Assembly (NCBI RefSeq): GCF_000278275.1
Contig: NZ_JH725147.1
Coordinates: forward strand, 432,388-496,387
DNA from: Bartonella tamiae Th239
GTDB taxonomy: Bacteria; Pseudomonadota; Alphaproteobacteria; Rhizobiales; Rhizobiaceae
DNA: 64,000 nt
Direction: 5' to 3'
The first letter of the stretch is position 1, and every line of letters begins with the position of its first letter. The translations under genes were made by a program, and so were the position numbers. Below the pieces are notes generated by a model, which saw only the letters and a list, made by a program, of their open reading frames with translations, was not told where the DNA came from and made no database searches. Shown here one piece after another: positions 1 through 64,000 of the stretch.

Positions 1-1068
1 TAAAAAAGCAGCACTTGCCATACCCACGCCATGTGCTACAGCTATATATAAAGATTGCCCCGTAGCAGCGTACCTATCTGACCAAAGATTGCGAATCCAA
101 TTTACAAGAAAAACATGGACCCACGAAAATGAAGCCACATGCAATGCAAAAGCTAATATAATTAGATAGTAATTATTTTCATTTGTTAATATCCACCATC
201 TAAAAAGAGTAATGATAATTATGCAATAGAAAAAAATACTATCTGATATTTTCAGTCTTATATAATCAAATATTATAAAGCCAATTGCCTCAATAAAAAA
301 GGTAAAAATCCACAATAGAGATATTTCATAACTTATAAAGTTTTCTTTTTCTAATATTAATGTAGCTGTACTGTAAAATACACCATTGGAACCTATTAAA
401 AAGCAGGATGCCATATATAGAATAATTTTATTGATTAAATCATCATTTAAGTTTTTATCAAATTCAAATATTTTTTTTTTACTTATATTATTATTTTTTT
501 TTGCAACTGCATAAGTTAATATAATTCCAGAAATTAAAACTAGTGTAGGAAGATAATATAATTGGTACATTTGTCCTGATGACCATAAGCCTCCGAACAT
601 AATAACTCCAATACAAATAGCTATAGAACCTATACCACGCATAAGGCCATATCTATTATCTTTATTAGAAAAATTAGTAGCGCTAGCAAATGCTTCTAAT
701 AAAGATTGATAGTAGTTTCTACAAATTGACATCATTATAATACCAATCCACAGCAACCAAAATTGCGAACTAACTCCTAATATTACAGAGGATATTATAG
801 TTAATACACCTAAAAAAGTGAGAGTAATTTGTTGTTTTTCTTGAAAATCTGTCCAATAAGATAATAATGGCCCAGTAAATAGTTTTATTGCAAATACAGA
901 ACTAAATGCTATTGCAATTTCAGATGGAGAAAGACCTTTTTGGTTTAAAAAAGAAGGAAGATAACTTAATAATATTCCAGCAGGTAAATAAAAACCAAAA
1001 AAACCAACTGGTAGATGCCAATCTGCTTGTAATAAATTTAATAATGATTTTTTTTTTAATTTATCCAT
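1..1068 (-). CDS. MFS exporter-like membrane protein (partial, C-terminus beyond window)
   Basis: The reverse strand is open without a stop from an ATG at 1068 to base 1, giving 356 visible residues. The start reads MDKLKKKSLLNLLQADWHLP. The product is a chain of hydrophobic segments separated by short charged loops, as in 12-helix major facilitator proteins. The N-terminal part (FYLPAGILLSYLPSFLNQKG) resembles MFS_1_like / PPP-type transporters. The ATG overlaps the end of the upstream kinase gene by 13 bases, so the two are probably translationally coupled as the last genes of the operon that begins at 4954. By context it may export the cluster product or import a precursor; the substrate cannot be read from sequence. 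The family call is good, the role is inference. Confidence 0.75.
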   Translation of the reverse strand, partial: MDKLKKKSLLNLLQADWHLPVGFFGFYLPAGILLSYLPSFLNQKGLSPSEIAIAFSSVFAIKLFTGPLLSYWTDFQEKQQITLTFLGVLTIISSVILGVSSQFWLLWIGIIMMSICRNYYQSLLEAFASATNFSNKDNRYGLMRGIGSIAICIGVIMFGGLWSSGQMYQLYYLPTLVLISGIILTYAVAKKNNNISKKKIFEFDKNLNDDLINKIILYMASCFLIGSNGVFYSTATLILEKENFISYEISLLWIFTFFIEAIGFIIFDYIRLKISDSIFFYCIIIITLFRWWILTNENNYYLIILAFALHVASFSWVHVFLVNWIRNLWSDRYAATGQSLYIAVAHGVGMASAAFL

Positions 1069-2015
1069 AATTTTATCTCATAATAACACCAATGAATAAT
1101 TTTATTTTTCTTATCATTATTTACATGATTAGACCAAATATGCCGACTAGGCCCTTTTAATCTATATAAAGTTTGGAAAGCGAGATGAAGACGAAATGCA
1201 GCATATTGATTTGTCAAATCACTAGATTTTCTAGCATCACAATATAAATACCAATTTTTTTTAATCATTGTTTCAATATCTGAATTCAATCTAATTCCTT
1301 GAATTACATATTCACTTATAATGTATGATATATCATATATTCCCTCTCCTAATTGGCCTTGTTCAAAATCAATGATAGATATTTCATTTTTTTCAATTAG
1401 GATATTTCTTGAATTTATATCTCCGTGTATTAGATCGCAGTTTGTATTTATATAATTTAATATAAATTTTTCTAACTTAGAAATAAATTCGATAGGTATA
1501 TAATTAAACATATCATTATATTGTAATTTTATTTTAAATTTTTTAAATTCATTACTTGATGAATATAACATATTTTTATTATTGATGGTCATGTTATGTA
1601 ATTTAGCTAGAAAAAAGATAATTTTTTCTAAAATTTCATTATCAATACAATGATCATTTAATAAATATTCATAAAGCGGTTTACCTTTAACCTCATCCAT
1701 AACTATGATAAATAAATCATCATAGAGAGATATTATTTTAGGAACATTAACACCATTACACATTTTACTAGCTTCAATAGACATATTATGCCATTTACAG
1801 GCAACTGTAAAACGTTGGGCAGCTGAAGTTGGTAAAGGTGGATAACAACCTGCTTCAGCCTTATTCGTAAATTTTTTAATAAAAACATTGCTATTACTTA
1901 AATGAGCTTTAACAATTTTATTAAACAACCCCCCTTCAATTTTATGAAGAGTAAAAGGTTTTACAAATATTTTATTAGCAAGATTTTCTATCTCTGTATC
2001 TACTTTTTCAATCAT
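1056..2015 (-). CDS. APH-fold phosphotransferase (aminoglycoside/choline kinase-like)
   Basis: A protein-kinase-like small-molecule kinase. Numbered from a longer frame opening at 2051, the Brenner-type catalytic motif LIHGDINSRNIL (Asp211, Asn216) is followed by the metal-binding IIDFEQG (Asp228), and a Lys pair near 59-60 could bind ATP. I chose the ATG at 2015 because it overlaps the upstream SDR stop by 8 bases (ATGATTGA); the 2051 start would overlap by 44. It lies between an SDR and an MFS gene in a leftward operon. Such kinases phosphorylate aminoglycosides, macrolides, choline, sugars or homoserine. Here it could tailor the product or give self-resistance. Base composition is very AT-rich. 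The family is fairly sure, the substrate unknown. Confidence 0.75.
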   Translation of the reverse strand: MIEKVDTEIENLANKIFVKPFTLHKIEGGLFNKIVKAHLSNSNVFIKKFTNKAEAGCYPPLPTSAAQRFTVACKWHNMSIEASKMCNGVNVPKIISLYDDLFIIVMDEVKGKPLYEYLLNDHCIDNEILEKIIFFLAKLHNMTINNKNMLYSSSNEFKKFKIKLQYNDMFNYIPIEFISKLEKFILNYINTNCDLIHGDINSRNILIEKNEISIIDFEQGQLGEGIYDISYIISEYVIQGIRLNSDIETMIKKNWYLYCDARKSSDLTNQYAAFRLHLAFQTLYRLKGPSRHIWSNHVNNDKKNKIIHWCYYEIKLWIN

Positions 2016-2787
2016 TAATTTTTCTATTTTCTTTATAAACGCCTCTAACAAATAATGCTTGATCTACGGGAAATATGGTTAAATCCTGTATATTAACATG
2101 TTGGGGCTGATTGTGTATCCAAAATATTGTCTTTGCAAGATCTATTGCCTCTAATGGACTAAATCCATTAAATCTCTCATTGTCAGAAAGTCCAGCTTGC
2201 TTATTAAGTAAAGGTGTTTTAGTCGTTCCAGGATTTATACAACAAAATCTTACCTTGCTACCATGTAAGTCAGCCCGGACAGATTGTATAAGCTGTGATA
2301 TATATGATTTACTTGCTGAATAAACGGCCATAAATGGGGCGCAATCAATAGATGCTACAGATCCTAAAACTATAAATGTACCATAACCACGATTTTTAAA
2401 TAATTCTGAAAACTCTTTAATAATAAAAGTTGTAGCTATTATATTAACATTTATAACATCTAGTATATCAACATCAGGCATATCAATTATAGAAACACCT
2501 TGTCGTGCTATACCAGCACTATGAACAACAAGGTCTATATTTTTAATTTCAATATTATAATCTATTAACTTTTTTACTATTGAACCAGATGTTATATCAT
2601 GATTTATGCCAATAAATTTATCATCCCATACTAAAGAAAGATTTTCTAATATCTCAATATTTCTTCCAATTCCGATTACCTTTTTCCCCAAATTTAAATA
2701 CTCTGTAGCAATAGCATAACCTATACCGGATGTAGCACCAGTAACAACTATTACACTTTCTTTTTTGTTTATCTTCTTCAAATACAA
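2008..2787 (-). CDS. short-chain dehydrogenase/reductase (SDR)
   Basis: A classical NAD(P)-dependent SDR of 259 residues, normal length for the family. The cofactor motif TGATSGIG is at 16-23, VVHSAG near 87-92 matches the NAG-type motif with His-Ser in place of Asn-Asn, the active-site Ser is at 143 or 146 (LGSVAS), and the YSASK catalytic pair is Tyr156/Lys160. NPGTTKTP follows, as in DltE/YdfG-like oxidoreductases. It lies 1 base downstream of the HprK-like gene and overlaps the APH-like kinase by 8 bases, so it is part of one transcript. In context it probably oxidises or reduces an intermediate made by the upstream oxygenase. The family is certain; substrate and cofactor preference are not known. 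Confidence 0.88.
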   Translation of the reverse strand: MYLKKINKKESVIVVTGATSGIGYAIATEYLNLGKKVIGIGRNIEILENLSLVWDDKFIGINHDITSGSIVKKLIDYNIEIKNIDLVVHSAGIARQGVSIIDMPDVDILDVINVNIIATTFIIKEFSELFKNRGYGTFIVLGSVASIDCAPFMAVYSASKSYISQLIQSVRADLHGSKVRFCCINPGTTKTPLLNKQAGLSDNERFNGFSPLEAIDLAKTIFWIHNQPQHVNIQDLTIFPVDQALFVRGVYKENRKIND

Positions 2788-2788
2788 C

Positions 2789-3892
2789 CTATTTAATATT
2801 AATTATATCACTGATAAATAAACGAAATTTAGGTTTAAAAGTAGATGGGTTTGCATCTATAATATAAATCTTAACTTTATTTATTTTTATAAAATCTATT
2901 AATTTATCTATATCATAATTTGAATTTTTTAATATTTGTTCATGCCAACAAGGTATGTCTTCATCAATATCATTAAATATAACTTTTTTTAGGTTGTTTT
3001 TTAATTCAAAACTGTCATTATTAATTAATTTAAAAGAAAAACTAAATTCGTATTCTAAATTAAAATTTGAAAAGATAATTGCTTTTAATTTTGATGATAT
3101 AGAATATTTAAAATTATAAATATTAGTTAAATAATCTTGTGGTATTATTCTTTTTTTATTTTGCACATAACTATGATCATAGTCAACTCCCCATTTTTTT
3201 AATCCATTTTCATTATTACAATTCTCGTAGGTATTAAAAGCCATTTTAACTTTAGGATAATCAGTAATAGTACCCTCACAATAAGAAAGATAACTAGGCC
3301 ATGAATAAATATGATTTTTACTTGAAAAGAATACACGATCGTTTGCGAAAGGTAGAACTCCTGCAACATCTAATGCCTCAAGAAATTGGGTTGATTTTCC
3401 AGAACCCTTATTTCCAGCAAATAAAATAGCACCGTTTGGAGAATTCACGGCACTTGCATGAACAGCAATTCCGAATGGTTCACTTCTTAAATACAATGCA
3501 ATATTTCGCGCTGCATGAAATAACAACTCAGCCCCTCTTATTGTAGATTTTTCATTTGCATAAAGAGTTAAAGTTTCATTTTTAAAATGAAACTTTAACC
3601 CATATTTTGGAATTATAAAAAAAGAATTATACCTATAACCTTTTATATTCCAGTGATCATAGTTACTTGATTTATGAAAATATGACCAATCTAGATCTAG
3701 ATCTAGATCTAGATTTAGATTGGTCATTTCATTTATTATAATTTTAATTATTCTATTGTGTCTAATACATACTTTACTTTCATAACTATCTGAAAAACGA
3801 GAAAAATATGATAACCATCTTTCTGATCCAGATATATGAAACCTTGTATCTAATATCTGAAATACATTTTCTTTCATTTTTATAACAGACAT
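2789..3892 (-). CDS. HprK-like P-loop kinase
   Basis: A 367-residue protein whose central part matches HPr kinase/phosphorylase-like proteins: His145 in VHASAV, the Walker A loop GNKGSGKST at 160-168, then ANDRVFF (Asp185), where HprK proteins carry a DDRV-type motif. The N-terminal 140 residues and C-terminal 170 residues match nothing I recognise and are rich in Asn, Ile, Lys and Phe. HprK-like kinases occur in several peptide and natural-product clusters, where some phosphorylate the product. No precursor peptide or PqqD-like partner is visible here. Residues 60-68 are an Leu-Asp run coded by a hexanucleotide repeat. It is the second gene of the operon, 48 bases after the oxygenase. The kinase-fold call is moderately sure, the substrate unknown. 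Confidence 0.7.
   Translation of the reverse strand: MSVIKMKENVFQILDTRFHISGSERWLSYFSRFSDSYESKVCIRHNRIIKIIINEMTNLNLDLDLDLDWSYFHKSSNYDHWNIKGYRYNSFFIIPKYGLKFHFKNETLTLYANEKSTIRGAELLFHAARNIALYLRSEPFGIAVHASAVNSPNGAILFAGNKGSGKSTQFLEALDVAGVLPFANDRVFFSSKNHIYSWPSYLSYCEGTITDYPKVKMAFNTYENCNNENGLKKWGVDYDHSYVQNKKRIIPQDYLTNIYNFKYSISSKLKAIIFSNFNLEYEFSFSFKLINNDSFELKNNLKKVIFNDIDEDIPCWHEQILKNSNYDIDKLIDFIKINKVKIYIIDANPSTFKPKFRLFISDIINIK
3682..3727. repeat. 46-bp near-perfect palindrome with AGATCT repeat core
   Basis: Inside the HprK-like gene, 12-base arms (3682-3693 and 3716-3727, starting ATGACCAATCTA) flank a core of about four AGATCT units. Folding about the centre at 3704/3705, I find only one mismatched pair (3694 with 3715). 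On the coding strand it encodes Thr-Asn followed by Leu-Asn/Leu-Asp repeats. Because the unit is 6 bases, copy-number change would keep the frame and add or remove Leu-Asp pairs. Confidence 0.85.
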
Positions 3893-3940
3893 ATAATTTC
3901 CAGTTTATAAATGATATGTATATTAAACACAGGTTACGCT

Positions 3941-4954
3941 CTAACCATTTACTAAATTTTTACTATTTTTCTGGAAGAATTTTGCATGTTGTCTCAAATC
4001 AGCAACATTAACTGTTTTTTGTAACCATCTATTACGAAGATCATCTTTATCTTCAAAATGAATAACCTCTTTAGCATGAACACTTTCATTGTTAGCCTCA
4101 CCTAAGAAAAAACCCGATTTAATTCTAAAACGTTTTTTATGCTTATGTAATAATTTAATTATAGCATAAACTGCTTGTTGAGCTTCTGGCGTCAACCCAA
4201 TTGTTCTATTTTCAAATATTCTAATATCATATTCAGAAGCCCCTCCAATAATAGGATGTAAATCTGCATCTCCTAATTCTACATTTCCACCAGCTATACT
4301 CAAATCATCAAATGGCGTATAAAACAAATTTTTTGCAAGTATTTTACGTTGAGATGACGATAATTCCTCTAAGACATCAATATTACGTGTAAACGAAGTA
4401 AACACATAATTAGTTTCAGCTTGACGCAAGCCTAAAATATTAACCCAATCAGGACGAACAAAGTGATTGGCTAAATCCTTGTGAAAACCAATATCCTCAA
4501 GAGCTTTTTGCGATTGAGTATTTGCTAACTTTTCCCACGGGTGAATATCTTGAAAAATATCCCCATCATTTACATTAAGATAGCCAATAGGCTCTTGTTC
4601 CATGAGCTTTGCATAAATTAACAAAAAAGATTCAGAAACATAAGTTTTTTTCTTATACCTTTTATCAACTACTGGATTAGTATAATCAAGCAGTGGTAAG
4701 TCTTTATCGATTGGGCACCCTTTGAGAGTAATACAAGGTTTTTCGTGTTTTTTTAATAATTTTGCCTCACCACAAAAATCAATAAATCTTTTTGGTATAA
4801 TATCTGCATTCAATATTTCATTTATATTATTTTCAAAACTTTGATAATTATCATAAGGGCTAATTTTTATATCACTGAATATATCAATTAGTGTATCTGC
4901 TTCAGATACAGAAAATATATAATCTATATTAGTATATTCTTTAATATTAATCAT
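3941..4954 (-). CDS. Fe(II)/2-oxoglutarate-dependent oxygenase, clavaminate synthase / amino-acid hydroxylase type
   Basis: A protein of 337 residues. The layout resembles TauD/TfdA-clan amino-acid oxygenases (clavaminate synthase, VioC-type arginine and AsnO-type asparagine hydroxylases). EPIGYLNVNDGDIFQDI at 121-137 corresponds to the segment before the metal site. FHKD (His158, Asp160) fits the HxD/E facial-triad motif, and ESVHAK (His293) fits the distal His. DLRNRWLQKTVN (Arg307/Arg309) fits the 2-oxoglutarate-binding Arg region. It is the first gene of the leftward operon, and its ATG follows a strong GGAGGAGAT ribosome site. In known relatives the substrate is a free or carrier-bound amino acid. 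I infer a hydroxylation or desaturation step; the substrate is not predictable. Confidence 0.72.
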   Translation of the reverse strand: MINIKEYTNIDYIFSVSEADTLIDIFSDIKISPYDNYQSFENNINEILNADIIPKRFIDFCGEAKLLKKHEKPCITLKGCPIDKDLPLLDYTNPVVDKRYKKKTYVSESFLLIYAKLMEQEPIGYLNVNDGDIFQDIHPWEKLANTQSQKALEDIGFHKDLANHFVRPDWVNILGLRQAETNYVFTSFTRNIDVLEELSSSQRKILAKNLFYTPFDDLSIAGGNVELGDADLHPIIGGASEYDIRIFENRTIGLTPEAQQAVYAIIKLLHKHKKRFRIKSGFFLGEANNESVHAKEVIHFEDKDDLRNRWLQKTVNVADLRQHAKFFQKNSKNLVNG

Positions 4955-5018
4955 ATCTCCTCCATTAAAATTCTATTAATATATACACAATACACAATAA
5001 ACTATAAAATTACAATAA

Positions 5019-5534
5019 GAGCCTGACCGAAAATTAAGTTTTGTATTATCATTTACTTATGATTCTCTATTTTTACAAAAACGAGGTGAGGATCAAGATG
5101 GTTTGGACTGATAATACCCGTTTGCACTATAACTGGGTTATTCAAGCGATTGTATCGATGCCGAATGGCAGATTGTTTTGCCATTTTTAGAGCGCCAGCA
5201 TAAGGTTGGTCGCCCACGCAAGCACAGCTATCGCGCTATCTGGAACGCGATTTTGTATCTTACCTCTACTGGTTGTCAGTGGGATCAGCTCCCCAAGGAC
5301 TTTCCACCCTTTAGAACCGTCCAGTATTACTTTTACCGTTTGCGTGACAGCGGATTGCTTGATGTCATTCATGAATCGTTGATTGCGTTTATACGCCAAA
5401 TTGAAGGACGTGCGGCGCAACCGACAGCAAGATTACCACAACTGGATGTACTCTTCACTTCATTGCCTACCGGTTCATCGGCAGAAACGCTGGCGCGTGT
5501 TCCCAAAAATGTGAACCTTTTTGATAAGGGTTAA
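5019..5534 (+). pseudogene. IS5-family (IS1031/IS402-like) transposase remnant
   Basis: An ATG at 5098 begins MVWTDNTR, a typical start for these transposases, but the frame closes at a TAG just after 5175. A second frame carries DAEWQIVLPFLERQHKVGRP and continues through RAIWNAILYLTSTGCQWDQL and FRTVQYYFYRLRDSGLL to a stop at 5534. The N-terminal half is therefore frameshifted. The catalytic C-terminal part (DDE) is missing, and the last 35 or so residues look out of frame. GAGCCTGACCG at 5019 may be the left inverted-repeat end; no matching right end was found. It is a dead insertion sequence next to the oxygenase operon. Confidence 0.8.
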
Positions 5535-5667
5535 TTTATAAGGTCTTTTATCGGATGGTATGATGGTTTATGTTCTTGAAAACCATTCTTGAAATAGTAT
5601 TATTCTTTCCTTAAGTCAAAATTGAGTTTTAATAACTGTAATCTGACTTTGAAGGGTTAAAGAGAGC

Positions 5668-6036
5668 ATGCTAATTGGTTATGCACGGGTATCAACATAA
5701 GATCAAAATTTGCAATTACAACTGGAAGCTTTATTAAAGGCTGGTTGTGAGCGTATTTATGAAGATACGATGAGTGGTAGCAAAGCGGATCGATCTGGTT
5801 TAGCAAAGGCTATGGAGATGCTGCGTGAAGGTGATACGCTTGTTGTATGGAAGCTTGATCGTTTAGGCCGCTCCGTTAAGCAGTTAGTTGATCTTGTTGG
5901 CGCGTTGCAAAAGCAAGGTATCAATTTTAAAAGTTTAACGGATTCCATAGATACCGGTAATCCTTCGGGTCGCTTTTTCTTTCATGTGATGGCAAGTTTA
6001 GCCCAAATGGAACGTGAATTAATTATTGCTTTATAG
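5668..6036 (+). pseudogene. serine recombinase (resolvase/invertase) fragment with in-frame stop
   Basis: The reading frame starts MLIGYARVST, the resolvase N-terminus with the catalytic Ser, followed by TAA at 5698-5700 (codon 11) where the family has a variable residue before DQN. It then continues DQNLQLQLEALLKAGC, GDTLVVWKLDRLGRS and SLAQMERELI to a stop at 6036. The DNA-binding C-terminal helix-turn-helix part is absent (about 122 codons against about 180 in full invertases). A C-to-T change of CAA would explain the stop. Probably a plasmid- or phage-derived remnant, non-functional. Confidence 0.85.
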
Positions 6037-6046
6037 GAGTTTTTGA

Positions 6047-6070
6047 TTGGCCGCTTGAGCGGCCTTTCTT
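6047..6070 (+). terminator. Rho-independent terminator-like hairpin
   Basis: GGCCGC - TTGA - GCGGCC followed by TTTCTT, directly behind the recombinase remnant. Confidence 0.55.
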
Positions 6071-6411
6071 GTATAAGATTTTAAGGCACGTTTTATGATG
6101 GTATAATTGATTCATATTTCTTATTTGAAGATTGAAGCGATGCTTTAATGTTCTGGCATCTGATATATAGTAACTGTATAAATCAACGATCATGATTACC
6201 AATTGTTACATGAATACCATCATTGAGATCAGTTACAAATAATGTTTTGGTTAAATTTGGCATGAAGCATGATGGAGGATAAGTTTATGCAGTAATATCA
6301 TTTTAAAAATACAATATTAAATCGAATAAATATTCTTATTTCTATAGAAAATAAATAGGTCTGAGCCTAAAATACTATAAGTAAGGTTTAGACTTAATCC
6401 AGTTGCTGAAG
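6071..6411. other. gene-free spacer
   Basis: No convincing reading frame, RNA gene or repeat. Composition is AT-rich and it looks like decayed DNA between the recombinase remnant and the conserved core genes. Confidence 0.5.
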
Positions 6412-7263
6412 TCATACGCGTTTATATGCTATTGGGAGGCCATAAAGACCAGCGATCCTATTTTTTGCGGCTTCTAATGTTTCAATAGAAACATCCATTG
6501 AGGCGCCATTGGCATGGATAATTTTTTTGTCATCGAGCATAATGGCGACATGGCCTTGCCAAAATACAAGATCACCACGTTGCAAATCTTGTTCCTTATC
6601 AAGATAATGTCCTATCGTTTCTTTTTGCATATCTGTATCGCGTAATACGGATTTTCCAGCCATCATCATGGATAATTGAAGAAGACCAGAACAATCAATT
6701 CCAAAGCCACTCACACCTCCCCATAAATAAGGTGTATGTAAGAGTTTTAAAGCGACATCGACATAGTCACTCGTTTTTTCGTTTATAGATTTGCAATGAT
6801 GGGCGATAATATAATGTCCATTTTCTAACTTGTAATAGTGCGTTCCACGTGTTTCTATTTTTTCCATAACGCAAAATTTTGCCCCTAAAGAAAGAGGTGC
6901 CACCATTTGGCTACGCAAATCGGGTTCTTGATATTGAAAACTGCGTGATACAGTCAACCAATGAGTGGGTTTTTCAATATGATAAACAAAAGCATGTCGC
7001 TTGATATAACCTACATAATGATCTTTATGTGATTGAACCCAGCAATAATCGCCGGTATCATCAAAAACACAGAGTTCTTCACCCAAAAGACATTCACTGG
7101 CGCGTTCGCCCGTTTCATCGGCTTTTTGATAAAGCGCGGTGACAGGCACAATCACTTGGGCGCGTCGTCCCTGTACAAATATTTTTGTTTCAACTTTGCC
7201 TTTTAAAGCAAGATCGGCAAGATCAGAACGATAAGCATGAAGTCGAGGATCTAGAGCGGGCAT
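6412..7263 (-). CDS. NlpC/P60-family cell-wall peptidase
   Basis: A 283-residue protein with two SH3-like segments (about 35-95 and 105-160) ahead of a C-terminal NlpC/P60 cysteine-peptidase domain. Cys191 in IDCSGLLQ, His238 in GHVAIM and His250 in IIHANG form the expected Cys-His-His triad. Such enzymes cleave D-Glu/meso-DAP stem-peptide bonds in peptidoglycan or its turnover products. No signal peptide is visible, so the protein may act on recycled muropeptides in the cytoplasm. It overlaps the upstream leucyl aminopeptidase by 13 bases, a pairing common in alphaproteobacteria that suggests joint peptide degradation. Confidence 0.9.
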   Translation of the reverse strand: MPALDPRLHAYRSDLADLALKGKVETKIFVQGRRAQVIVPVTALYQKADETGERASECLLGEELCVFDDTGDYCWVQSHKDHYVGYIKRHAFVYHIEKPTHWLTVSRSFQYQEPDLRSQMVAPLSLGAKFCVMEKIETRGTHYYKLENGHYIIAHHCKSINEKTSDYVDVALKLLHTPYLWGGVSGFGIDCSGLLQLSMMMAGKSVLRDTDMQKETIGHYLDKEQDLQRGDLVFWQGHVAIMLDDKKIIHANGASMDVSIETLEAAKNRIAGLYGLPIAYKRV

Positions 7264-8717
7264 TTTAAATCTTTCAAAACGTGGTAAAGTGTCCGTATAG
7301 CCTGTGCTTCTCCACCAATAGGAAAACCGGGTTTTGCTTTTGGTGTCCAGCCATAAATATCAAAATGCGCCCAATGGTCAGATTTTTCAACAAAGCGACT
7401 TAAAAATAATGCAGCCGTAATAGATCCAGCAAAGCCATCTTTTGTCATATTGTTCATATCGGCAACAGAAGAAGAAAGATTGTCATGATAGGGTTGCCAT
7501 AATGGCATTTGCCATAATGGATCATATTGGCTGATAGATGCTTGATAAATTTTATCGGCAAGTTTTTGATCACTGCAATAAAAGGGCGGTAAATCTGGTC
7601 CGAGAGCCACACGTGCTGCTCCTGTTAAGGTTGCCATATCCCACAAAATATGAGGACTTTCTTCATCACCATAGCTGAGCGCATCGGCAAGAATTAAGCG
7701 TCCCTCAGCATCTGTATTGCCTACTTCAATATTTAAACCCTTACGGCTTTTGATAATATCGCCAGGACGAAATGCATTGCCTGCAATAGCATTTTCAACA
7801 GCTGGAACGATCAGACGTAAGCGGAAAGGCAATTTTGCTGACATAATAAGTTTTGCAAGGCCGATGACATTTGCTGCACCACCCATATCTTTTTTCATTA
7901 AAAGCATGCTATTAGCTGGTTTAATATCAAGCCCACCTGTATCAAAAGCAACACCTTTTCCTACCAGTGTTACCAATGGATGATGGGTTTGTCCCCAAGT
8001 CAATTCAACCAGACGTGGCGCAATATGACTTGCCCGCCCCACGGTATGAATCATGGGAAAATTATGTGTCAGCAAATCTTCTCCGACAATGCTTGTGACT
8101 GTTGCTTGATAGGTCTGACCCAAATAACGTATAGCTTCTTCTATTTTATCTGGTCCCATGTCATTTGTTGGTGTATTAATCAGATTGCGAACCAAAAAAG
8201 TGCTGTGTGTTAAACGCTGCAATTCATCAATGTCATAAGCTTCTGGCACATAAAAGCGTAATTTTTTATGCGAAGTTTTCTTCTTATAGGCGTTAAAGTG
8301 ATAGCTACCAAAGGCAAGTGCAAGAAAATGGAAAAAGGTTTTTGTTTCATTTTCATGGTCATCATTAAGCGTTTTAAAATGCCAATGTCCTTGTTCTAAA
8401 GCATTGTAAAGTGTGGCAGCGCCAAAAGGATCATGGCCATCGCCTAGGCCTAAGAGAACCGATTGCACATTCCCATCAGGTGTTGGAATTTTTAAAATCT
8501 CACCGTTTTTTGCCTGAAAGTGATTGTTATGTGCCCATACATTTAAAAAATGATCATCGAATGAAGGAGGGGTGCCTTTGTTTTTAACTAAAATAATGGC
8601 GCGGCTTTCTGGATGGCGTTTTTGTGTCCAGATTATAGGGCATTGCGTTTCAACGTCATTGTAAAATGAGATGTTTTTTAGCCTATTATTTTGCTGATCA
8701 AGATTTTCCTCTGTCAT
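7251..8717 (-). CDS. leucyl aminopeptidase (M17 family)
   Basis: A two-metal M17 aminopeptidase of 488 residues. The catalytic C-terminal domain carries Lys254 and Asp259 in VGKGVAFDTGG, Asp277 in KKDMGG, and the family signature NTDAEGRL with Asp336, Glu338 and Arg340. The N-terminal 170 residues form the variable domain of cytosol aminopeptidases. It releases N-terminal residues from peptides in the cytoplasm. The downstream NlpC/P60 gene overlaps it, so they are co-translated. It could be called pepA-like, but several M17 paralogues exist and I do not assign a symbol. Confidence 0.93.
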   Translation of the reverse strand: MTEENLDQQNNRLKNISFYNDVETQCPIIWTQKRHPESRAIILVKNKGTPPSFDDHFLNVWAHNNHFQAKNGEILKIPTPDGNVQSVLLGLGDGHDPFGAATLYNALEQGHWHFKTLNDDHENETKTFFHFLALAFGSYHFNAYKKKTSHKKLRFYVPEAYDIDELQRLTHSTFLVRNLINTPTNDMGPDKIEEAIRYLGQTYQATVTSIVGEDLLTHNFPMIHTVGRASHIAPRLVELTWGQTHHPLVTLVGKGVAFDTGGLDIKPANSMLLMKKDMGGAANVIGLAKLIMSAKLPFRLRLIVPAVENAIAGNAFRPGDIIKSRKGLNIEVGNTDAEGRLILADALSYGDEESPHILWDMATLTGAARVALGPDLPPFYCSDQKLADKIYQASISQYDPLWQMPLWQPYHDNLSSSVADMNNMTKDGFAGSITAALFLSRFVEKSDHWAHFDIYGWTPKAKPGFPIGGEAQAIRTLYHVLKDLKCPL

Positions 8718-8878
8718 TTATTAGCCTTTATTTGCTCAATGATTTAGCTATTGTGTTAGCTGTTTATCTGCGCCGCAATGTTTAATCAATACTCACTTAT
8801 TTTACATTTTTTTATGCTTTGTGTGCTTCACAGTTTTTTTCACATTTGAAGCAGAGTTTAAAAACTACCGTTAATTAT

Positions 8879-9874
8879 TTATAATTTACGCAATGCCACA
8901 CATTCAACCAAGTGGTTGCCACCTTTTCGTAAGATCAAATCCGCACGCGGACGAGTCGGTAAGATATTTTCTTGCAAATTTTTCAGATTAATTGTGTGCC
9001 ATAAATGATTGGCAATGGCTAAGGCTTCTTTTTCTTCAAGTTCACTATAGCGATGGAAAAAGGATTGAGGATTTTGGAAGGCTGTTTCGCGTAAACGTTT
9101 AAAGCGTTGCATATACCAATGGTGAATATTATCAATTTCCGCATCAATATAAATAGAAAAATCGAAAAAATCGGACACAAAGGGCACGGCTTTTCCATCA
9201 TCTGGCAAGTCACGGACTTGAAGGACGTTAATGCCTTCCACAATAAGAATATCAGGGGAATGAATAATAATTTCCTCATCCTGTAAAACATCATAAGTCA
9301 AATGAGAATAAAGAGGAGCAGGCACATTGCCAATACCTGCTTTAATGGCAGATAAAAAGCATAATAATTTACGTACATTATAAGAATCGGGAAAACCTTT
9401 CCGATCCATTCGGTTTTCACTACGTAAAACATCATTGGGATAAAGAAAACCATCTGTTGTCACAAGATCAACTTTAGGACTTGAAGGCCATCGTTTTAAC
9501 AATTCTTGCAATATTCGCGCCGTTGTGGATTTTCCAACAGCAACAGGGCCTGCAATACCGATGATAAAAGGTGTTTTAAGCGTATTTTGATGATGCAAAA
9601 AGCGTTGCCGTTTTTGAAAAAGACCTTGTATTGCCTCGACATGGGTTGAAAGCAGGCGTGAAAGAGAAAGATAAATGCGTTCAACCTCGTTAAGATCAAT
9701 TGGATCACCCATTGAACGTAAATGTTTCACTTCATCAAAACTAAGCGTTAAAGGCGTATCGGCGCGGAACTCTGCCCATTGCGCTGCGGTAAAAACACTG
9801 TAGGGTGAATATTTTCCTGAAGTAAAATCAACTAGATCCCTATTATGATCCAACGGCACTTGAATATTAATCAT
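8879..9874 (-). CDS. coaA: pantothenate kinase, type I
   Basis: Catalyses ATP-dependent phosphorylation of pantothenate, the first and usually rate-limiting step of coenzyme A synthesis. The P-loop [13 protein letters not shown] is followed by TTDGFL and the RKGFPDSYN segment typical of bacterial CoaA, then VEGINVLQ. The ATG at 9874 (MINIQVPL) overlaps the hisE stop by 8 bases and gives 331 residues, close to the family norm. A longer frame from 9931 would overlap hisE by 65 bases. Last gene of the his-coaA run, an arrangement usual in Rhizobiales. Confidence 0.95.
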
Positions 9875-10190
9875 TTGTGCGTGAAGCCTTTTCTTGCAAT
9901 CCAGATTGTTGGGTGCGTTTTTCCAATACATCCATGACCTCAGAATAGGTCACGCCAGCACTTTTCCACACCACCAATAAATGATAGATAAGATCAGCAC
10001 TTTCAGAAATAAGATGGGCTTTATCTTCACTTAAAGCAGCAATAATTGTTTCGATAGCCTCTTCACCCAATTTTTGTGTCGCAACACCCATGCCTTTGTT
10101 TATAAGACTGGCTGTATAGGAGGTTCCATCTGTACTTAAAGCCCGCTTTGCAATGATTTTTTCAAGTGTTTGTAAGGTAAATTCAGTCAT
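9867..10190 (-). CDS. hisE: phosphoribosyl-ATP pyrophosphatase
   Basis: A 107-residue stand-alone HisE, hydrolysing PR-ATP to PR-AMP in the second step of histidine synthesis. The all-alpha MazG-like fold shows [13 protein letters not shown] and [12 protein letters not shown] with the conserved Glu and Asp metal ligands. It overlaps hisF by 4 bases upstream and coaA by 8 bases downstream. It is not fused to HisI, as is usual in alphaproteobacteria. Confidence 0.95.
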
Positions 10191-10981
10191 AAACTTTCTC
10201 CATAGCCATCAAGCCGCATTGCGATACCCTGTTGAGCCATATGGTGTTTTGCTTCTTTTATAGAATATGTTCCAAAATGAAAAATAGACGCAGCAAGCAC
10301 AGCAGAGGCATGTCCATCGCGAATGCCCGCAACAAGATGATCAAGTGTCCCTACACCTCCAGAGGCGATCACTGGAATAGATACAGCATCCGCTATGGCA
10401 CGTGTGAGCGCAAGATCATAGCCTTTTTTTGTGCCATCACGATCCATAGATGTAAGAAGAATTTCTCCAGCGCCTTTTTCAACCGCCAATTGCGCAAAAG
10501 CAACAGCATCAATACCCGTTTGTTCGCGTCCGCCATGGGTAAAAATCTCATAGCGAGGTGTTTCACCTTCTTTTGAGACTCGTTTTGCGTCAATGGCGAC
10601 GACTATACATTGATTGCCAAATTTGTCAGCTGCTTGTGCGATAAAATCAGGATTTTTGACAGCACTTGTATTGATGCAAATCTTATCAGCACCTGCCAAA
10701 AGCAACTGCCTTATATCTTTTATTGTACGTATACCACCGCCAACGGTTACAGGCATAAAACACTGTTCAGTTGTCCGCGCCACTACATCTAAAAGTGTGC
10801 TGCGTTGGTCAATACTGGCAGTGATATCCAAAAAACATAATTCGTCAGCACCGGCACGGTCATAAGCTTTTGATGCTTCTACTGGATCACCAGCATCAAT
10901 GAGATCTACAAAATTGACACCTTTGACCACGCGGCCATCTTTCACATCAAGACAGGGAATGATACGGGCTTTTAATGTCAT
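10187..10981 (-). CDS. hisF: imidazole glycerol phosphate synthase, cyclase subunit
   Basis: A beta/alpha-barrel cyclase (264 residues) that uses ammonia from HisH to turn PRFAR into imidazole glycerol phosphate and AICAR. Catalytic Asp residues are visible in [18 protein letters not shown] (N-terminal) and [13 protein letters not shown] (second half-barrel). Phosphate-binding VGGGIRT and ASGGVG are also present. It lies 76 bases after hisA and overlaps hisE by 4. Confidence 0.97.
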
Positions 10982-11057
10982 TCATTTCTCACTTATTGGC
11001 TGATTGCGCATACGTTTTGTTTATTTTTTAATATATTGATAGTTTCATATTGTTTAA

Positions 11058-11771
11058 TCACTGAAGAGCAGCTTGAATATTTATACGTCCATCATAAAGC
11101 GCTCTTCCAATAATGGCGCCATTTAAAATAGTAGCATCAGGCGCATTTAAGCGTGCAATATCGTCCATTGAAGAAAATCCACCAGAAGCAATTACTGGAA
11201 TGGAAATGGCATGAGCAAGTGCGAGTGTTGACGTCCAATTGATGCCACTTAGTAGACCATCGCGGTCAATATCGGTATAAATGAGTGCAGCCACTCCGAC
11301 ACCTTCAAAATGGTGTGCAAGTTCCAATGCACTTAATTCTGAATGCTTCGCCCATCCCTCAATTGCCACTTTGCCATGACGCGCATCAATACCCACCGCT
11401 ATTTTTCCAGGAAAAAATTTGCATGCCTCTTTGACAATTTCTGGTTCACGCACGGCAATAGTGCCTAATATAACGCGCGATAGACCCTTTTCCAGCCAAT
11501 ATTCTATATGGTCAAGAGTGCGAATGCCGCCACCCAATTGTACGGGATTTGTGGTTGTTTTTAAAATATTTTCAACAGCATCACCATTAACAGAGGATCC
11601 TTTAAATGCGCCGTCAAGATCAACCACATGAAGCCATTGAAAGCCTTGTTTTTCAAATGTTTTTGCTTGGGCTGCTGGATTTTCATTATAAAGCGTTGCT
11701 TGCGCCATATCGCCTTGTTTTAAGCGTACACAGTGGCCTTGTTTTAAGTCAATTGCGGGATAAAGTATCAT
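11058..11771 (-). CDS. hisA: ProFAR isomerase (1-(5-phosphoribosyl)-5-[(5-phosphoribosylamino)methylideneamino]imidazole-4-carboxamide isomerase)
   Basis: A 237-residue beta/alpha-barrel, paralogue of HisF. The first catalytic Asp is in [14 protein letters not shown], the second in [12 protein letters not shown]. The phosphate loops LGGGIRT and ASGGFSS are intact. It overlaps hisH by 4 bases, giving the usual H-A-F order. Confidence 0.96.
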
Positions 11772-12418
11772 GGTGTCCAGTCTAAAAAATTGGCGATAAG
11801 TGTGAGACCAAATTTTTGGCTTTTTTCAGGGTGAAATTGCGTTCCAAACATTGTGTCGTGTAAAATGGCGGCACAAAGCGTGCCACCATAATCGGTAGTT
11901 GCAAGAACATTATCAGGATTTTTGCATTCCATGTGATAGGAATGAACAAAATAAGCATGCGAACCACTTGGCCCTGTGTGAATATTTTGAAATAAGGGGT
12001 GTGGACGTGTCAGCGCAACCGTATTCCATCCCATATGTGGAATTTTCAAATTGGAATGTGTAGGATTTATCAAAGTAACATCACCGTCAATCCAGCCTAA
12101 TCCTAACGTTTGTTTTTTTTCCATACCCCGATTGGCCATAAGCTGCATGCCGACACATATTCCCATAAAAGGTCGTGCTCTAACTTGAACGGCCTCATTT
12201 AAAGCTTCCACCATATTTTCAAGGGTTTTTAAACCCATCATACAATCACCATACGCTCCAACACCAGGCAAAACTATGCGATCAGCTTTCAAAACATCAT
12301 CAGCTTTATTACTTAAAATAATATCATCCTGTCGATGGTGTTTCTGACTTGCGCGTTCAAAGGCTTTTTGTACCGAATTTAAATTACCTGAGCCATAATC
12401 AATAATCACCACACGCAT
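11768..12418 (-). CDS. hisH: imidazole glycerol phosphate synthase, glutamine amidotransferase subunit
   Basis: A class I glutaminase (216 residues) that supplies ammonia to HisF. The nucleophilic Cys is in GICVGMQLM, the oxyanion region in [10 protein letters not shown], and the His-x-Glu of the triad in [10 protein letters not shown]. It lies 5 bases after hisB and overlaps hisA by 4, so it is one operon. Confidence 0.96.
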
Positions 12419-12423
12419 GTGAG

Positions 12424-13029
12424 CTAGCCTTTCAATGACCCTTTGGTTGACGGGATAGTATCTTTCTGTCTTGGATCACGCGTTATTGCAGTGCGTAAAA
12501 CACGTGCCGCTGCCTTAAAGCAAGTTTCAGCAATATGATGACTATTCACGCCATAATGATTGATGATATGCAAGGTGATACCAGCTTGATGGGACAAAGC
12601 TTGAAAAAATTCTCTGATCAGTTCGCTATCAAATGTACCAATTTTTTGTGATGGAAACGGGACTTGCCAAATTAAAAATGGTCGCCCTGAAACATCAATT
12701 GCCGCACGGGTGCATGCTTCATCCATTGCAAGATCAAGCGAAGCGTATCGTGTAATGCCTTTGCGGATATCTAGGGCTTTGGCGATTGCTTGACCCAAAG
12801 CTATGCCACAATCTTCTACTGTATGATGGTCATCAATAAAGATGTCGCCTTTGGCTTTGATTGTCATATCAATAAGGGAATGGCGCGAAAGCTGTTCTAA
12901 CATATGATTAAAAAACCCAATGCCTGTATCAATATCAAAAACGCCATTGCCATCAAGATCGATCGAAACGGTTATTTGAGTTTCTTTTGTTTTGCGTTTT
13001 ATGGTTGCTTTACGTGTCATTTCTTCCAT
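12424..13029 (-). CDS. hisB: imidazoleglycerol-phosphate dehydratase
   Basis: A monofunctional HisB dehydratase of about 200 residues: [21 protein letters not shown] and the second [11 protein letters not shown] carry the duplicated His/Glu manganese sites. It is the first gene of the leftward hisB-H-A-F-E-coaA run. The start may be the ATG at 13029 or, three codons in, the ATG at 13020 (MTRKATI); the sequence does not decide, because the only GGAAGAA stretch lies between them. Confidence 0.95.
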
Positions 13030-13313
13030 CCCAAATTACTTATATAACCGTCATCATGTCATGAAAAAAGGCTTATCGATCCTATATAAAGACGATCCAT
13101 TATTTATTATGGAATTTTAAAAAGCCCTTAGGATTTTTACTCATAATAAATTTTGCTTATCGTGTTTTATTGATAAGGTTTTAATGGAAAGTGTATGAAT
13201 AGCCAAATCTTTTTCATAAAGGTTCATAATTCTTTTTAAAATGGGTTGTGATGTATTTTCAAATCTAACGTATTTTTTAAATTGCTGTAAAATTTCGCTT
13301 GTTTTTGACATTT

Positions 13314-14390
13314 TCAAACATCAGCGTGTTCAAAATGTTTCCAATATGGCCATTGTGATCGAATTTCATCTCTTTTCATCCCCGTCGCCAAAAAAGCCCA
13401 AAGCACTAATCGTGCCTTGCGTGGAGAAAGCCAGCCTGCCATTAAAATACCAGCCTTAATTAAATCAATTTCTCCGCCTTTATAGCCATAAGTATTCTCT
13501 GTTGTGGGGCCCGTTCCTGCACGACTTGCCATAACAATAGGTATAGTTTTGGCAAATTTGTGTAATATTTCAGCTTCTTCAAAACTAACATGGCCACTTC
13601 CAACGCCTGAAAGAACAATGCCTTGAAACACACCACTTTCTAAAATGACTTTAAGTTGATCACTTCCCGATGACAGACACGTTTCAATTATTGCTATTTT
13701 GGGCATATTATTTTGTAAAATTTGAGGACGTGGCATGACGGAATGACGTATGGTTTTTTTTAAAAAAAAGTTGGGTTGACCTTCAATAATCATACCAATT
13801 GGTCCGATATTGCTCGAATGGAAAGCATCGATATGCACACTATGGGTTTTTTGTAAAAAATAAGGTGCATGTATCGTTTCGTTTAAAACAGCTAAAACGC
13901 CACGGTTTTTACTGTTGTCATCAAGAATAAGTTGTACTGAGGCCAAAATATTAGCAGGACCATCCACTCCTGCAGCTTGTGCAGAACGCATGGCACCTGT
14001 CACAATAAGAGGCTCAGATCTTTGCCAATAAAGGCTCAAGAAAAAAGCACTTTCTTCAAGTGTATCAGTTCCTTGGGTTAAAATGACACCTTTTGCACCT
14101 TGATCAATTTTTTCATTTGCCCATGAAAGTGCATCAAAAAGAACAGAAAATGTGATGGATGCGCTAGGCAATTGTGCCAGTGTTTGCGCTTCAATGCTTG
14201 CAATATCACTTAAACCGAAAACACTTTTCACAAGATTTTCAGCTGTTAATTTTGGTGTGATACCATCACTGCTTTCACCCGACATAGCAATGGTCCCTCC
14301 CATGGCACCAATGGCAATTTTGGGTAGATGCGGCTTTTGACAATTTTGTTCAGTTTCAACGAACGTATTGCTTTTTATTGGGTGGGTCAT
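13314..14390 (-). CDS. L-asparaginase (bacterial type I/II fold)
   Basis: A 358-residue asparaginase that hydrolyses asparagine to aspartate and ammonia. The first catalytic Thr is in AMGGTIAMS (Thr33), the second motif TQGTDTLEES is at 105-114, and VTGAMR and the C-terminal YGYKGGE region are conserved. No signal peptide is visible, so a cytoplasmic enzyme is more likely than a periplasmic one. It sits between hisB and hslV, which usually lie closer in related genomes, so it may be an insertion into a conserved neighbourhood. Transcription is leftward, in the his direction but separated by 284 bases. Confidence 0.9.
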   Translation of the reverse strand: MTHPIKSNTFVETEQNCQKPHLPKIAIGAMGGTIAMSGESSDGITPKLTAENLVKSVFGLSDIASIEAQTLAQLPSASITFSVLFDALSWANEKIDQGAKGVILTQGTDTLEESAFFLSLYWQRSEPLIVTGAMRSAQAAGVDGPANILASVQLILDDNSKNRGVLAVLNETIHAPYFLQKTHSVHIDAFHSSNIGPIGMIIEGQPNFFLKKTIRHSVMPRPQILQNNMPKIAIIETCLSSGSDQLKVILESGVFQGIVLSGVGSGHVSFEEAEILHKFAKTIPIVMASRAGTGPTTENTYGYKGGEIDLIKAGILMAGWLSPRKARLVLWAFLATGMKRDEIRSQWPYWKHFEHADV

Positions 14391-14663
14391 AGTTTATCCT
14401 TTTAGATGTCGTTATCATATCAAGAGATAAACATCACGACAATGTATCAAAGTGATGCAATATTCACGATATTTCATCCATTAGTTTGTAAAATACAGAC
14501 ACTTATGAAAGGCATATAAAGTCATGAGCTAGAAAAGCTCTGTCTGTAATGTTTTTATTGCGTTTAAAGACAAAGCTTATTTTCTATCATCAATGATAAT
14601 ACGAGAAAAAAATAAAAAAATAAAGGAAATGAACGTTTCAAATTAATCGTGCTTGCATAATGG
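14391..14663. other. divergent intergenic region
   Basis: AT-rich spacer between the leftward asparaginase and rightward hslV. No gene, RNA or repeat is evident apart from the putative promoter listed separately. Confidence 0.45.
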
Positions 14664-14692
14664 TTGTGTTTTTGTTTCTCTCTACCTAAATA
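14664..14692 (+). promoter_or_regulatory. possible hslV promoter
   Basis: TTGTGT, 17 bases, TAAATA, about 70 bases before the hslV start. This is a loose sigma-70 match only. No clear heat-shock (RpoH) promoter was found, although hslVU is usually heat-inducible. Confidence 0.3.
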
Positions 14693-14761
14693 GAAAAGAC
14701 GTTGCGGCTTTTAATTGCTCTATTTAAGGATTGAAGGCGCGTGGATTAAAGGAGTTTTCTT

Positions 14762-15319
14762 GTGATAGAACATAAGCCCGATACAATTTATGGGACAACC
14801 ATTATTACTGTACGAAAAGGCGATAAAGTCGTGATTGCTGGTGATGGACAGGTTTCTCTTGGCCAAACAATTATGAAGGGTAATGCTCGCAAAGTACGCC
14901 GTATTGGTAAAGAAGGACACGTTATTGCTGGTTTTGCTGGTGCAACCGCTGATGCATTTACGCTGCTTGAACGTCTTGAAACAAAGCTTGAACAATATCC
15001 CCACCAATTATTGCGCGCATGTGTTGAACTTGCAAAAGATTGGCGGACAGATCGTTATTTGCGTCGTTTGGAAGCCATGATGTTGGTTGCTGATAAAGAT
15101 GTAACATTGGCTTTGACAGGTATTGGAGACGTGTTGGAGCCTGAAGACGGCGTTATGGCAATTGGGTCGGGCGGTAATTTCGCGCTTTCTGCTGCTCGCG
15201 CGCTTGTTGATACTGATATGGACGCTGAAACCATTGCACGCAAAGCGATGAAAATTGCCTCAGAGATTTGCGTTTATACCAATGATAATTTTACAGTGGA
15301 AACATTGGAGGCCAAATAA
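14762..15319 (+). CDS. hslV: HslV (ClpQ) protease subunit
   Basis: The threonine peptidase that forms the double-hexamer core of the HslUV proteasome-like protease. The GTG start follows an AAAGGAG site 7 bases away. Residues 1-11 are a propeptide, and the nucleophilic Thr starts the TTIITVRKG motif at 12, with Lys and the [10 protein letters not shown] segment behind it. The length of 185 is normal. Its ATPase partner hslU follows after 223 bases. Confidence 0.97.
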
Positions 15320-15542
15320 AAGCTGTGACCTGATAAAGGGACATTATCCTTAACGCCAAATATGGCATCATTCTGGACGCCAAATATGGCTTTGTTTTCA
15401 ACACGAGAGAGCGTGTGTAACAAATGTTCAATAGGATAAGTTGTCCCAACGTCTTTAAGAGCAAATATATGATGTCCAAGAGGACATGTGCAATAGTATG
15501 AGTAGATTGATAAAAAAAGCCTAATTGAGAAAGTGCAATTTG
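15320..15542. other. hslV-hslU spacer with duplicated 14-mer
   Basis: The 14-base word ACGCCAAATATGGC occurs at 15353-15366 and 15377-15390, a 24-base period. On the reverse strand this is an eight-residue repeat (AIFGVQND / AIFGVKDN) within an open frame spanning 15274-15564 that overlaps both genes. That frame has no recognisable homology and may be a gene remnant or chance. Confidence 0.4.
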
Positions 15543-16856
15543 ATGAGTTCTGTTTTTTCCCCACGTGAAATTGTTTCCGAGTTGGATCGTTTTATAATTG
15601 GTCAAAATGATGCAAAACGTGCTGTTGCCATAGCACTGCGTAATCGCTGGCGCCGTCAACAACTTGAAGGGCAGATGCGTGAAGAGGTCAGCCCTAAAAA
15701 TATCTTGATGATTGGACCAACAGGCGTTGGTAAAACTGAAATTTCACGTCGTTTGGCCAAATTGGCAGGTGCGCCTTTTGTAAAAGTTGAAGCAACAAAA
15801 TTCACTGAAGTTGGTTATGTCGGGCGTGATGTGGAACAAATTATTCGTGATTTGGTTGAAATTGCGATAGGTCTTGTGCGTGAAAAAAAACGTGAAGATG
15901 TTAAAGCCAAGGCACATATTAATGCTGAAGAGAGGGTTTTAGAAGCACTTGTTGGAAAAAGTGCAAGCCCTGCCACACGTGATAGTTTTCGTAAAAAATT
16001 GCGTGAAGGTGAACTTGATGATCGTGAAATAGAAATCGAAGTGGCTGATAATAGTAATAGTGGCGCACCGACATTTGATATTCCCGGCATGCCAGGCGCG
16101 CAAATGGGAATTATGAATATTTCTGATATTTTTGGGAAAATGGGTGGCGCGCGCACAAAAACGCGCAAAACAACAGTAAAAGATGCTTTTCAACCTTTAA
16201 TTGATGATGAATCTGATAAACTTCTTGATCAAGATCAAATTGTACAAGAAGCATTGCGGGTTAGTGAAAATGATGGCATTGTTTTTATTGATGAGATTGA
16301 TAAAATCGCTACGCGTGAAGGGGGGCTTGGCGCGGGTGTTTCGCGTGAAGGTGTGCAGCGTGATCTTCTTCCCCTTGTTGAAGGTACAACTGTGGCCACC
16401 AAATATGGGCAGATTAAAACCGATCATATTCTTTTTATTGCCTCAGGTGCATTTCATGTTTCTAAACCATCTGATTTATTGCCTGAATTACAAGGTCGTT
16501 TGCCAATCAGAGTAGAATTAAACGCATTAACACGAGAGGATTTTCGCTCTATTTTGACGGAAACAGAAGCAAGCTTAATCAAGCAATATATTGCTTTAAT
16601 GGCAACAGAAAATGTAACTCTTGAAATTACTGATGATGCGATTGATGCTTTGGCCGATATTGCGGTGGATTTAAATTCGACTGTTGAAAATATTGGTGCC
16701 CGTCGTTTGCAAACGGTGATGGAACGTGTGCTTGATGATATTTCATTTAATGCACCTGATAAATCAGGAACAACATTTATTGTTGATGCTGACTATGTCA
16801 AACAAGCCGTTGGAGCTTTGGCATCCAATACGGACCTATCGCGGTTTATTCTATAA
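15543..16856 (+). CDS. hslU: HslU (ClpY) unfoldase ATPase
   Basis: An AAA+ ATPase (437 residues) that unfolds substrates into HslV. It starts [11 protein letters not shown], then shows [21 protein letters not shown], Walker [10 protein letters not shown], the pore motif GYVGRDVE, Walker [10 protein letters not shown], and the sensor region [12 protein letters not shown]. The C-terminus ends DLSRFIL, the tail that docks into HslV. I chose the ATG at 15543 over the in-frame TTG at 15525 because all relatives start at this point and a GAGAAAG site lies about 10 bases upstream. Confidence 0.97.
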
Positions 16857-16915
16857 AAATATTGAGTTTTTAACGTTTTTTAAATTTGTTCGATCGTGAA
16901 AGAGTACATATGGAA

Positions 16916-16949
16916 TAAAAACAGTCTTTATGACTGTTTTTATTTTTTA
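16916..16949 (+). terminator. terminator behind hslU
   Basis: AAACAGTC - TTTAT - GACTGTTT hairpin followed by a T-rich run. Confidence 0.75.
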
Positions 16950-16993
16950 AATTTTTTCACATATTTTATAAGAAAAAATATTTTATCGTCATG

Positions 16994-17034
16994 AAAAGCC
17001 GCTCAGCGTATATTGAAAGCTTGGCGGCTTTTTT
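16994..17034. terminator. bidirectional terminator between hslU and the acyltransferase/ligase gene
   Basis: AAAAGCCGC at 16994-17002 pairs with GCGGCTTTT at 17024-17032 and is followed by more T. Read leftward, the same stem also ends in TTTTC, so it could stop both convergent transcripts. Confidence 0.65.
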
Positions 17035-17048
17035 ATAGCAAAATGTTT

Positions 17049-20000
17049 TTATGCTTGGTTTTCAGCAATTTTTTTCAATGTCACATAGTCTATTTTTCCT
17101 GTACCTAAAAGCGGTAATGACGCATGAATAAATTTTGAAGGAATATTAATTTCGGCTACTCCATTTTCACGGGCATATTTTAATAATGGCGCGCGGCTTA
17201 AGCTCTCATCTTCGCTGATAAGGATCAGTCTTTCGCCTTTGCGTTCATCATGAATGGATACAACGGCCAAAACAGCTTCAGGCCATAATTGGTTGGCTAA
17301 GATTTCTACAGCAGAAAGCGATACCATTTCACCACCAATTTTTGCAAATCTCTTTGCTCGACCTAATATGGTAACAAAGCCCTGATCATCAATATCAACA
17401 ATGTCGCCTGTATCATGCCAACCTTTATGCGGTGGAAGAAGTGTACCAGGCTTTTCTATAGTGAGATACCCTGCCATAATATTGGGACCTTTAACATAAA
17501 GTCGTCCACCTTCTTCAACCCCTTCCACAGGCTCCAAGCGCGCTGTTATACCTGGCAATAATTTACCAACACTGCCTGCTTTATTATACATAGGTGTATT
17601 GATGGCCAAAACAGGCGATGTTTCCGTCACGCCATATCCTTCTAAAATACGAATGCCAAATTTATTCATCATCATTTCACGTGTTGAAGCTTTGACAGGT
17701 TCAGCACCCGCAAAACAATAGCGAATTGAGCGTAAGTCATAAGGGTGAGCATTTCGACCATAGCCGTTTAAAAAAGTATCCGTTCCAAAAATAATTGTCG
17801 CATTAGAAGAATAGATTGCCTCTGGCACCACTCTATAATGCAAAGGCGAGGGATAAAAATAAATAGGTACACCATATATCAATGGTAAAATCGTTCCTGC
17901 AGTGAGGCCAAATGAATGAAACATAGGTAACACATTGAATAATTTGTCCGAGCGATTAAAATCAATGCGCGCTGCACATTGAGCTGCATTGGCTAATATA
18001 TTGGCATGAGTGAGGACGACGCCTTTTGGTGTTCCCTCTGAGCCTGAGGTAAACAAAATCACAGCACCATCTTGTGCTTTAATACTTTTATCAACGGCTT
18101 GATTGCGCCAAATGAAAGCTGCCACTTTATTCTTTAAAGTAAAAGTGGTTTTAAGTTCATCCAGATAAATAAAGCGAATACCAGTCTGTGAGAGTTTTTC
18201 AGCGGTTTCTTCCAAACGTGCTTGGCGTAAAAAAGCTTTTGCAGTCACAATCGTTTGGATTTGCGCGGCTTTTGTTGCGGCTTGCATCGTCGCAAGACCT
18301 ACAGAAAAGTTAAGCATTGAAGGAATTTTCCCCGCTGATTGGAGAGCAAAAACCATTATCGCCGTCACATTTGAATTGGGAAGTAATACGCCAACGGTTT
18401 TTTCATGTTGCGTTAATTGGTGTAATTTTACACCAAGAGCACGAATACTTGTCAACATTTTACCATAATTCATTGAGCCATTAAGTGGATCTTCAATGAT
18501 TGTAGTGTGACGGCCGTAATTATGTGCGGATTTTACTAATTCTTCAAAAAGCGTTCCATTTTTGCCAGATGTTGTAAAAACAAGATCTGACATAATGCGA
18601 TAGAGTTCATTACCTGCAGCCTGACGGCGTTTGCGGCCTTTTAACTCTGGATCAAGATTAAATTTAACAGGTTTGGTAATGGTCACACGCACTTTAGGAA
18701 AAAGAGAACGGCGTGTTTGAATGCCTGAAAGGCGTGAAAAAAAAGTCCGTTCTAAACCATCAATTTTTATGGGTACGACTTTGGATTGCGTTTTATCTGC
18801 AACCATCGCCGCTCCATCATAAACTTTCATTAAAGCGCCAGTGACAGAAATACGCCCTTCTGGAAAAATGACCAAGGGAGAACCTTCATTGACTTTGTGT
18901 ATTAAACGACGCGCGGCTAAGGGCCGTGTCGGATTCATAGGATAGGCGTTTATAAATAGTAAAAAAGGACGCACCCACCAACGTCTTGCAATCTCGCTAT
19001 TAATAGCAAAAGCTGGATTTTTATAGCCTGTTGTTTCACATACAGCTAAAGCTAATAAACCATCAAGAAGAGAAACGTGATTAAGCGCTAGAATGGGTGT
19101 ATCACCTGCTTGTGCAAAATTATCCATCCCTTTAACTTCAAGACGGAAAAATGCTCTAAAGAGAATGGAAACAAAATCGCGAAAACCATTTGTTGGCATA
19201 AATTTTAACATAATGGCTGAGGCGATAAGAGAGGCAATGCCAAGACCAATAACAATAACATCAAGTGCTACACCTAAATATTGAATATAAGCGACAAGTG
19301 CTGCTCCAATAGCCATGATAGCAGAATTTAAAATATTGTTTGCTGCAATCACACGGGCGCGTTCATCACGCTTTGCCCAAGCTTGCAAAGCTGCAAAACC
19401 TGGCACAACCAAAAAGGCACCAGAAATTGCGGCGAGTGCTAGATCGAATGTAATACGAAAAAGACCAGGATGGGCAAGAAATTCTTGAAATGTGGTTACT
19501 TGAAATGTTGTATCAAGCCCACGAATAGCAAACCCTAAATCAATAGTTGCAAGCCCACAAATGAATGTTCCAACGACAGACTGCAATAAGACAATTCGTC
19601 CAGCAGATAGCCATGCAGCTATGGCAGAGCCTAATGCAATACAAATGGCAAAAACTGTTAAAAATAATGTGAAACCATGATGATAACCACCCAAAAGATT
19701 GGTCATTGCAGGCATGACAGAAAGCAGCATAGCACCAACGAACCAAAACCAAGATACCATCAAGGCAACAATAAACAACCGTTTGTCAGATCCAAGAATT
19801 TTTAAAAGTGAAAATGTGGCGCGTGCAATATTGGGATCAACCTTTAAATCCGCTTTAGCAGGTTGATTTAGTGGGATGAGGCGACTAGTCCACCAAGATA
19901 GAATGGCCAAAATAAGCATTAAAAGTGCTGGCAGATATTGCGGTCCGTTATGGAGTCCGAATGTTAGCCCTGCAAAAAGCGTTCCTGCCAATATAGCGAT

Positions 20001-20489
20001 AAAGGTTGCCGATTCAACCCAAGCATTGGCTTTAGGAAGTTGCTCTTTATTCATTTGTTCTGGCAATATAGCATATTTGACGGGACCAAAGAGAGCTGAG
20101 CCCACACCAAATAAAAACAAAGTGCACATCATTAAAGTAACAGAGGAAAGAAGAAGCGCAATTGCTGCTAAGACTGTTACAAAAATTTCTGCAAATTTAA
20201 TATAACGAGCAATGACAGCTTTATCAAAACGATCTGCCATTTGACCGCCAGTTGCCGATAAAAGCAGAAAGGGAAGTGAAAACACGCCACCAGCAAGCGT
20301 AATAAGAGCAGGCTGATTTTCTAGCACAACGACGGAAAGAATCAAAAAAACCAAAGTGTTTTTTACAAAATTATCGTTGAAAGCTGAAAAAAATTGTGTC
20401 CAAAATAATGGTGCAAAACGGCGCGAACGCATGAGTTTTGAGGTATCATGCGCTGGTATGAATTGATCATCATTGGTCATATTTTGCAT
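17049..20489 (-). CDS. LplT-PlsC-acyl ligase fusion (Aas-like acyl-[ACP]-phospholipid O-acyltransferase)
   Basis: A 1146-residue three-part protein. Residues about 15-430 form an MFS domain like the lysophospholipid flippase LplT. About 445-640 form a PlsC-type acyltransferase with the NHVSLLD (HX4D) motif near 470 and FPEGRIS near 545. About 660-1146 form an AMP-dependent acyl ligase with FTSGSEGTPKG near 813 and EGYGVTETSPV. In E. coli lplT and aas are separate genes; fusion is known in other proteobacteria. It should import lysophospholipid, activate a fatty acid and reacylate it at the inner membrane. The GAGGAAA ribosome site is 11 bases from the ATG. Two palindromic operators lie in its promoter region. 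Confidence 0.9.
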   Translation of the reverse strand: MQNMTNDDQFIPAHDTSKLMRSRRFAPLFWTQFFSAFNDNFVKNTLVFLILSVVVLENQPALITLAGGVFSLPFLLLSATGGQMADRFDKAVIARYIKFAEIFVTVLAAIALLLSSVTLMMCTLFLFGVGSALFGPVKYAILPEQMNKEQLPKANAWVESATFIAILAGTLFAGLTFGLHNGPQYLPALLMLILAILSWWTSRLIPLNQPAKADLKVDPNIARATFSLLKILGSDKRLFIVALMVSWFWFVGAMLLSVMPAMTNLLGGYHHGFTLFLTVFAICIALGSAIAAWLSAGRIVLLQSVVGTFICGLATIDLGFAIRGLDTTFQVTTFQEFLAHPGLFRITFDLALAAISGAFLVVPGFAALQAWAKRDERARVIAANNILNSAIMAIGAALVAYIQYLGVALDVIVIGLGIASLIASAIMLKFMPTNGFRDFVSILFRAFFRLEVKGMDNFAQAGDTPILALNHVSLLDGLLALAVCETTGYKNPAFAINSEIARRWWVRPFLLFINAYPMNPTRPLAARRLIHKVNEGSPLVIFPEGRISVTGALMKVYDGAAMVADKTQSKVVPIKIDGLERTFFSRLSGIQTRRSLFPKVRVTITKPVKFNLDPELKGRKRRQAAGNELYRIMSDLVFTTSGKNGTLFEELVKSAHNYGRHTTIIEDPLNGSMNYGKMLTSIRALGVKLHQLTQHEKTVGVLLPNSNVTAIMVFALQSAGKIPSMLNFSVGLATMQAATKAAQIQTIVTAKAFLRQARLEETAEKLSQTGIRFIYLDELKTTFTLKNKVAAFIWRNQAVDKSIKAQDGAVILFTSGSEGTPKGVVLTHANILANAAQCAARIDFNRSDKLFNVLPMFHSFGLTAGTILPLIYGVPIYFYPSPLHYRVVPEAIYSSNATIIFGTDTFLNGYGRNAHPYDLRSIRYCFAGAEPVKASTREMMMNKFGIRILEGYGVTETSPVLAINTPMYNKAGSVGKLLPGITARLEPVEGVEEGGRLYVKGPNIMAGYLTIEKPGTLLPPHKGWHDTGDIVDIDDQGFVTILGRAKRFAKIGGEMVSLSAVEILANQLWPEAVLAVVSIHDERKGERLILISEDESLSRAPLLKYARENGVAEINIPSKFIHASLPLLGTGKIDYVTLKKIAENQA

Positions 20490-20513
20490 GGTCCGTTGTT
20501 TCCTCTTTTAAAT

Positions 20514-20526
20514 TGAACGTTGTTCA
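20514..20526. promoter_or_regulatory. palindromic operator, copy 1
   Basis: TGAACGTTGTTCA: arms TGAAC and GTTCA around 3 bases, 25 bases upstream of the acyltransferase/ligase start. It pairs with a second copy at 20563. The size and symmetry suggest a dimeric repressor such as a TetR-family lipid regulator; this is inference. Confidence 0.6.
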
Positions 20527-20562
20527 TTTTTAAAGCAGTTTTATAAAAAATGCAATAATAAA

Positions 20563-20575
20563 TGAACAATGTTCA
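20563..20575. promoter_or_regulatory. palindromic operator, copy 2
   Basis: TGAACAATGTTCA, the same TGAAC-N3-GTTCA palindrome as copy 1. The centres are 49 bases apart, close to five helical turns. A possible leftward promoter (TTGCAT then TTTAAAA) lies between the two copies. Confidence 0.6.
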
Positions 20576-20869
20576 ATTTAGTAATAATTTTTACACTCTT
20601 CTTACAGAGTGCCATATGTCTATTGAATTATGTTTAAAGTGATAAATAAGGTTTTACAAAATGAAACGATACTATTTTGTCGAAAAGATTGCATTTTTAA
20701 ATTTTTACGTTTTTTTTAATCTTTTATACACGGTTATAGGATGCATAAATGTGAAATGGGAATTTTAAAAATTATTTTGGATGTATGAAATTATAAAACT
20801 TAAATGGATACAAAAACGACACATAACCTTTCATTAAAATAACTTAATTTTTGTTTTTTGATGCTTGGT

Positions 20870-20897
20870 TTGATGTCACTGTGATCATTTTTATAAT
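20870..20897 (+). promoter_or_regulatory. orphan sigma-70-like promoter
   Basis: TTGATG, 16 bases, TATAAT. No coding gene follows on this strand; a terminator lies about 120 bases downstream. Confidence 0.5.
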
Positions 20898-20903
20898 GTG
20901 TAC

Positions 20904-21024
20904 ATCTTTAGTATGAGAAAATATGCAAAAAAGAAAAGTTTTATGATGCGATAGTTTTGATAAGTACACTTAAAAATTATGGCAAACGGCCTCACGGATG
21001 AAAACCCATAAGGCCGCAGTTTTT
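20904..21024 (+). ncRNA. candidate small RNA (promoter-terminator unit)
   Basis: The region between the promoter at 20870-20897 and the hairpin at 20987-21016 (CGGCCT pairing AGGCCG, followed by CAG and seven T) would give a transcript of about 120 nt. It has no convincing reading frame. No known RNA family was recognised. It lies in the 640-base gap between two leftward genes. Confidence 0.4.
20983..21024 (+). terminator. Rho-independent terminator
   Basis: CGGCCT at 20987-20992 pairs with AGGCCG at 21011-21016, followed by a run of seven T. It is oriented rightward although the flanking genes run leftward. Confidence 0.55.
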
Positions 21025-21138
21025 TTATAATGACTGGATAAGGTTTTTTTTCTTTTAGATCCCGAACCAAGATTGTAATGATTCATTTATCAAAATCAGT
21101 TTAATCTCAGTACAGTGACCATTTACTCGCTGTAAAAA

Positions 21139-22554
21139 TTATTTAATACCAAATGCATCTTTCATAATAAAAAACAAATCCGTTTGGTCAATTAATCCAA
21201 CAACATTAGCCGCATTTGGACCATAGGCGGCAATACGAATTTGTGTTCCTGTATGATTTTGACTATCTGTTTCGCTATTCCCATAGCTTATACCCATGAT
21301 TGCACCGTCTTTTGTTAATAAAGCTTGCGCTAAACCCGGCACTGGAGCTTTTGCAGGAATAATTTGGCTCGAGTGAGCGTGATCAGCTGTCACAATCACT
21401 AAAGTGTCATCATTGGTTTTTGCAAATTCTAATGCAACTTGCACGGCTTCATCTAAATCGACCGTTTCGCCAATTTGTCCACATGCATTGGCAGCATGAT
21501 CTTCTTTGTCAATAGATGCACCTTCAACTTGTAAAAAGAAGCCATTTTGGTTTTTATTCAAAAGTTCAATGCCCTTTTGAGTCATTGCTGCTAATGTTGG
21601 AATATCCGCAGTACGCTTATCATTGATTTGACACTTAACCGGTTCTTTATTGATATTGCCATGATACTCTGCCTTTGGTCCTTTCCATCGAACAGGCATA
21701 TTGCCTTGTGCGAATAAACCTAAAAGTGGTTGGTCTTGATTGGCATTTTCTATTTTTTCAAGTTCCTTTAAATTCTTTACTATAACATAACCGCGTTCAG
21801 TGGCTTGCTGTTCAAGTGTTTTTCCTTTCCATTCGCCAAAATTAGGCACTTCTTGAAACGTTTTGAGACCACCACCTAAAGTGACATCTGCTCTCGTTGT
21901 AATTAATTGTTCTGTGATAGAGCCTAAGCCGCCATTTTCTAATGCGTTTGATGCGCATGTTTTTAAAGTTTCTTCAGGACCGTAACATTTTCTTCCTGTG
22001 ATATGAGAAAACAAAGCGGCAGGTGTTGCATCTTGAATTTCTGCTGTAGAAATATTACCCGTTGCTTTTCCTGCCTTTTTTGCGATTTCTAAAATGGTTT
22101 GATGAGGTTTTTCGTATACATCAACACCAAGAGCACCATTGTAGCTTTTAACGCCTGTTGACCATGCCGTTGCAGAAGCGGCAGAATCTGTTACATAATC
22201 TGGTAAATGCGTCTTTTTATCCAATGAATAATGTGTATATGAACCCGTAAAAGGTAAAGCATCAATGCCCTTAAAAAAACCGCCAGCACCTAAAGCATAA
22301 TTACGTGCAACAGTAATTTCAGAATCTCCCATACCATCACCAATAAGCAAAATAATATTTTTAACTTTTTTGCTCTCAATGGCGTTTTTTAATGCAGTAC
22401 TTTGATCGCCAGTTAAGCGTGTCGCACCACGAAAGACCTTTATATCACCAGTGGCACCCCTTTCTGATAAAACATCTGCTGATGCCAAAGATCCGTAGCA
22501 AAGAGTACTTAAGAGTGTTGCTAATAGAATCGGTTTTTTTAAGAAAATTGCCAT
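21139..22554 (-). CDS. phoA: periplasmic alkaline phosphatase
   Basis: A secreted phosphomonoesterase. Numbered from the in-frame ATG at 22560, there is a signal peptide ending near LASA at 25-28, the metal ligand Asp75 in [11 protein letters not shown], the nucleophile Ser126 in [11 protein letters not shown], and later [23 protein letters not shown] and the Zn-binding His in the DSQNHTG segment. Four Cys are placed as in E. coli PhoA (RKCYGP, KTCAS, VKCQI, NACGQ), consistent with two disulfides. I prefer the ATG at 22554, 8 bases after AAAGGA. Similarity along the whole length to enterobacterial PhoA is unusually high for an alphaproteobacterium, suggesting transfer. Monocistronic. No convincing Pho box was found. 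Confidence 0.95.
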
Positions 22555-22560
22555 TCTCAT

Positions 22561-22926
22561 ATTCCTTTATTAATATTGGGATTTTCTTTTTAAAAAACTT
22601 ATATGTCAGTTTTATTTAGGTTGAAATTTAATGACTATACAATGCTTATAAAACGATCCGTTATTAAAAATTTTGTTTAAGTCATGTAAAAATAAATTGT
22701 ATTTATTAAATTCGATTTCAAAATTTGGATGATGGTGAAATCAGTATCCAAATATCAAGACTTTTTTATTTTTAATCTATTTTAATCCATGTTTTGAAAT
22801 GTATCTGAAACGTAAGTATGCGTTGAAAATGGTGTTATCAGGCAAAATTGAATAAGTCCCCTATGGACTTGTTGATAAAAAGATTGATCTTACGGTTTAA
22901 TATGGGTATGCAAGCCGTGCGATTGG
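22561..22926. other. gene-free spacer before tRNA-Arg
   Basis: AT-rich. It must contain promoters for leftward phoA and the rightward tRNA, but I could not place them convincingly. Confidence 0.4.
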
Positions 22927-23281
22927 GTCTGCGTAGCTCAGTAGGATAGAGCACAGGATTCCTAAAACGATAATTGGGCGCTTATAGGGAAAACTTATAA
23001 GTGGATCTGCTCAAAGTCGGGGAAAGCTTCATGGCCAATGCCATATGCCAATCCCGAGCCAAGCCTTATAAAACTCGAATGTTTTAAATGTCATTTATAA
23101 CGTTCTTTTTATAAGGAAGGTGTAGAGACTGGACGGGCAGCACCTAAAGGGAAACCACCCCTCCCTATGGTGAAGGGACAGTCCAGACCACAAACGGCTA
23201 TGCTTTTAAGCTGGTTTGGCGGTGAAAACCGTAGTGGTATGAATCCTGGGGTCGTGGGTTCGAATCCCGCCGCGGACACCA
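22927..23281 (+). tRNA. tRNA-Arg(CCU), interrupted by a group I intron
   Basis: The exons are 22927-22963 and 23242-23281. The acceptor stem GTCTGCG pairs with CGCGGAC (one G-U), the D-arm GCTC/GAGC and anticodon stem CAGGA/TCCTG are intact, and the anticodon loop is TTCCTAA with CCT at 22961-22963. The T-arm is GTGGG-TTCGAAT-CCCGC, with CCA encoded at 23279-23281. Removing 278 bases after the anticodon restores a perfect 7-base loop. Its 3' end is the target of the adjacent integrative island. Confidence 0.93.
22964..23241 (+). ncRNA. group I self-splicing intron in tRNA-Arg(CCU)
   Basis: The intron follows the U of the CCU anticodon and ends in G, as group I rules demand (U before the 5' site, terminal omega-G). 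Core elements are visible: AATTGGGCG (P/Q region), GAGACTGGACGGG near 23124 pairing with GACAGTCCAGACC near 23178 to build P7 and the guanosine site. No homing endonuclease is present. A group I intron at this tRNA is known from Agrobacterium and relatives. Confidence 0.88.
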
Positions 23282-23285
23282 TCGC
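23267..23285 (+). repeat. attachment-site repeat (tRNA side)
   Basis: CCGCCGCGGACACCATCGC, spanning the tRNA 3' end. A perfect 19-base copy lies at 26803-26821. Confidence 0.85.
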
Positions 23286-23388
23286 ATATTTTTGTATTCA
23301 TAAGTTATTGTTTTATATGATTTTTATTTTAGGTAACGGAAAAATGATAAAAGGTGAGGGCAAAAACGTTTATTTTTTGTTTTTAAAA

Positions 23389-24353
23389 TCAAGCATTATC
23401 AATGCCTTCTACAGCCAGTCTTCTTTGATCTGCTGTTTTTGTACAAAGTGATGGCATATCATCGGAAATCCAACCAAATAATCCTTTAAGCTGCGAGATT
23501 GTGGTTCCTAAATTTGCAGTCTGCGTTGCGCTGCGCTGATTTTTTAATTCTAGCCGCATTGCAGGAATCACGAAAAGCATTTCCAAACGATTCTTTTGTA
23601 AATGGCTGTCCATTGCTGGCGCTAATAAACGCAAGATCACCAGTAGGGCCTTTACCTAAATTTTTTGAAGAACAGGTAGTATTGGTAATGTAACTTCTGT
23701 TCTATAACCGCTCTTTTCGGTTTTAATTGTCGCAGTTTTATCTCGGACATGTTGACGGCCAAGTTCAACAGCATCCCCACGTCTTAGACCTGTATACAAA
23801 AGTACATAGAGCCAGACGTGTTCCTTCGTACCGTCTCCCCATTTTTTTATACCTCAATATCATTTTCATCACATGCCTTTATTCCATGGCTGTTCTGATT
23901 TTTAAAATTTTACTTCCTCACATGGATTGTCTGTGATATAATAAGAAACAAACGCATACTTAAACAAACCATTCATAGTTTTCAGAAAGTTTCCAGCCTG
24001 AGCTAAGGTTTTTGATCGTTCATCACGGCTATCAGTTATACTCTTTTTGTAATAGCTTTTTTGATCACTTGCAAAAATATATTTTCGCGATAACGCTGCG
24101 TAGTGGGAGCAAGAGAAAGCCAGTCGGAGTTTTTTCGATACTAATTGATCAACTATTGCAACGAATGGTTTGATGGACTGACGTTTTTTACTTCCTGACC
24201 ATTAATAGCTGCCCTATAGGATTCCATGAATTATTAGTTTCCATATTCGCCACTAATACGTATGCGAGGATTAGGACGAATCCGAACATACCAAACAACA
24301 TTGCCGTGACGGTCAACTAGCATCTGCAATTATGGTGGTCGTGGTCGAGTCAT
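23389..24353 (-). pseudogene. phage-type tyrosine integrase, degraded
   Basis: Pieces in different reverse frames line up in order as one integrase. The N-terminus is MTRPRPP (24353) and VDRHGNVVWYVRIRPNPRIR, interrupted by a stop. The core-binding part follows (DWLSLAPTTQRYRENIF, RDERSKTLAQAGNF). The catalytic part LYTGLRRGDAVELGRQHVRD holds the catalytic Arg, and the C-terminal ISQLKGLFGWISDDMPSLCTKTAD has Cys where the nucleophilic Tyr (SLYTK) is expected. Frameshifts, stops and the lost Tyr make it inactive. Its position next to the tRNA 3' end fits the enzyme that inserted the island. Confidence 0.85.
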
Positions 24354-24383
24354 GTCGTCTTTGTTTTTGATCTTTCTTGGCGT

Positions 24384-24785
24384 ATGCTGACCGATGTGAC
24401 GGTTACAGGTATAAAGATTGAATATTGGCAAACAACCGATCCAATCAATAAGCTCACGCATATTCTTTTAGGTACACAAACAGCTGTTCGGCTTGCAGGT
24501 TTTGCACCACTTACAAAATATAGTTTTCGTGCTACGGTTATCCCAGACCCTGCTAGACCAACCTTATGGTCACAAGAAGTGATTGTAGAATCTGCCGATG
24601 AAGAATTTGAAATTGATACCGAAGAAATTGCAAATATTGTTTCTGTTGGCAATGAATGGGGATTTGCCAATTTAAATGTAACCCAAGATCGGCTTGATTA
24701 TCTTGCTTCAATTGTTGCTGATGGCGCGGCTTTAATCGATGGATTTATACAAATTATTAAAAATTACACTAACCATAATACATGA
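24384..24785 (+). pseudogene. phage tail / host-specificity protein fragment (fibronectin-III-like)
   Basis: A 133-codon frame. Residues 1-75 look like the end of a fibronectin type III domain (KIEYWQTTDP, TAVRLAGFAPLTKYSFRATVI), as in phage tail-tip/host-specificity proteins. The rest is a short helical tail. The full proteins are many times longer and no upstream part is present, so this is a fragment. Whether it is still expressed is unknown. Confidence 0.5.
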
Positions 24786-24811
24786 CTCTGATTTCTCTTC
24801 TTATAGATTGG

Positions 24812-25585
24812 TCACTTATTATTAAAATAAATTGGCATAAGATTAAACTGTATCGCTTTACTAACGGCTTGCGTTATTGATACACAACTTAAACTATGGC
24901 GAGCAGATTCAATGTAAGCACGAACAGTATTAGTAGACAATCCCATAATTACAGCCGTTTCGTAAGCTGTTTTTCCTTGAGAAGCCCAATATAAACAATG
25001 TCTTTCACGTAGTGTTAATTTAAATTCTTGCTTAAATGTTTTTGCTTCTTTATCATTTGCCGTTCTTAAAGCTGCTGCATGAATTAACTGTGCGACTACG
25101 ATCAAGTCTTTTAAATTATCAGACGTAAAAGAATTCCATTCAGATTTGCTTCCATCATAAGTAAAAGAAATCACTGCACGTTCTACTGATGGGCCTCGAA
25201 CTGGTATACTGATTCCGAAGTCTCCTACACCAAAATCGTGGGCTATAGAAATCAGGCTTTTAGTCTTTGATTTGATAATATTGAAATGACGCCAGTCGGT
25301 TGGTAACACATTATTAAAAGTTTGATAAAGAACTGGATCATGAAGATATAAATTATTATCGCGATAATAACATTGCCAGTGTTCAGTATATGTCGTTAAA
25401 AATATTGGTTCTTTAAATTTAGATTTTGTATCATTTACAGAAAAATAACTCACATGTTTCAAATCATAAAAATCGACTATTTTATAAAGTTCGTTTTTTA
25501 ATGATTCGAAACTTATTATTTTAAGAATATCTAATTCTATATTTCTATTTGTCGACTTATTCATAAATTTATATATATAATTCAT
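24812..25585 (-). CDS. LuxR-family acyl-homoserine-lactone receptor/regulator
   Basis: A 257-residue regulator with an N-terminal autoinducer-binding domain and a C-terminal LuxR helix-turn-helix. The invariant ligand-pocket residues are present: Trp70, Tyr74, Asp83-Pro84 and Trp98 (WQCYYR, HDPVLY, TDWRHF). The HTH begins KLTLRERHCLYW with Glu194 and Gly204, and NTVRAYIESARHSL is the recognition helix. It is divergent from luxI, with a 149-base shared promoter region. It probably binds the signal made by the neighbouring LuxI and activates it. Relatives in rhizobia are 235-260 residues, so it is full length. No disruptions seen. Confidence 0.92.
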   Translation of the reverse strand: MNYIYKFMNKSTNRNIELDILKIISFESLKNELYKIVDFYDLKHVSYFSVNDTKSKFKEPIFLTTYTEHWQCYYRDNNLYLHDPVLYQTFNNVLPTDWRHFNIIKSKTKSLISIAHDFGVGDFGISIPVRGPSVERAVISFTYDGSKSEWNSFTSDNLKDLIVVAQLIHAAALRTANDKEAKTFKQEFKLTLRERHCLYWASQGKTAYETAVIMGLSTNTVRAYIESARHSLSCVSITQAVSKAIQFNLMPIYFNNK

Positions 25586-25656
25586 TGATATTCATCCTAA
25601 TCTGTTTAATGATTTGAACAAAATTTGTCTCTTATTTTAATAAGAAACTGTTTAAT

Positions 25657-25674
25657 ACCGTAATATTACAGGGT
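25657..25674. promoter_or_regulatory. lux-box-like palindrome upstream of luxI
   Basis: ACCGTAATATTACAGGGT, an imperfect dyad like lux-type boxes (ACCTGT..ACAGGT), 61 bases before the luxI ATG. Confidence 0.5.
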
Positions 25675-25734
25675 GGATTTTAAAATATATTAATGATTAT
25701 TATTTTTTCGTTGAAATAAAGTTTAGGAAAAATA

Positions 25735-26349
25735 ATGTTAAAGATTATACAATACCACCAATACAACGAAAATTATGAATTAATGAACAAAATGTTTAGT
25801 GTTCGCGCTAAAATATTTAAGGAACGTCTTGATTGGGACGTTATTGTAAAAGATGGTTATGAAAAAGATGTATTTGACGAATTAAATCCTCTTTATTTAG
25901 TATCAGTAGATAAAGATAATAAATTGCAAGGTTCTCTGCGTCTTTTACCTACAACCGGCCCAAATATGTTGCGTAATGTGTTCGGTGTACTCATACCTGA
26001 TGGAAAAATAGAAAGTCCTTTAATTTGGGAAAGCTCAAGATTCTGTATTAATCCTGAAATTACACATAAAAACTCTGATGATGAAAAATTATTTGTCAAT
26101 CGTGTAACTTTAGAATTATTGAGCGGTCTAGCCGAGGTCGGTCTAATCGCTGGATTAAAGTTTATTGTTACTGTGTATGACGCGAGAATGGCAAGATTGC
26201 TAAAACGTATCAATTGTCCTGCTCAGATTATTGGAGGTCCTATAAAAATTGGTAAAGTTATGACTTATGCATCATTGTTTGAAGTCAGTGAAAATATGTG
26301 GGTAAGGTTGGGACAATCAATTGGTATACAAAAGACATTACAGTTATAA
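25735..26349 (+). CDS. LuxI-family acyl-homoserine-lactone synthase
   Basis: Makes an N-acyl-homoserine lactone from S-adenosylmethionine and acyl-ACP. The 204-residue protein keeps every residue invariant in the family: Arg24, Phe28, Trp34, Asp45, Asp48, Arg69, Phe83, Glu99 and Arg102 (VRAKIF, LDWDV, DVFDELNPLYL, GSLRLLPT, WESSRF). It should be active. The acyl chain cannot be predicted. It lies on the integrated island next to a divergent luxR, with a lux-box-like site before it and a 44-residue ORF 14 bases behind it. Confidence 0.95.
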   Translation: MLKIIQYHQYNENYELMNKMFSVRAKIFKERLDWDVIVKDGYEKDVFDELNPLYLVSVDKDNKLQGSLRLLPTTGPNMLRNVFGVLIPDGKIESPLIWESSRFCINPEITHKNSDDEKLFVNRVTLELLSGLAEVGLIAGLKFIVTVYDARMARLLKRINCPAQIIGGPIKIGKVMTYASLFEVSENMWVRLGQSIGIQKTLQL

Positions 26350-26363
26350 TAGAAAGGGCTAAT

Positions 26364-26498
26364 ATGATTAAAGAAATTAAAGAATTAGATAGAATACTTG
26401 AATTAAGTTATATTGAAGCTTGTTATTTAAATGATAACATTCTTAAAGAAACACTTTATATAGCACTTTATCGTACGAAGTTTCTTCTAAATTATTAA
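26364..26498 (+). CDS. small helical protein downstream of luxI
   Basis: A 44-residue frame starting MIKEIKELDRILELSYIEA, 14 bases after luxI, with a good AAAGGG site 5 bases before the ATG. It is predicted to be alpha-helical with regular Leu/Ile spacing, acidic-basic patches and no membrane segment. Small genes co-transcribed with luxI are known in rhizobia (for example cinS behind cinI, an antirepressor), so a role in tuning the quorum circuit is possible. I recognise no clear homologue. Confidence 0.55.
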   Translation: MIKEIKELDRILELSYIEACYLNDNILKETLYIALYRTKFLLNY

Positions 26499-28772
<2,274 letters not shown>

Positions 28773-29139
28773 TACGTGTCTTTGTGTAAAGATGATATAA
28801 CGAAAAGCTGATAAAATTCTTTTATTTTAAAACAAATTACGATTATATATTTGGGTTTTAAAATGAAATTTTTAGAATTTTTATGTTTGGTAAATTAGAA
28901 ATGAAATAAACATTGATGCTCAATGTTTAAAAAATTCTATTTTTATATCTTGCGTCTTTTTAATCTGAATAGAAGATCAAATTTAAAAATTTTCAGTTTG
29001 AAATGTCTTTGTATTTAAAAAAAGAAGACTGACACTATTGACGGATGTTTCTAGACCATTATAGCGTATTTAATAAACGTTTTTTAACCTTTGTTAAAAG
29101 TAAACTTCACGATTTATAATGTAAACGGAGTCTCGTTCT
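28773..29139. other. gene-free spacer before dapD
   Basis: AT-rich, no RNA gene, repeat or riboswitch recognised. Confidence 0.4.
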
Positions 29140-29988
29140 ATGACCAATCTTTCTCAGTTGGAAACTATTATTGATAAAGCTTTTGAAGAGCGCGACACTA
29201 TTACGACATCTACAAAGGGTGAAGTGCGAGATGCGATTGAACACACATTAAACCTACTTGATCATGGTATTGTCCGTGTTGGCGAGCGTCAAGATAATGG
29301 GAAATGGCATGTGCATCAATGGCTTAAAAAAGCCGTTTTATTGTCTTTTCGTATCAATGCGATGGGATTGATAAATGGTGGTCCTGATGGTGCATCATGG
29401 TGGGATAAAGTTGCATCAAAATTTCATCATTGGCAAGCATCCGATTTTGAAAATGCTGGTCTTCGCGCTGTTCCTAATACAATTGTACGACATTCAGCCT
29501 ATATTGGTAAAAATGTTGTTCTCATGCCCTCTTTTGTTAATCTTGGAGCTTATATTGGTGAAGGCACTATGGTTGATACTTGGGCAACAGTTGGCTCATG
29601 TGCGCAAATTGGGAAACATGTGCATCTTTCTGGAGGGGTTGGCATAGGCGGTGTTTTAGAGCCACTTCAAGCAGGGCCAACCATTATTGAAGATAATTGC
29701 TTTATTGGTGCACGTTCTGAAGTCGTCGAAGGCTGCATTATTCGTGAAGGCGCCGTACTTGGTATGGGGGTTTTTATCGGTCAATCTACTAAAATTATTG
29801 ATCGTGAAACAGGTGATATTTTCTATGGGGAAGTTCCAGCCTATAGCGTTGTTGTCGCTGGAACTTTGCCGGGAAAAGCATTGCCAAATGGACAAGCAGG
29901 TCCTAGTCTTTATTGTGCCGTTATTGTTAAACGCGTCGATGAAAAAACGCGCTCGAAAACGTCAATTAACGATCTTTTGCGTGCTTAA
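29140..29988 (+). CDS. dapD: tetrahydrodipicolinate N-succinyltransferase
   Basis: Transfers succinyl from succinyl-CoA to tetrahydrodipicolinate in the succinylase branch of lysine and meso-diaminopimelate synthesis. At 282 residues it has the usual N-terminal helical domain and a left-handed beta-helix of hexapeptide repeats ([44 protein letters not shown]). The C-terminus ends with [18 protein letters not shown] as in proteobacterial DapD. Single gene with an ATG after a short purine-rich AACGGAG site. Confidence 0.96.
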
Positions 29989-30467
29989 ACTTTGAAAAAA
30001 AGACGTGTATAGAAATCATTCTTGAACGTTATGACATCGTTATAAGGACATCACTTTATTATGTATAAGCACTGAAATAGTTTGCTAGGTTTTTCAAGTA
30101 GTTATATCATAAGCCAAATGAACAATAAGATTTAATTGTTGTTATGAATATTTTGTAACAAACAAAGAGCTATGAATTTATGAGTATCAAAAATGCATAA
30201 AATGGCCATAAATGACGATATTTCATAAAATTGCTGATGAAGAGTGGTACTTGAAATAGTGCTTAAGAAACTATGCAAAATAATGCATTGAATGATAAAT
30301 TTTAATATAAGCTTTTTATGTTATGAGCGTTTGCTTGTAATCTATTTTAGTGTCGCATCGGATATCGAACTGATAAGCAGATTGATTACAATAAGTTTTG
30401 TATCATCACTCAAGTTATATGTATGTATGAAGAAAGACTTTAGTATATTCTAGCATAAGAGATGTGG
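29989..30467. other. gene-free convergent spacer
   Basis: Between convergent dapD and comM. AT-rich; no terminator with a clear stem, no RNA gene and no repeat seen. Confidence 0.4.
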
Positions 30468-32000
30468 TTAAGCAGCAGTGACCAAACGTTCATTTGCCAT
30501 ACGATAGGAAATGGCTTCGCCCAAATGATGTCGGTCAATATTATGGGAGGCATCAAGGTCAGCAATTGTTCGTGCTACTTTTAAAATACGATGATAAGCG
30601 CGCGCTGAAAGCCGCATTTTTTCGCTGACCTCTCGTAATAATTGTGTTGCACTTTTATCAATTAAAGCAATATTTTCAATTAAATTAGCCGGACAGTCTC
30701 CATTGGTACGAATATGATCAACATTAAGTTCTTGAAAACGCTTGGCTTGGATAAAACGTGCTTTTGCCACACGCGCTGCCACGACACAGCTTGGCTCGGA
30801 TTTTGCGGGTTGCATAAGATCAAGCGCTGATAAAGCAGGAACATCAATGCGCAAATCAATACGATCAAGTAAAGGACCAGAAATGCGCGCTTGATAATCA
30901 CTTTGACATCGTGGTCCTCTTGCACAAACATGCCCTGGCTCTCCTGCCATGCCACAGCGGCAGGGATTCATTGCGGCGATGAGTTGAATGCGCGCAGGAT
31001 AACTTACATGGTGATTAGCACGTGCAACAACACATTCACCACTTTCTAAAGGTTGACGCAAGGAATCAAGCACTTGTGGTGAAAATTCTGGAAATTCATC
31101 TAAAAATAAGACACCATTATGCGCTAAGGAAACTTCACCAGGACGCGCCTTTAAACCTCCACCAACCATAGCTGCCATTGAAGCAGAGTGATGAGGGGCG
31201 CGAAAAGGACGGTGTACCGAAACAGATCCTTGTGTTGTTTCTCCAGCGATTGAAGCAATAAGAGAAACATCAAGCAATTCACGTGCGTCAAGCGGTGGAA
31301 GAATGGAAGGTAAACGCTGTGCAAGCATTGATTTTCCTGCACCCGGCGGTCCAACAAATAAAAGATTATGACGCCCAGCCGCAGCCACTTCCAGTGCGCG
31401 CTTGGCAACATCTTGTCCTTTAATGTCAGCAAGGTCAGGAAGATTGTCTTGTAAATGATAGCGTTTGGGTTCTGGCGTTGAAAGAATTTGTGCGCCCTTC
31501 ATATGATTGACCAATGACACTATATTATGTGGAGCAAGAATTTGAAGATCTGAACCAGCCCAAGCTGCTTCAGAGCCACATTTTTGTGGACAGATTAATC
31601 CTTTCCCCAGTGCGTTTGCTGTCATTGCAGCTGGCAAGACACCGCTCACAGGTGCAATAGAGCCATCTAGAGACAACTCTCCCATAATGATATAGTGGTC
31701 TTCAATTTCGCGCGGTAAAATTCCCATAGCAACCATAAGACCAACGGCAATAGGCAAATCGTAATGTGAGCCTTCTTTCGGTAAATCAGCAGGTGCTAAA
31801 TTGATCGTCACACGTTTTACAGGCATGGATAAACCACATGCATGTAAAGCTGACTGCACCCGCTCACGACTTTCTGCAACAGCTTTATCAGCAAGCCCTA
31901 CAATTGATATTCCCATTTTGCCAGGGGCAATCATGACTTGAACATCAACAGGCAAAGCCTCAACGCCACGAAATGCTACTGTTGTGATGCGCGCTACCAT
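30468..32000 (-). CDS. comM: YifB/ComM-family AAA+ ATPase (Mg-chelatase-like)
   Basis: About 510 residues: an N-terminal Lon-protease-like domain (MVARITTVAFRGVEALPVDV), a Mg-chelatase-type AAA+ core with Walker A VGPPGAGKSMLAQRLP, Walker B GVLFLDEFPEF, the Cys-rich AAMNPCRCG...GHVC loop, and the C-terminal LSARAYHRILKVARTIADL helical domain. ComM is a hexameric helicase that promotes branch migration during natural transformation. I prefer the ATG at 32000 (MVARIT), the family-typical start, over 32018. Confidence 0.93.
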   Translation of the reverse strand: MVARITTVAFRGVEALPVDVQVMIAPGKMGISIVGLADKAVAESRERVQSALHACGLSMPVKRVTINLAPADLPKEGSHYDLPIAVGLMVAMGILPREIEDHYIIMGELSLDGSIAPVSGVLPAAMTANALGKGLICPQKCGSEAAWAGSDLQILAPHNIVSLVNHMKGAQILSTPEPKRYHLQDNLPDLADIKGQDVAKRALEVAAAGRHNLLFVGPPGAGKSMLAQRLPSILPPLDARELLDVSLIASIAGETTQGSVSVHRPFRAPHHSASMAAMVGGGLKARPGEVSLAHNGVLFLDEFPEFSPQVLDSLRQPLESGECVVARANHHVSYPARIQLIAAMNPCRCGMAGEPGHVCARGPRCQSDYQARISGPLLDRIDLRIDVPALSALDLMQPAKSEPSCVVAARVAKARFIQAKRFQELNVDHIRTNGDCPANLIENIALIDKSATQLLREVSEKMRLSARAYHRILKVARTIADLDASHNIDRHHLGEAISYRMANERLVTAA

Positions 32001-32335
32001 TGTGGCGTATCTCCTCAAAAAATTTTAAACAAAATCTTCACTGATAAATGTTTCAAAATGATACAATCATGTTTTTTATAAGATTTCAAGAACATTTCAA
32101 GAACGTTAGCTGAGTTTTAGCAAAAAATAATATAAAAAAAGGCTTTGCTTAACACTTCTTTGACAAAGATAACGCAAAGTGATGTGCATAATGGTATAAA
32201 TAATGTTCGCTTTGTGATATAGGCAACTTTATAAAACGCCTTGTCCTGATTGGTGTTAATAAGACTATAATGTTATGATCTTATTGACCAATAATGGATA
32301 TTGATTAAAGAGTAAGACGTGTAAGAGTAACAGTT
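32001..32335. other. divergent intergenic region
   Basis: Spacer between comM and tamA. AT-rich, with no gene or RNA recognised. Confidence 0.4.
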
Positions 32336-34303
32336 TTGATAGTAAATCGAGCGAAATCTTGGTTGAGAACAGGAAGCACAATGGCCGTTATTGTGGGTGC
32401 TGCGGTGACGTGTGTCGTTCCGCAAGACGCTAATGCTTTCTCACTTTTTGGTATTCATTTATGGGGGGAGAAAAAAAAAGAAGACCCTGCTGATGATGTG
32501 ATTGGCATACCAAAATATTATGAGGTTGAGGTTATAGCTGCACCGGGTGCACCAGAAGAGGGAATAAAAACGGCTGAAGCTGCTTCGTCCCTTGTGGGGG
32601 ATGAAAAGAAACCAGCCTCAGGTTCAGCGGGTCTTTTGGCAAAAGCGCGTGGGGATTATCAAAAAATTTTGGCCGCACTTTATGCTGAAGGCCGTTATGG
32701 TGGAACAATCAGCATTACTGTAAATGGTCAAGAAGCAGCTACTTTGCGTGCAGATACGGATTTGCCTGAAAATTCGAAAATTATTATTACAATTGATACA
32801 GGTCCAGAATATCATTTTGGTCAAGCAATTGTGCATCAATTAGCCCCACCGACTGATAATAAAAAAGATCAAGTTGCTTTGCCACAAGATTCAGGCTTTG
32901 CCTCTGGTGATGTTGCAAAATCAGGATCTGTCTTTAAAGCGGAACAGTTGGCCATTGAAGGATGGCGTCAGCAAGGTTATGCCAAAGCCAGTGCAAAGGG
33001 TTATGAAGTTGTCGCCAATCATGCGAACCAAACAATTGATGCCGATATTGAGGTAGATCCAGGACAAAAAGCTCATTATGGGCCTTTAACAGTGCGCAAT
33101 GTTTCAAAAAACCCTCGTATGGATTCAGCCTATGTTGCTTGGATGACAGGTATTAAAGAGGGTGAGGAATATGATCCTGATGATTTAAGCAAAGCCAATA
33201 AAAGAATAGCCAAGCTTGATGTTTTTCGAGCAGCAAGTGTGCGGGAAGCGGATGAAATTAATCCTGATGGTACTTTACCGCTTAATTTAGTTGTGCAAGA
33301 GCGCCTACCGCGCCGTTTTGGTGTAGGCGGTAGCTATTCTACTCTTGATGGTGCGGGTTTTGAAGCTTATTGGATGCACCGCAATCTTTTTGGTCATGCC
33401 GAGCGTTTGCGTTTTGACGCACGCATTAGCGGTATTGGAGGCAATCAGTCTGATTCGTATAATCCAAAAAACTTTAGTTATATGTTGGGTACATCCTTTA
33501 CACGGCCCGGTGTGATTACACCAGATACGGATCTGGTAGCCGGTTTAAAGGCTCAGCGTGAAGTATTAGACAATTACACAACAACGAGTATTGCTGGCCA
33601 GTTTGGTTTAACACATGTGTTTTCTGATGAGTTATCTGGACGCGTATATTTTAATGCAGCGCAAACAAAAACCGAAGATGACTATTTTGGCAACCGTGAT
33701 TTTACAACATTCGGTTTATTGGGCGGTCTTCTTTACGATAGCCGTGATAATGCGGCTAATGCAAAAAGTGGACTCTATGGTGAACTTGTTCTTGAGCCTG
33801 TTTATGAAATGCAATATGGCAATTTTATTGGAAAAGCAACCGCAGAGGGACGGGCCTATTTCTCGCTGGATTCTAAAGACCGCTTTGTTTTTGCCACAAG
33901 GATGAAAATAGGAACAATCACAGGCGCAGAAATTAAAGAATTGCCATCCGACATGTTGTTTTTTGCTGGTGGCGGCGGCTCTGTGCGTGGTTATGGTTAC
34001 CGTAACATCGGTATTAAGACGGATACAGGCGATACAATTGGTGGACGTTCACTTGTTGAAGGTTCGGCCGAAATTCGAACAATGATTACAGACACAATCG
34101 GTCTTGTTGGATTTGTTGATGTTGGTGTCGTGGGAGAAAATTCATATCCTGATTTTTCAGAAAACACAAAAATAGGGGCAGGTATTGGTGGGCGTTATTT
34201 GACGGGTCTCGGACCTTTGCGTGTTGATTTGGCTTTACCTCTTGATCGCGAACAAGGCGATCCCGACCTTGGATTTTATATTGGCATAGGGCAGGCGTTC
34301 TAA
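32336..34303 (+). CDS. tamA: TamA, Omp85-family outer-membrane translocation subunit
   Basis: A 655-residue BamA-like protein: a signal peptide (MAVIVGAAVTCVVPQDANA, cleavage before FS), then POTRA domains to about residue 320, then a 16-strand barrel with the Omp85 motif VRGYGYRNIG and a C-terminal strand ending in Phe. With TamB it forms the translocation and assembly module for outer-membrane protein insertion and lipid transport. The start is uncertain: the TTG at 32336 gives a normal signal peptide, and the first ATG (32381) would cut its charged part. tamB follows with a TAATG overlap. Confidence 0.93.
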   Translation: MIVNRAKSWLRTGSTMAVIVGAAVTCVVPQDANAFSLFGIHLWGEKKKEDPADDVIGIPKYYEVEVIAAPGAPEEGIKTAEAASSLVGDEKKPASGSAGLLAKARGDYQKILAALYAEGRYGGTISITVNGQEAATLRADTDLPENSKIIITIDTGPEYHFGQAIVHQLAPPTDNKKDQVALPQDSGFASGDVAKSGSVFKAEQLAIEGWRQQGYAKASAKGYEVVANHANQTIDADIEVDPGQKAHYGPLTVRNVSKNPRMDSAYVAWMTGIKEGEEYDPDDLSKANKRIAKLDVFRAASVREADEINPDGTLPLNLVVQERLPRRFGVGGSYSTLDGAGFEAYWMHRNLFGHAERLRFDARISGIGGNQSDSYNPKNFSYMLGTSFTRPGVITPDTDLVAGLKAQREVLDNYTTTSIAGQFGLTHVFSDELSGRVYFNAAQTKTEDDYFGNRDFTTFGLLGGLLYDSRDNAANAKSGLYGELVLEPVYEMQYGNFIGKATAEGRAYFSLDSKDRFVFATRMKIGTITGAEIKELPSDMLFFAGGGGSVRGYGYRNIGIKTDTGDTIGGRSLVEGSAEIRTMITDTIGLVGFVDVGVVGENSYPDFSENTKIGAGIGGRYLTGLGPLRVDLALPLDREQGDPDLGFYIGIGQAF

Positions 34304-37300
34304 TGATCAAGATTTCTTCACTTTATGCGTTACTGATTGGTTTCTTTTTATTTGTATTGAGCCATTTTGTTATTGCTCAAACTCTCACATCACAAAATGA
34401 CGAGCAAAACACAAAAATTGTGGATCAACAGACGATAGATGAAGATAAATCATGGTTGGTATCCTTCATTGAAAATATGATTTCAACGCCTGATCTCCAG
34501 ATAAAAATTTCAAACCTTGATGGTGCTTTGTCTTCCAATCCTCATATTGATTCGATCACAATAGCTGATCGTGCCGGCATATGGTTAAAATTAACCAATG
34601 TGGATATGGATTGGAGCCGTTTGGCGCTCATTCGGGCACGTTTATCTGTTGAAACTCTTTCAGCAGAACGGATTGATGTTTTGCGTAAACCTTTACCAAC
34701 GGCGACAAAAGAAGAAACGCAATCGAATGGTTTGAGTATTCCTAATTTACCTCTCGCGATCAATGTTCAATCTGTTCATGTCAAAACCATAGCGCTAAGT
34801 GACGATTTACTTGGTCTTGCCGCGCAACTTTCTGTTCAAGGAAGCTTGATGCTTGATGATGGCGATCTCAAGACAAAATTAAAAATACAGCGCCTTGATG
34901 CACAAGGATTGTTTGACGTTTTTGCGGATATTGCAATGACAAAAGGTCATGCAAAAATTAATGTACAAGCTGATGAACCGGATAATGGTCTCATTGCCAA
35001 TATTTTAAAAGTAGAAAATCGTCCTGCGATAAAATTACGGATTGATGGTGACGGTCAACTTGATAATCTATTGGTAAATCTTGCAATGCAAACAGGAGCA
35101 GAGCCTGTTCTTAATGGGCAATTGCATCTTTCTGGATTAGAGATTGGTCATCGTGTTTCATTTGATCTGAATGGTCCAATATCTCCTTTGATGCCGAGTG
35201 ATTATCGTTCCTTTTTTGGTAACGAAACGTCTTTGCATATGAGCGCTTTGCTCAATAAAACAGGGAATATGGATTTAGAAGTTCTCAATTTTCATTCTGG
35301 TGCTGTCAATTTTAATGCACAAGGTGCACTTTTAAAAGATGGTTTTTTACGTCGTTTAAAGATTGATGCAAAGATTGCTAATCCTCAAGGTGGTTCGCTT
35401 ATTTTGCCAGTTTCTGGTGGGACAACGCGCGTTGATAATATTGCTTTAAATATTGATTATGGTGGTGAAAATTCACCTGTCTGGAAGGGGCGTCTTATTG
35501 CAAGTAATTTTGCCAATGCAAATTTTAATGCACAAGACATCACTTTTGATATGGGTGGAGTAAGCAAAAATCTTGATGATCCAGCTTTACGTCATGTTGG
35601 GGTTCAAATAAATGGTGGAATTCATGATATTACAACCACCAATAGTTCTTTTTCGTCCGCACGCGATAGTGCCATAAAGCTTATTGTTGATACAGATATT
35701 ATTGCCAATCAACCGATTGATATCCGTGCTATTGAGTTGAGTGCAAACGGTTTAAAAGCTTCAATTAAAGGGTTTATTGAAGACTTTGTATTTAAGGGCG
35801 ATTTTGGCGTTCAAGCAGACAGTTTGGATGCCTTTGCATTGGTTAGTGGTCAACCGCTTGAAGGTGCGCTTCATGTGCAAGGCAACGGCACATTTGCTTT
35901 AACGAATGGTGCATTTAATTTTGATCTAAATGGCACAACGCAAAATATAAAGACAGGTGTTCAAGTCGCAGATGGTCTGCTGCAAAGCAATCTTCGCCTT
36001 TCTGGCGGTATTATGCGTAATGCTAGGGGCATAACAACTCGCAATTTTATGCTTGGGAACGATAAAATTCATATAAGTGCAAATGGCTTTTTCTCAAGTG
36101 TTAGAACTCATATGGATTTTGGTATAGATCTTGCTGATCTTGGTCTTATTGATCCACGTATGCAAGGACCAATTTCTTTAAAAGGCGCAGCACGTGGTCA
36201 TAACCGTTTAATGACTTTAAGCATTGGTGCATCTGTGAAAGATGCAATGCTTGCAAGCAAAAAGATGCAAAATACCATTTTATTTGCCAATCTTCTTTTT
36301 GATAATACATCGCCCTATGCGTCTTATTTAACAGGCTCGCTTGATGGTAGGGGAGAATTTGCCAGTCAAAAGCTTTTATTAGCGGGTCAATTTGATCAAA
36401 ATCCTCGTGGACTTAATTTACAAGGTATTGATATAACGCTTGGTGATACGCGCATCACTGCCGACGTTATACGTGGTATAGAAGGTTTGATGAATGGGCA
36501 TATAAAAATTGATGCGCCCGATATTTCAACCCTTGCTGCATTGGCTTTAAGTGAAGGACAAGGAAGTATTCAGAGCGATATTGTTTTAAAAAACGACAAT
36601 AATAAACAAAACATTGCTCTTACAGCACAAGTTGATAATTTGAATGTCGCAGGCAATAAAATTAAAAATATTGACGTTCAAGCAGCTTTAAGCGATCTTT
36701 TTGGTCAGGTTAAGCTTGATGGCCATTTTGATGCCAAAGCGATTCATTTGCCTAATTTTGCCATTGAAAGTGTCAATGCGCGATCACAGACGCTTAATGG
36801 ACAAACAAATTTTAGTGCCGCAACAACGCTTGAAAAAAATATGCAAGCCAATCTTCAAGGAGCGTTGGTTTATCCTGATCCTCAAAATCGCAAACAAATG
36901 TTTGTCAATCTTAATAGTTTCGCCTTTATACAAAACAGTCAGCGTATAATGTTAAAACAGCCCGCGCGTATTTCCTTTTTGGAAGATGGTTATAAGATTG
37001 ATAATTTTTTACTCGATAGCAATGGCGGCACTTTATCGCTCGATGGAATCATAGGCCAATCCTTAAATTTGCGTATTTTAATGAATGCGCTGCCTGTCTC
37101 TCTTGCTAATCTTGTCATGGAAAAATTAGGCGCTTCAGGGACACTATCAGGTAAGGCTGACATAAAAGGAACATTATCAAAACCAGATGTTGCCTTTAAT
37201 CTTAAAGGTCAAGGTTTGACAATTGCTGCATTAAGAGAAAAAAATGTGACAGCAGTTAAGCTTAATGCCAAAGGACAAATGGAAGGCAATGCACTCGCTC

Positions 37301-38994
37301 TAAATGCCAATCTTTCAGGGGGTGGGCTGGATATTAATGCAGAAGGAAAACTGCCTTTAGGTGCAGGCAATATCGATATTGATGTGTCTTTAAATGATTT
37401 GCCTCTAGCACTTGTTAATGGATTTGTTGATGAGCAAAATCTCGGCGGTAGAATTAATGGACGCGCCCATATTGGCGGTTTGCTTTCTAATCCTTCAGCA
37501 CGGTTTAACTTTGCAGGGGAAGGCTTGACTGCAAATATTATCGCAAGTCATGGATTGGCGCCGATACAATTGGCGATCAATGGATCTTATAATAATTCTG
37601 TTCTTAATCTAGAAAAATTTGAAGCCAATGGGCCACAAAATCTTAATCTTTCAGCCAATGGCCGTATTCCTGTTTCAGGAAATGGTCTTGATCTTTACGT
37701 TAGAGGTGGTGCACCTTTGGCAATCGCTAATCAAATTTTAGCAGAACGTGGCGCACAGATTTCAGGTTCTGCAACCGTTGATGCGACGGTAAAAGGCTCA
37801 TTTTCTCAACCACAATTGGGCGGTAACCTTCGGGTAACACAAGGCACTTTTATAGATGCAGCAACCAATTTAAGATTAAACGACTTAAATGTTCAAGCAA
37901 ATCTTAATGGGGATCAAATTGTTATAGAAAATGTCAGCGCATCATCCTCCGCTGGTGGTAATATTAGAGCAAAAGGAACAGTTTCAACAAATATCGCTGC
38001 CCAAATGCCTGCTAATATTGCCGTTCAATTAAATCATTTGCGCTATAGTGATGGCGCGATGATTGTTGCAACAGTTGATGGTACGCTCTCGGTGACAGGA
38101 TCACTTTTGCGCGATCCTCTCATTGGTGGTGATTTAACAATAGAACATGCAGAAATAAGTGTTCCAGATCGTTTGGGTGGAGCTGCACTTATTAATGTTA
38201 AACATAAAAATCTTACACAACCTATTGAAACAACTTTGGAACGTGCGCAAATTGAAACGCGTCCTGAAGGAACACCTGTTCCAGTAGATCGTCCATCAAT
38301 GCCACAAATTAAAATGCGCATTAGAGCGCCAAACCAAATTTTCGTAAGAGGTATGGGGCTTGATGTTGAGCTTGGTGGCGGGATTGGTTTAATCGGACCA
38401 GCTAATGATATTCATCCTATTGGTGGATTCCAAATGTTGCGCGGTCGTTTTGATATTTTATCGCAAAGACTGGACTTCAGTGAAGGCAATGTAACCTTGA
38501 CGGGTAATTTCAATCCTGAAGTTCATTTTGTTGCGACGAGTCAAGGCAGTGATATTACGGTAACAATAACCGTGAGTGGGTTGGTTGATGCGCTTGATAT
38601 TAGTTTTTCATCCACTCCGGAACTTCCAAAAGATGAAGTTTTAGCGCGCTTGATTTTTAATCGTTCGATTGGTGAATTATCTCCTTTCCAAATTGCTCAA
38701 CTTGCTTCAGCTGCGGCAGAACTTGCAGGTGTTACTAATACATCTTTGCTTGGTGCTTTACGTTCAAGTACGGGATTAGATGATCTTGATTTGGTAACTG
38801 ATGCGCAAGGGAATACTGGTGTTCGGGCTGGACGCTATATTAGAGATAATATCTATCTTGGCGTTGAAGCAGGTTCTGGCGGCAATACAAAAGGAACGGT
38901 TAATCTTGATATATCAAAAAATATGAAAGCACGCGGAGCCTTAGGATCTGAAGGAGATTCAAGTGTTGGTGTGTTTTACGAAAAAGATTATTAA
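34303..38994 (+). CDS. tamB: TamB (DUF490), periplasm-spanning partner of TamA
   Basis: A 1563-residue AsmA/TamB-like protein. One N-terminal hydrophobic helix (about 6-25) anchors it in the inner membrane. More than 1200 residues of repetitive beta-strand follow (NLSANGRIPVSG-type repeats), forming the lipid-guiding groove. The conserved DUF490 C-terminus contains GGFQMLRGRFDILSQRLDF, SSTPELPKDEVLARLIF and the final GVFYEKDY. It overlaps tamA by one base (TAATG). Confidence 0.96.
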   Translation: MIKISSLYALLIGFFLFVLSHFVIAQTLTSQNDEQNTKIVDQQTIDEDKSWLVSFIENMISTPDLQIKISNLDGALSSNPHIDSITIADRAGIWLKLTNVDMDWSRLALIRARLSVETLSAERIDVLRKPLPTATKEETQSNGLSIPNLPLAINVQSVHVKTIALSDDLLGLAAQLSVQGSLMLDDGDLKTKLKIQRLDAQGLFDVFADIAMTKGHAKINVQADEPDNGLIANILKVENRPAIKLRIDGDGQLDNLLVNLAMQTGAEPVLNGQLHLSGLEIGHRVSFDLNGPISPLMPSDYRSFFGNETSLHMSALLNKTGNMDLEVLNFHSGAVNFNAQGALLKDGFLRRLKIDAKIANPQGGSLILPVSGGTTRVDNIALNIDYGGENSPVWKGRLIASNFANANFNAQDITFDMGGVSKNLDDPALRHVGVQINGGIHDITTTNSSFSSARDSAIKLIVDTDIIANQPIDIRAIELSANGLKASIKGFIEDFVFKGDFGVQADSLDAFALVSGQPLEGALHVQGNGTFALTNGAFNFDLNGTTQNIKTGVQVADGLLQSNLRLSGGIMRNARGITTRNFMLGNDKIHISANGFFSSVRTHMDFGIDLADLGLIDPRMQGPISLKGAARGHNRLMTLSIGASVKDAMLASKKMQNTILFANLLFDNTSPYASYLTGSLDGRGEFASQKLLLAGQFDQNPRGLNLQGIDITLGDTRITADVIRGIEGLMNGHIKIDAPDISTLAALALSEGQGSIQSDIVLKNDNNKQNIALTAQVDNLNVAGNKIKNIDVQAALSDLFGQVKLDGHFDAKAIHLPNFAIESVNARSQTLNGQTNFSAATTLEKNMQANLQGALVYPDPQNRKQMFVNLNSFAFIQNSQRIMLKQPARISFLEDGYKIDNFLLDSNGGTLSLDGIIGQSLNLRILMNALPVSLANLVMEKLGASGTLSGKADIKGTLSKPDVAFNLKGQGLTIAALREKNVTAVKLNAKGQMEGNALALNANLSGGGLDINAEGKLPLGAGNIDIDVSLNDLPLALVNGFVDEQNLGGRINGRAHIGGLLSNPSARFNFAGEGLTANIIASHGLAPIQLAINGSYNNSVLNLEKFEANGPQNLNLSANGRIPVSGNGLDLYVRGGAPLAIANQILAERGAQISGSATVDATVKGSFSQPQLGGNLRVTQGTFIDAATNLRLNDLNVQANLNGDQIVIENVSASSSAGGNIRAKGTVSTNIAAQMPANIAVQLNHLRYSDGAMIVATVDGTLSVTGSLLRDPLIGGDLTIEHAEISVPDRLGGAALINVKHKNLTQPIETTLERAQIETRPEGTPVPVDRPSMPQIKMRIRAPNQIFVRGMGLDVELGGGIGLIGPANDIHPIGGFQMLRGRFDILSQRLDFSEGNVTLTGNFNPEVHFVATSQGSDITVTITVSGLVDALDISFSSTPELPKDEVLARLIFNRSIGELSPFQIAQLASAAAELAGVTNTSLLGALRSSTGLDDLDLVTDAQGNTGVRAGRYIRDNIYLGVEAGSGGNTKGTVNLDISKNMKARGALGSEGDSSVGVFYEKDY

Positions 38995-39082
38995 TATTGG
39001 TGTTCATATATATGTATTATTATCGTATTATTTTTTATCGACTAACGGTGTGATTATTTAAAATTTAGATAATAGGATTCGT

Positions 39083-39628
39083 ATGCCACGACTTTTTACG
39101 GCATTGGAAATATCGCAGGACGCAACATTATCCCTTAATTTGTTACGTGGCGGATTACCAGGAGCGCGTTGGATAGAACCTGAAAATTACCATATTACTT
39201 TACGGTTTTTTGGTGATATCGATAATATTATAGCTGACGAATTGGTTTTTGCATTTGATCGGATTGAACGGAAAAGTTTTGAGATAAAGCTCTTAGGGAT
39301 TGAAGTTTTTGGCTCTAAAAAACCTCACTCATTGTTTGCACGTGTGGCACCATGTGAAGAGCTTTTGTTATTGCAAGCGGAGATTGATCGTATCGCTAAA
39401 CGATTAGGCTTAAAATTTGATAAGACAAAATATGTGCCGCATGTCACCATAGCGCGTTTGCGTAACGTTCAGCATGATGATTTACTGTCTTACCTTAGCT
39501 CACGTGGTAATTTTTCGACCATGCCGTTTCAAATTAACCGCTTTACATTAATGTCATCACGTCAGTCTGTTGGCGGTGGTCCTTATATCATCGAAGAAAG
39601 CTGGTATTTATCTCGTAGTTTGTCTTAA
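39083..39628 (+). CDS. thpR: RNA 2',3'-cyclic phosphodiesterase (2H family)
   Basis: A 181-residue protein of the 2H phosphoesterase / LigT family. Two catalytic HxT motifs are placed as expected: HITL at 37-40 and HVTI at 120-123, in a symmetric fold. It opens 2',3'-cyclic phosphates on RNA and was first described as 2'-5' RNA ligase. It lies 88 bases after tamB on the same strand and may share its transcript. Confidence 0.9.
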   Translation: MPRLFTALEISQDATLSLNLLRGGLPGARWIEPENYHITLRFFGDIDNIIADELVFAFDRIERKSFEIKLLGIEVFGSKKPHSLFARVAPCEELLLLQAEIDRIAKRLGLKFDKTKYVPHVTIARLRNVQHDDLLSYLSSRGNFSTMPFQINRFTLMSSRQSVGGGPYIIEESWYLSRSLS

Positions 39629-39825
39629 ATAGAACTCTATCATCAAACTAAAATACCCATGCAATAAAAAAACGTTTTTTCAAGGAATGCTTTATCTGTA
39701 AAATAAAACTCTGGATGACCAAAAGTGATAACTTTGACGTAATTATTCATGCTTTAAATATTGCTTAAGCAACTGCTCATCTCGGTGCATTATAACACAC
39801 ATTCTTTCATAATTTCGATGAAAAA

Positions 39826-40860
<1,035 letters not shown>

Positions 40861-41284
40861 GTGTTTGTCTCCAAATATTAAAAACAATCAGTATTTTTAA
40901 AAACTTTTTTTGACAGTTTTATGTTTATAAGATCAAAAGGTAATTTTATAAAAAATATAAAAATCATCAAATTGAAAAAATTGCTTATATTTCGATTGAT
41001 AAATATTTTTACCTTTTAAAAAATTTATTATTTTTTTCCCAGTGCTAAAATTATTGTGTAAACACTACTCGTATATGAAACGATTTCAAATTATTTGTTA
41101 ATAGCGGTACACCAATTTATAATAAATAATTTTGAAATTTTGCGAATAAAAAGCGTCATTGTCTCGCAAAAAATAATCTTTAAAACCATGTTTACAAAAA
41201 TGGTTTTCATTGGATATCTTTCAAATAATCATTGTTACCAAAATTTATGAATGATGTGTAAAAAAATCATTAAGCTGCCATTAA
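40861..41284. other. gene-free spacer between rfbA and rfbB
   Basis: Very AT-rich, 424 bases, unusually long inside a sugar-nucleotide gene pair. No gene or remnant of rfbC/rfbD recognised. Confidence 0.45.
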
Positions 41285-42172
41285 TTAATCTCTATCATTT
41301 GTAATTTCTGCTATACGGTGTTTCAAATAGTCCGCATAGTCAGTTTTACCTAAAGACTGAGCGCGCTTTAAGACATCATCAGCTGTGAGATAACCCAATT
41401 CAAAGCTTATTTCTTCTGGGCACATCACTTTAATGCCTTGACGTTTTTCAATCGCTCTCACATAGGAAGACGCATCGTGTAAGCTATCATGTGTGCCTGT
41501 GTCTAACCAGGCATAACCGCGTCCTAGACGGATAACGTTTAAACGATTGTTTGCAAGATACATGCGGTTAATATCAGTAATTTCCAGTTCACCACGATGC
41601 GAAGGTTTTAAATTTTTAGCATGATGAACGACATCGTTATCGTAAAAATAGAGACCCGTCACCGCCCAATTAGACAGAGGCGTTTCAGGTTTTTCAACGA
41701 GCGATTGTGCTAAGCCAGTGGTTTTATCAAAACTGACAACACCATATCTTTCTGGGTCTTCAACATGATAGGCAAAAACAGTTGCCCCTTGTGAACTAGA
41801 TTGTGCATCGGTAAGACGTTTTTGTAGGCCATGACCAAAAAAAATATTGTCACCTAAAACAAGAGCAACAGAATCGTTGCCAATAAAATCATGACCAATA
41901 ATAAAGGCTTCCGCAAGACCATTAGGATGCGCCTGTTCGGCATAAGATAATGAAATACCATAGGCACTACCATCTCCAAGAAGTTGTTGGAATAATGGTA
42001 AATCCCTTGGTGTTGAAATGACCAGAATATCTCGAATACCTGCGAGCATTAATACGCCAAGCGGATAATAGATCATAGGTTTATCATAGATAGGCATTAA
42101 TTGTTTTGACACGCCAAGCGTCGCGGGATAAAGGCGTGTACCACTGCCTCCTGCTAAAATAATACCTTTCAT
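41285..42172 (-). CDS. rfbA: glucose-1-phosphate thymidylyltransferase
   Basis: The first step of dTDP-sugar synthesis. It has 295 residues, with the nucleotidyl-transfer signature [25 protein letters not shown] at the N-terminus, [15 protein letters not shown] and [10 protein letters not shown], close to E. coli RmlA. The partners rfbC and rfbD needed for dTDP-rhamnose are not in this window, so they lie elsewhere or another deoxysugar is made. Confidence 0.95.
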
Positions 42173-42363
42173 AAAACACCTTTAAGTATATTTATCGCCA
42201 TATTTCATCCATATGGTTATTTATTATAGACGACATCAGGACGATTTATTGACGATTTTTATCGAAAGTACTTTTTCCTAAACTGATGCGGCGTGTGATA
42301 TATGCTTTGTCTCTAAAAGTCCAGTAAAAGCAAAATGAAAATAGGATAATCTATTTAAAGCAT

Positions 42364-42393
42364 TTGACATAAAGTTATCTTTATATGTTTATT
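42364..42393 (+). promoter_or_regulatory. possible ahcY promoter
   Basis: TTGACA, 18 bases, TTTATT, about 57 bases before the ahcY start. The -35 box is perfect, the -10 weak. No SAH or SAM riboswitch fold recognised in the leader. Confidence 0.35.
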
Positions 42394-42449
42394 GCGTTGT
42401 TTTATGACTTCTGTTAAATGTAAAAAACTGAAGGATAAAGGAGCGTATA

Positions 42450-43847
42450 ATGGCCGCCAATGATTATGTGATTAAAGATATCAATCTTGCTGAGTTTGGA
42501 CGTAAAGAACTTGATATCGCTGAAACAGAAATGCCAGGATTGATGGCGTGTCGTGAAGAATTTGGTACATCGCAACCATTGCGTGGTGCCCGTATTTCGG
42601 GTTCGCTTCATATGACTATTCAAACGGCGGTATTGATTGAAACGCTTAAAGCAATTGGTGCAGAAGTGCGATGGGCATCTTGTAATATTTTCTCAACACA
42701 AGATCATGCGGCGGCTGCAATTGCAGCGACCGGAACACCAGTTTTTGCGATTAAAGGAGAAACTTTAGAGGAATATTGGAGCTATACAGATGCTATTTTT
42801 CAATGGCCTGATGGAGAGCCCTCTAATATGATTTTAGATGATGGCGGAGATGCGACAGCGTATATTCTTTTGGGGGCACGTGCTGAAAATGGTGAAGATG
42901 TTCTATCACACCCAGAATCGGAAGAAGAAGAAGTTTTATTTGCTCAAATTAAAAAACGTATGGCACAAACACCGGGATTTTTTACGCGTCAACGTGATGC
43001 AATTAAAGGTGTAACAGAAGAAACGACAACCGGCGTTAATCGCCTTTATCAATTACAGAAAAAAGGACTTTTGCCGTTTCCAGCCATAAATGTGAATGAT
43101 AGTGTCACAAAATCGAAATTTGATAATAAATATGGCTGTAAGGAATCGCTTGTTGATGGCATACGCCGTGGCACTGATGTGATGATGGCTGGCAAAACAG
43201 CGGTTGTTTGTGGTTATGGTGATGTAGGCAAAGGTTCTGCTGCGTCACTTTCAGGTGCGGGTGCACGTGTTAAGGTGACAGAGATTGATCCTATTTGTGC
43301 GTTGCAAGCTGCAATGGATGGCTATGAAGTTGTGACTTTGGAAGATGCGGCACCTACGGCCGATATCATTATCACAACGACAGGCAATAAAGATATTGTA
43401 CGCATTGAACATATGCGTGAAGTCAAAGATATGTGCATTATTGGCAATATTGGTCATTTTGATAATGAAATTCAGGTGGCAGCTCTTAAAAATCTGAAAT
43501 GGACAAATATTAAACCACAAGTGGATATGATTACCTTTCCTGATGGGAAACGTATGATTTTACTTTCGGAAGGACGTCTGCTCAATCTTGGTAATGCAAC
43601 GGGTCATCCATCTTTTGTTATGTCTGCTTCATTTACCAATCAAACTCTTGGTCAAATTGAACTTTACACAAAAGGTGAAAATTATAAAAATGAAGTTTAT
43701 GTGCTGCCCAAGCATTTGGATGAAAAAGTAGCCCGTTTGCATTTGGATCGCCTTGGAGTGAAACTTAGTGAATTGTCAAAAGAACAAGCCGATTATATTG
43801 GTGTGACGCCACAAGGACCTTACAAACCAGAACATTATCGTTATTAA
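42450..43847 (+). CDS. ahcY: S-adenosylhomocysteinase
   Basis: Hydrolyses S-adenosylhomocysteine to homocysteine and adenosine, keeping methylation going. 465 residues, with [49 protein letters not shown], the NAD-binding [13 protein letters not shown] and the C-terminal [14 protein letters not shown]...YKPEHYRY. Strong AAAGGAG site 7 bases before the ATG. Followed by a terminator. Confidence 0.97.
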
Positions 43848-43865
43848 TTGATCTTAAGATTTTTT

Positions 43866-43896
43866 AAAGGCTCATCAATATTTGATGAGCTTTTCA
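43866..43896 (+). terminator. terminator behind ahcY
   Basis: GCTCATCA - ATATT - TGATGAGC followed by TTTTC. Confidence 0.75.
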
Positions 43897-44101
43897 TGTT
43901 TAAAATTATATCTTAGCAGTTATAATGCAAACGATGAGAGTTTTATGGTCTTGTTAACAAATGAAATGATAATAGACACATAGTGGATTGAATTAAAAAC
44001 CTTGTGTGACATAAAATTTGATTATGGATATGGGTGTTTGATTTTATAAATTCATTTGTCTATGTTTGAGTTGGTGTGACGGTTTTGGAGACAGATCAAG
44101 A

Positions 44102-46435
44102 ATGACAGGAATGGCAGGAAATTTTTGGCTTGCCTTAACTGTTTTTAGCGGTTTACTCATTTTTATTTTTTTACTTATTGCAGAAAAAATTCTAAGTAAA
44201 ATATCAAATAAACTTTTTACAAAAAACCATTATCAACAAACGCAAAACACAGATTCTTCTTTTGATGATTATCAAAAACTTTTCACTTATACAGGACAAA
44301 GTAGCATTGTCTGGGATACGCCTCTTTCGCCTCCGCTTATTATTGGTCAATTTCTTTTTTGTAAGAATGATCAAATAAAAGAACCAATTGATGAAATATT
44401 TCGCTTTGAGCAATGGGTTGAAGATAATGATGCCCACCTTCTTGAAGATGCGCTATTGGCTTTGCGGGAAGATGGAAAGACTTTTACACTTTATGTAGAA
44501 AGCAAGCTTGGTACACGCATACATGTCCATGGCTTAATTGTTGGTTCTGCGGCCGTCGCGCATTTTACAAATGTGTCGCATTTTGAAGAAAACCACACAC
44601 AACTCGAATGTGCAGATCGTGCAATGCGACAGATATATCATGCACAAATCGCTTTGTTTAATGCGCTTGATGAACCAGTTTGGATAAAAGATAAAAAAGG
44701 GTCTCTTTTATTTGCAAATAATGCCTATCGTGATGCTTATGATCATGATGAGGACATGATGAAAAATGTCGCATTTTTTAATGAAACAACACGTCAAAAA
44801 ATTACAGAAGGTGGTCCGTTATATAAAGGATTAGGTACTGCAATTATTAAGGGAGAAAGACGTAGTTTTCAAGTTAGTGAAATTAGGGATGATGAGATCA
44901 TTGCAACCTTTGCCCATGATATGAGTGTAACGGAAAATCTGAGCGATGAAATAAAATATATGAAACGCGGATATTCCGAAACATTAGATCAAATTTCAAC
45001 AGCGGTCGCTATTTTTAGTGCGGATCAAAAATTAATTTTTTTTAATCACGCCTTTGCCATATTATGGCCTTTGGATACAGCTTTTTTGGAAAGTGAGCCA
45101 AGTCATACCTTATTGTTGGATCGTTTGCGCACAGATGGAATTATAGCCGAGCCGCGCGCTTGGCGCGAATGGAAAGATGATTTATTTTCAGCCTATCACT
45201 CAGTTGACTCTCACCAACATATTTGGAATTTACCCGATGGGCGTACAGTAAGAGTTCTTGCAAGTCCTCATCCGCAAGGTGGCGTGACGTGGCTTTTTGA
45301 AAATTTAACAGAAAAAATTGATCTTGAAAGACGTTATAATGATTTGATAAAAATGCAAGGGGAAACACTTGATCATTTGTCAGAAGGGGTTGGTGTTTTT
45401 GGATCAGATGGTCGGGTGCGTCTTTCTAATCCTGCTCTTGCAAAGCTTTGGTCTTTGTCACATGAATTTATAGTTGAAGGCACACATATTTCAAAAATCC
45501 AAGCGCAATGTGCCCCATTTGTTCATGGTGATATTTGGGACAAATTTACGACATTAATCACCGGATTTGCAGAAGTGCGCGAAACCTTATCAGGACGTAT
45601 CGATTTGGTTTCTGGTGCTGTTTTTGATTATGCGCTTGTGCCTTTACCTAATGCACAAACCATGCTGACATTTGTTAATGTGACAGATAGCGTTAATATA
45701 ACTCGAGCTTTGGAAGAAAAAAATGAAGCTTTAGAAAGCGCCGACAGATTACGCAACAAATTTGTTCAACATGTTTCTTATGAATTACGAACGCCTTTAA
45801 CCAATATTATGGGTTTTTCCGATATTTTGAGTTCTCAGATCTTTGGTGCGCTGAATGATCGTCAACTCGACTATCTGAAGCATATTGGTTCAGAATCGAG
45901 CGCACTTTCCAATATTGTTGATGATATTTTGGATCTTGCAACTTTGGATGCAGGCATTATGCAGCTTGATCTTAAGGACGTTAATATTGATGAGGTAATG
46001 GCTTATGCCGTGGAACGAGCAAACGAAAGACTTGGTGGTCGCCCCGTTCAAATTGTTGTCACACAAAATACAAAAGTCACAAAAATGCTTGCTGATCCGG
46101 GCCGATTACGTCAAATTTTCATCAATATATTAAATAATGCTGTTAATTTTGCACCTGATGGAACACGTATTGATTTTCAATCGAAATACCAAGAAAATAA
46201 GCTTATTTTTGAAGTCCATGACGAAGGCTGTGGGATTCCAGAACATATTATAGAAACAGTGTTTCAGCGTTTTTCTTCGCATGCTCATAACGGTTCAAGA
46301 GCAGGTGCAGGTCTTGGTCTTTCAATTGTCAAAAGTTTCGTTGAATTGCACGGCGGTGAAGTTGTTATAAAAACAGGCCAAGAAAGAGGAACAACCGTAG
46401 TCTGTTCTTTTCCATTGGTTGAAAAAACTGAGTAA
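44102..46435 (+). CDS. divL: DivL-like PAS sensor kinase with Tyr in place of the phospho-acceptor His
   Basis: A 777-residue membrane kinase: one N-terminal helix (about 8-28), PAS-like modules between about 170 and 530, a dimerisation helix and an HATPase domain. The H-box reads FVQHVSYELRTPLTNI: Tyr560 stands where other kinases have His (SHELRTP), the hallmark of DivL. The ATPase domain is intact (NILNNAVNFAPDG, DEGCGIPEH, GAGLGLSIVKSF). In Caulobacter DivL binds DivK and steers the CckA-CtrA cell-cycle relay, acting mainly as a scaffold. Between ahcY and tsaE, as in other Rhizobiales. The start could also be an in-frame TTG at 44066. Confidence 0.85.
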   Translation: MTGMAGNFWLALTVFSGLLIFIFLLIAEKILSKISNKLFTKNHYQQTQNTDSSFDDYQKLFTYTGQSSIVWDTPLSPPLIIGQFLFCKNDQIKEPIDEIFRFEQWVEDNDAHLLEDALLALREDGKTFTLYVESKLGTRIHVHGLIVGSAAVAHFTNVSHFEENHTQLECADRAMRQIYHAQIALFNALDEPVWIKDKKGSLLFANNAYRDAYDHDEDMMKNVAFFNETTRQKITEGGPLYKGLGTAIIKGERRSFQVSEIRDDEIIATFAHDMSVTENLSDEIKYMKRGYSETLDQISTAVAIFSADQKLIFFNHAFAILWPLDTAFLESEPSHTLLLDRLRTDGIIAEPRAWREWKDDLFSAYHSVDSHQHIWNLPDGRTVRVLASPHPQGGVTWLFENLTEKIDLERRYNDLIKMQGETLDHLSEGVGVFGSDGRVRLSNPALAKLWSLSHEFIVEGTHISKIQAQCAPFVHGDIWDKFTTLITGFAEVRETLSGRIDLVSGAVFDYALVPLPNAQTMLTFVNVTDSVNITRALEEKNEALESADRLRNKFVQHVSYELRTPLTNIMGFSDILSSQIFGALNDRQLDYLKHIGSESSALSNIVDDILDLATLDAGIMQLDLKDVNIDEVMAYAVERANERLGGRPVQIVVTQNTKVTKMLADPGRLRQIFINILNNAVNFAPDGTRIDFQSKYQENKLIFEVHDEGCGIPEHIIETVFQRFSSHAHNGSRAGAGLGLSIVKSFVELHGGEVVIKTGQERGTTVVCSFPLVEKTE

Positions 46436-46449
46436 AAGAAAGAAATATC

Positions 46450-47988
46450 ATGCAGTTTAGTTTTTTTCTTGAAAATGAGAAAGCAACCCATTTTTTTGCG
46501 CAAGATTTTTCTCTTGCTTTAAGAAAAGGCGATTTGATCACGCTGGAGGGTGATCTTGGTGCAGGAAAATCAACATTTGCCCGTGCCATTATTCGCACAC
46601 TTGCTAATGATATGATGCTTGATGTGCCAAGTCCTACTTTCACCTTGGTACAAAATTATGCGCTTGAGCGCTTTCATATCACACATGCGGATCTGTATCG
46701 CATTTTTTATCCTGAAGAAATTGATGAGCTGGGATTTGAAGAGGCTCGTCAAGATGGCATTTTGTTGGTTGAGTGGCCACAAAAAGCAGAGGGTGCCTTG
46801 AAAGATATAGACTTTTCTGTCACGTTTTCACACGAAAAAAAAGGGCGTCAAATTGAAATTGAAGCACATGATAGCGCCGCAAAAAGACTGCAACATTCAT
46901 TGGATATCCGTAATTTTTTAGAAAAGAATGGAAGACGATATTATTCGAGACGTTTTTTTACAGGTGATGCTTCAGCACGTTTTTATGAAATCCTCATTGC
47001 GGATCATAATGATGATACTGTTTGTGATGATCATAGCAGTACGCCTCATACCGAAGTGCTTATGGATGCGCCGCAGATGGAAATGCCAGAAATATCGCCA
47101 GTACAAACGGGAGAAAATTATGCCAAAAAAGCACATTTGTCTGAGACAATATATCAATTTATTGGTATTGATCGTCTTATTTTAAATCATGGATTTGTTG
47201 CGCCAACTATTCACGCATATGATGGTGAAAACGGTTTGCTTATTATGAATGATCTCGGGCGTGAAGGTATTCTTGATACAAATTGTCAACCCCTTCTTGA
47301 TCGTTATATTGCAAGCGCCGAGCTTTTGGCACATTTTCATCAAAAAGATTGGCCAAACGCCGTCAGTTTTAGTGATTTTTCTTTTCAAATTCCTTCTTAT
47401 GACCGCACTGTTTTACAAGTTGAAGTGTCGTTATTGCTCGACTGGTATGTGCCTTTTAAGATGCATCAGCGTTTTTATGATGAGCAAAGGGTAGAATTTT
47501 TTGCGCAATGGTCACCTTTTTTTGATTTCTTTGAAAAGGCGGAGCAGACCTTTGTCATGCGTGATTTTCATTCGCCTAATATTTTATGGCGTGAAGGTGA
47601 AAACAAATTGAATCGTCTTGGACTTCTTGATTTTCAAGATGGTCAAATAGGAGCAACTGCCTATGATGTCGTTTCATTAGCACAAGATGCGCGTGTGGCT
47701 CTTTCGCCAGAATTTGAAAAAAAAGTTGTTGCGGCTTATTGTACAGAACGTAAAAAATTGCCAAGATTTTTCGATGAAGATGCATTTCATAAAATTTATG
47801 CAATTGCAGGTGCGCAACGTTCTTCTAAAATATTAGGTTTGTTTATACGATTAAATGATCGTGACCATAAGCCGCAATATCTCAAATTGCTGCCGCATTG
47901 CCAAGATTATCTAAAACGAAATTTATCTCATCCAGAACTTTATAATTTGCGTGAATTTTATCGTGTTACAGGATTGATTGATGGATAA
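46450..47988 (+). CDS. TsaE - AmgK-like kinase fusion
   Basis: A 512-residue bifunctional protein. Residues 1-150 are TsaE, the ATPase of the t6A37 tRNA threonylcarbamoyl complex (LEGDLGAGKSTFARAI Walker A, SPTFTLVQNY, HADLYRI, LVEWPQKAEG). Residues about 160-512 form an APH-fold kinase (MNDLGREGI, MRDFHSPNILW with catalytic Asp/Asn, LLDFQDGQIG) like AmgK, which phosphorylates N-acetylmuramate or N-acetylglucosamine at C1. Such fusions are typical of alphaproteobacteria. murU-like follows with an 11-base overlap, which supports the sugar-kinase call. Confidence 0.92.
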   Translation: MQFSFFLENEKATHFFAQDFSLALRKGDLITLEGDLGAGKSTFARAIIRTLANDMMLDVPSPTFTLVQNYALERFHITHADLYRIFYPEEIDELGFEEARQDGILLVEWPQKAEGALKDIDFSVTFSHEKKGRQIEIEAHDSAAKRLQHSLDIRNFLEKNGRRYYSRRFFTGDASARFYEILIADHNDDTVCDDHSSTPHTEVLMDAPQMEMPEISPVQTGENYAKKAHLSETIYQFIGIDRLILNHGFVAPTIHAYDGENGLLIMNDLGREGILDTNCQPLLDRYIASAELLAHFHQKDWPNAVSFSDFSFQIPSYDRTVLQVEVSLLLDWYVPFKMHQRFYDEQRVEFFAQWSPFFDFFEKAEQTFVMRDFHSPNILWREGENKLNRLGLLDFQDGQIGATAYDVVSLAQDARVALSPEFEKKVVAAYCTERKKLPRFFDEDAFHKIYAIAGAQRSSKILGLFIRLNDRDHKPQYLKLLPHCQDYLKRNLSHPELYNLREFYRVTGLIDG

Positions 47989-48706
47989 AAAACACCATAT
48001 TCATTCTGCTATGGTATTGGCAGCGGGAATGGGAACGCGCATGCGCCCTTTGACATTAAAAATTCCCAAACCACTTATCAAAATTTATGGACGCACACTT
48101 CTTGATCGCGCACTTGATCAATTGGAAAGAGCTGGCATTGAAAATGCGGTTGTCAATATTCACCATTTAGGCCAGCAGATAGAAGATCATCTCAAAATGC
48201 GTCACAAACCGCATATTCTTATATCTGATGAATGTTCACAGCTTTTGGATTCTGGTGGTGGGGTGATTAAGGCCCTCCCTCTTTTAGGCAATGAGCCGTT
48301 TTTTATTCTTAACGCTGATACGTTTTGGATTGATCATGATGATTCTGTTTTAAGGAAAATGGAAGCATATTTTAATCCAGAAATTATGGATATGTTATTA
48401 TTAACAGTTCGTCGAGATCAATCAGCCTCAATAGAGCGGGGCGATTTTTTAATGGCATCAGATCGACAATTGACGCGTGCGCCTTCAAATATCAGTGAGG
48501 CTGTTATTTATGGTGGTGTATTGCTTGTCCATCCGAAGTTTTTTCATAATAGGTCAATGATGCCTCATTCTTTAAATCTTTATTTTGATGAAGCGATTGC
48601 AAATAAGCGTCTTTTTGGTTTTCCACTTGATGGATATTGGTATACAGTCGGCCGTATGGATATGATTGCTCCTGTAGAATATTTGTTGCAAAAGCGAGAA
48701 AAATAA
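47978..48706 (+). CDS. murU: MurU-like N-acetylmuramate-1-phosphate uridylyltransferase
   Basis: A nucleotidyltransferase of 242 residues: MVLAAGMGTRMRPLTLKIPKPLI signature, ILNADTFWID metal site, GGGVIKAL and the C-terminal FPLDGYWYTVGRMD. With the AmgK-like domain encoded just upstream it would convert MurNAc-1-P to UDP-MurNAc, the fosfomycin-bypassing peptidoglycan recycling route known from Pseudomonas. Overlap of 11 bases upstream; addB starts 1 base after its stop. Confidence 0.88.
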   Translation: MMDKKHHIHSAMVLAAGMGTRMRPLTLKIPKPLIKIYGRTLLDRALDQLERAGIENAVVNIHHLGQQIEDHLKMRHKPHILISDECSQLLDSGGGVIKALPLLGNEPFFILNADTFWIDHDDSVLRKMEAYFNPEIMDMLLLTVRRDQSASIERGDFLMASDRQLTRAPSNISEAVIYGGVLLVHPKFFHNRSMMPHSLNLYFDEAIANKRLFGFPLDGYWYTVGRMDMIAPVEYLLQKREK

Positions 48707-48707
48707 C

Positions 48708-51700
48708 GTGAGGGATAAACCAAATATTTTCTCAATACCGGCCAGTGTGCCTTTTTTGCCAACATTTGTCGAGGCACTTTTATCAGGCAAATTGATTGAA
48801 GATTTTGCACAAAATGATAAGTCACAAACGCGCTTAATCGATAGCATCATTTATGTTCCCACGCGACGTGCTGCTCGTGCCTTGCGGTCTGCCTTTGTTG
48901 AAAACAACATGCAGCATTCCAGTTTTTTGCCAACAATTTTGTCTTTTGGTGATAGGGAAGATGACATTGATTTTTTTGAGTTAAGCGGTGAAGATCATTT
49001 CATGTTTAATCCAAAAATAGGTGATAGTGATCGTATCTTAATATTAGCGCGTCTTATTCGTCCTTGGCGTGAAAATTTGCCTTATCATATTCGTGCAATG
49101 TTTGGTAGTGAAGATGTTTTGGTACCAAGTAACACTGCTGATGCTATTTGGCTTGCACAAGATTTAGCTCGTTTGATGGATGAAGTTGAAACAGAAGCCG
49201 CCGATTGGTCGAAGCTTCATGAAATACACCCTGACATGGTTGCTGAATGGTGGCAAATCACTTTAGAATTTTTAAATCTTGTCACTAAGACATGGCCACA
49301 AATTTTACAAGAAAATCATTTGGAAAATCCTGCTATATGGCGCAATAAACTTATTGCGCGGCAAACAGAAAAATTTTTGCAGGATAATCCTGAACGTCCA
49401 ATTCTTGTTGCAGGCTCCAATGGATCCATTCCTGCAATTGCTGATTTTTTACATGTTGTCAGTCGTTTAAATAATGGCGCGGTGGTTTTACCGGGTCTTG
49501 ATCATATGATGGATGAAGCGCAATGGCGTTCTTTAGATGGTCTTCAAAAAGATGCGGCTCTTTTTACCCATCCCCAATATAATTTTAAAAAATTACTTGA
49601 TCGTTTAAATGTTGTCCGCTCAGATATAAAAGAAATTGGCCATGTTTCAGATCGTAAAAAAAAGCGCGCATTCATTGTTTCAGAATCTTTAAGATCTGCC
49701 GATACAACAGATCATTGGATTGATCTTCAACGTGAAAATTTTCAAGACATTTCTCATGATATTAGCTTAATTGAAGCAGCAAATGAGAGGGAAGAAGCTC
49801 TTGCTATTGCCGTTGCTTTGCGTCAAGCTATTGAAACGCCTAAAAAAACGGCGGCTTTTATTACGGGAGATCGTACTTTAGCGCGTCGGGTTGTATCGGA
49901 ATTGGCACGTTTTGGTATTCAGGCCAATGATTCAGGAGGCGTGCCATTATCTGAAACATTACCAGCAACACTTATTCGTCTGATTCTAAATGGTATGTTT
50001 GAAGAAAGTGATCCTGTTGCATATTTATCGCTTTTAAAACATCCTTTGACATGTTTGGGCTTAGAGCGCTCTCTTTTAAGGGCAAAAGCAGAAGAATTTG
50101 AACTTTTTGCTCTTCGTGGGGGGACTGGAAGAGTTAATCTTGCCACATGTGAGACTTTTTTTGAAGCAAGGCTTCTGCAGTTAACAGAAAATAATCATCT
50201 TAGTGATGGCATAGACAAAACAATGATTGAAAATGCGCGTGATCTGACAATGCGCATTGCTCAATCTATTAAACCGCTGATTACGCTTATGCAGAAAACG
50301 GAGCCTATATCTGTCTCAATGGCTGCCATTGCAACGGTAGAAGTATTTGAAGCTTTTGGTCGCGATGAAAATAATTCTCTTTCGGTACTTTATCAAGGAG
50401 AGGCTGGAAAAGCGATAATCGCTTTTTTTCGTAATCTTATAGAAGATCATTCTGGCTTAACTTTTGATATTTCTGAGTGGCCAAATATTTTTGAAGCTTT
50501 GATCGCATCGCGTTCGGTGAGTCCTCCAGTTGGGGGGCATCCGCGACTTTTTATTTGGGGTGCTTTGGAATCACGTCTTCAAACGGTCGATACGGTCGTT
50601 CTTGGTGGAATGAATGAAGGTTCTTGGCCACAAGCAACCAAAAATGATCCATTTATGTCGCGCACAATGAAAATGATGATAACGCTTGATCCGCCTGAGA
50701 GGCGTATTGGGCTTGCAGCTCATGATTTTCAAATGGCAATGGGCATGGATAAAATTATTTTGAGTCGTTCAGTACGTGCTGGTAATGCACCGTCTGTTCC
50801 TTCACGCTGGCTGCAACGTTTGCAAACAGTACTTGGACCAGAAATATCAGAACAAATGCGCCATCAAGGAGCAATTTTTGTTCATTGGGCGCGTGAGCTT
50901 GACGATACTAAGGATGTGGCTTTTGTTACTCAACCTTGTCCTGCTCCTCCGTTGTCAGTAAGACCAAAACATTTTTCAGTCACAGAAATTGAAACTTTGC
51001 GTCGTGATCCTTATGCAATTTATGCAAAAAAGATTTTGAGATTAAAACCTTTGGATCCTCTCATTCATGATCCTTCCGCGGCAGAACGCGGCACACTTTA
51101 TCATGCTATTGTTGCTGCTTTCATAGAGCAAAAAATTGATCCCAAAGCACCAGACGCCCATCATTTTTTTTTAAATCTTGCTCGTGCTGAATTCGATCGT
51201 GCGCAGTTGCCTCTTGATGTTGAAGCGGTTTGGTGGCCACGTTTTGAAATATTGGTTCCTGCATTGTTGGATTGGGAAAAATCGCGCGCTGATGCGCAGT
51301 CATTGGTTGAAATTTCCGCACGCCCTCTTGAAATTGGAAAGTCTGGTGTTACCCTTTCAGGGCGTGCTGACCGAATTGATATTTTTTCAACAAAAAATGC
51401 TGAAATTTTGGACTTTAAAACAGGTAGCAATCCTTCTCTTACACAAGCAAGAACACTGATGGCACCGCAATTGGCTTTGGAAGCCGCGTTGTTTTTAAGA
51501 AATCGTTTTGAAGGATGTAAAGATTTAAATCTTGTTGAACTGATTTATGTACGATTAACTCATCAGGGTGAAGTAAAAGAGGATCGCTTATGTGCAAAAT
51601 CGGATCATACGGTTTTTTCACTTTCTGAAAAAGCGTGGACCGAACTTGATAAGCTTATGCATTATTATAATAATGACAAACAAGGCTATCTTTCCCGCGC

Positions 51701-51794
51701 TATGCCAGCTCTTACGAATTATAAAGGGGATTATGATCATTTGGCACGTGTTTTAGAATGGTCTGCTGAAAATGATAATGGGGGTGAGGAATGA
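48708..51794 (+). CDS. addB: AddB, subunit of the AddAB helicase-nuclease
   Basis: A 1028-residue alphaproteobacterial-type AddB with a GTG start. It has an N-terminal region with an inactivated helicase fold (IYVPTRRAARALRSAF), a central part with VVLGGMNEGSWPQ, and a C-terminal PD-(D/E)xK nuclease with GTLYHAIV, the metal ligand in GRADRIDIF and EILDFKTGS. With AddA it processes double-strand breaks for RecA loading, replacing RecBCD. Overlaps addA by 4 bases. Confidence 0.94.
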   Translation: MRDKPNIFSIPASVPFLPTFVEALLSGKLIEDFAQNDKSQTRLIDSIIYVPTRRAARALRSAFVENNMQHSSFLPTILSFGDREDDIDFFELSGEDHFMFNPKIGDSDRILILARLIRPWRENLPYHIRAMFGSEDVLVPSNTADAIWLAQDLARLMDEVETEAADWSKLHEIHPDMVAEWWQITLEFLNLVTKTWPQILQENHLENPAIWRNKLIARQTEKFLQDNPERPILVAGSNGSIPAIADFLHVVSRLNNGAVVLPGLDHMMDEAQWRSLDGLQKDAALFTHPQYNFKKLLDRLNVVRSDIKEIGHVSDRKKKRAFIVSESLRSADTTDHWIDLQRENFQDISHDISLIEAANEREEALAIAVALRQAIETPKKTAAFITGDRTLARRVVSELARFGIQANDSGGVPLSETLPATLIRLILNGMFEESDPVAYLSLLKHPLTCLGLERSLLRAKAEEFELFALRGGTGRVNLATCETFFEARLLQLTENNHLSDGIDKTMIENARDLTMRIAQSIKPLITLMQKTEPISVSMAAIATVEVFEAFGRDENNSLSVLYQGEAGKAIIAFFRNLIEDHSGLTFDISEWPNIFEALIASRSVSPPVGGHPRLFIWGALESRLQTVDTVVLGGMNEGSWPQATKNDPFMSRTMKMMITLDPPERRIGLAAHDFQMAMGMDKIILSRSVRAGNAPSVPSRWLQRLQTVLGPEISEQMRHQGAIFVHWARELDDTKDVAFVTQPCPAPPLSVRPKHFSVTEIETLRRDPYAIYAKKILRLKPLDPLIHDPSAAERGTLYHAIVAAFIEQKIDPKAPDAHHFFLNLARAEFDRAQLPLDVEAVWWPRFEILVPALLDWEKSRADAQSLVEISARPLEIGKSGVTLSGRADRIDIFSTKNAEILDFKTGSNPSLTQARTLMAPQLALEAALFLRNRFEGCKDLNLVELIYVRLTHQGEVKEDRLCAKSDHTVFSLSEKAWTELDKLMHYYNNDKQGYLSRAMPALTNYKGDYDHLARVLEWSAENDNGGEE

Positions 51795-54700
51795 GCGCTT
51801 TTTTAATACCAAAAGCTGCGCGTTTGCCCCAAACTCAAGCCGCAAATCCTCAAAGCAGTGTTTGGGTTTCAGCAAATGCAGGATCTGGTAAAACTCATGT
51901 TTTAACAGAACGTGTTATTCGCCTTTTATTAGAAGGCACTGAACCGCAGCGTATTTTATGTTTGACATATACGAAAGCTGCCGCAGCGGTCATGCAAAAG
52001 CGTATTTTTAACACTTTGTCAGGTTGGACCGCGTTAAATGACAGCGATTTAAAAAAAGAATTACAAAGCTTAGAAGGTAAAATTCCTAATGCCAAACGAT
52101 TGGTTGAAGCGCGTCGTTTATTTGCACGAGCTCTTGAAACACCGGGTGGTTTAAAAATACAGACCATTCATGCTTTTTGTGAAAGTCTTTTGCATCAATT
52201 TCCATTAGAGGCCAATATTGCTGGCCATTTTGAGCTTATTGATGACTTAAAAAGCAAAGACCTCTTTAACCAAGCGCGCCGCACAGTTATTGAAAAAGCA
52301 TATCTAAAAAAAGATCATGATTTGTATGAGGCTTTTATGCTTGTTTTGAAAACTGTTGGAGAAACAGGGCTTAATACACTTTTTTCTGAAGCCATTGCCA
52401 ATCGTCAAGACTTAAAGTCTTTTCTTACTATTTTAGATCAAGATGAAGGTTTCACTCTTCTAGAAAATCGGCTGAAAGATGTTCTTTCTATTGAAGACAA
52501 TGACCAAATAGATGAAATTTATCAGCAATTACGTCTTGATGCGATCTTAGAAAAGGATGTGATTGAACAGTATAATTTATATGGAAATTCTTCTACGGGA
52601 GAATTTATGAAACATATAAGTTTGATTGAAAAAGCAAAAACAGATGAAGCGTTTGTTGCTGCGGTTCGTCAGGCTTATTTTACAAAAGATAATGCGCGTT
52701 CAATTAAAAGATTAACTTCAAAAAAATTATGCGAAATAAATCCTTCTCTACAAGATGATATTTTGAAACGCCAAGATGCCGTATCACAGCATTTGAGAAA
52801 AATACAATCTTTACAACTTGTGCCATTAAATGTCGCAGCCTTTAGACTTTGCGCTCAATTGCTTAATATTTATGATCAATTAAAAAAAGCAGAGGGACTT
52901 CTTGATTTTAATGATCTTATTGAACGAACGCTTATTTTATTAGAGCGTGAAGGGGCAGGGCAATGGGTGCATTATAAGCTTGATCAAGGGATCGATCATA
53001 TTTTGGTTGATGAAGCGCAAGATACGAGCCCATCACAATGGAAAATTATTCAGCTTTTGGCACAAGAATTTTTTGTGGGCAAAGGACAACGCGATTGTGA
53101 TCGTACACTCTTTGCCGTTGGTGATGAAAAACAATCCATTTATTCATTTCAAGGCGCTGTTCCGCAAGATTTTGATTATAATGGTCGTTTAGTCGAAAAA
53201 GCTGCTGCCAGTATTAAGCACCCTTTCGAAAAGTTAAAGCTCAATTATTCCTTTCGTTCAACGCAAGATGTTCTTAAAAGTGTTGATAAGGTTTTTGAAA
53301 ATCCTGAAAATTATAAAGGTTTGTCCGTTGAAAATATAAAAACTGTTCATGATGCCATTCGTTTAAATGACAATGGTGAAGTAGAAATATGGGATATGTT
53401 TACACCTGATGAGGTTCAAGAACCTGAAGATTGGCGTAAACCTGTTGATCAGCTGCATGCGCCTGCCGTAAAACTTGCCGAAGAAATTGCTAATCGGATT
53501 AAATCTTGGCTGCATAAAGGTGAGGTGCTTTCAGGCAAAGGTCGTTTGATGAAAGCAAGCGATATTATGATTTTAGTGCGAAAGCGTGATCAGTTTGTGC
53601 CGGCTCTTTCCCGTGCGCTTAAAAATCGCGCCATTCCTGTGGCAGGTGCTGATCGTTTGCAATTAACTCATCATATTGCGGTGCGTGATTTAATGGCGCT
53701 GGGGCGTTTTGTTTTGCAACCTAAAGATGACCTTTCTCTCGCCGCTGTTTTAAAAAGTCCTCTTTTTGGTTTGAACGAAAATGATCTTTATCTTCTTTCG
53801 CAGGGGCGGGAAGCATCTTTATGGCAAAGTTTAAAAAAACACGCCTCAGATCATATGCATTTTAATGATGTCTATCAAAGCTTTATGACGTATCGGCAAT
53901 TGGCGGATAAAATGCCCGTTTTTGAATTCTTTAGTTATGTTCTTAACAAAGATGAAGGGCGTAAGAAAATTTTGGCTCGTTTAGGTTCCGAAGCAAGCGA
54001 GATATTGGATGCGTTTATGGATTATGCTTTGGAAATCCAAAAAAAAGGTTTGCCCGGTCTTCAAGCTTTTTTAGAAATACTAGAGGCTATGGAACCTGAA
54101 ATTAAACGCGAGCTTGATCAGAATCGTGAAGAGGTTCGCATCATGACTGTTCATGCAGCAAAAGGATTAGAAGCGGCCGTTGTTTTTCTTGTTGATTCCA
54201 ATGCACGCATTTGGAACACTCAGCATGAACCTAAATTATTAAAGATGATTGATAAAAATTGTCCGATGTTTTTATGGCAACCGAATGAAAAATATAAAAC
54301 GCTAAAGGGCAAAGCTTTTATAGAAGGCTTAAACGAAAAAGCCCAAGAAGAATATCGGCGCTTGCTTTATGTTGGTATGACACGTGCAGAAGATCGCTTA
54401 ATCGTTTGTGGTTATCATAGTAAGCAAAAAAATATCAATACTTGGCATGAACTTGTAGCAAAAGCCTTGGTGCCGCATTCTACAAAAATTGCTCATCCGC
54501 TAGAGGGTGTTGAGGCTTGGCGTTTTTGTGTTGAAGGAAAGCCTATAATTCAAAAAAAGTTAATAAGTGACAAAGGTGATGATCGTCAATTTCCTGTCTT
54601 GCCGGATTATTTTAAAACGCGTTTAGCTCCGCAAATCATACTTCCTAAACCATTAACACCATCTAAAGCTTTGCTTGAGATTGATGATGCTGCAGCAGGT

Positions 54701-55261
54701 GATGAAACTATTATGATGATGTCACCTATTCTTGATGTTAAGCATAATCGTACGTCTTTTGCGATTGAACGTGGAAATATCATGCATAGTCTTTTGCAAT
54801 ATTTGCCACAATGTGATGAAAATATGCGTAAAACTATTGCACAAAATTATGTCAATAAAGTTGCCGATACTTGGAGTGAACAACAAAAGCAAAATATGAT
54901 CAACGATGTTTTTGCTGTGATAAGAGATCCTAATTTGCAAGGATTGTTTTCTTCATTTTCTCGCGCAGAAGTCTCTCTTATGGGCGTTGTTAAGATTAAA
55001 GGTAAAGAATATTCTGTATCAGGAAAGATTGATCGGCTCATTGATGAAGGAGAACGTATTACCATAGCAGACTTTAAGACAGGTCATGTGCCTGAAAATG
55101 ATGAGGCTATTGCACCTGCTTATATTCGACAAATGGCTCTTTATCAAAAATTGTTAAACGCAATTGATCCACATAAAACGGTACAATCATTGCTGATTTA
55201 TACAAATGGTCCGAAAATATTCAAATTGAATACCTCAAAAATTATCGCTTCTATTGAATAA
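51791..55261 (+). CDS. addA: AddA, UvrD-like helicase and nuclease subunit
   Basis: 1156 residues. Superfamily 1 helicase motifs: Q-motif region then VSANAGSGKTHVLTERVIRL (Walker A), CLTYTKAAAAVM (Ia), ILVDEAQDTSPSQW (II), VGDEKQSIYSFQGA (III), LNYSFRST (IV), MTVHAAKGLEAAVVFL (V) and YVGMTRAEDRLIVCG (VI). The C-terminal RecB-type nuclease shows RGNIMHSLLQ, GKIDRLI and ITIADFKTGHV. Cytoplasmic partner of AddB; ATGA overlap. Confidence 0.96.
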   Translation: MSAFLIPKAARLPQTQAANPQSSVWVSANAGSGKTHVLTERVIRLLLEGTEPQRILCLTYTKAAAAVMQKRIFNTLSGWTALNDSDLKKELQSLEGKIPNAKRLVEARRLFARALETPGGLKIQTIHAFCESLLHQFPLEANIAGHFELIDDLKSKDLFNQARRTVIEKAYLKKDHDLYEAFMLVLKTVGETGLNTLFSEAIANRQDLKSFLTILDQDEGFTLLENRLKDVLSIEDNDQIDEIYQQLRLDAILEKDVIEQYNLYGNSSTGEFMKHISLIEKAKTDEAFVAAVRQAYFTKDNARSIKRLTSKKLCEINPSLQDDILKRQDAVSQHLRKIQSLQLVPLNVAAFRLCAQLLNIYDQLKKAEGLLDFNDLIERTLILLEREGAGQWVHYKLDQGIDHILVDEAQDTSPSQWKIIQLLAQEFFVGKGQRDCDRTLFAVGDEKQSIYSFQGAVPQDFDYNGRLVEKAAASIKHPFEKLKLNYSFRSTQDVLKSVDKVFENPENYKGLSVENIKTVHDAIRLNDNGEVEIWDMFTPDEVQEPEDWRKPVDQLHAPAVKLAEEIANRIKSWLHKGEVLSGKGRLMKASDIMILVRKRDQFVPALSRALKNRAIPVAGADRLQLTHHIAVRDLMALGRFVLQPKDDLSLAAVLKSPLFGLNENDLYLLSQGREASLWQSLKKHASDHMHFNDVYQSFMTYRQLADKMPVFEFFSYVLNKDEGRKKILARLGSEASEILDAFMDYALEIQKKGLPGLQAFLEILEAMEPEIKRELDQNREEVRIMTVHAAKGLEAAVVFLVDSNARIWNTQHEPKLLKMIDKNCPMFLWQPNEKYKTLKGKAFIEGLNEKAQEEYRRLLYVGMTRAEDRLIVCGYHSKQKNINTWHELVAKALVPHSTKIAHPLEGVEAWRFCVEGKPIIQKKLISDKGDDRQFPVLPDYFKTRLAPQIILPKPLTPSKALLEIDDAAAGDETIMMMSPILDVKHNRTSFAIERGNIMHSLLQYLPQCDENMRKTIAQNYVNKVADTWSEQQKQNMINDVFAVIRDPNLQGLFSSFSRAEVSLMGVVKIKGKEYSVSGKIDRLIDEGERITIADFKTGHVPENDEAIAPAYIRQMALYQKLLNAIDPHKTVQSLLIYTNGPKIFKLNTSKIIASIE

Positions 55262-55369
55262 TTAACCCTTATGATTTCTTTAAATTAACGCAGTGTAAAA
55301 CCTACCCCTTGACGTGGGCACATCCGAACGCCATTTTTATATAAAATGAGAATCATAAAGGATAGATCA

Positions 55370-55693
55370 ATGAGCACTGTAAAAGTTGATAAAAATAATT
55401 TTGAAAGCGATGTGCTCCATTCAGACGAACCCGTCGTTGTAGATTTTTGGGCTGAATGGTGCGGACCTTGTAAAATGATTGCCCCTTCCTTGGATGAGAT
55501 TTCATCTGAACTTGCGGGTAAAGTGAAAATTGCTAAAGTGAATATTGATGAAAATCCAGAATTGGCGACTCAATTTGGTGTGCGTTCAATTCCGACTTTG
55601 TTGCTATTTAAAAATGGTGAAGTGGCATCGAATATGGTCGGTGCTGTACCCAAAAGTCGTTTATCAGATTGGATTAAATCTTCAGTTGATTAA
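55370..55693 (+). CDS. trxA: thioredoxin
   Basis: A 107-residue cytoplasmic thioredoxin: [17 protein letters not shown] active site, the cis-Pro in RSIPTLLLF, and the C-terminal amphipathic helix. I chose the ATG at 55370 ([11 protein letters not shown]), which has AAAGGA 8 bases before it, over an in-frame ATG at 55346. It follows addA by 108 bases, as in related genomes. Confidence 0.96.
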
Positions 55694-55713
55694 GATTTGA
55701 GTGCATAATAAAT

Positions 55714-55747
55714 AAAAGCGGTGGTTGTTTCAACCACCGCTTTTTTA
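55714..55747 (+). terminator. terminator behind trxA
   Basis: GCGGTGGTTG - TTT - CAACCACCGC followed by seven T; a strong stem closing the addA/trxA unit. Confidence 0.85.
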
Positions 55748-55884
55748 TGAAATTATAATATGTCTTTTCATCATGAATGCATAAATTTAAAGTTATATTT
55801 TATCATTCATTTATGATGACTATGATGATAAGTCATCATCGTTTGATTAAAAAAATATATGATAATACTCATATATTTTAATCT

Positions 55885-57459
55885 TTATCCTGCTTTAATT
55901 TGATAATCTTTGATTGTTGCAAATTTTATTTTGGGTGCGCGTTCTACTTCATAATTAAGAGAAAAACCGTGTTCAGCTAAAAAAACAGGGTCGCCATCAA
56001 GATCATCGGCAATGGCACTACGATGACTTGTACAAAATGCCTCTAAATCAGCTTTATTATCTGCAGAAATCCAACGGCAGACTGAAAATCTTGCTGGCTC
56101 AAAAGCGACAGGTAATGAATATTCGACTTTTAATCTTTCTGTTAAAACATCTATTTGCAGTGCACCAATCACACCAATAATTGCTGGCGAACCGTCTTCA
56201 GGAGTAAAGAGTTGAACCACGCCTTCTTCAGCCATTTGCTGCAATGCATCTTTAAGTTTTTTGGCTTTCATCGGGTCACCTAAACGCACGCGTCGCAATA
56301 TTTCAGGCGCGAAATTGGGCACACCTTTGAAAACAATGTCTTCGCCTTCCGTTAACGTATCACCGATACGTAACGTCCCATGGTTGGGGATTCCGACAAC
56401 ATCGCCACCATAAGCCTCATCTGCGATTTGTCGGGAGCGTGCAAAGAAAAATTGAGGAGCAGAAAGACTCATGGGTTTTCCCGTACGTACTAATTTTGCT
56501 TTCATACCCCGTGAAAGTGTTCCAGAACATACACGTAAAAAAGCAATACGATCGCGATGATTGGGATCCATATTGGCTTGAATTTTAAATACAAACCCTG
56601 TCATTTTCGGTTCCGTTGCTTTCACTGTGCGGCTATCGGCAATTTGGTCACGGGGGCTTGGACCAAAATCCACTAAAGCATCAATTAAATCACGCACTCC
56701 ATAGTTTCGCAAAGCAGAACCAAAATAAACAGGGGTCATATGTCCTTCCTGAAACGTTTTCTTATCAAAATTTTTGCATGCATCACGGGCAAGTTCAACA
56801 CCTTCAACAAATGCATCTCTGTCATTTTCGGGTAATAATAGAGCTGCTTCTTCTGGGCCTTTAACGGGTTTTGCTGTGACTTCTGAATCTTTTTGCCGTA
56901 TCGTATTATGGTGTAAATTAAAGCTACCAGCAAAATTTCTACCCGAGCCAATTGGCCATGTTATTGGCGCTGTATCAAGGGCAAGCTTGTCTTCAATTTC
57001 ATCCAAAATTTCAAGGGGATCGCGTGTTTCCCGATCCATTTTATTGACAAAAGTTACAATGGGAATATCGCGCATGCGGCAAACTTCAAAGAGTTTTAAT
57101 GTTCTAGGCTCAATACCACGCGCGCCGTCAAGAACCATCACCGCGCTATCAACCGCTGTTAAAGTACGATAGGTATCATCAGCAAAATCTTCATGTCCAG
57201 GTGTGTCTAAAAGATTAAAAATATGATCATTATATTCAAATGTCATCACAGAAGTAACAACAGAAATGCCACGGTCGCGTTCAATATTCATCCAATCAGA
57301 TCGCGTTTGAATTTTGTCTTTTTTGGCTTTTACTTCGCCTGCAAGTTGAATAGCACCTCCAAAAAGGAGCAGCTTCTCGGTGAGCGTGGTCTTACCAGCA
57401 TCAGGGTGCGCAATAATAGCAAATGTCCGTCGGCGCGCAACTTCTTCTGCCTCGCTCAT
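55885..57459 (-). CDS. prfC: peptide chain release factor 3
   Basis: A 524-residue translational GTPase that recycles RF1/RF2 after termination. G1 AHPDAGKTTLTEKLL, the switch region GISVVTSV, G3 LDTPGHEDFADDTYR and G4 FVNKMDRE are intact, followed by the EF-Tu-like domain and the RF3 C-terminus (FEPARFSVCRWISAD, HGFSLNYEVERAPKI). Single gene, leftward. Confidence 0.96.
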   Translation of the reverse strand: MSEAEEVARRRTFAIIAHPDAGKTTLTEKLLLFGGAIQLAGEVKAKKDKIQTRSDWMNIERDRGISVVTSVMTFEYNDHIFNLLDTPGHEDFADDTYRTLTAVDSAVMVLDGARGIEPRTLKLFEVCRMRDIPIVTFVNKMDRETRDPLEILDEIEDKLALDTAPITWPIGSGRNFAGSFNLHHNTIRQKDSEVTAKPVKGPEEAALLLPENDRDAFVEGVELARDACKNFDKKTFQEGHMTPVYFGSALRNYGVRDLIDALVDFGPSPRDQIADSRTVKATEPKMTGFVFKIQANMDPNHRDRIAFLRVCSGTLSRGMKAKLVRTGKPMSLSAPQFFFARSRQIADEAYGGDVVGIPNHGTLRIGDTLTEGEDIVFKGVPNFAPEILRRVRLGDPMKAKKLKDALQQMAEEGVVQLFTPEDGSPAIIGVIGALQIDVLTERLKVEYSLPVAFEPARFSVCRWISADNKADLEAFCTSHRSAIADDLDGDPVFLAEHGFSLNYEVERAPKIKFATIKDYQIKAG

Positions 57460-57609
57460 ATGTCTCTCCTATCGTCTTTTATTTTTGCCTTTTTTAAAGG
57501 CAAAGCATGATTTTTGTGTGTGCCATAAACAAGGTGACGTCAATAGCAATAAATTGAAATGTAGTTCGATTGTAAAAACAGCACCACATAAGTTTAAAAT
57601 AGCATTTTG

Positions 57610-59277
57610 TTATTGTGAATTTTCAAGCTTACCTTCCAAGGCGTCTTGAATAAGTTGACGTGTTTCATCTATCCCATAAAGAGCAACAAAAGAACCAAAG
57701 CGCGGTCCACGTTCTTGTCCGATAAGCACTTCATAAAGCATTTGAAAGAAAGACACAGATACGCCCGGTCCTCCTTCAGGGCTTTTTTTATTATGGTCTT
57801 GATACCGTTCTGTGACACGGGCTACATCAAGCAGTGTATTTTGAATGTCATTACCTGTGGCATTCTTTGGTAATTGCGAAAAATTTTTATCGATTTCTGT
57901 TAAAGTTTGACGCTCAATATCATCTGGTTTTTTGAATTTTTTCGTGGGTTTTACAAAATCATTAAAGTAGCGAATAGCAAAATGAACAAGATCATCCAGT
58001 TCAGGATGACTATGTGCATTGGCTTCTTTGCTATAACGAGAAATAAACCCCCATAAAACCTCAGAATTTTCAGCATTTGAAGCACTTACAAGATTGAGCA
58101 ACATTGCAAAAGGTACAGCTAATTCTTCACTTGGTGGATTGCCATTATGCATATGCCAAACAGGATTGTTCAAACGATCTTTCGTCTCTTGGCGTTTATA
58201 GGCAGAAAGATAGCTGTAATATTCATCAACAGCTTTAGGGATTACATCAAAATAAAGTCGTTTGGCTGTTTTTGGTTTTTGATACATATATAAGCCAAGA
58301 CTATTTGTGGGCGCATATTTTAACCATTCATCAATTGTAAGCCCATTGCCTTTGGATTTAGAAATTTTTTGCCCTTTTTCATCAAGAAACAATTCATAGT
58401 TAAATCCCTCTGGCGGAGTTGCTCCCAATGCACGGCAGATTTTAGAAGACAAAGTAACAGAATCGATTAAGTCTTTTCCAGCCATTTCATAGTCAACACC
58501 AAGAGCTGCCCACCGCATGGCCCAATCTGCTTTCCATTGACATTTAACGTTACCACCTGTCACAGATGTTTCGATCGTATCACCGCTTTCAGGCTCAACA
58601 TAAGTGACAGTGCCTTTTTCAGTATTATGCGCAATCATAGGAACTTGGAGCACTTTGCCAGAAACAGGAGAAATCGGTAAAAAGGGAGAATAGGTGGCGC
58701 GTCGTTCTTCACCAAGTGTAGGAAGAATAATGGCCATGATTTTATCGTAAACAGCAAGCATTTTTATTAAGGTTTGATCAAAACGACCAGAGGTGTAATA
58801 TTCTGTCGCACTGGCAAATTCATAGTCAAAGCCAAACTGATCTAAAAATGCACGTAGTCGTGCATTATTAGCCGCTCCAAATGAGGGATAGTTATCTGAA
58901 AAAGGATCAGGCACGCGTGAGAGTGGTTGATCAAGATAGGTTTCCATCATAGCGCGATGAGGTACATTTTCAGGAACTTTACGTAAACCATCCATATCAT
59001 CAGAAAAGCATAATAATTTTGTTTTGACCTTATTATTGGTGAGCACATGAAAGGCATGGCGCACCATAGTTGTACGCGCTACTTCACCGAATGTTCCAAT
59101 GTGAGGCAAGCCTGAAGGCCCATACCCTGTTTCAAATAGCACAACGTGTGGCATTTGTGTTTTTTCATAACGTTTTACAATTTTTCGTGCCTCTTCAAAT
59201 GGCCAGGCTTTTGATTCAGTTGCTGCGGCAATGAATTCTGGTGTAAGGTTATGGGCGTAAAAACTGTCTTTTGTCAT
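57610..59277 (-). CDS. lysK: lysyl-tRNA synthetase, class I
   Basis: A class I (archaeal-type) LysRS of 555 residues, unrelated to the class II LysS of most bacteria. Signature [15 protein letters not shown] (HIGH-like) and [10 protein letters not shown] (KMSKS-like); a C-terminal alpha-helical cage follows. Class I LysRS is characteristic of many alphaproteobacteria and spirochaetes. No second LysRS appears in the window. Starts [15 protein letters not shown]. Confidence 0.95.
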
Positions 59278-59399
59278 GCGCTAAGATCCTAAACTTGACT
59301 GTATATTCTCATGCTGTATGGGTGTTATTGTAATCCGTCAATCATGGCGGGCAAAAAGCGACAAAAAAAATCAATATTTTGCATGGACGATGATAGATA

Positions 59400-59819
59400 A
59401 TGACACTGGAAAAACTCACTTCGCAAGAAGCGCTCATTTACATTATGGTTACAACATCTGCTGCTGATGCGTCAATGAGCACGAAAGAATTACAATCAAT
59501 TGCGGATATTGTGTCACATTATCCTGTTTTTTGTGATTTTGATTTTGACCGTTTGGATTCCTTAGCCGCAGAATGTTATACTTATCTTGAACAAAGTGAT
59601 GGGATTGAACAAATATTAGATGTTACGCAAGTCGCTTTACCGCAAAAATTGCGTGAAACTGCCTATGCGTTGGCGGTTGAAGTCGCAGCAAGCGATCTTG
59701 ATGTCAAGCAAGAAGAATTACAGTTTTTACAAATGATGCGTGATCGCTGGGAACTTGATGACTTAACGTCCGCGGCGATTGAACGTTCAGCACGCATTCG
59801 TTTTCGTAAAAGATATTAA
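59400..59819 (+). CDS. TerB-like helical protein
   Basis: A 139-residue all-alpha protein with the tellurite-resistance TerB-like pattern: MVTTSAADASMSTKEL at 16-31, ALAVEVAASDLDVKQEELQFLQMM near 93-116 with acidic residues that may bind metal, and WELDDLTSAAIERS. Such proteins are widespread, and a link to tellurite is not implied here. It starts divergently from lysK. Function unknown. Confidence 0.75.
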   Translation: MTLEKLTSQEALIYIMVTTSAADASMSTKELQSIADIVSHYPVFCDFDFDRLDSLAAECYTYLEQSDGIEQILDVTQVALPQKLRETAYALAVEVAASDLDVKQEELQFLQMMRDRWELDDLTSAAIERSARIRFRKRY

Positions 59820-59920
59820 ATGATGTTTTCCATCTGTTTAGGTTTAGGACCTATTCATCTTAATAGAATTAAAGGATTTTAAGCCCAGAATCATCGTTCA
59901 AAATAAGCATTTATATGGCA

Positions 59921-60358
59921 TTAGGGCACTAAGTAATGCTTCTCCCAATTTTTACGAGGGATGAGTTTCCCTATTTTATAATCAAAAGATTTGATTGTTA
60001 TATGATTGTCTTCAGCAATGCAATTATAAGAAAGATGATACCATTTGCCTTTGGCGCGAAAAGCTGCACCTTCTGCTTTAATGCTGTGATGACCCGTTTT
60101 AGGGTCGCTATAGGCATAGGCTAAAACCTTATCGGGTGACCATTTGGTGTCTTTATGAAGACGTTCCATGGCTTCAATATCGCAACGTTGTTCAAGGCGT
60201 GTTTGTGTATCTAATTGTTCAAGCTGCTGTGTTTCAAGAGCATTGATTGCGAAGACATTTGTTGTTGCTATTATATAAATAAAACCAGCAGCAAAAGGAC
60301 ATGATGCGTATTTCATGGATAATAAGATTAATTTTTTGGAATCGTTTTTTTTCAACAT
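59921..60358 (-). CDS. DUF930-family secreted protein
   Basis: A 145-residue protein. The N-terminal hydrophobic stretch ending TTNVFA looks like a signal peptide, probably from the in-frame Met at residue 16 (MKYASCPFAAGF). The mature part has LEQRCDIEAMERL, VLAYAYSDPKTG, AEGAAFRAKGKWYHLSYNC and IGKLIPRKNWEKHYL, the pattern of DUF930 proteins found in Rhizobiales. It contains two likely disulfide Cys. Function unknown. Confidence 0.75.
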   Translation of the reverse strand: MLKKNDSKKLILLSMKYASCPFAAGFIYIIATTNVFAINALETQQLEQLDTQTRLEQRCDIEAMERLHKDTKWSPDKVLAYAYSDPKTGHHSIKAEGAAFRAKGKWYHLSYNCIAEDNHITIKSFDYKIGKLIPRKNWEKHYLVP

Positions 60359-60451
60359 TGCGGCATAATAGCGCGATCATCGATGAGTTCAAGAAAGGAT
60401 ATTGATTTCTTGTGCATTTCATGACTTTTGTATTCATAAAGGAGATTTCGT

Positions 60452-60688
60452 ATGAAACCGATTTTCATACAATTACAATGTATGCCGGGAACTGCTTACA
60501 ATGTTGCTGATATTTTATATCAACGTGAAATTGTTTCTGAACTTTATTCTACAAGTGGTGAATATGAGCTTTTGGCAAAAATATATTTGCATGAAAACCA
60601 GGATATTGGAAAATATATCAACGATAATATTTTAGATATTCCGGGCATTACTCGCTCACTGACAACATTAACATTTACAGCATTTTAA
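60452..60688 (+). CDS. stand-alone Lrp/AsnC ligand-binding (RAM) domain protein
   Basis: 78 residues matching only the C-terminal effector-binding domain of Lrp/AsnC regulators (PIFIQLQCMPGTAYNVAD, STSGEYELLAKIYL, PGITRSLTTLTFTAF), with no DNA-binding helix-turn-helix. Such mini-proteins form oligomers that bind amino acids and may pair with full Lrp proteins. A GGAG site lies before the ATG, so this is the natural start and not a truncation. Confidence 0.85.
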   Translation: MKPIFIQLQCMPGTAYNVADILYQREIVSELYSTSGEYELLAKIYLHENQDIGKYINDNILDIPGITRSLTTLTFTAF

Positions 60689-60731
60689 GTGTTTATATGA
60701 TGGGTCGGATACCACCGTTTGGAAATATAAG

Positions 60732-61091
60732 GTGCAGCGCGTGATAGGCAGCATATTGGCTGTGGTGCTTTTGGCACAATCTATCATGATGAGCATGATG
60801 ATATTTCAGGCATCTGTGTCGGTGATTAATCAAAAACGTGATTTTTATGGTAGTGTACTGTGCACAACAAGCGATAATAAATCTCCTTCGCATCAAAGCA
60901 AGGTCCCGTCTTGTTGCACAAGTGGCTGTGTATTATCGTCAGCGATAGTGCGATTGTTTTCGCCTGTATTGTTTTTAACGCTTCATCTTCGTGAAGGTGA
61001 AATTTTAAAAATTATTCGTGTGATTGAACAACCCAATCTTTATGAACGATTTAATCATAAAGCACGTGCACCACCAATTGTTATGACATGA
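60732..61091 (+). CDS. DUF2946-like Cys-containing membrane protein
   Basis: A 119-residue protein with one N-terminal hydrophobic segment (about 5-25) and a short Cys cluster (LCTTSD, PSCCTSGC) followed by a second hydrophobic stretch. The pattern resembles DUF2946 proteins, often next to copper-handling genes, and here a PCuAC copper chaperone follows. The start is GTG at 60732, or GTG at 60741. Assignment is tentative. Confidence 0.5.
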   Translation: MQRVIGSILAVVLLAQSIMMSMMIFQASVSVINQKRDFYGSVLCTTSDNKSPSHQSKVPSCCTSGCVLSSAIVRLFSPVLFLTLHLREGEILKIIRVIEQPNLYERFNHKARAPPIVMT

Positions 61092-61186
61092 GAAAAATTT
61101 CCCATGATTTATAAAAGAGTTTGTGGGTGCAATTTTAATAATTATCAATGTAATGTGTCGTCATGTCACGACAGTTGGAGAATTCT

Positions 61187-61741
61187 ATGTCTTTCGTTTC
61201 TTTTCAATCAACTCGATTTAAAACATTATCCCTAAGCAGTTTGGTTGGTGCCTTTTTGTTTGCTTTAACATTTCCTTTTACTGGCGCTTTTGCCCATGAA
61301 TATAAGCTTGGAGAAATTGAAATTGTCCATCCTTGGTCGCGCGCAACACCCAATGGAGCAAAGGTTGCAGGGGGCTATTTTAAAATTATCAACCATGGTC
61401 AAGAAGATGATCGTCTTTTGTCAGTCTCGTCAGAATTATCTGATAAAACTGAAATTCATTCAATGGAAGTAACAGATGGAGTTATGAAGATGCGTCATCA
61501 ACAAAATGGTGTTGTTATTCCAGCTGGTGGCGAAGTCGAATTTAAACCCGCAGGCTATCATGTTATGTTTATGAATTTGACCCAATCTTTAAAAAAGGGA
61601 GATAAGATTGCTGGAAGAATTACCTTTGAAAAGGCAGGTAGTATTGATGTTGTATTTTACGTTGATGCTATGGGTGTGAAAAGCCCAAGTGGAAAGCCTG
61701 AAAGTGATAAAGATGAACATGATCACCGGCATAACCATTAA
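61187..61741 (+). CDS. PCuAC periplasmic copper chaperone
   Basis: A secreted Cu(I) chaperone that delivers copper to cytochrome oxidase CuA. After a signal peptide ending GAFA (before HEYKLG), the domain shows HPWSRATPNGAKVAGGYF, the metal motif EIHSMEVTDGVMKMR and YHVMFM, giving the His/Met ligand set typical of PCuAC. The His-rich tail (DEHDHRHNH) may bind extra copper. ATG at 61187 after GGAG; an in-frame start at 61163 is less likely. Confidence 0.9.
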   Translation: MSFVSFQSTRFKTLSLSSLVGAFLFALTFPFTGAFAHEYKLGEIEIVHPWSRATPNGAKVAGGYFKIINHGQEDDRLLSVSSELSDKTEIHSMEVTDGVMKMRHQQNGVVIPAGGEVEFKPAGYHVMFMNLTQSLKKGDKIAGRITFEKAGSIDVVFYVDAMGVKSPSGKPESDKDEHDHRHNH

Positions 61742-61768
61742 TTTGATTGAACAATTATTTTGAAAAAT

Positions 61769-61794
61769 AAAAACGGGGCAAAAAGCCCCGTTTT
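61769..61794 (+). terminator. terminator behind the PCuAC gene
   Basis: AAACGGGGC - AAAAA - GCCCCGTTT, a symmetric GC-rich stem with T run. Confidence 0.85.
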
Positions 61795-62120
61795 GATAAG
61801 GTATATATTTTTATAGAATTTATAGTTAAGATTGTGATGTAAGGCTGGTTTAAAAAATACTGAAATATTGTATTAAAAGCTTAGAAAATTTTTGTTTCAC
61901 CTCAGTCGTCTTTCTCAAATTTTTGAATTGAGTTAAACGCTTTTGCTTTTTCATCATAAATTAAGTTTCTTTTCATTATTCATTAAAAAAATGAATAACA
62001 TTTAAATTTCGTGCCTCATAAAAGGCATGAGACACGATCATATAACGAGAGCCCATATTACAAAATTTAATTCAGTTTATACTATCGTAGGACAGGTATT
62101 GTATCGTAGAATTCAACTGA
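61795..62120. other. gene-free convergent spacer
   Basis: AT-rich, no gene or RNA recognised. Confidence 0.4.
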
Positions 62121-63887
62121 CTATTTGCTGATATAGAACTTATCGATCAGTTTCACGCTACGCTCTTCATTTTTTGATAAATCTCCTCTAATTTGATAAA
62201 CTTCACCTGTGAGTTCATTGTCATCAATTGTATAAACTGCGAAATTTTGTACCGAACTATCACGATAGTTTTCATGTTTTGTCTCAAAACGTTCTGAATT
62301 TTGGGGTTGGTAACCAATTTCGAATAAATTATTATAATGTTCAAGTTGTTCTTGTGTCAGCCAATTTAATTTAGGTCTGACTTCATGGATATGGCTTAGT
62401 GACTTGTTGAATATAGCATCATATGCTTTTGTACCACCCGTATTAGGAATGATGAAGGTTGTTCCTTTGGGTGATAGAATTTTTTTATAATTATCTTCGT
62501 CATAGACGAATCTTGCATCATCTATTTGAGCATTGACAAAACTGTTCTTTTTATCAACATATTTTAATGATTTGGTACGAGAAAAGACATGATCATGTCC
62601 TTGTAATGCTAAATCAATATCAAGTGCATCAATTAATTTCATAAAATCATCACGCACATTTTGAACGTCTTCATCTTGAAGAGAATGATATGATTTCGAA
62701 AATAAAGGCTTATGATAGCTGAGAATAATCCATTTGGCTCCGTTTTTACGTGCTTGTTTTACATCATCTTCAAGCCACTTTAATTGTGCTTGTCCTAGAG
62801 CTTTTCTGTCGTCGTTTTTATAATCATTTGTGTTGAGAATAATAAAATGAGCATTATTATAATCATATGAATAATATGACCCTCCATCAATTTCTCCAGC
62901 ACTATCAACATTGAAATGATCATTAAATTTGTTGGGATATATTTCAGATTTATTCAAACCATACTCATCATGGTTGCCAGAGACAGGAACTAAACTCATT
63001 TTTAATAATGAATTTTGTGACTGTGTCATCAAGTCAACCCATTCATCTTCAACTTCACCAATTTCCACGATATCCCCAGTATGAATAACGAAATCTGCAT
63101 TAGGGGCAATTTTTTGTGCTTGGTATAGAGTATCTGCACCGAATTGGGCTTCATTACGAATATTTTCATTCCAATAAGCATTTTGTGTGTCTGTATATTG
63201 AATAAAGGAAAATGATGAGTTTGATGAGCCCGATGTTTTAAATTGACCAACGTCGCTAAGCTCGCCGTTTTCATCCCCAACTTGATAATAATAAACTGTT
63301 CCTGGATTTAATCCTTGAATGTCAGCGCTATAAGTAATTTCTTTTACAGGTATGATATCAATTGCTACCGTTTCATTTTTATTTTTAACTTCATTTTTTG
63401 GTTCCCATTTGACATCATCAATACCAGCATCAGTAAAATAACGAACAACTGTATTTTTATCATCAATCACTTTATAAATAAAAAAACCATCTTCATTGCG
63501 TTCAAGGAAGTGGCTGTTTACAATTTTTGTTTGTGCAGGAAAAGATTGAGCATTCTTCATATCTTTATGCGTATCAATCCTAACGACAGGGGACTGCGCC
63601 TCCTCACTAGTAAACCAACGAAATGATCTACTTGTATCTGTTGGTTCTTTTAAAGTTGATGTGATGCGGTTAGGTTTATTATTTTTATAAACTGAGGCAA
63701 CATTGGGTTTATCAATGAAACTTACTGGCGTTTTTTTCTTTATAATATCGTCTGATCTATGCAGTTCAGCATTTTGAACAAGTGGATTTTTTTCATATTC
63801 ATTTTGCGCTGCTGCAATACTTATTATACTGCATAAAACAATATTTATTATAAATATATAGTTTAATTTTCTTAGCAAATTTGTCAT
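62121..63887 (-). CDS. secreted purple-acid-phosphatase-like metallophosphoesterase
   Basis: 588 residues with a signal peptide (LNYIFIINIVLCSIISIAAA). A purple-acid-phosphatase N-terminal beta domain (about 150-220, GLNPGTVYYYQVGDENGE) precedes the calcineurin-like core: TDTQNA, HTGDIVEIGE, SGNHDEYG, SYHKPLFS, and GHDHVFSR carry the two-metal ligands. Residues 30-130 are unusual low-complexity Asn/Lys-rich sequence. It probably releases phosphate from organic esters or nucleotides outside the cell or in the periplasm. GGAAA lies 6 bases before the ATG. Confidence 0.88.
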   Translation of the reverse strand: MTNLLRKLNYIFIINIVLCSIISIAAAQNEYEKNPLVQNAELHRSDDIIKKKTPVSFIDKPNVASVYKNNKPNRITSTLKEPTDTSRSFRWFTSEEAQSPVVRIDTHKDMKNAQSFPAQTKIVNSHFLERNEDGFFIYKVIDDKNTVVRYFTDAGIDDVKWEPKNEVKNKNETVAIDIIPVKEITYSADIQGLNPGTVYYYQVGDENGELSDVGQFKTSGSSNSSFSFIQYTDTQNAYWNENIRNEAQFGADTLYQAQKIAPNADFVIHTGDIVEIGEVEDEWVDLMTQSQNSLLKMSLVPVSGNHDEYGLNKSEIYPNKFNDHFNVDSAGEIDGGSYYSYDYNNAHFIILNTNDYKNDDRKALGQAQLKWLEDDVKQARKNGAKWIILSYHKPLFSKSYHSLQDEDVQNVRDDFMKLIDALDIDLALQGHDHVFSRTKSLKYVDKKNSFVNAQIDDARFVYDEDNYKKILSPKGTTFIIPNTGGTKAYDAIFNKSLSHIHEVRPKLNWLTQEQLEHYNNLFEIGYQPQNSERFETKHENYRDSSVQNFAVYTIDDNELTGEVYQIRGDLSKNEERSVKLIDKFYISK

Positions 63888-64000
63888 GAAAAGTTTCCTA
63901 TTGATTATTAAAAACAGCTATGATTTTTGATTAATCAGTTAAATAAAAAATTTATATTACAAAAAAATGACTTCAAAAAATTGTCTTTAAATAAATTTAA

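Follow-up and report, generated by a model that had tools for sequence, protein, structure and literature searches.

An island-borne six-gene operon of Bartonella tamiae joining a clavaminate-synthase-like oxygenase, a PEP-carboxykinase/HprK-fold protein and antibiotic-modifying folds: a candidate NRPS/PKS-independent biosynthetic cluster

In the clavaminate-synthase-like (CSL) family of Fe(II)/2-oxoglutarate (2OG) oxygenases, substrate recognition is described as relying on an Arg at position P19 that binds the substrate carboxylate, on a Gln or Glu at P2 that contacts the alpha-amine in the majority of the family, CAS1 having Leu there, and on an acidic sub-pocket at P12/P15 that serves cationic side chains (PMC6224419). 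An oxygenase of this type (337 aa) is encoded at positions 3941..4954, minus strand, of the window considered here, i.e. the whole analysed stretch of 64,000 nucleotides from Bartonella tamiae Th239. It shares with AsnO, KDO1, CAS1, VioC and GntD the HxD...H iron ligands and the Arg that binds 2OG, all located where the family has them, H158, D160, H293 and R309 being invariant in 14/14 aligned rows, and the profile of these 14 rows (A6) matches AsnO (2.9e-14), L-lysine 3-hydroxylase (1e-13) and CAS1 (2e-12). These profile matches to amino-acid oxygenases and the conserved catalytic residues support the clavaminate-synthase-type assignment proposed earlier from the letters of the window (hereafter the sequence-only reading). 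However, the resemblance to characterized members is weak in sequence, all matches to the NCBIfam GntD, CS1 and VioC models being below cut-off, and the protein falls into a subfamily of its own, in which FHKDLANHFVRPD is invariant in the 14 aligned rows. At P19, K313 replaces the Arg in 14/14 rows, for which NapI (6daw), likewise with Lys there in the alignment, provides a precedent within the CSL family. Regarding P2, the alignment puts Val128 in the column of the AsnO/KDO1 Glu and CAS1 Leu, and Asn129 in that of the NapI Gln. Besides, D216, D217 and E248 are invariant in 14/14 rows and, placed in the pocket by sequence alignment, hint at a cationic side chain on the substrate.

The oxygenase gene belongs to an operon of six open and co-directional ORFs. 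With mechanically set starts, it is separated by 48 bp from the gene of a PEP-carboxykinase/HprK-fold P-loop protein, a putative kinase (2789..3892, minus strand, 367 aa; hereafter HPRK), which lies 1 bp from that of a short-chain dehydrogenase/reductase (SDR; 2008..2787, minus strand, 259 aa); the SDR gene overlaps by 44 bp that of an APH-fold kinase (1056..2051, minus strand, 331 aa), itself overlapping by 13 bp that of an MFS transporter (1..1068, minus strand, 356 of its 400 aa inside the window). Because these spacers and overlaps leave no space, no precursor gene lies between the six genes; no NRPS/PKS core synthase or RiPP precursor peptide occurs among the island ORFs of at least 80-90 aa either, as the sequence-only reading had held. 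The latter had reported five open leftward ORFs, mostly overlapping or abutting, and a cluster possibly continuing left of base 1. The five ORFs are present and co-operonic; their number has to be revised, since the sequence left of base 1 completes the MFS gene and contains, overlapping it by 14 bp, the sixth gene, encoding a 274-aa LinB/ANT-fold nucleotidyltransferase (NT; G000:C1:431442-432266).

Regarding the remaining enzymes, the SDR (PF00106, E 1e-33, above cut-off; Y156-x3-K160; 45% to three Rhizobacter homologues), the MFS transporter (PF12832, E 2.5e-24, above cut-off) and the APH-fold kinase (PF01636, 38 bits for a cut-off of 23.2, E 1.9e-9) were correctly named from the outset. In the APH, the HxDxxxxN / D residues H209, D211, N216 and D228 are invariant in 7/7 rows; its tree carries a long-branch warning, and no starred set includes the window APH. 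The HprK-like kinase call holds for its motifs, the HxS, Walker A and ND motifs of HPr kinase and HprK-related proteins being present and G160, K162, K166, H145, N184 and D185 being invariant in 5/5 rows. As a family assignment it does not hold: no Pfam cut-off is reached, no Hpr_kinase_C match is found, and the NCBIfam models HprK_rel_B and HprK_rel_A score 14.5 and 12.1 bits for cut-offs of 200. The strongest fold match of the AlphaFold model (pLDDT 77.9) is ATP-dependent PEP carboxykinase (PEPCK; Z 15.8, rmsd 4.8, 298 residues by VIA), Foldseek returning a weaker match to HprK/P (E 1.2e-3), and among the Pfam/NCBIfam families at E up to 1 there is no PEPCK model. Judging from the predicted structure, this protein may be something other than a plain kinase. 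As for the NT, it scores below the Pfam cut-offs of PF01909 (NTP_transf_2; 18.3 vs. 21 bits) and PF18765 (18.5 vs. 26.9 bits), the lowest E-value going to an unrelated 7TMR-HDED match, below cut-off too. Its predicted model (pLDDT 85.1) aligns with LinB (Z 15.0, rmsd 6.1, 246 residues), ANT(6) (Z 14.5, rmsd 12.8, 227 residues; Z 14.2, rmsd 7.5, 241 residues) and ANT(4') (Z 11.6), and a GGS...DxD motif is formed by G28, G29, S30, D41 and D43, plus E99. Catalytic residues are intact in 5/5 proteins checked.

The six cluster genes have a GC content of 24-30%, compared with 38-40% for five tested genes of the host, and fragments of mobile elements flank the island on both sides. At the right border lie an IS5-family transposase fragment (5178..5534, plus strand; PF13340, E 4e-19), covering positions 15-96 of 258 of the NCBIfam IS5 model, and a serine resolvase N-terminal fragment (5710..6036, plus strand; PF00239, E 2.1e-33), and an IS6-type fragment lies on the other side, outside the window. 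The insertion site, at which no tRNA is found, is a variable chromosomal position whose flanking genes are almost adjacent in six congeners. An AT-rich insert, its bordering mobile-element fragments and six congeners without the block together substantiate the horizontal transfer that the sequence-only reading had suspected from AT-richness and transposase wreckage. Within the genus, the NT, MFS and most of the APH gene have no gene-length DNA match in the 60 other genomes sampled, and the HprK-like protein has no match in 36 congeners among the 60 relatives searched. Several vehicles were considered and discarded, namely a composite transposon through IS6 terminal repeats, with a single match with 3 mismatches at chance level (mean 0.85), and a phage, with no relative in viral contigs (HPRK-alignment scan, 32 pattern stretches). 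Regarding plasmids, HPRK queries (window and Cupriavidus) returned only remote Streptomyces HprK-like matches, APH and oxygenase queries only distant relatives, and NT queries (window and Rhizobacter) none in 72,556 plasmid records by tblastn. A defence system was also rejected, PADLOC reporting one marginal APH match only (E 0.00099).

The sequence-only reading was to fall if its five homologues never met in another genome, and it survives this check: three Rhizobacter genomes have all six genes grouped on a single strand, and Cupriavidus alkaliphilus has five, with no adjacent SDR. These four additional genomes belong to Sphaerotilaceae and Burkholderiaceae, two further families of proteobacteria. 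Scanning 84,980 species genomes for an oxygenase alignment through two peptide patterns gave 243 pattern stretches and, among the best 80 of 102 relatives, HPRK and NT homologues each occur in 4/80 loci (tblastn with the window proteins). These are the identical four (L055, L056, L057 and L059), all with APH and MFS near the oxygenase as well and with the SDR in 3/4; because HPRK and NT are found in the very same 4/80 loci, their co-occurrence goes beyond chance. HMM profiles detect HPRK and NT in none of the remaining best-80 loci, profiles A3-A5 containing the cluster rows by construction, which makes their scores on those rows uninformative. In genome samples drawn from larger groups, the NT is found in 1/369 of the phylum at E<=1e-6, i.e. 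the window genome itself, and in 1/249 of the Cupriavidus family at E<=1e-8, the known copy; HPRK is found in 3/299 of the Rhizobacter family at E<=1e-10, and the scores are those of the three Rhizobacter copies already known. The oxygenases of these three are near-identical and are treated as a single lineage; the co-occurrence extends over three lineages, namely the window genome, Rhizobacter and Cupriavidus. All copies have HPRK, oxygenase, SDR (where present), APH, MFS and NT on one strand; however, the order is HPRK-oxygenase in Rhizobacter and Cupriavidus, but oxygenase-HPRK in the window, and the Cupriavidus cluster further differs by a HAD-family gene and the missing adjacent SDR. Oxygenase and APH also meet in L049, L061 and L062 (28-29%), all with an AurF-type family, aminotransferase III, HAD and AMP-binding families being common to L061 and L062, as well as in L063 (23%, other strand). 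Among the open-access papers listed by literature searches, judged by title and start of abstract, no description of such a cluster was found, and within that scope it may still be called undescribed.

The closest relatives of the window oxygenase are actinobacterial (64-65%). A sister relationship with the oxygenases of the four other copies is rejected (AU p 1.4e-30 for a clade chosen post hoc, after identities and tree had been inspected, in a tree leaving out the partial or interrupted L070-L074 and 34/40 of the distant loci L075-L114), which from sequence comparison indicates that the window oxygenase is not co-inherited with them; as a member of a separate lineage, it might therefore act on a different substrate. 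Specificity motifs of NRPS neighbours (family F1, 24 ORFs in 23 loci, with one member of this NRPS-type assignment checked by Pfam) gave no consistent code from which a substrate could be read.

With slightly better than even confidence, the locus is explained as an island-acquired biosynthetic operon that would work without NRPS or PKS and yield a small metabolite, probably derived from an amino acid. The oxygenase would hydroxylate an amino acid or derivative, and the APH-fold kinase would phosphorylate the new hydroxyl or the molecule bearing it, a link suggested by clusters that otherwise differ but also contain both the oxygenase and this APH family. Further steps would be oxidation of an alcohol by the SDR and transfer of a second phosphoryl group by the PEPCK/HprK-fold enzyme; the LinB/ANT-fold enzyme would attach a nucleotide for maturation or self-protection, and the MFS protein would export the product. 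In Cupriavidus, the HAD-family gene (L055:13005-13718) overlaps the NT gene, an arrangement that hints at one or more phosphates being only temporary in that cluster. Other observations sit less well with biosynthesis, namely Val128/Asn129 at P2 and Lys313 at P19, the lack of an adjacent SDR in Cupriavidus and the other lineage of the window oxygenase, as well as the fact that APH, ANT-like and MFS proteins are parts of resistance blocks too.

The first rival is an island of resistance or detoxification, in which an incoming antibiotic would be inactivated by APH and NT, expelled by the MFS protein and degraded by the other three enzymes, i.e. oxygenase, SDR and P-loop enzyme. Both modifying enzymes have suitable folds, the APH profile weakly matches APH(2'')-Id and corramycin phosphotransferase (2.7e-5 and worse), and the block was horizontally acquired, with mobile-element fragments at its borders; this is nonetheless judged unlikely, since the profile search of the PDB places amino-acid oxygenases closest to the oxygenase, related oxygenases show a biosynthetic habit in lying near NRPS or PKS genes, the PEPCK/HprK-fold enzyme, for which a resistance block has no obvious need, is retained in 5/5 copies, and the NT is absent from the plasmid records searched. 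Decoration of the envelope or of a cofactor, whereby kinase and NT, acting much as choline kinase and cytidylyltransferase do in their pathways, would activate a hydroxylated amine to be attached to a glycan or lipid of the surface, draws on their sharing one operon and on choline kinase being a weak match of the APH profile (7e-4 to 9e-4), but among the folds compared LinB/ANT match the NT best and no transferase for the activated group is seen in the island, hence a decidedly small probability. An even slimmer chance is given to PEPCK-type chemistry, in which a beta-hydroxy acid formed by the oxygenase would be converted by the SDR into a beta-keto acid; decarboxylation and phosphorylation of the latter by the P-loop enzyme would give an enol phosphate, which would be nucleotidylated and exported. 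Two Streptomyces plasmids carry distant HprK-like relatives in the order (APH or homologue)-lactate/malate-type dehydrogenase-HprK-like, by analogy a hint in favour of such chemistry, as the pairing resembles that of malate dehydrogenase with PEPCK, though the dehydrogenase has a different fold; blastp finds nothing significant between the plasmid APH and the window APH (E 5 or worse). Inert cargo, retained by chance in a decaying region, fits the truncated remains of transposase and resolvase genes on either side and the lack of matches in the congeners sampled, but is very improbable with six genes open and catalytic residues intact in the five proteins checked, while the border mobile genes are broken.

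Small-enzyme clusters free of NRPS and PKS are easily overlooked by rule-based genome mining. If biosynthetic, this one would represent a compact six-gene pathway, testable in Rhizobacter, and would bear on how the folds of resistance enzymes arise from, or serve, biosynthesis; were the PEPCK-type proposal true, an amino acid would be turned into a phospho-enol natural product by a new route. Compared with known systems, the cluster joins antibiotic-modifying folds (APH, ANT) with a CSL oxygenase and a PEPCK/HprK-fold enzyme. The HprK-like protein appears from its model to share the whole-chain fold of ATP-type PEPCK, the part of E. coli PEPCK before residue 114 falling outside the aligned range, and HprK/P is not among the 50 VIA matches listed for it. 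Likewise, the modelled NT would share with LinB, ANT(6) and ANT(4') the two-domain fold over its whole length, together with the Pol-beta GGS-DxD motif, but differs from them by an identity of 10-14%, a large rmsd and a biosynthesis-like operon setting.

The operon is real, rare and conserved, and probably of the small-enzyme biosynthetic-cluster kind. The five tightly packed leftward genes claimed in the sequence-only reading all prove to be open ORFs, namely the oxygenase (OXY, 3941-4954), the HprK-like protein (HPRK, 2789-3892), the short-chain dehydrogenase/reductase (SDR, 2008-2787), the APH-fold kinase (APH, 1056-2051) and the MFS transporter (1-1068 in the window), with spacers of 48 bp (OXY-HPRK) and 1 bp (HPRK-SDR) and overlaps of 44 bp (SDR/APH) and 13 bp (APH/MFS), lengths that rest on mechanically assigned ORF starts. 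The guess that the cluster continues left of base 1 was right: in the genome of 2.25 Mb and two contigs, where the window lies at C1:432388-496387, the MFS gene is completed (400 aa) and overlapped by 14 bp by a sixth gene, a nucleotidyltransferase (NT, 274 aa), beyond which come an IS6-type transposase fragment and then host genes. At 3689-3720, within the HPRK gene, a 6-bp unit repeated about five times encodes alternating Leu-Asp; as this repeat is in frame, a change in its length would leave the gene unbroken.

The AT-rich composition also holds, the six genes forming an island with a GC content of 24-30%, against 38-40% in five nearby host genes; the IS and resolvase fragments have 40-48%. 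Another AT-rich dip harbours a divergent pair, i.e. a LuxR-type regulator (24812-25585, minus strand; PF03472, E 9.5e-23) and a LuxI-type autoinducer synthase (25735-26349, plus strand; PF00765, E 2.2e-40). When the DNA from the dehydrogenase over the IS6 fragment, NT and MFS into most of APH was searched in 61 genus genomes, own included, 27 matched: the dehydrogenase gave long matches (12 other genomes), the IS6 region shorter ones, and the AT-rich genes matches of 30-50 bp; no gene-length match was found inside the six genes in this search. The dehydrogenase match is absent from the other 48 congeners, and the 12 that have it, to which the slot states below refer, also have NlpC/P60, the next gene rightward. 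The insertion site varies between genomes and has three or more states, since the flanking homology blocks lie 261-276 bp apart in L124, L125, L126 and L130 (by sequence) and 270-305 bp in G011 and G017 (by coordinates), about 3.5 kb apart in L127, L128 and L129 (by sequence) as well as in G007, G625 and G643 (by coordinates), and 8,204 bp apart in the window genome. At L127, the slot contains an AstE/AspA-type hydrolase, an MFS and a LysR gene.

An alignment of the window oxygenase with plasmid relatives from S. epidermidis, Vibrio and Streptomyces served as query for one scan of 84,980 species genomes, which gave 102 relatives, the best 80 of them being used as loci. Among these 80 of 102, tblastn with the six window proteins recovered all six genes in three Rhizobacter loci (L056, L057 and L059), on one strand in the order HPRK-OXY-SDR-APH-MFS-NT, and five of the six in Cupriavidus alkaliphilus (L055), which lacks an adjacent SDR and where a HAD-family gene overlaps the NT end; the five proteins originally noticed thus do occur together elsewhere. 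At these four loci, tblastn E-values are 1e-44 to 1e-57 for HPRK and 1e-42 to 1e-59 for NT, and identity to the window proteins is 29-35% for HPRK, 31-35% for NT, 42-44% for the oxygenase, 34-38% for APH (L057 left out), 45% for SDR and 29-46% for MFS (best piece). Both genera are GC-rich. No further locus among the best 80 of 102 was found with HPRK and NT profiles (HMM) that had been built with the Cupriavidus and Rhizobacter rows included. Both families are rare in genome samples: NT occurs in 1/369 genomes of the phylum (the own one) and 1/249 of the Cupriavidus family (the one already known); HPRK occurs in 3/299 of the Rhizobacter family, was found in none of 60 relatives of the window genome and, among 349 phylum genomes, has matches outside its own genome in 7, all of them weak (E 1e-4 or worse). 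For HPRK alone, distant relatives, matching mostly in the P-loop region, were found in 11/296 Nocardia-phylum genomes (E 2e-14 to 7e-7), another in S. varsoviensis (1.2e-11; a hit in 1/9 genomes holding related oxygenases) and a weak match in the L038 genome (8.1e-6). At L144 (genome G1396 of the Nocardia-phylum sample), an HprK-like protein adjoins an HMGL-like enzyme, a class V aminotransferase and an L-amino-acid-ligase-type ATP-grasp protein, possibly a further small-molecule cluster.

Within the best 80 of 102, Nocardiopsis trehalosi and Streptomyces varsoviensis have oxygenases that share 64-65% identity with that of the window, and the Arthrobacter terricola oxygenase shares 53%. In the oxygenase tree, the window sequence clusters with all three (100/98, 97/96) and separately from the Cupriavidus/Rhizobacter clade (100/99), and the five cluster oxygenases as one group, picked once the tree had been seen, were rejected (AU p 1.4e-30). 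In the APH tree, a 99/99 split keeps the window, Cupriavidus and Rhizobacter sequences on the same side, subject to a long-branch warning. The cluster is thus one operon assembled with two oxygenase lineages; the oxygenase gene comes first in the window but second in Rhizobacter. We take the swap for a module exchange between related reactions; it could equally be a substrate change. The N. trehalosi, S. varsoviensis and A. terricola loci share a neighbouring family, F15, which is glycosyltransferase-like in two members (NCBIfam E 2e-5 to 8e-8, below cut-off) and without Pfam match in S. varsoviensis; transporter-like proteins follow, with weak MFS models at L037 and, at L035 and L036, without family match and transporter-like by eye.

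The clavaminate-synthase type proposed for the oxygenase stands at the profile level, a 14-sequence profile matching asparagine oxygenase (AsnO, 2.9e-14), L-lysine 3-hydroxylase (KDO1, 1e-13) and clavaminate synthase 1 (CAS1, 2e-12) in the PDB, but the NCBIfam models of guanitoxin GntD, clavaminate synthase and VioC match under their cut-offs. The active-site passages of PMC6224419 on clavaminate-synthase-like oxygenases assign the alpha-amine contact to P2, the Arg that binds 2OG to P18 and the Arg for the substrate carboxylate to P19, with P12/P15 making up an acidic pocket that receives cationic side chains. By alignment to these positions, the window oxygenase has R309 at P18 and K313 at P19, D216/D217 and E248 being candidate P12/P15 pocket residues; V128 aligns with the Glu of AsnO and KDO1 and the Leu of CAS1, and N129 with the Gln of NapI, all these window residues being invariant (14/14 rows). 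These letters suggest a substrate that resembles an amino acid in its carboxylate, has a cationic side chain, and whose alpha-nitrogen would be either not free, as in CAS1, or Asn-held.

An APH homologue lies near the oxygenase in 8 of the best 80 of 102 loci (tblastn), i.e. the four cluster loci and those of Nocardia CNY236, Acinetobacter calcoaceticus and Catenovulum (28-29%, E 1e-28 to 1e-34) and, on the opposite strand, of an Acidimicrobiaceae MAG (23%, 1e-20). Because the two recur together, we infer that the hydroxylated product is the substrate of the kinase, a parallel being the pairing of hydroxylysine kinase and a class III phospho-lyase. The Nocardia, Acinetobacter and Catenovulum loci share an AurF-type N-oxygenase family; two of them, L061 and L062, also have in common families of class III aminotransferases, HAD proteins and AMP-binding proteins, and L062 has an SDR as well. 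Another family, F2, occurs near the oxygenase in 10/40 loci (L039, L045, L047, L050, L062, L064, L065, L067, L068 and L069), the two members scanned matching TPP enzymes/acetolactate synthase; in four Corallococcus loci, it stands beside a giant ORF. On the 52-kb S. epidermidis plasmid pML7049-5 (L008), a distant relative of the oxygenase (32%) is clustered with LeuA, an isochorismatase-type hydrolase, a cupin, an MFS, LeuC-LeuD and an aminotransferase, a gene set partly resembled on a Streptomyces plasmid.

SDR, APH and MFS exceed their Pfam cut-offs and catalytic residues are present in 5/5 proteins checked. Most likely, the operon encodes an NRPS/PKS-free pathway in which hydroxylation would be followed by oxidation, one or two phosphoryl transfers, nucleotidylation as maturation or self-protection, and finally export of the product; the initial interpretation is partly supported, the observation itself being confirmed. 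A detoxification block is the rival reading, drawing chiefly on the resistance-type folds of APH and NT. The NT sequence reaches no Pfam cut-off, and its predicted model (pLDDT 85.1) resembles the lincosamide nucleotidyltransferase LinB (Z 15.0, rmsd 6.1, 246 residues), ANT(6) (Z 14.5 with rmsd 12.8; Z 14.2 with rmsd 7.5) and ANT(4') (Z 11.6, rmsd 5.8-6.0). The chief counter-argument is the biosynthetic company kept by related oxygenases (NRPS, PKS, AurF), which favours the pathway. The boldest reading, putative PEPCK-type chemistry by HPRK on a beta-keto acid from oxygenase and SDR, appeals to two Streptomyces plasmid trios (L142:4483-7843 and L011:5549-8684) in which an HprK-like protein is preceded by a lactate/malate-type dehydrogenase and, in S. 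hygroscopicus, an APH or, in S. vietnamensis, a 44% homologue of that APH lacking a Pfam match, but these APHs have no kinship to the window APH detectable by blastp, HPRK matches no PEPCK model (Pfam, NCBIfam), and the part of E. coli PEPCK before residue 114 falls outside the aligned range. HPRK reaches no curated family cut-off, and the name of HprK-like kinase survives in part: its predicted model (mean pLDDT 77.9) is weakly like HPr kinase (Foldseek E 1.2e-3), and its strongest likeness, along the full chain, is to PEP carboxykinase of the ATP-dependent type (Z 15.8, rmsd 4.8, 298 residues).
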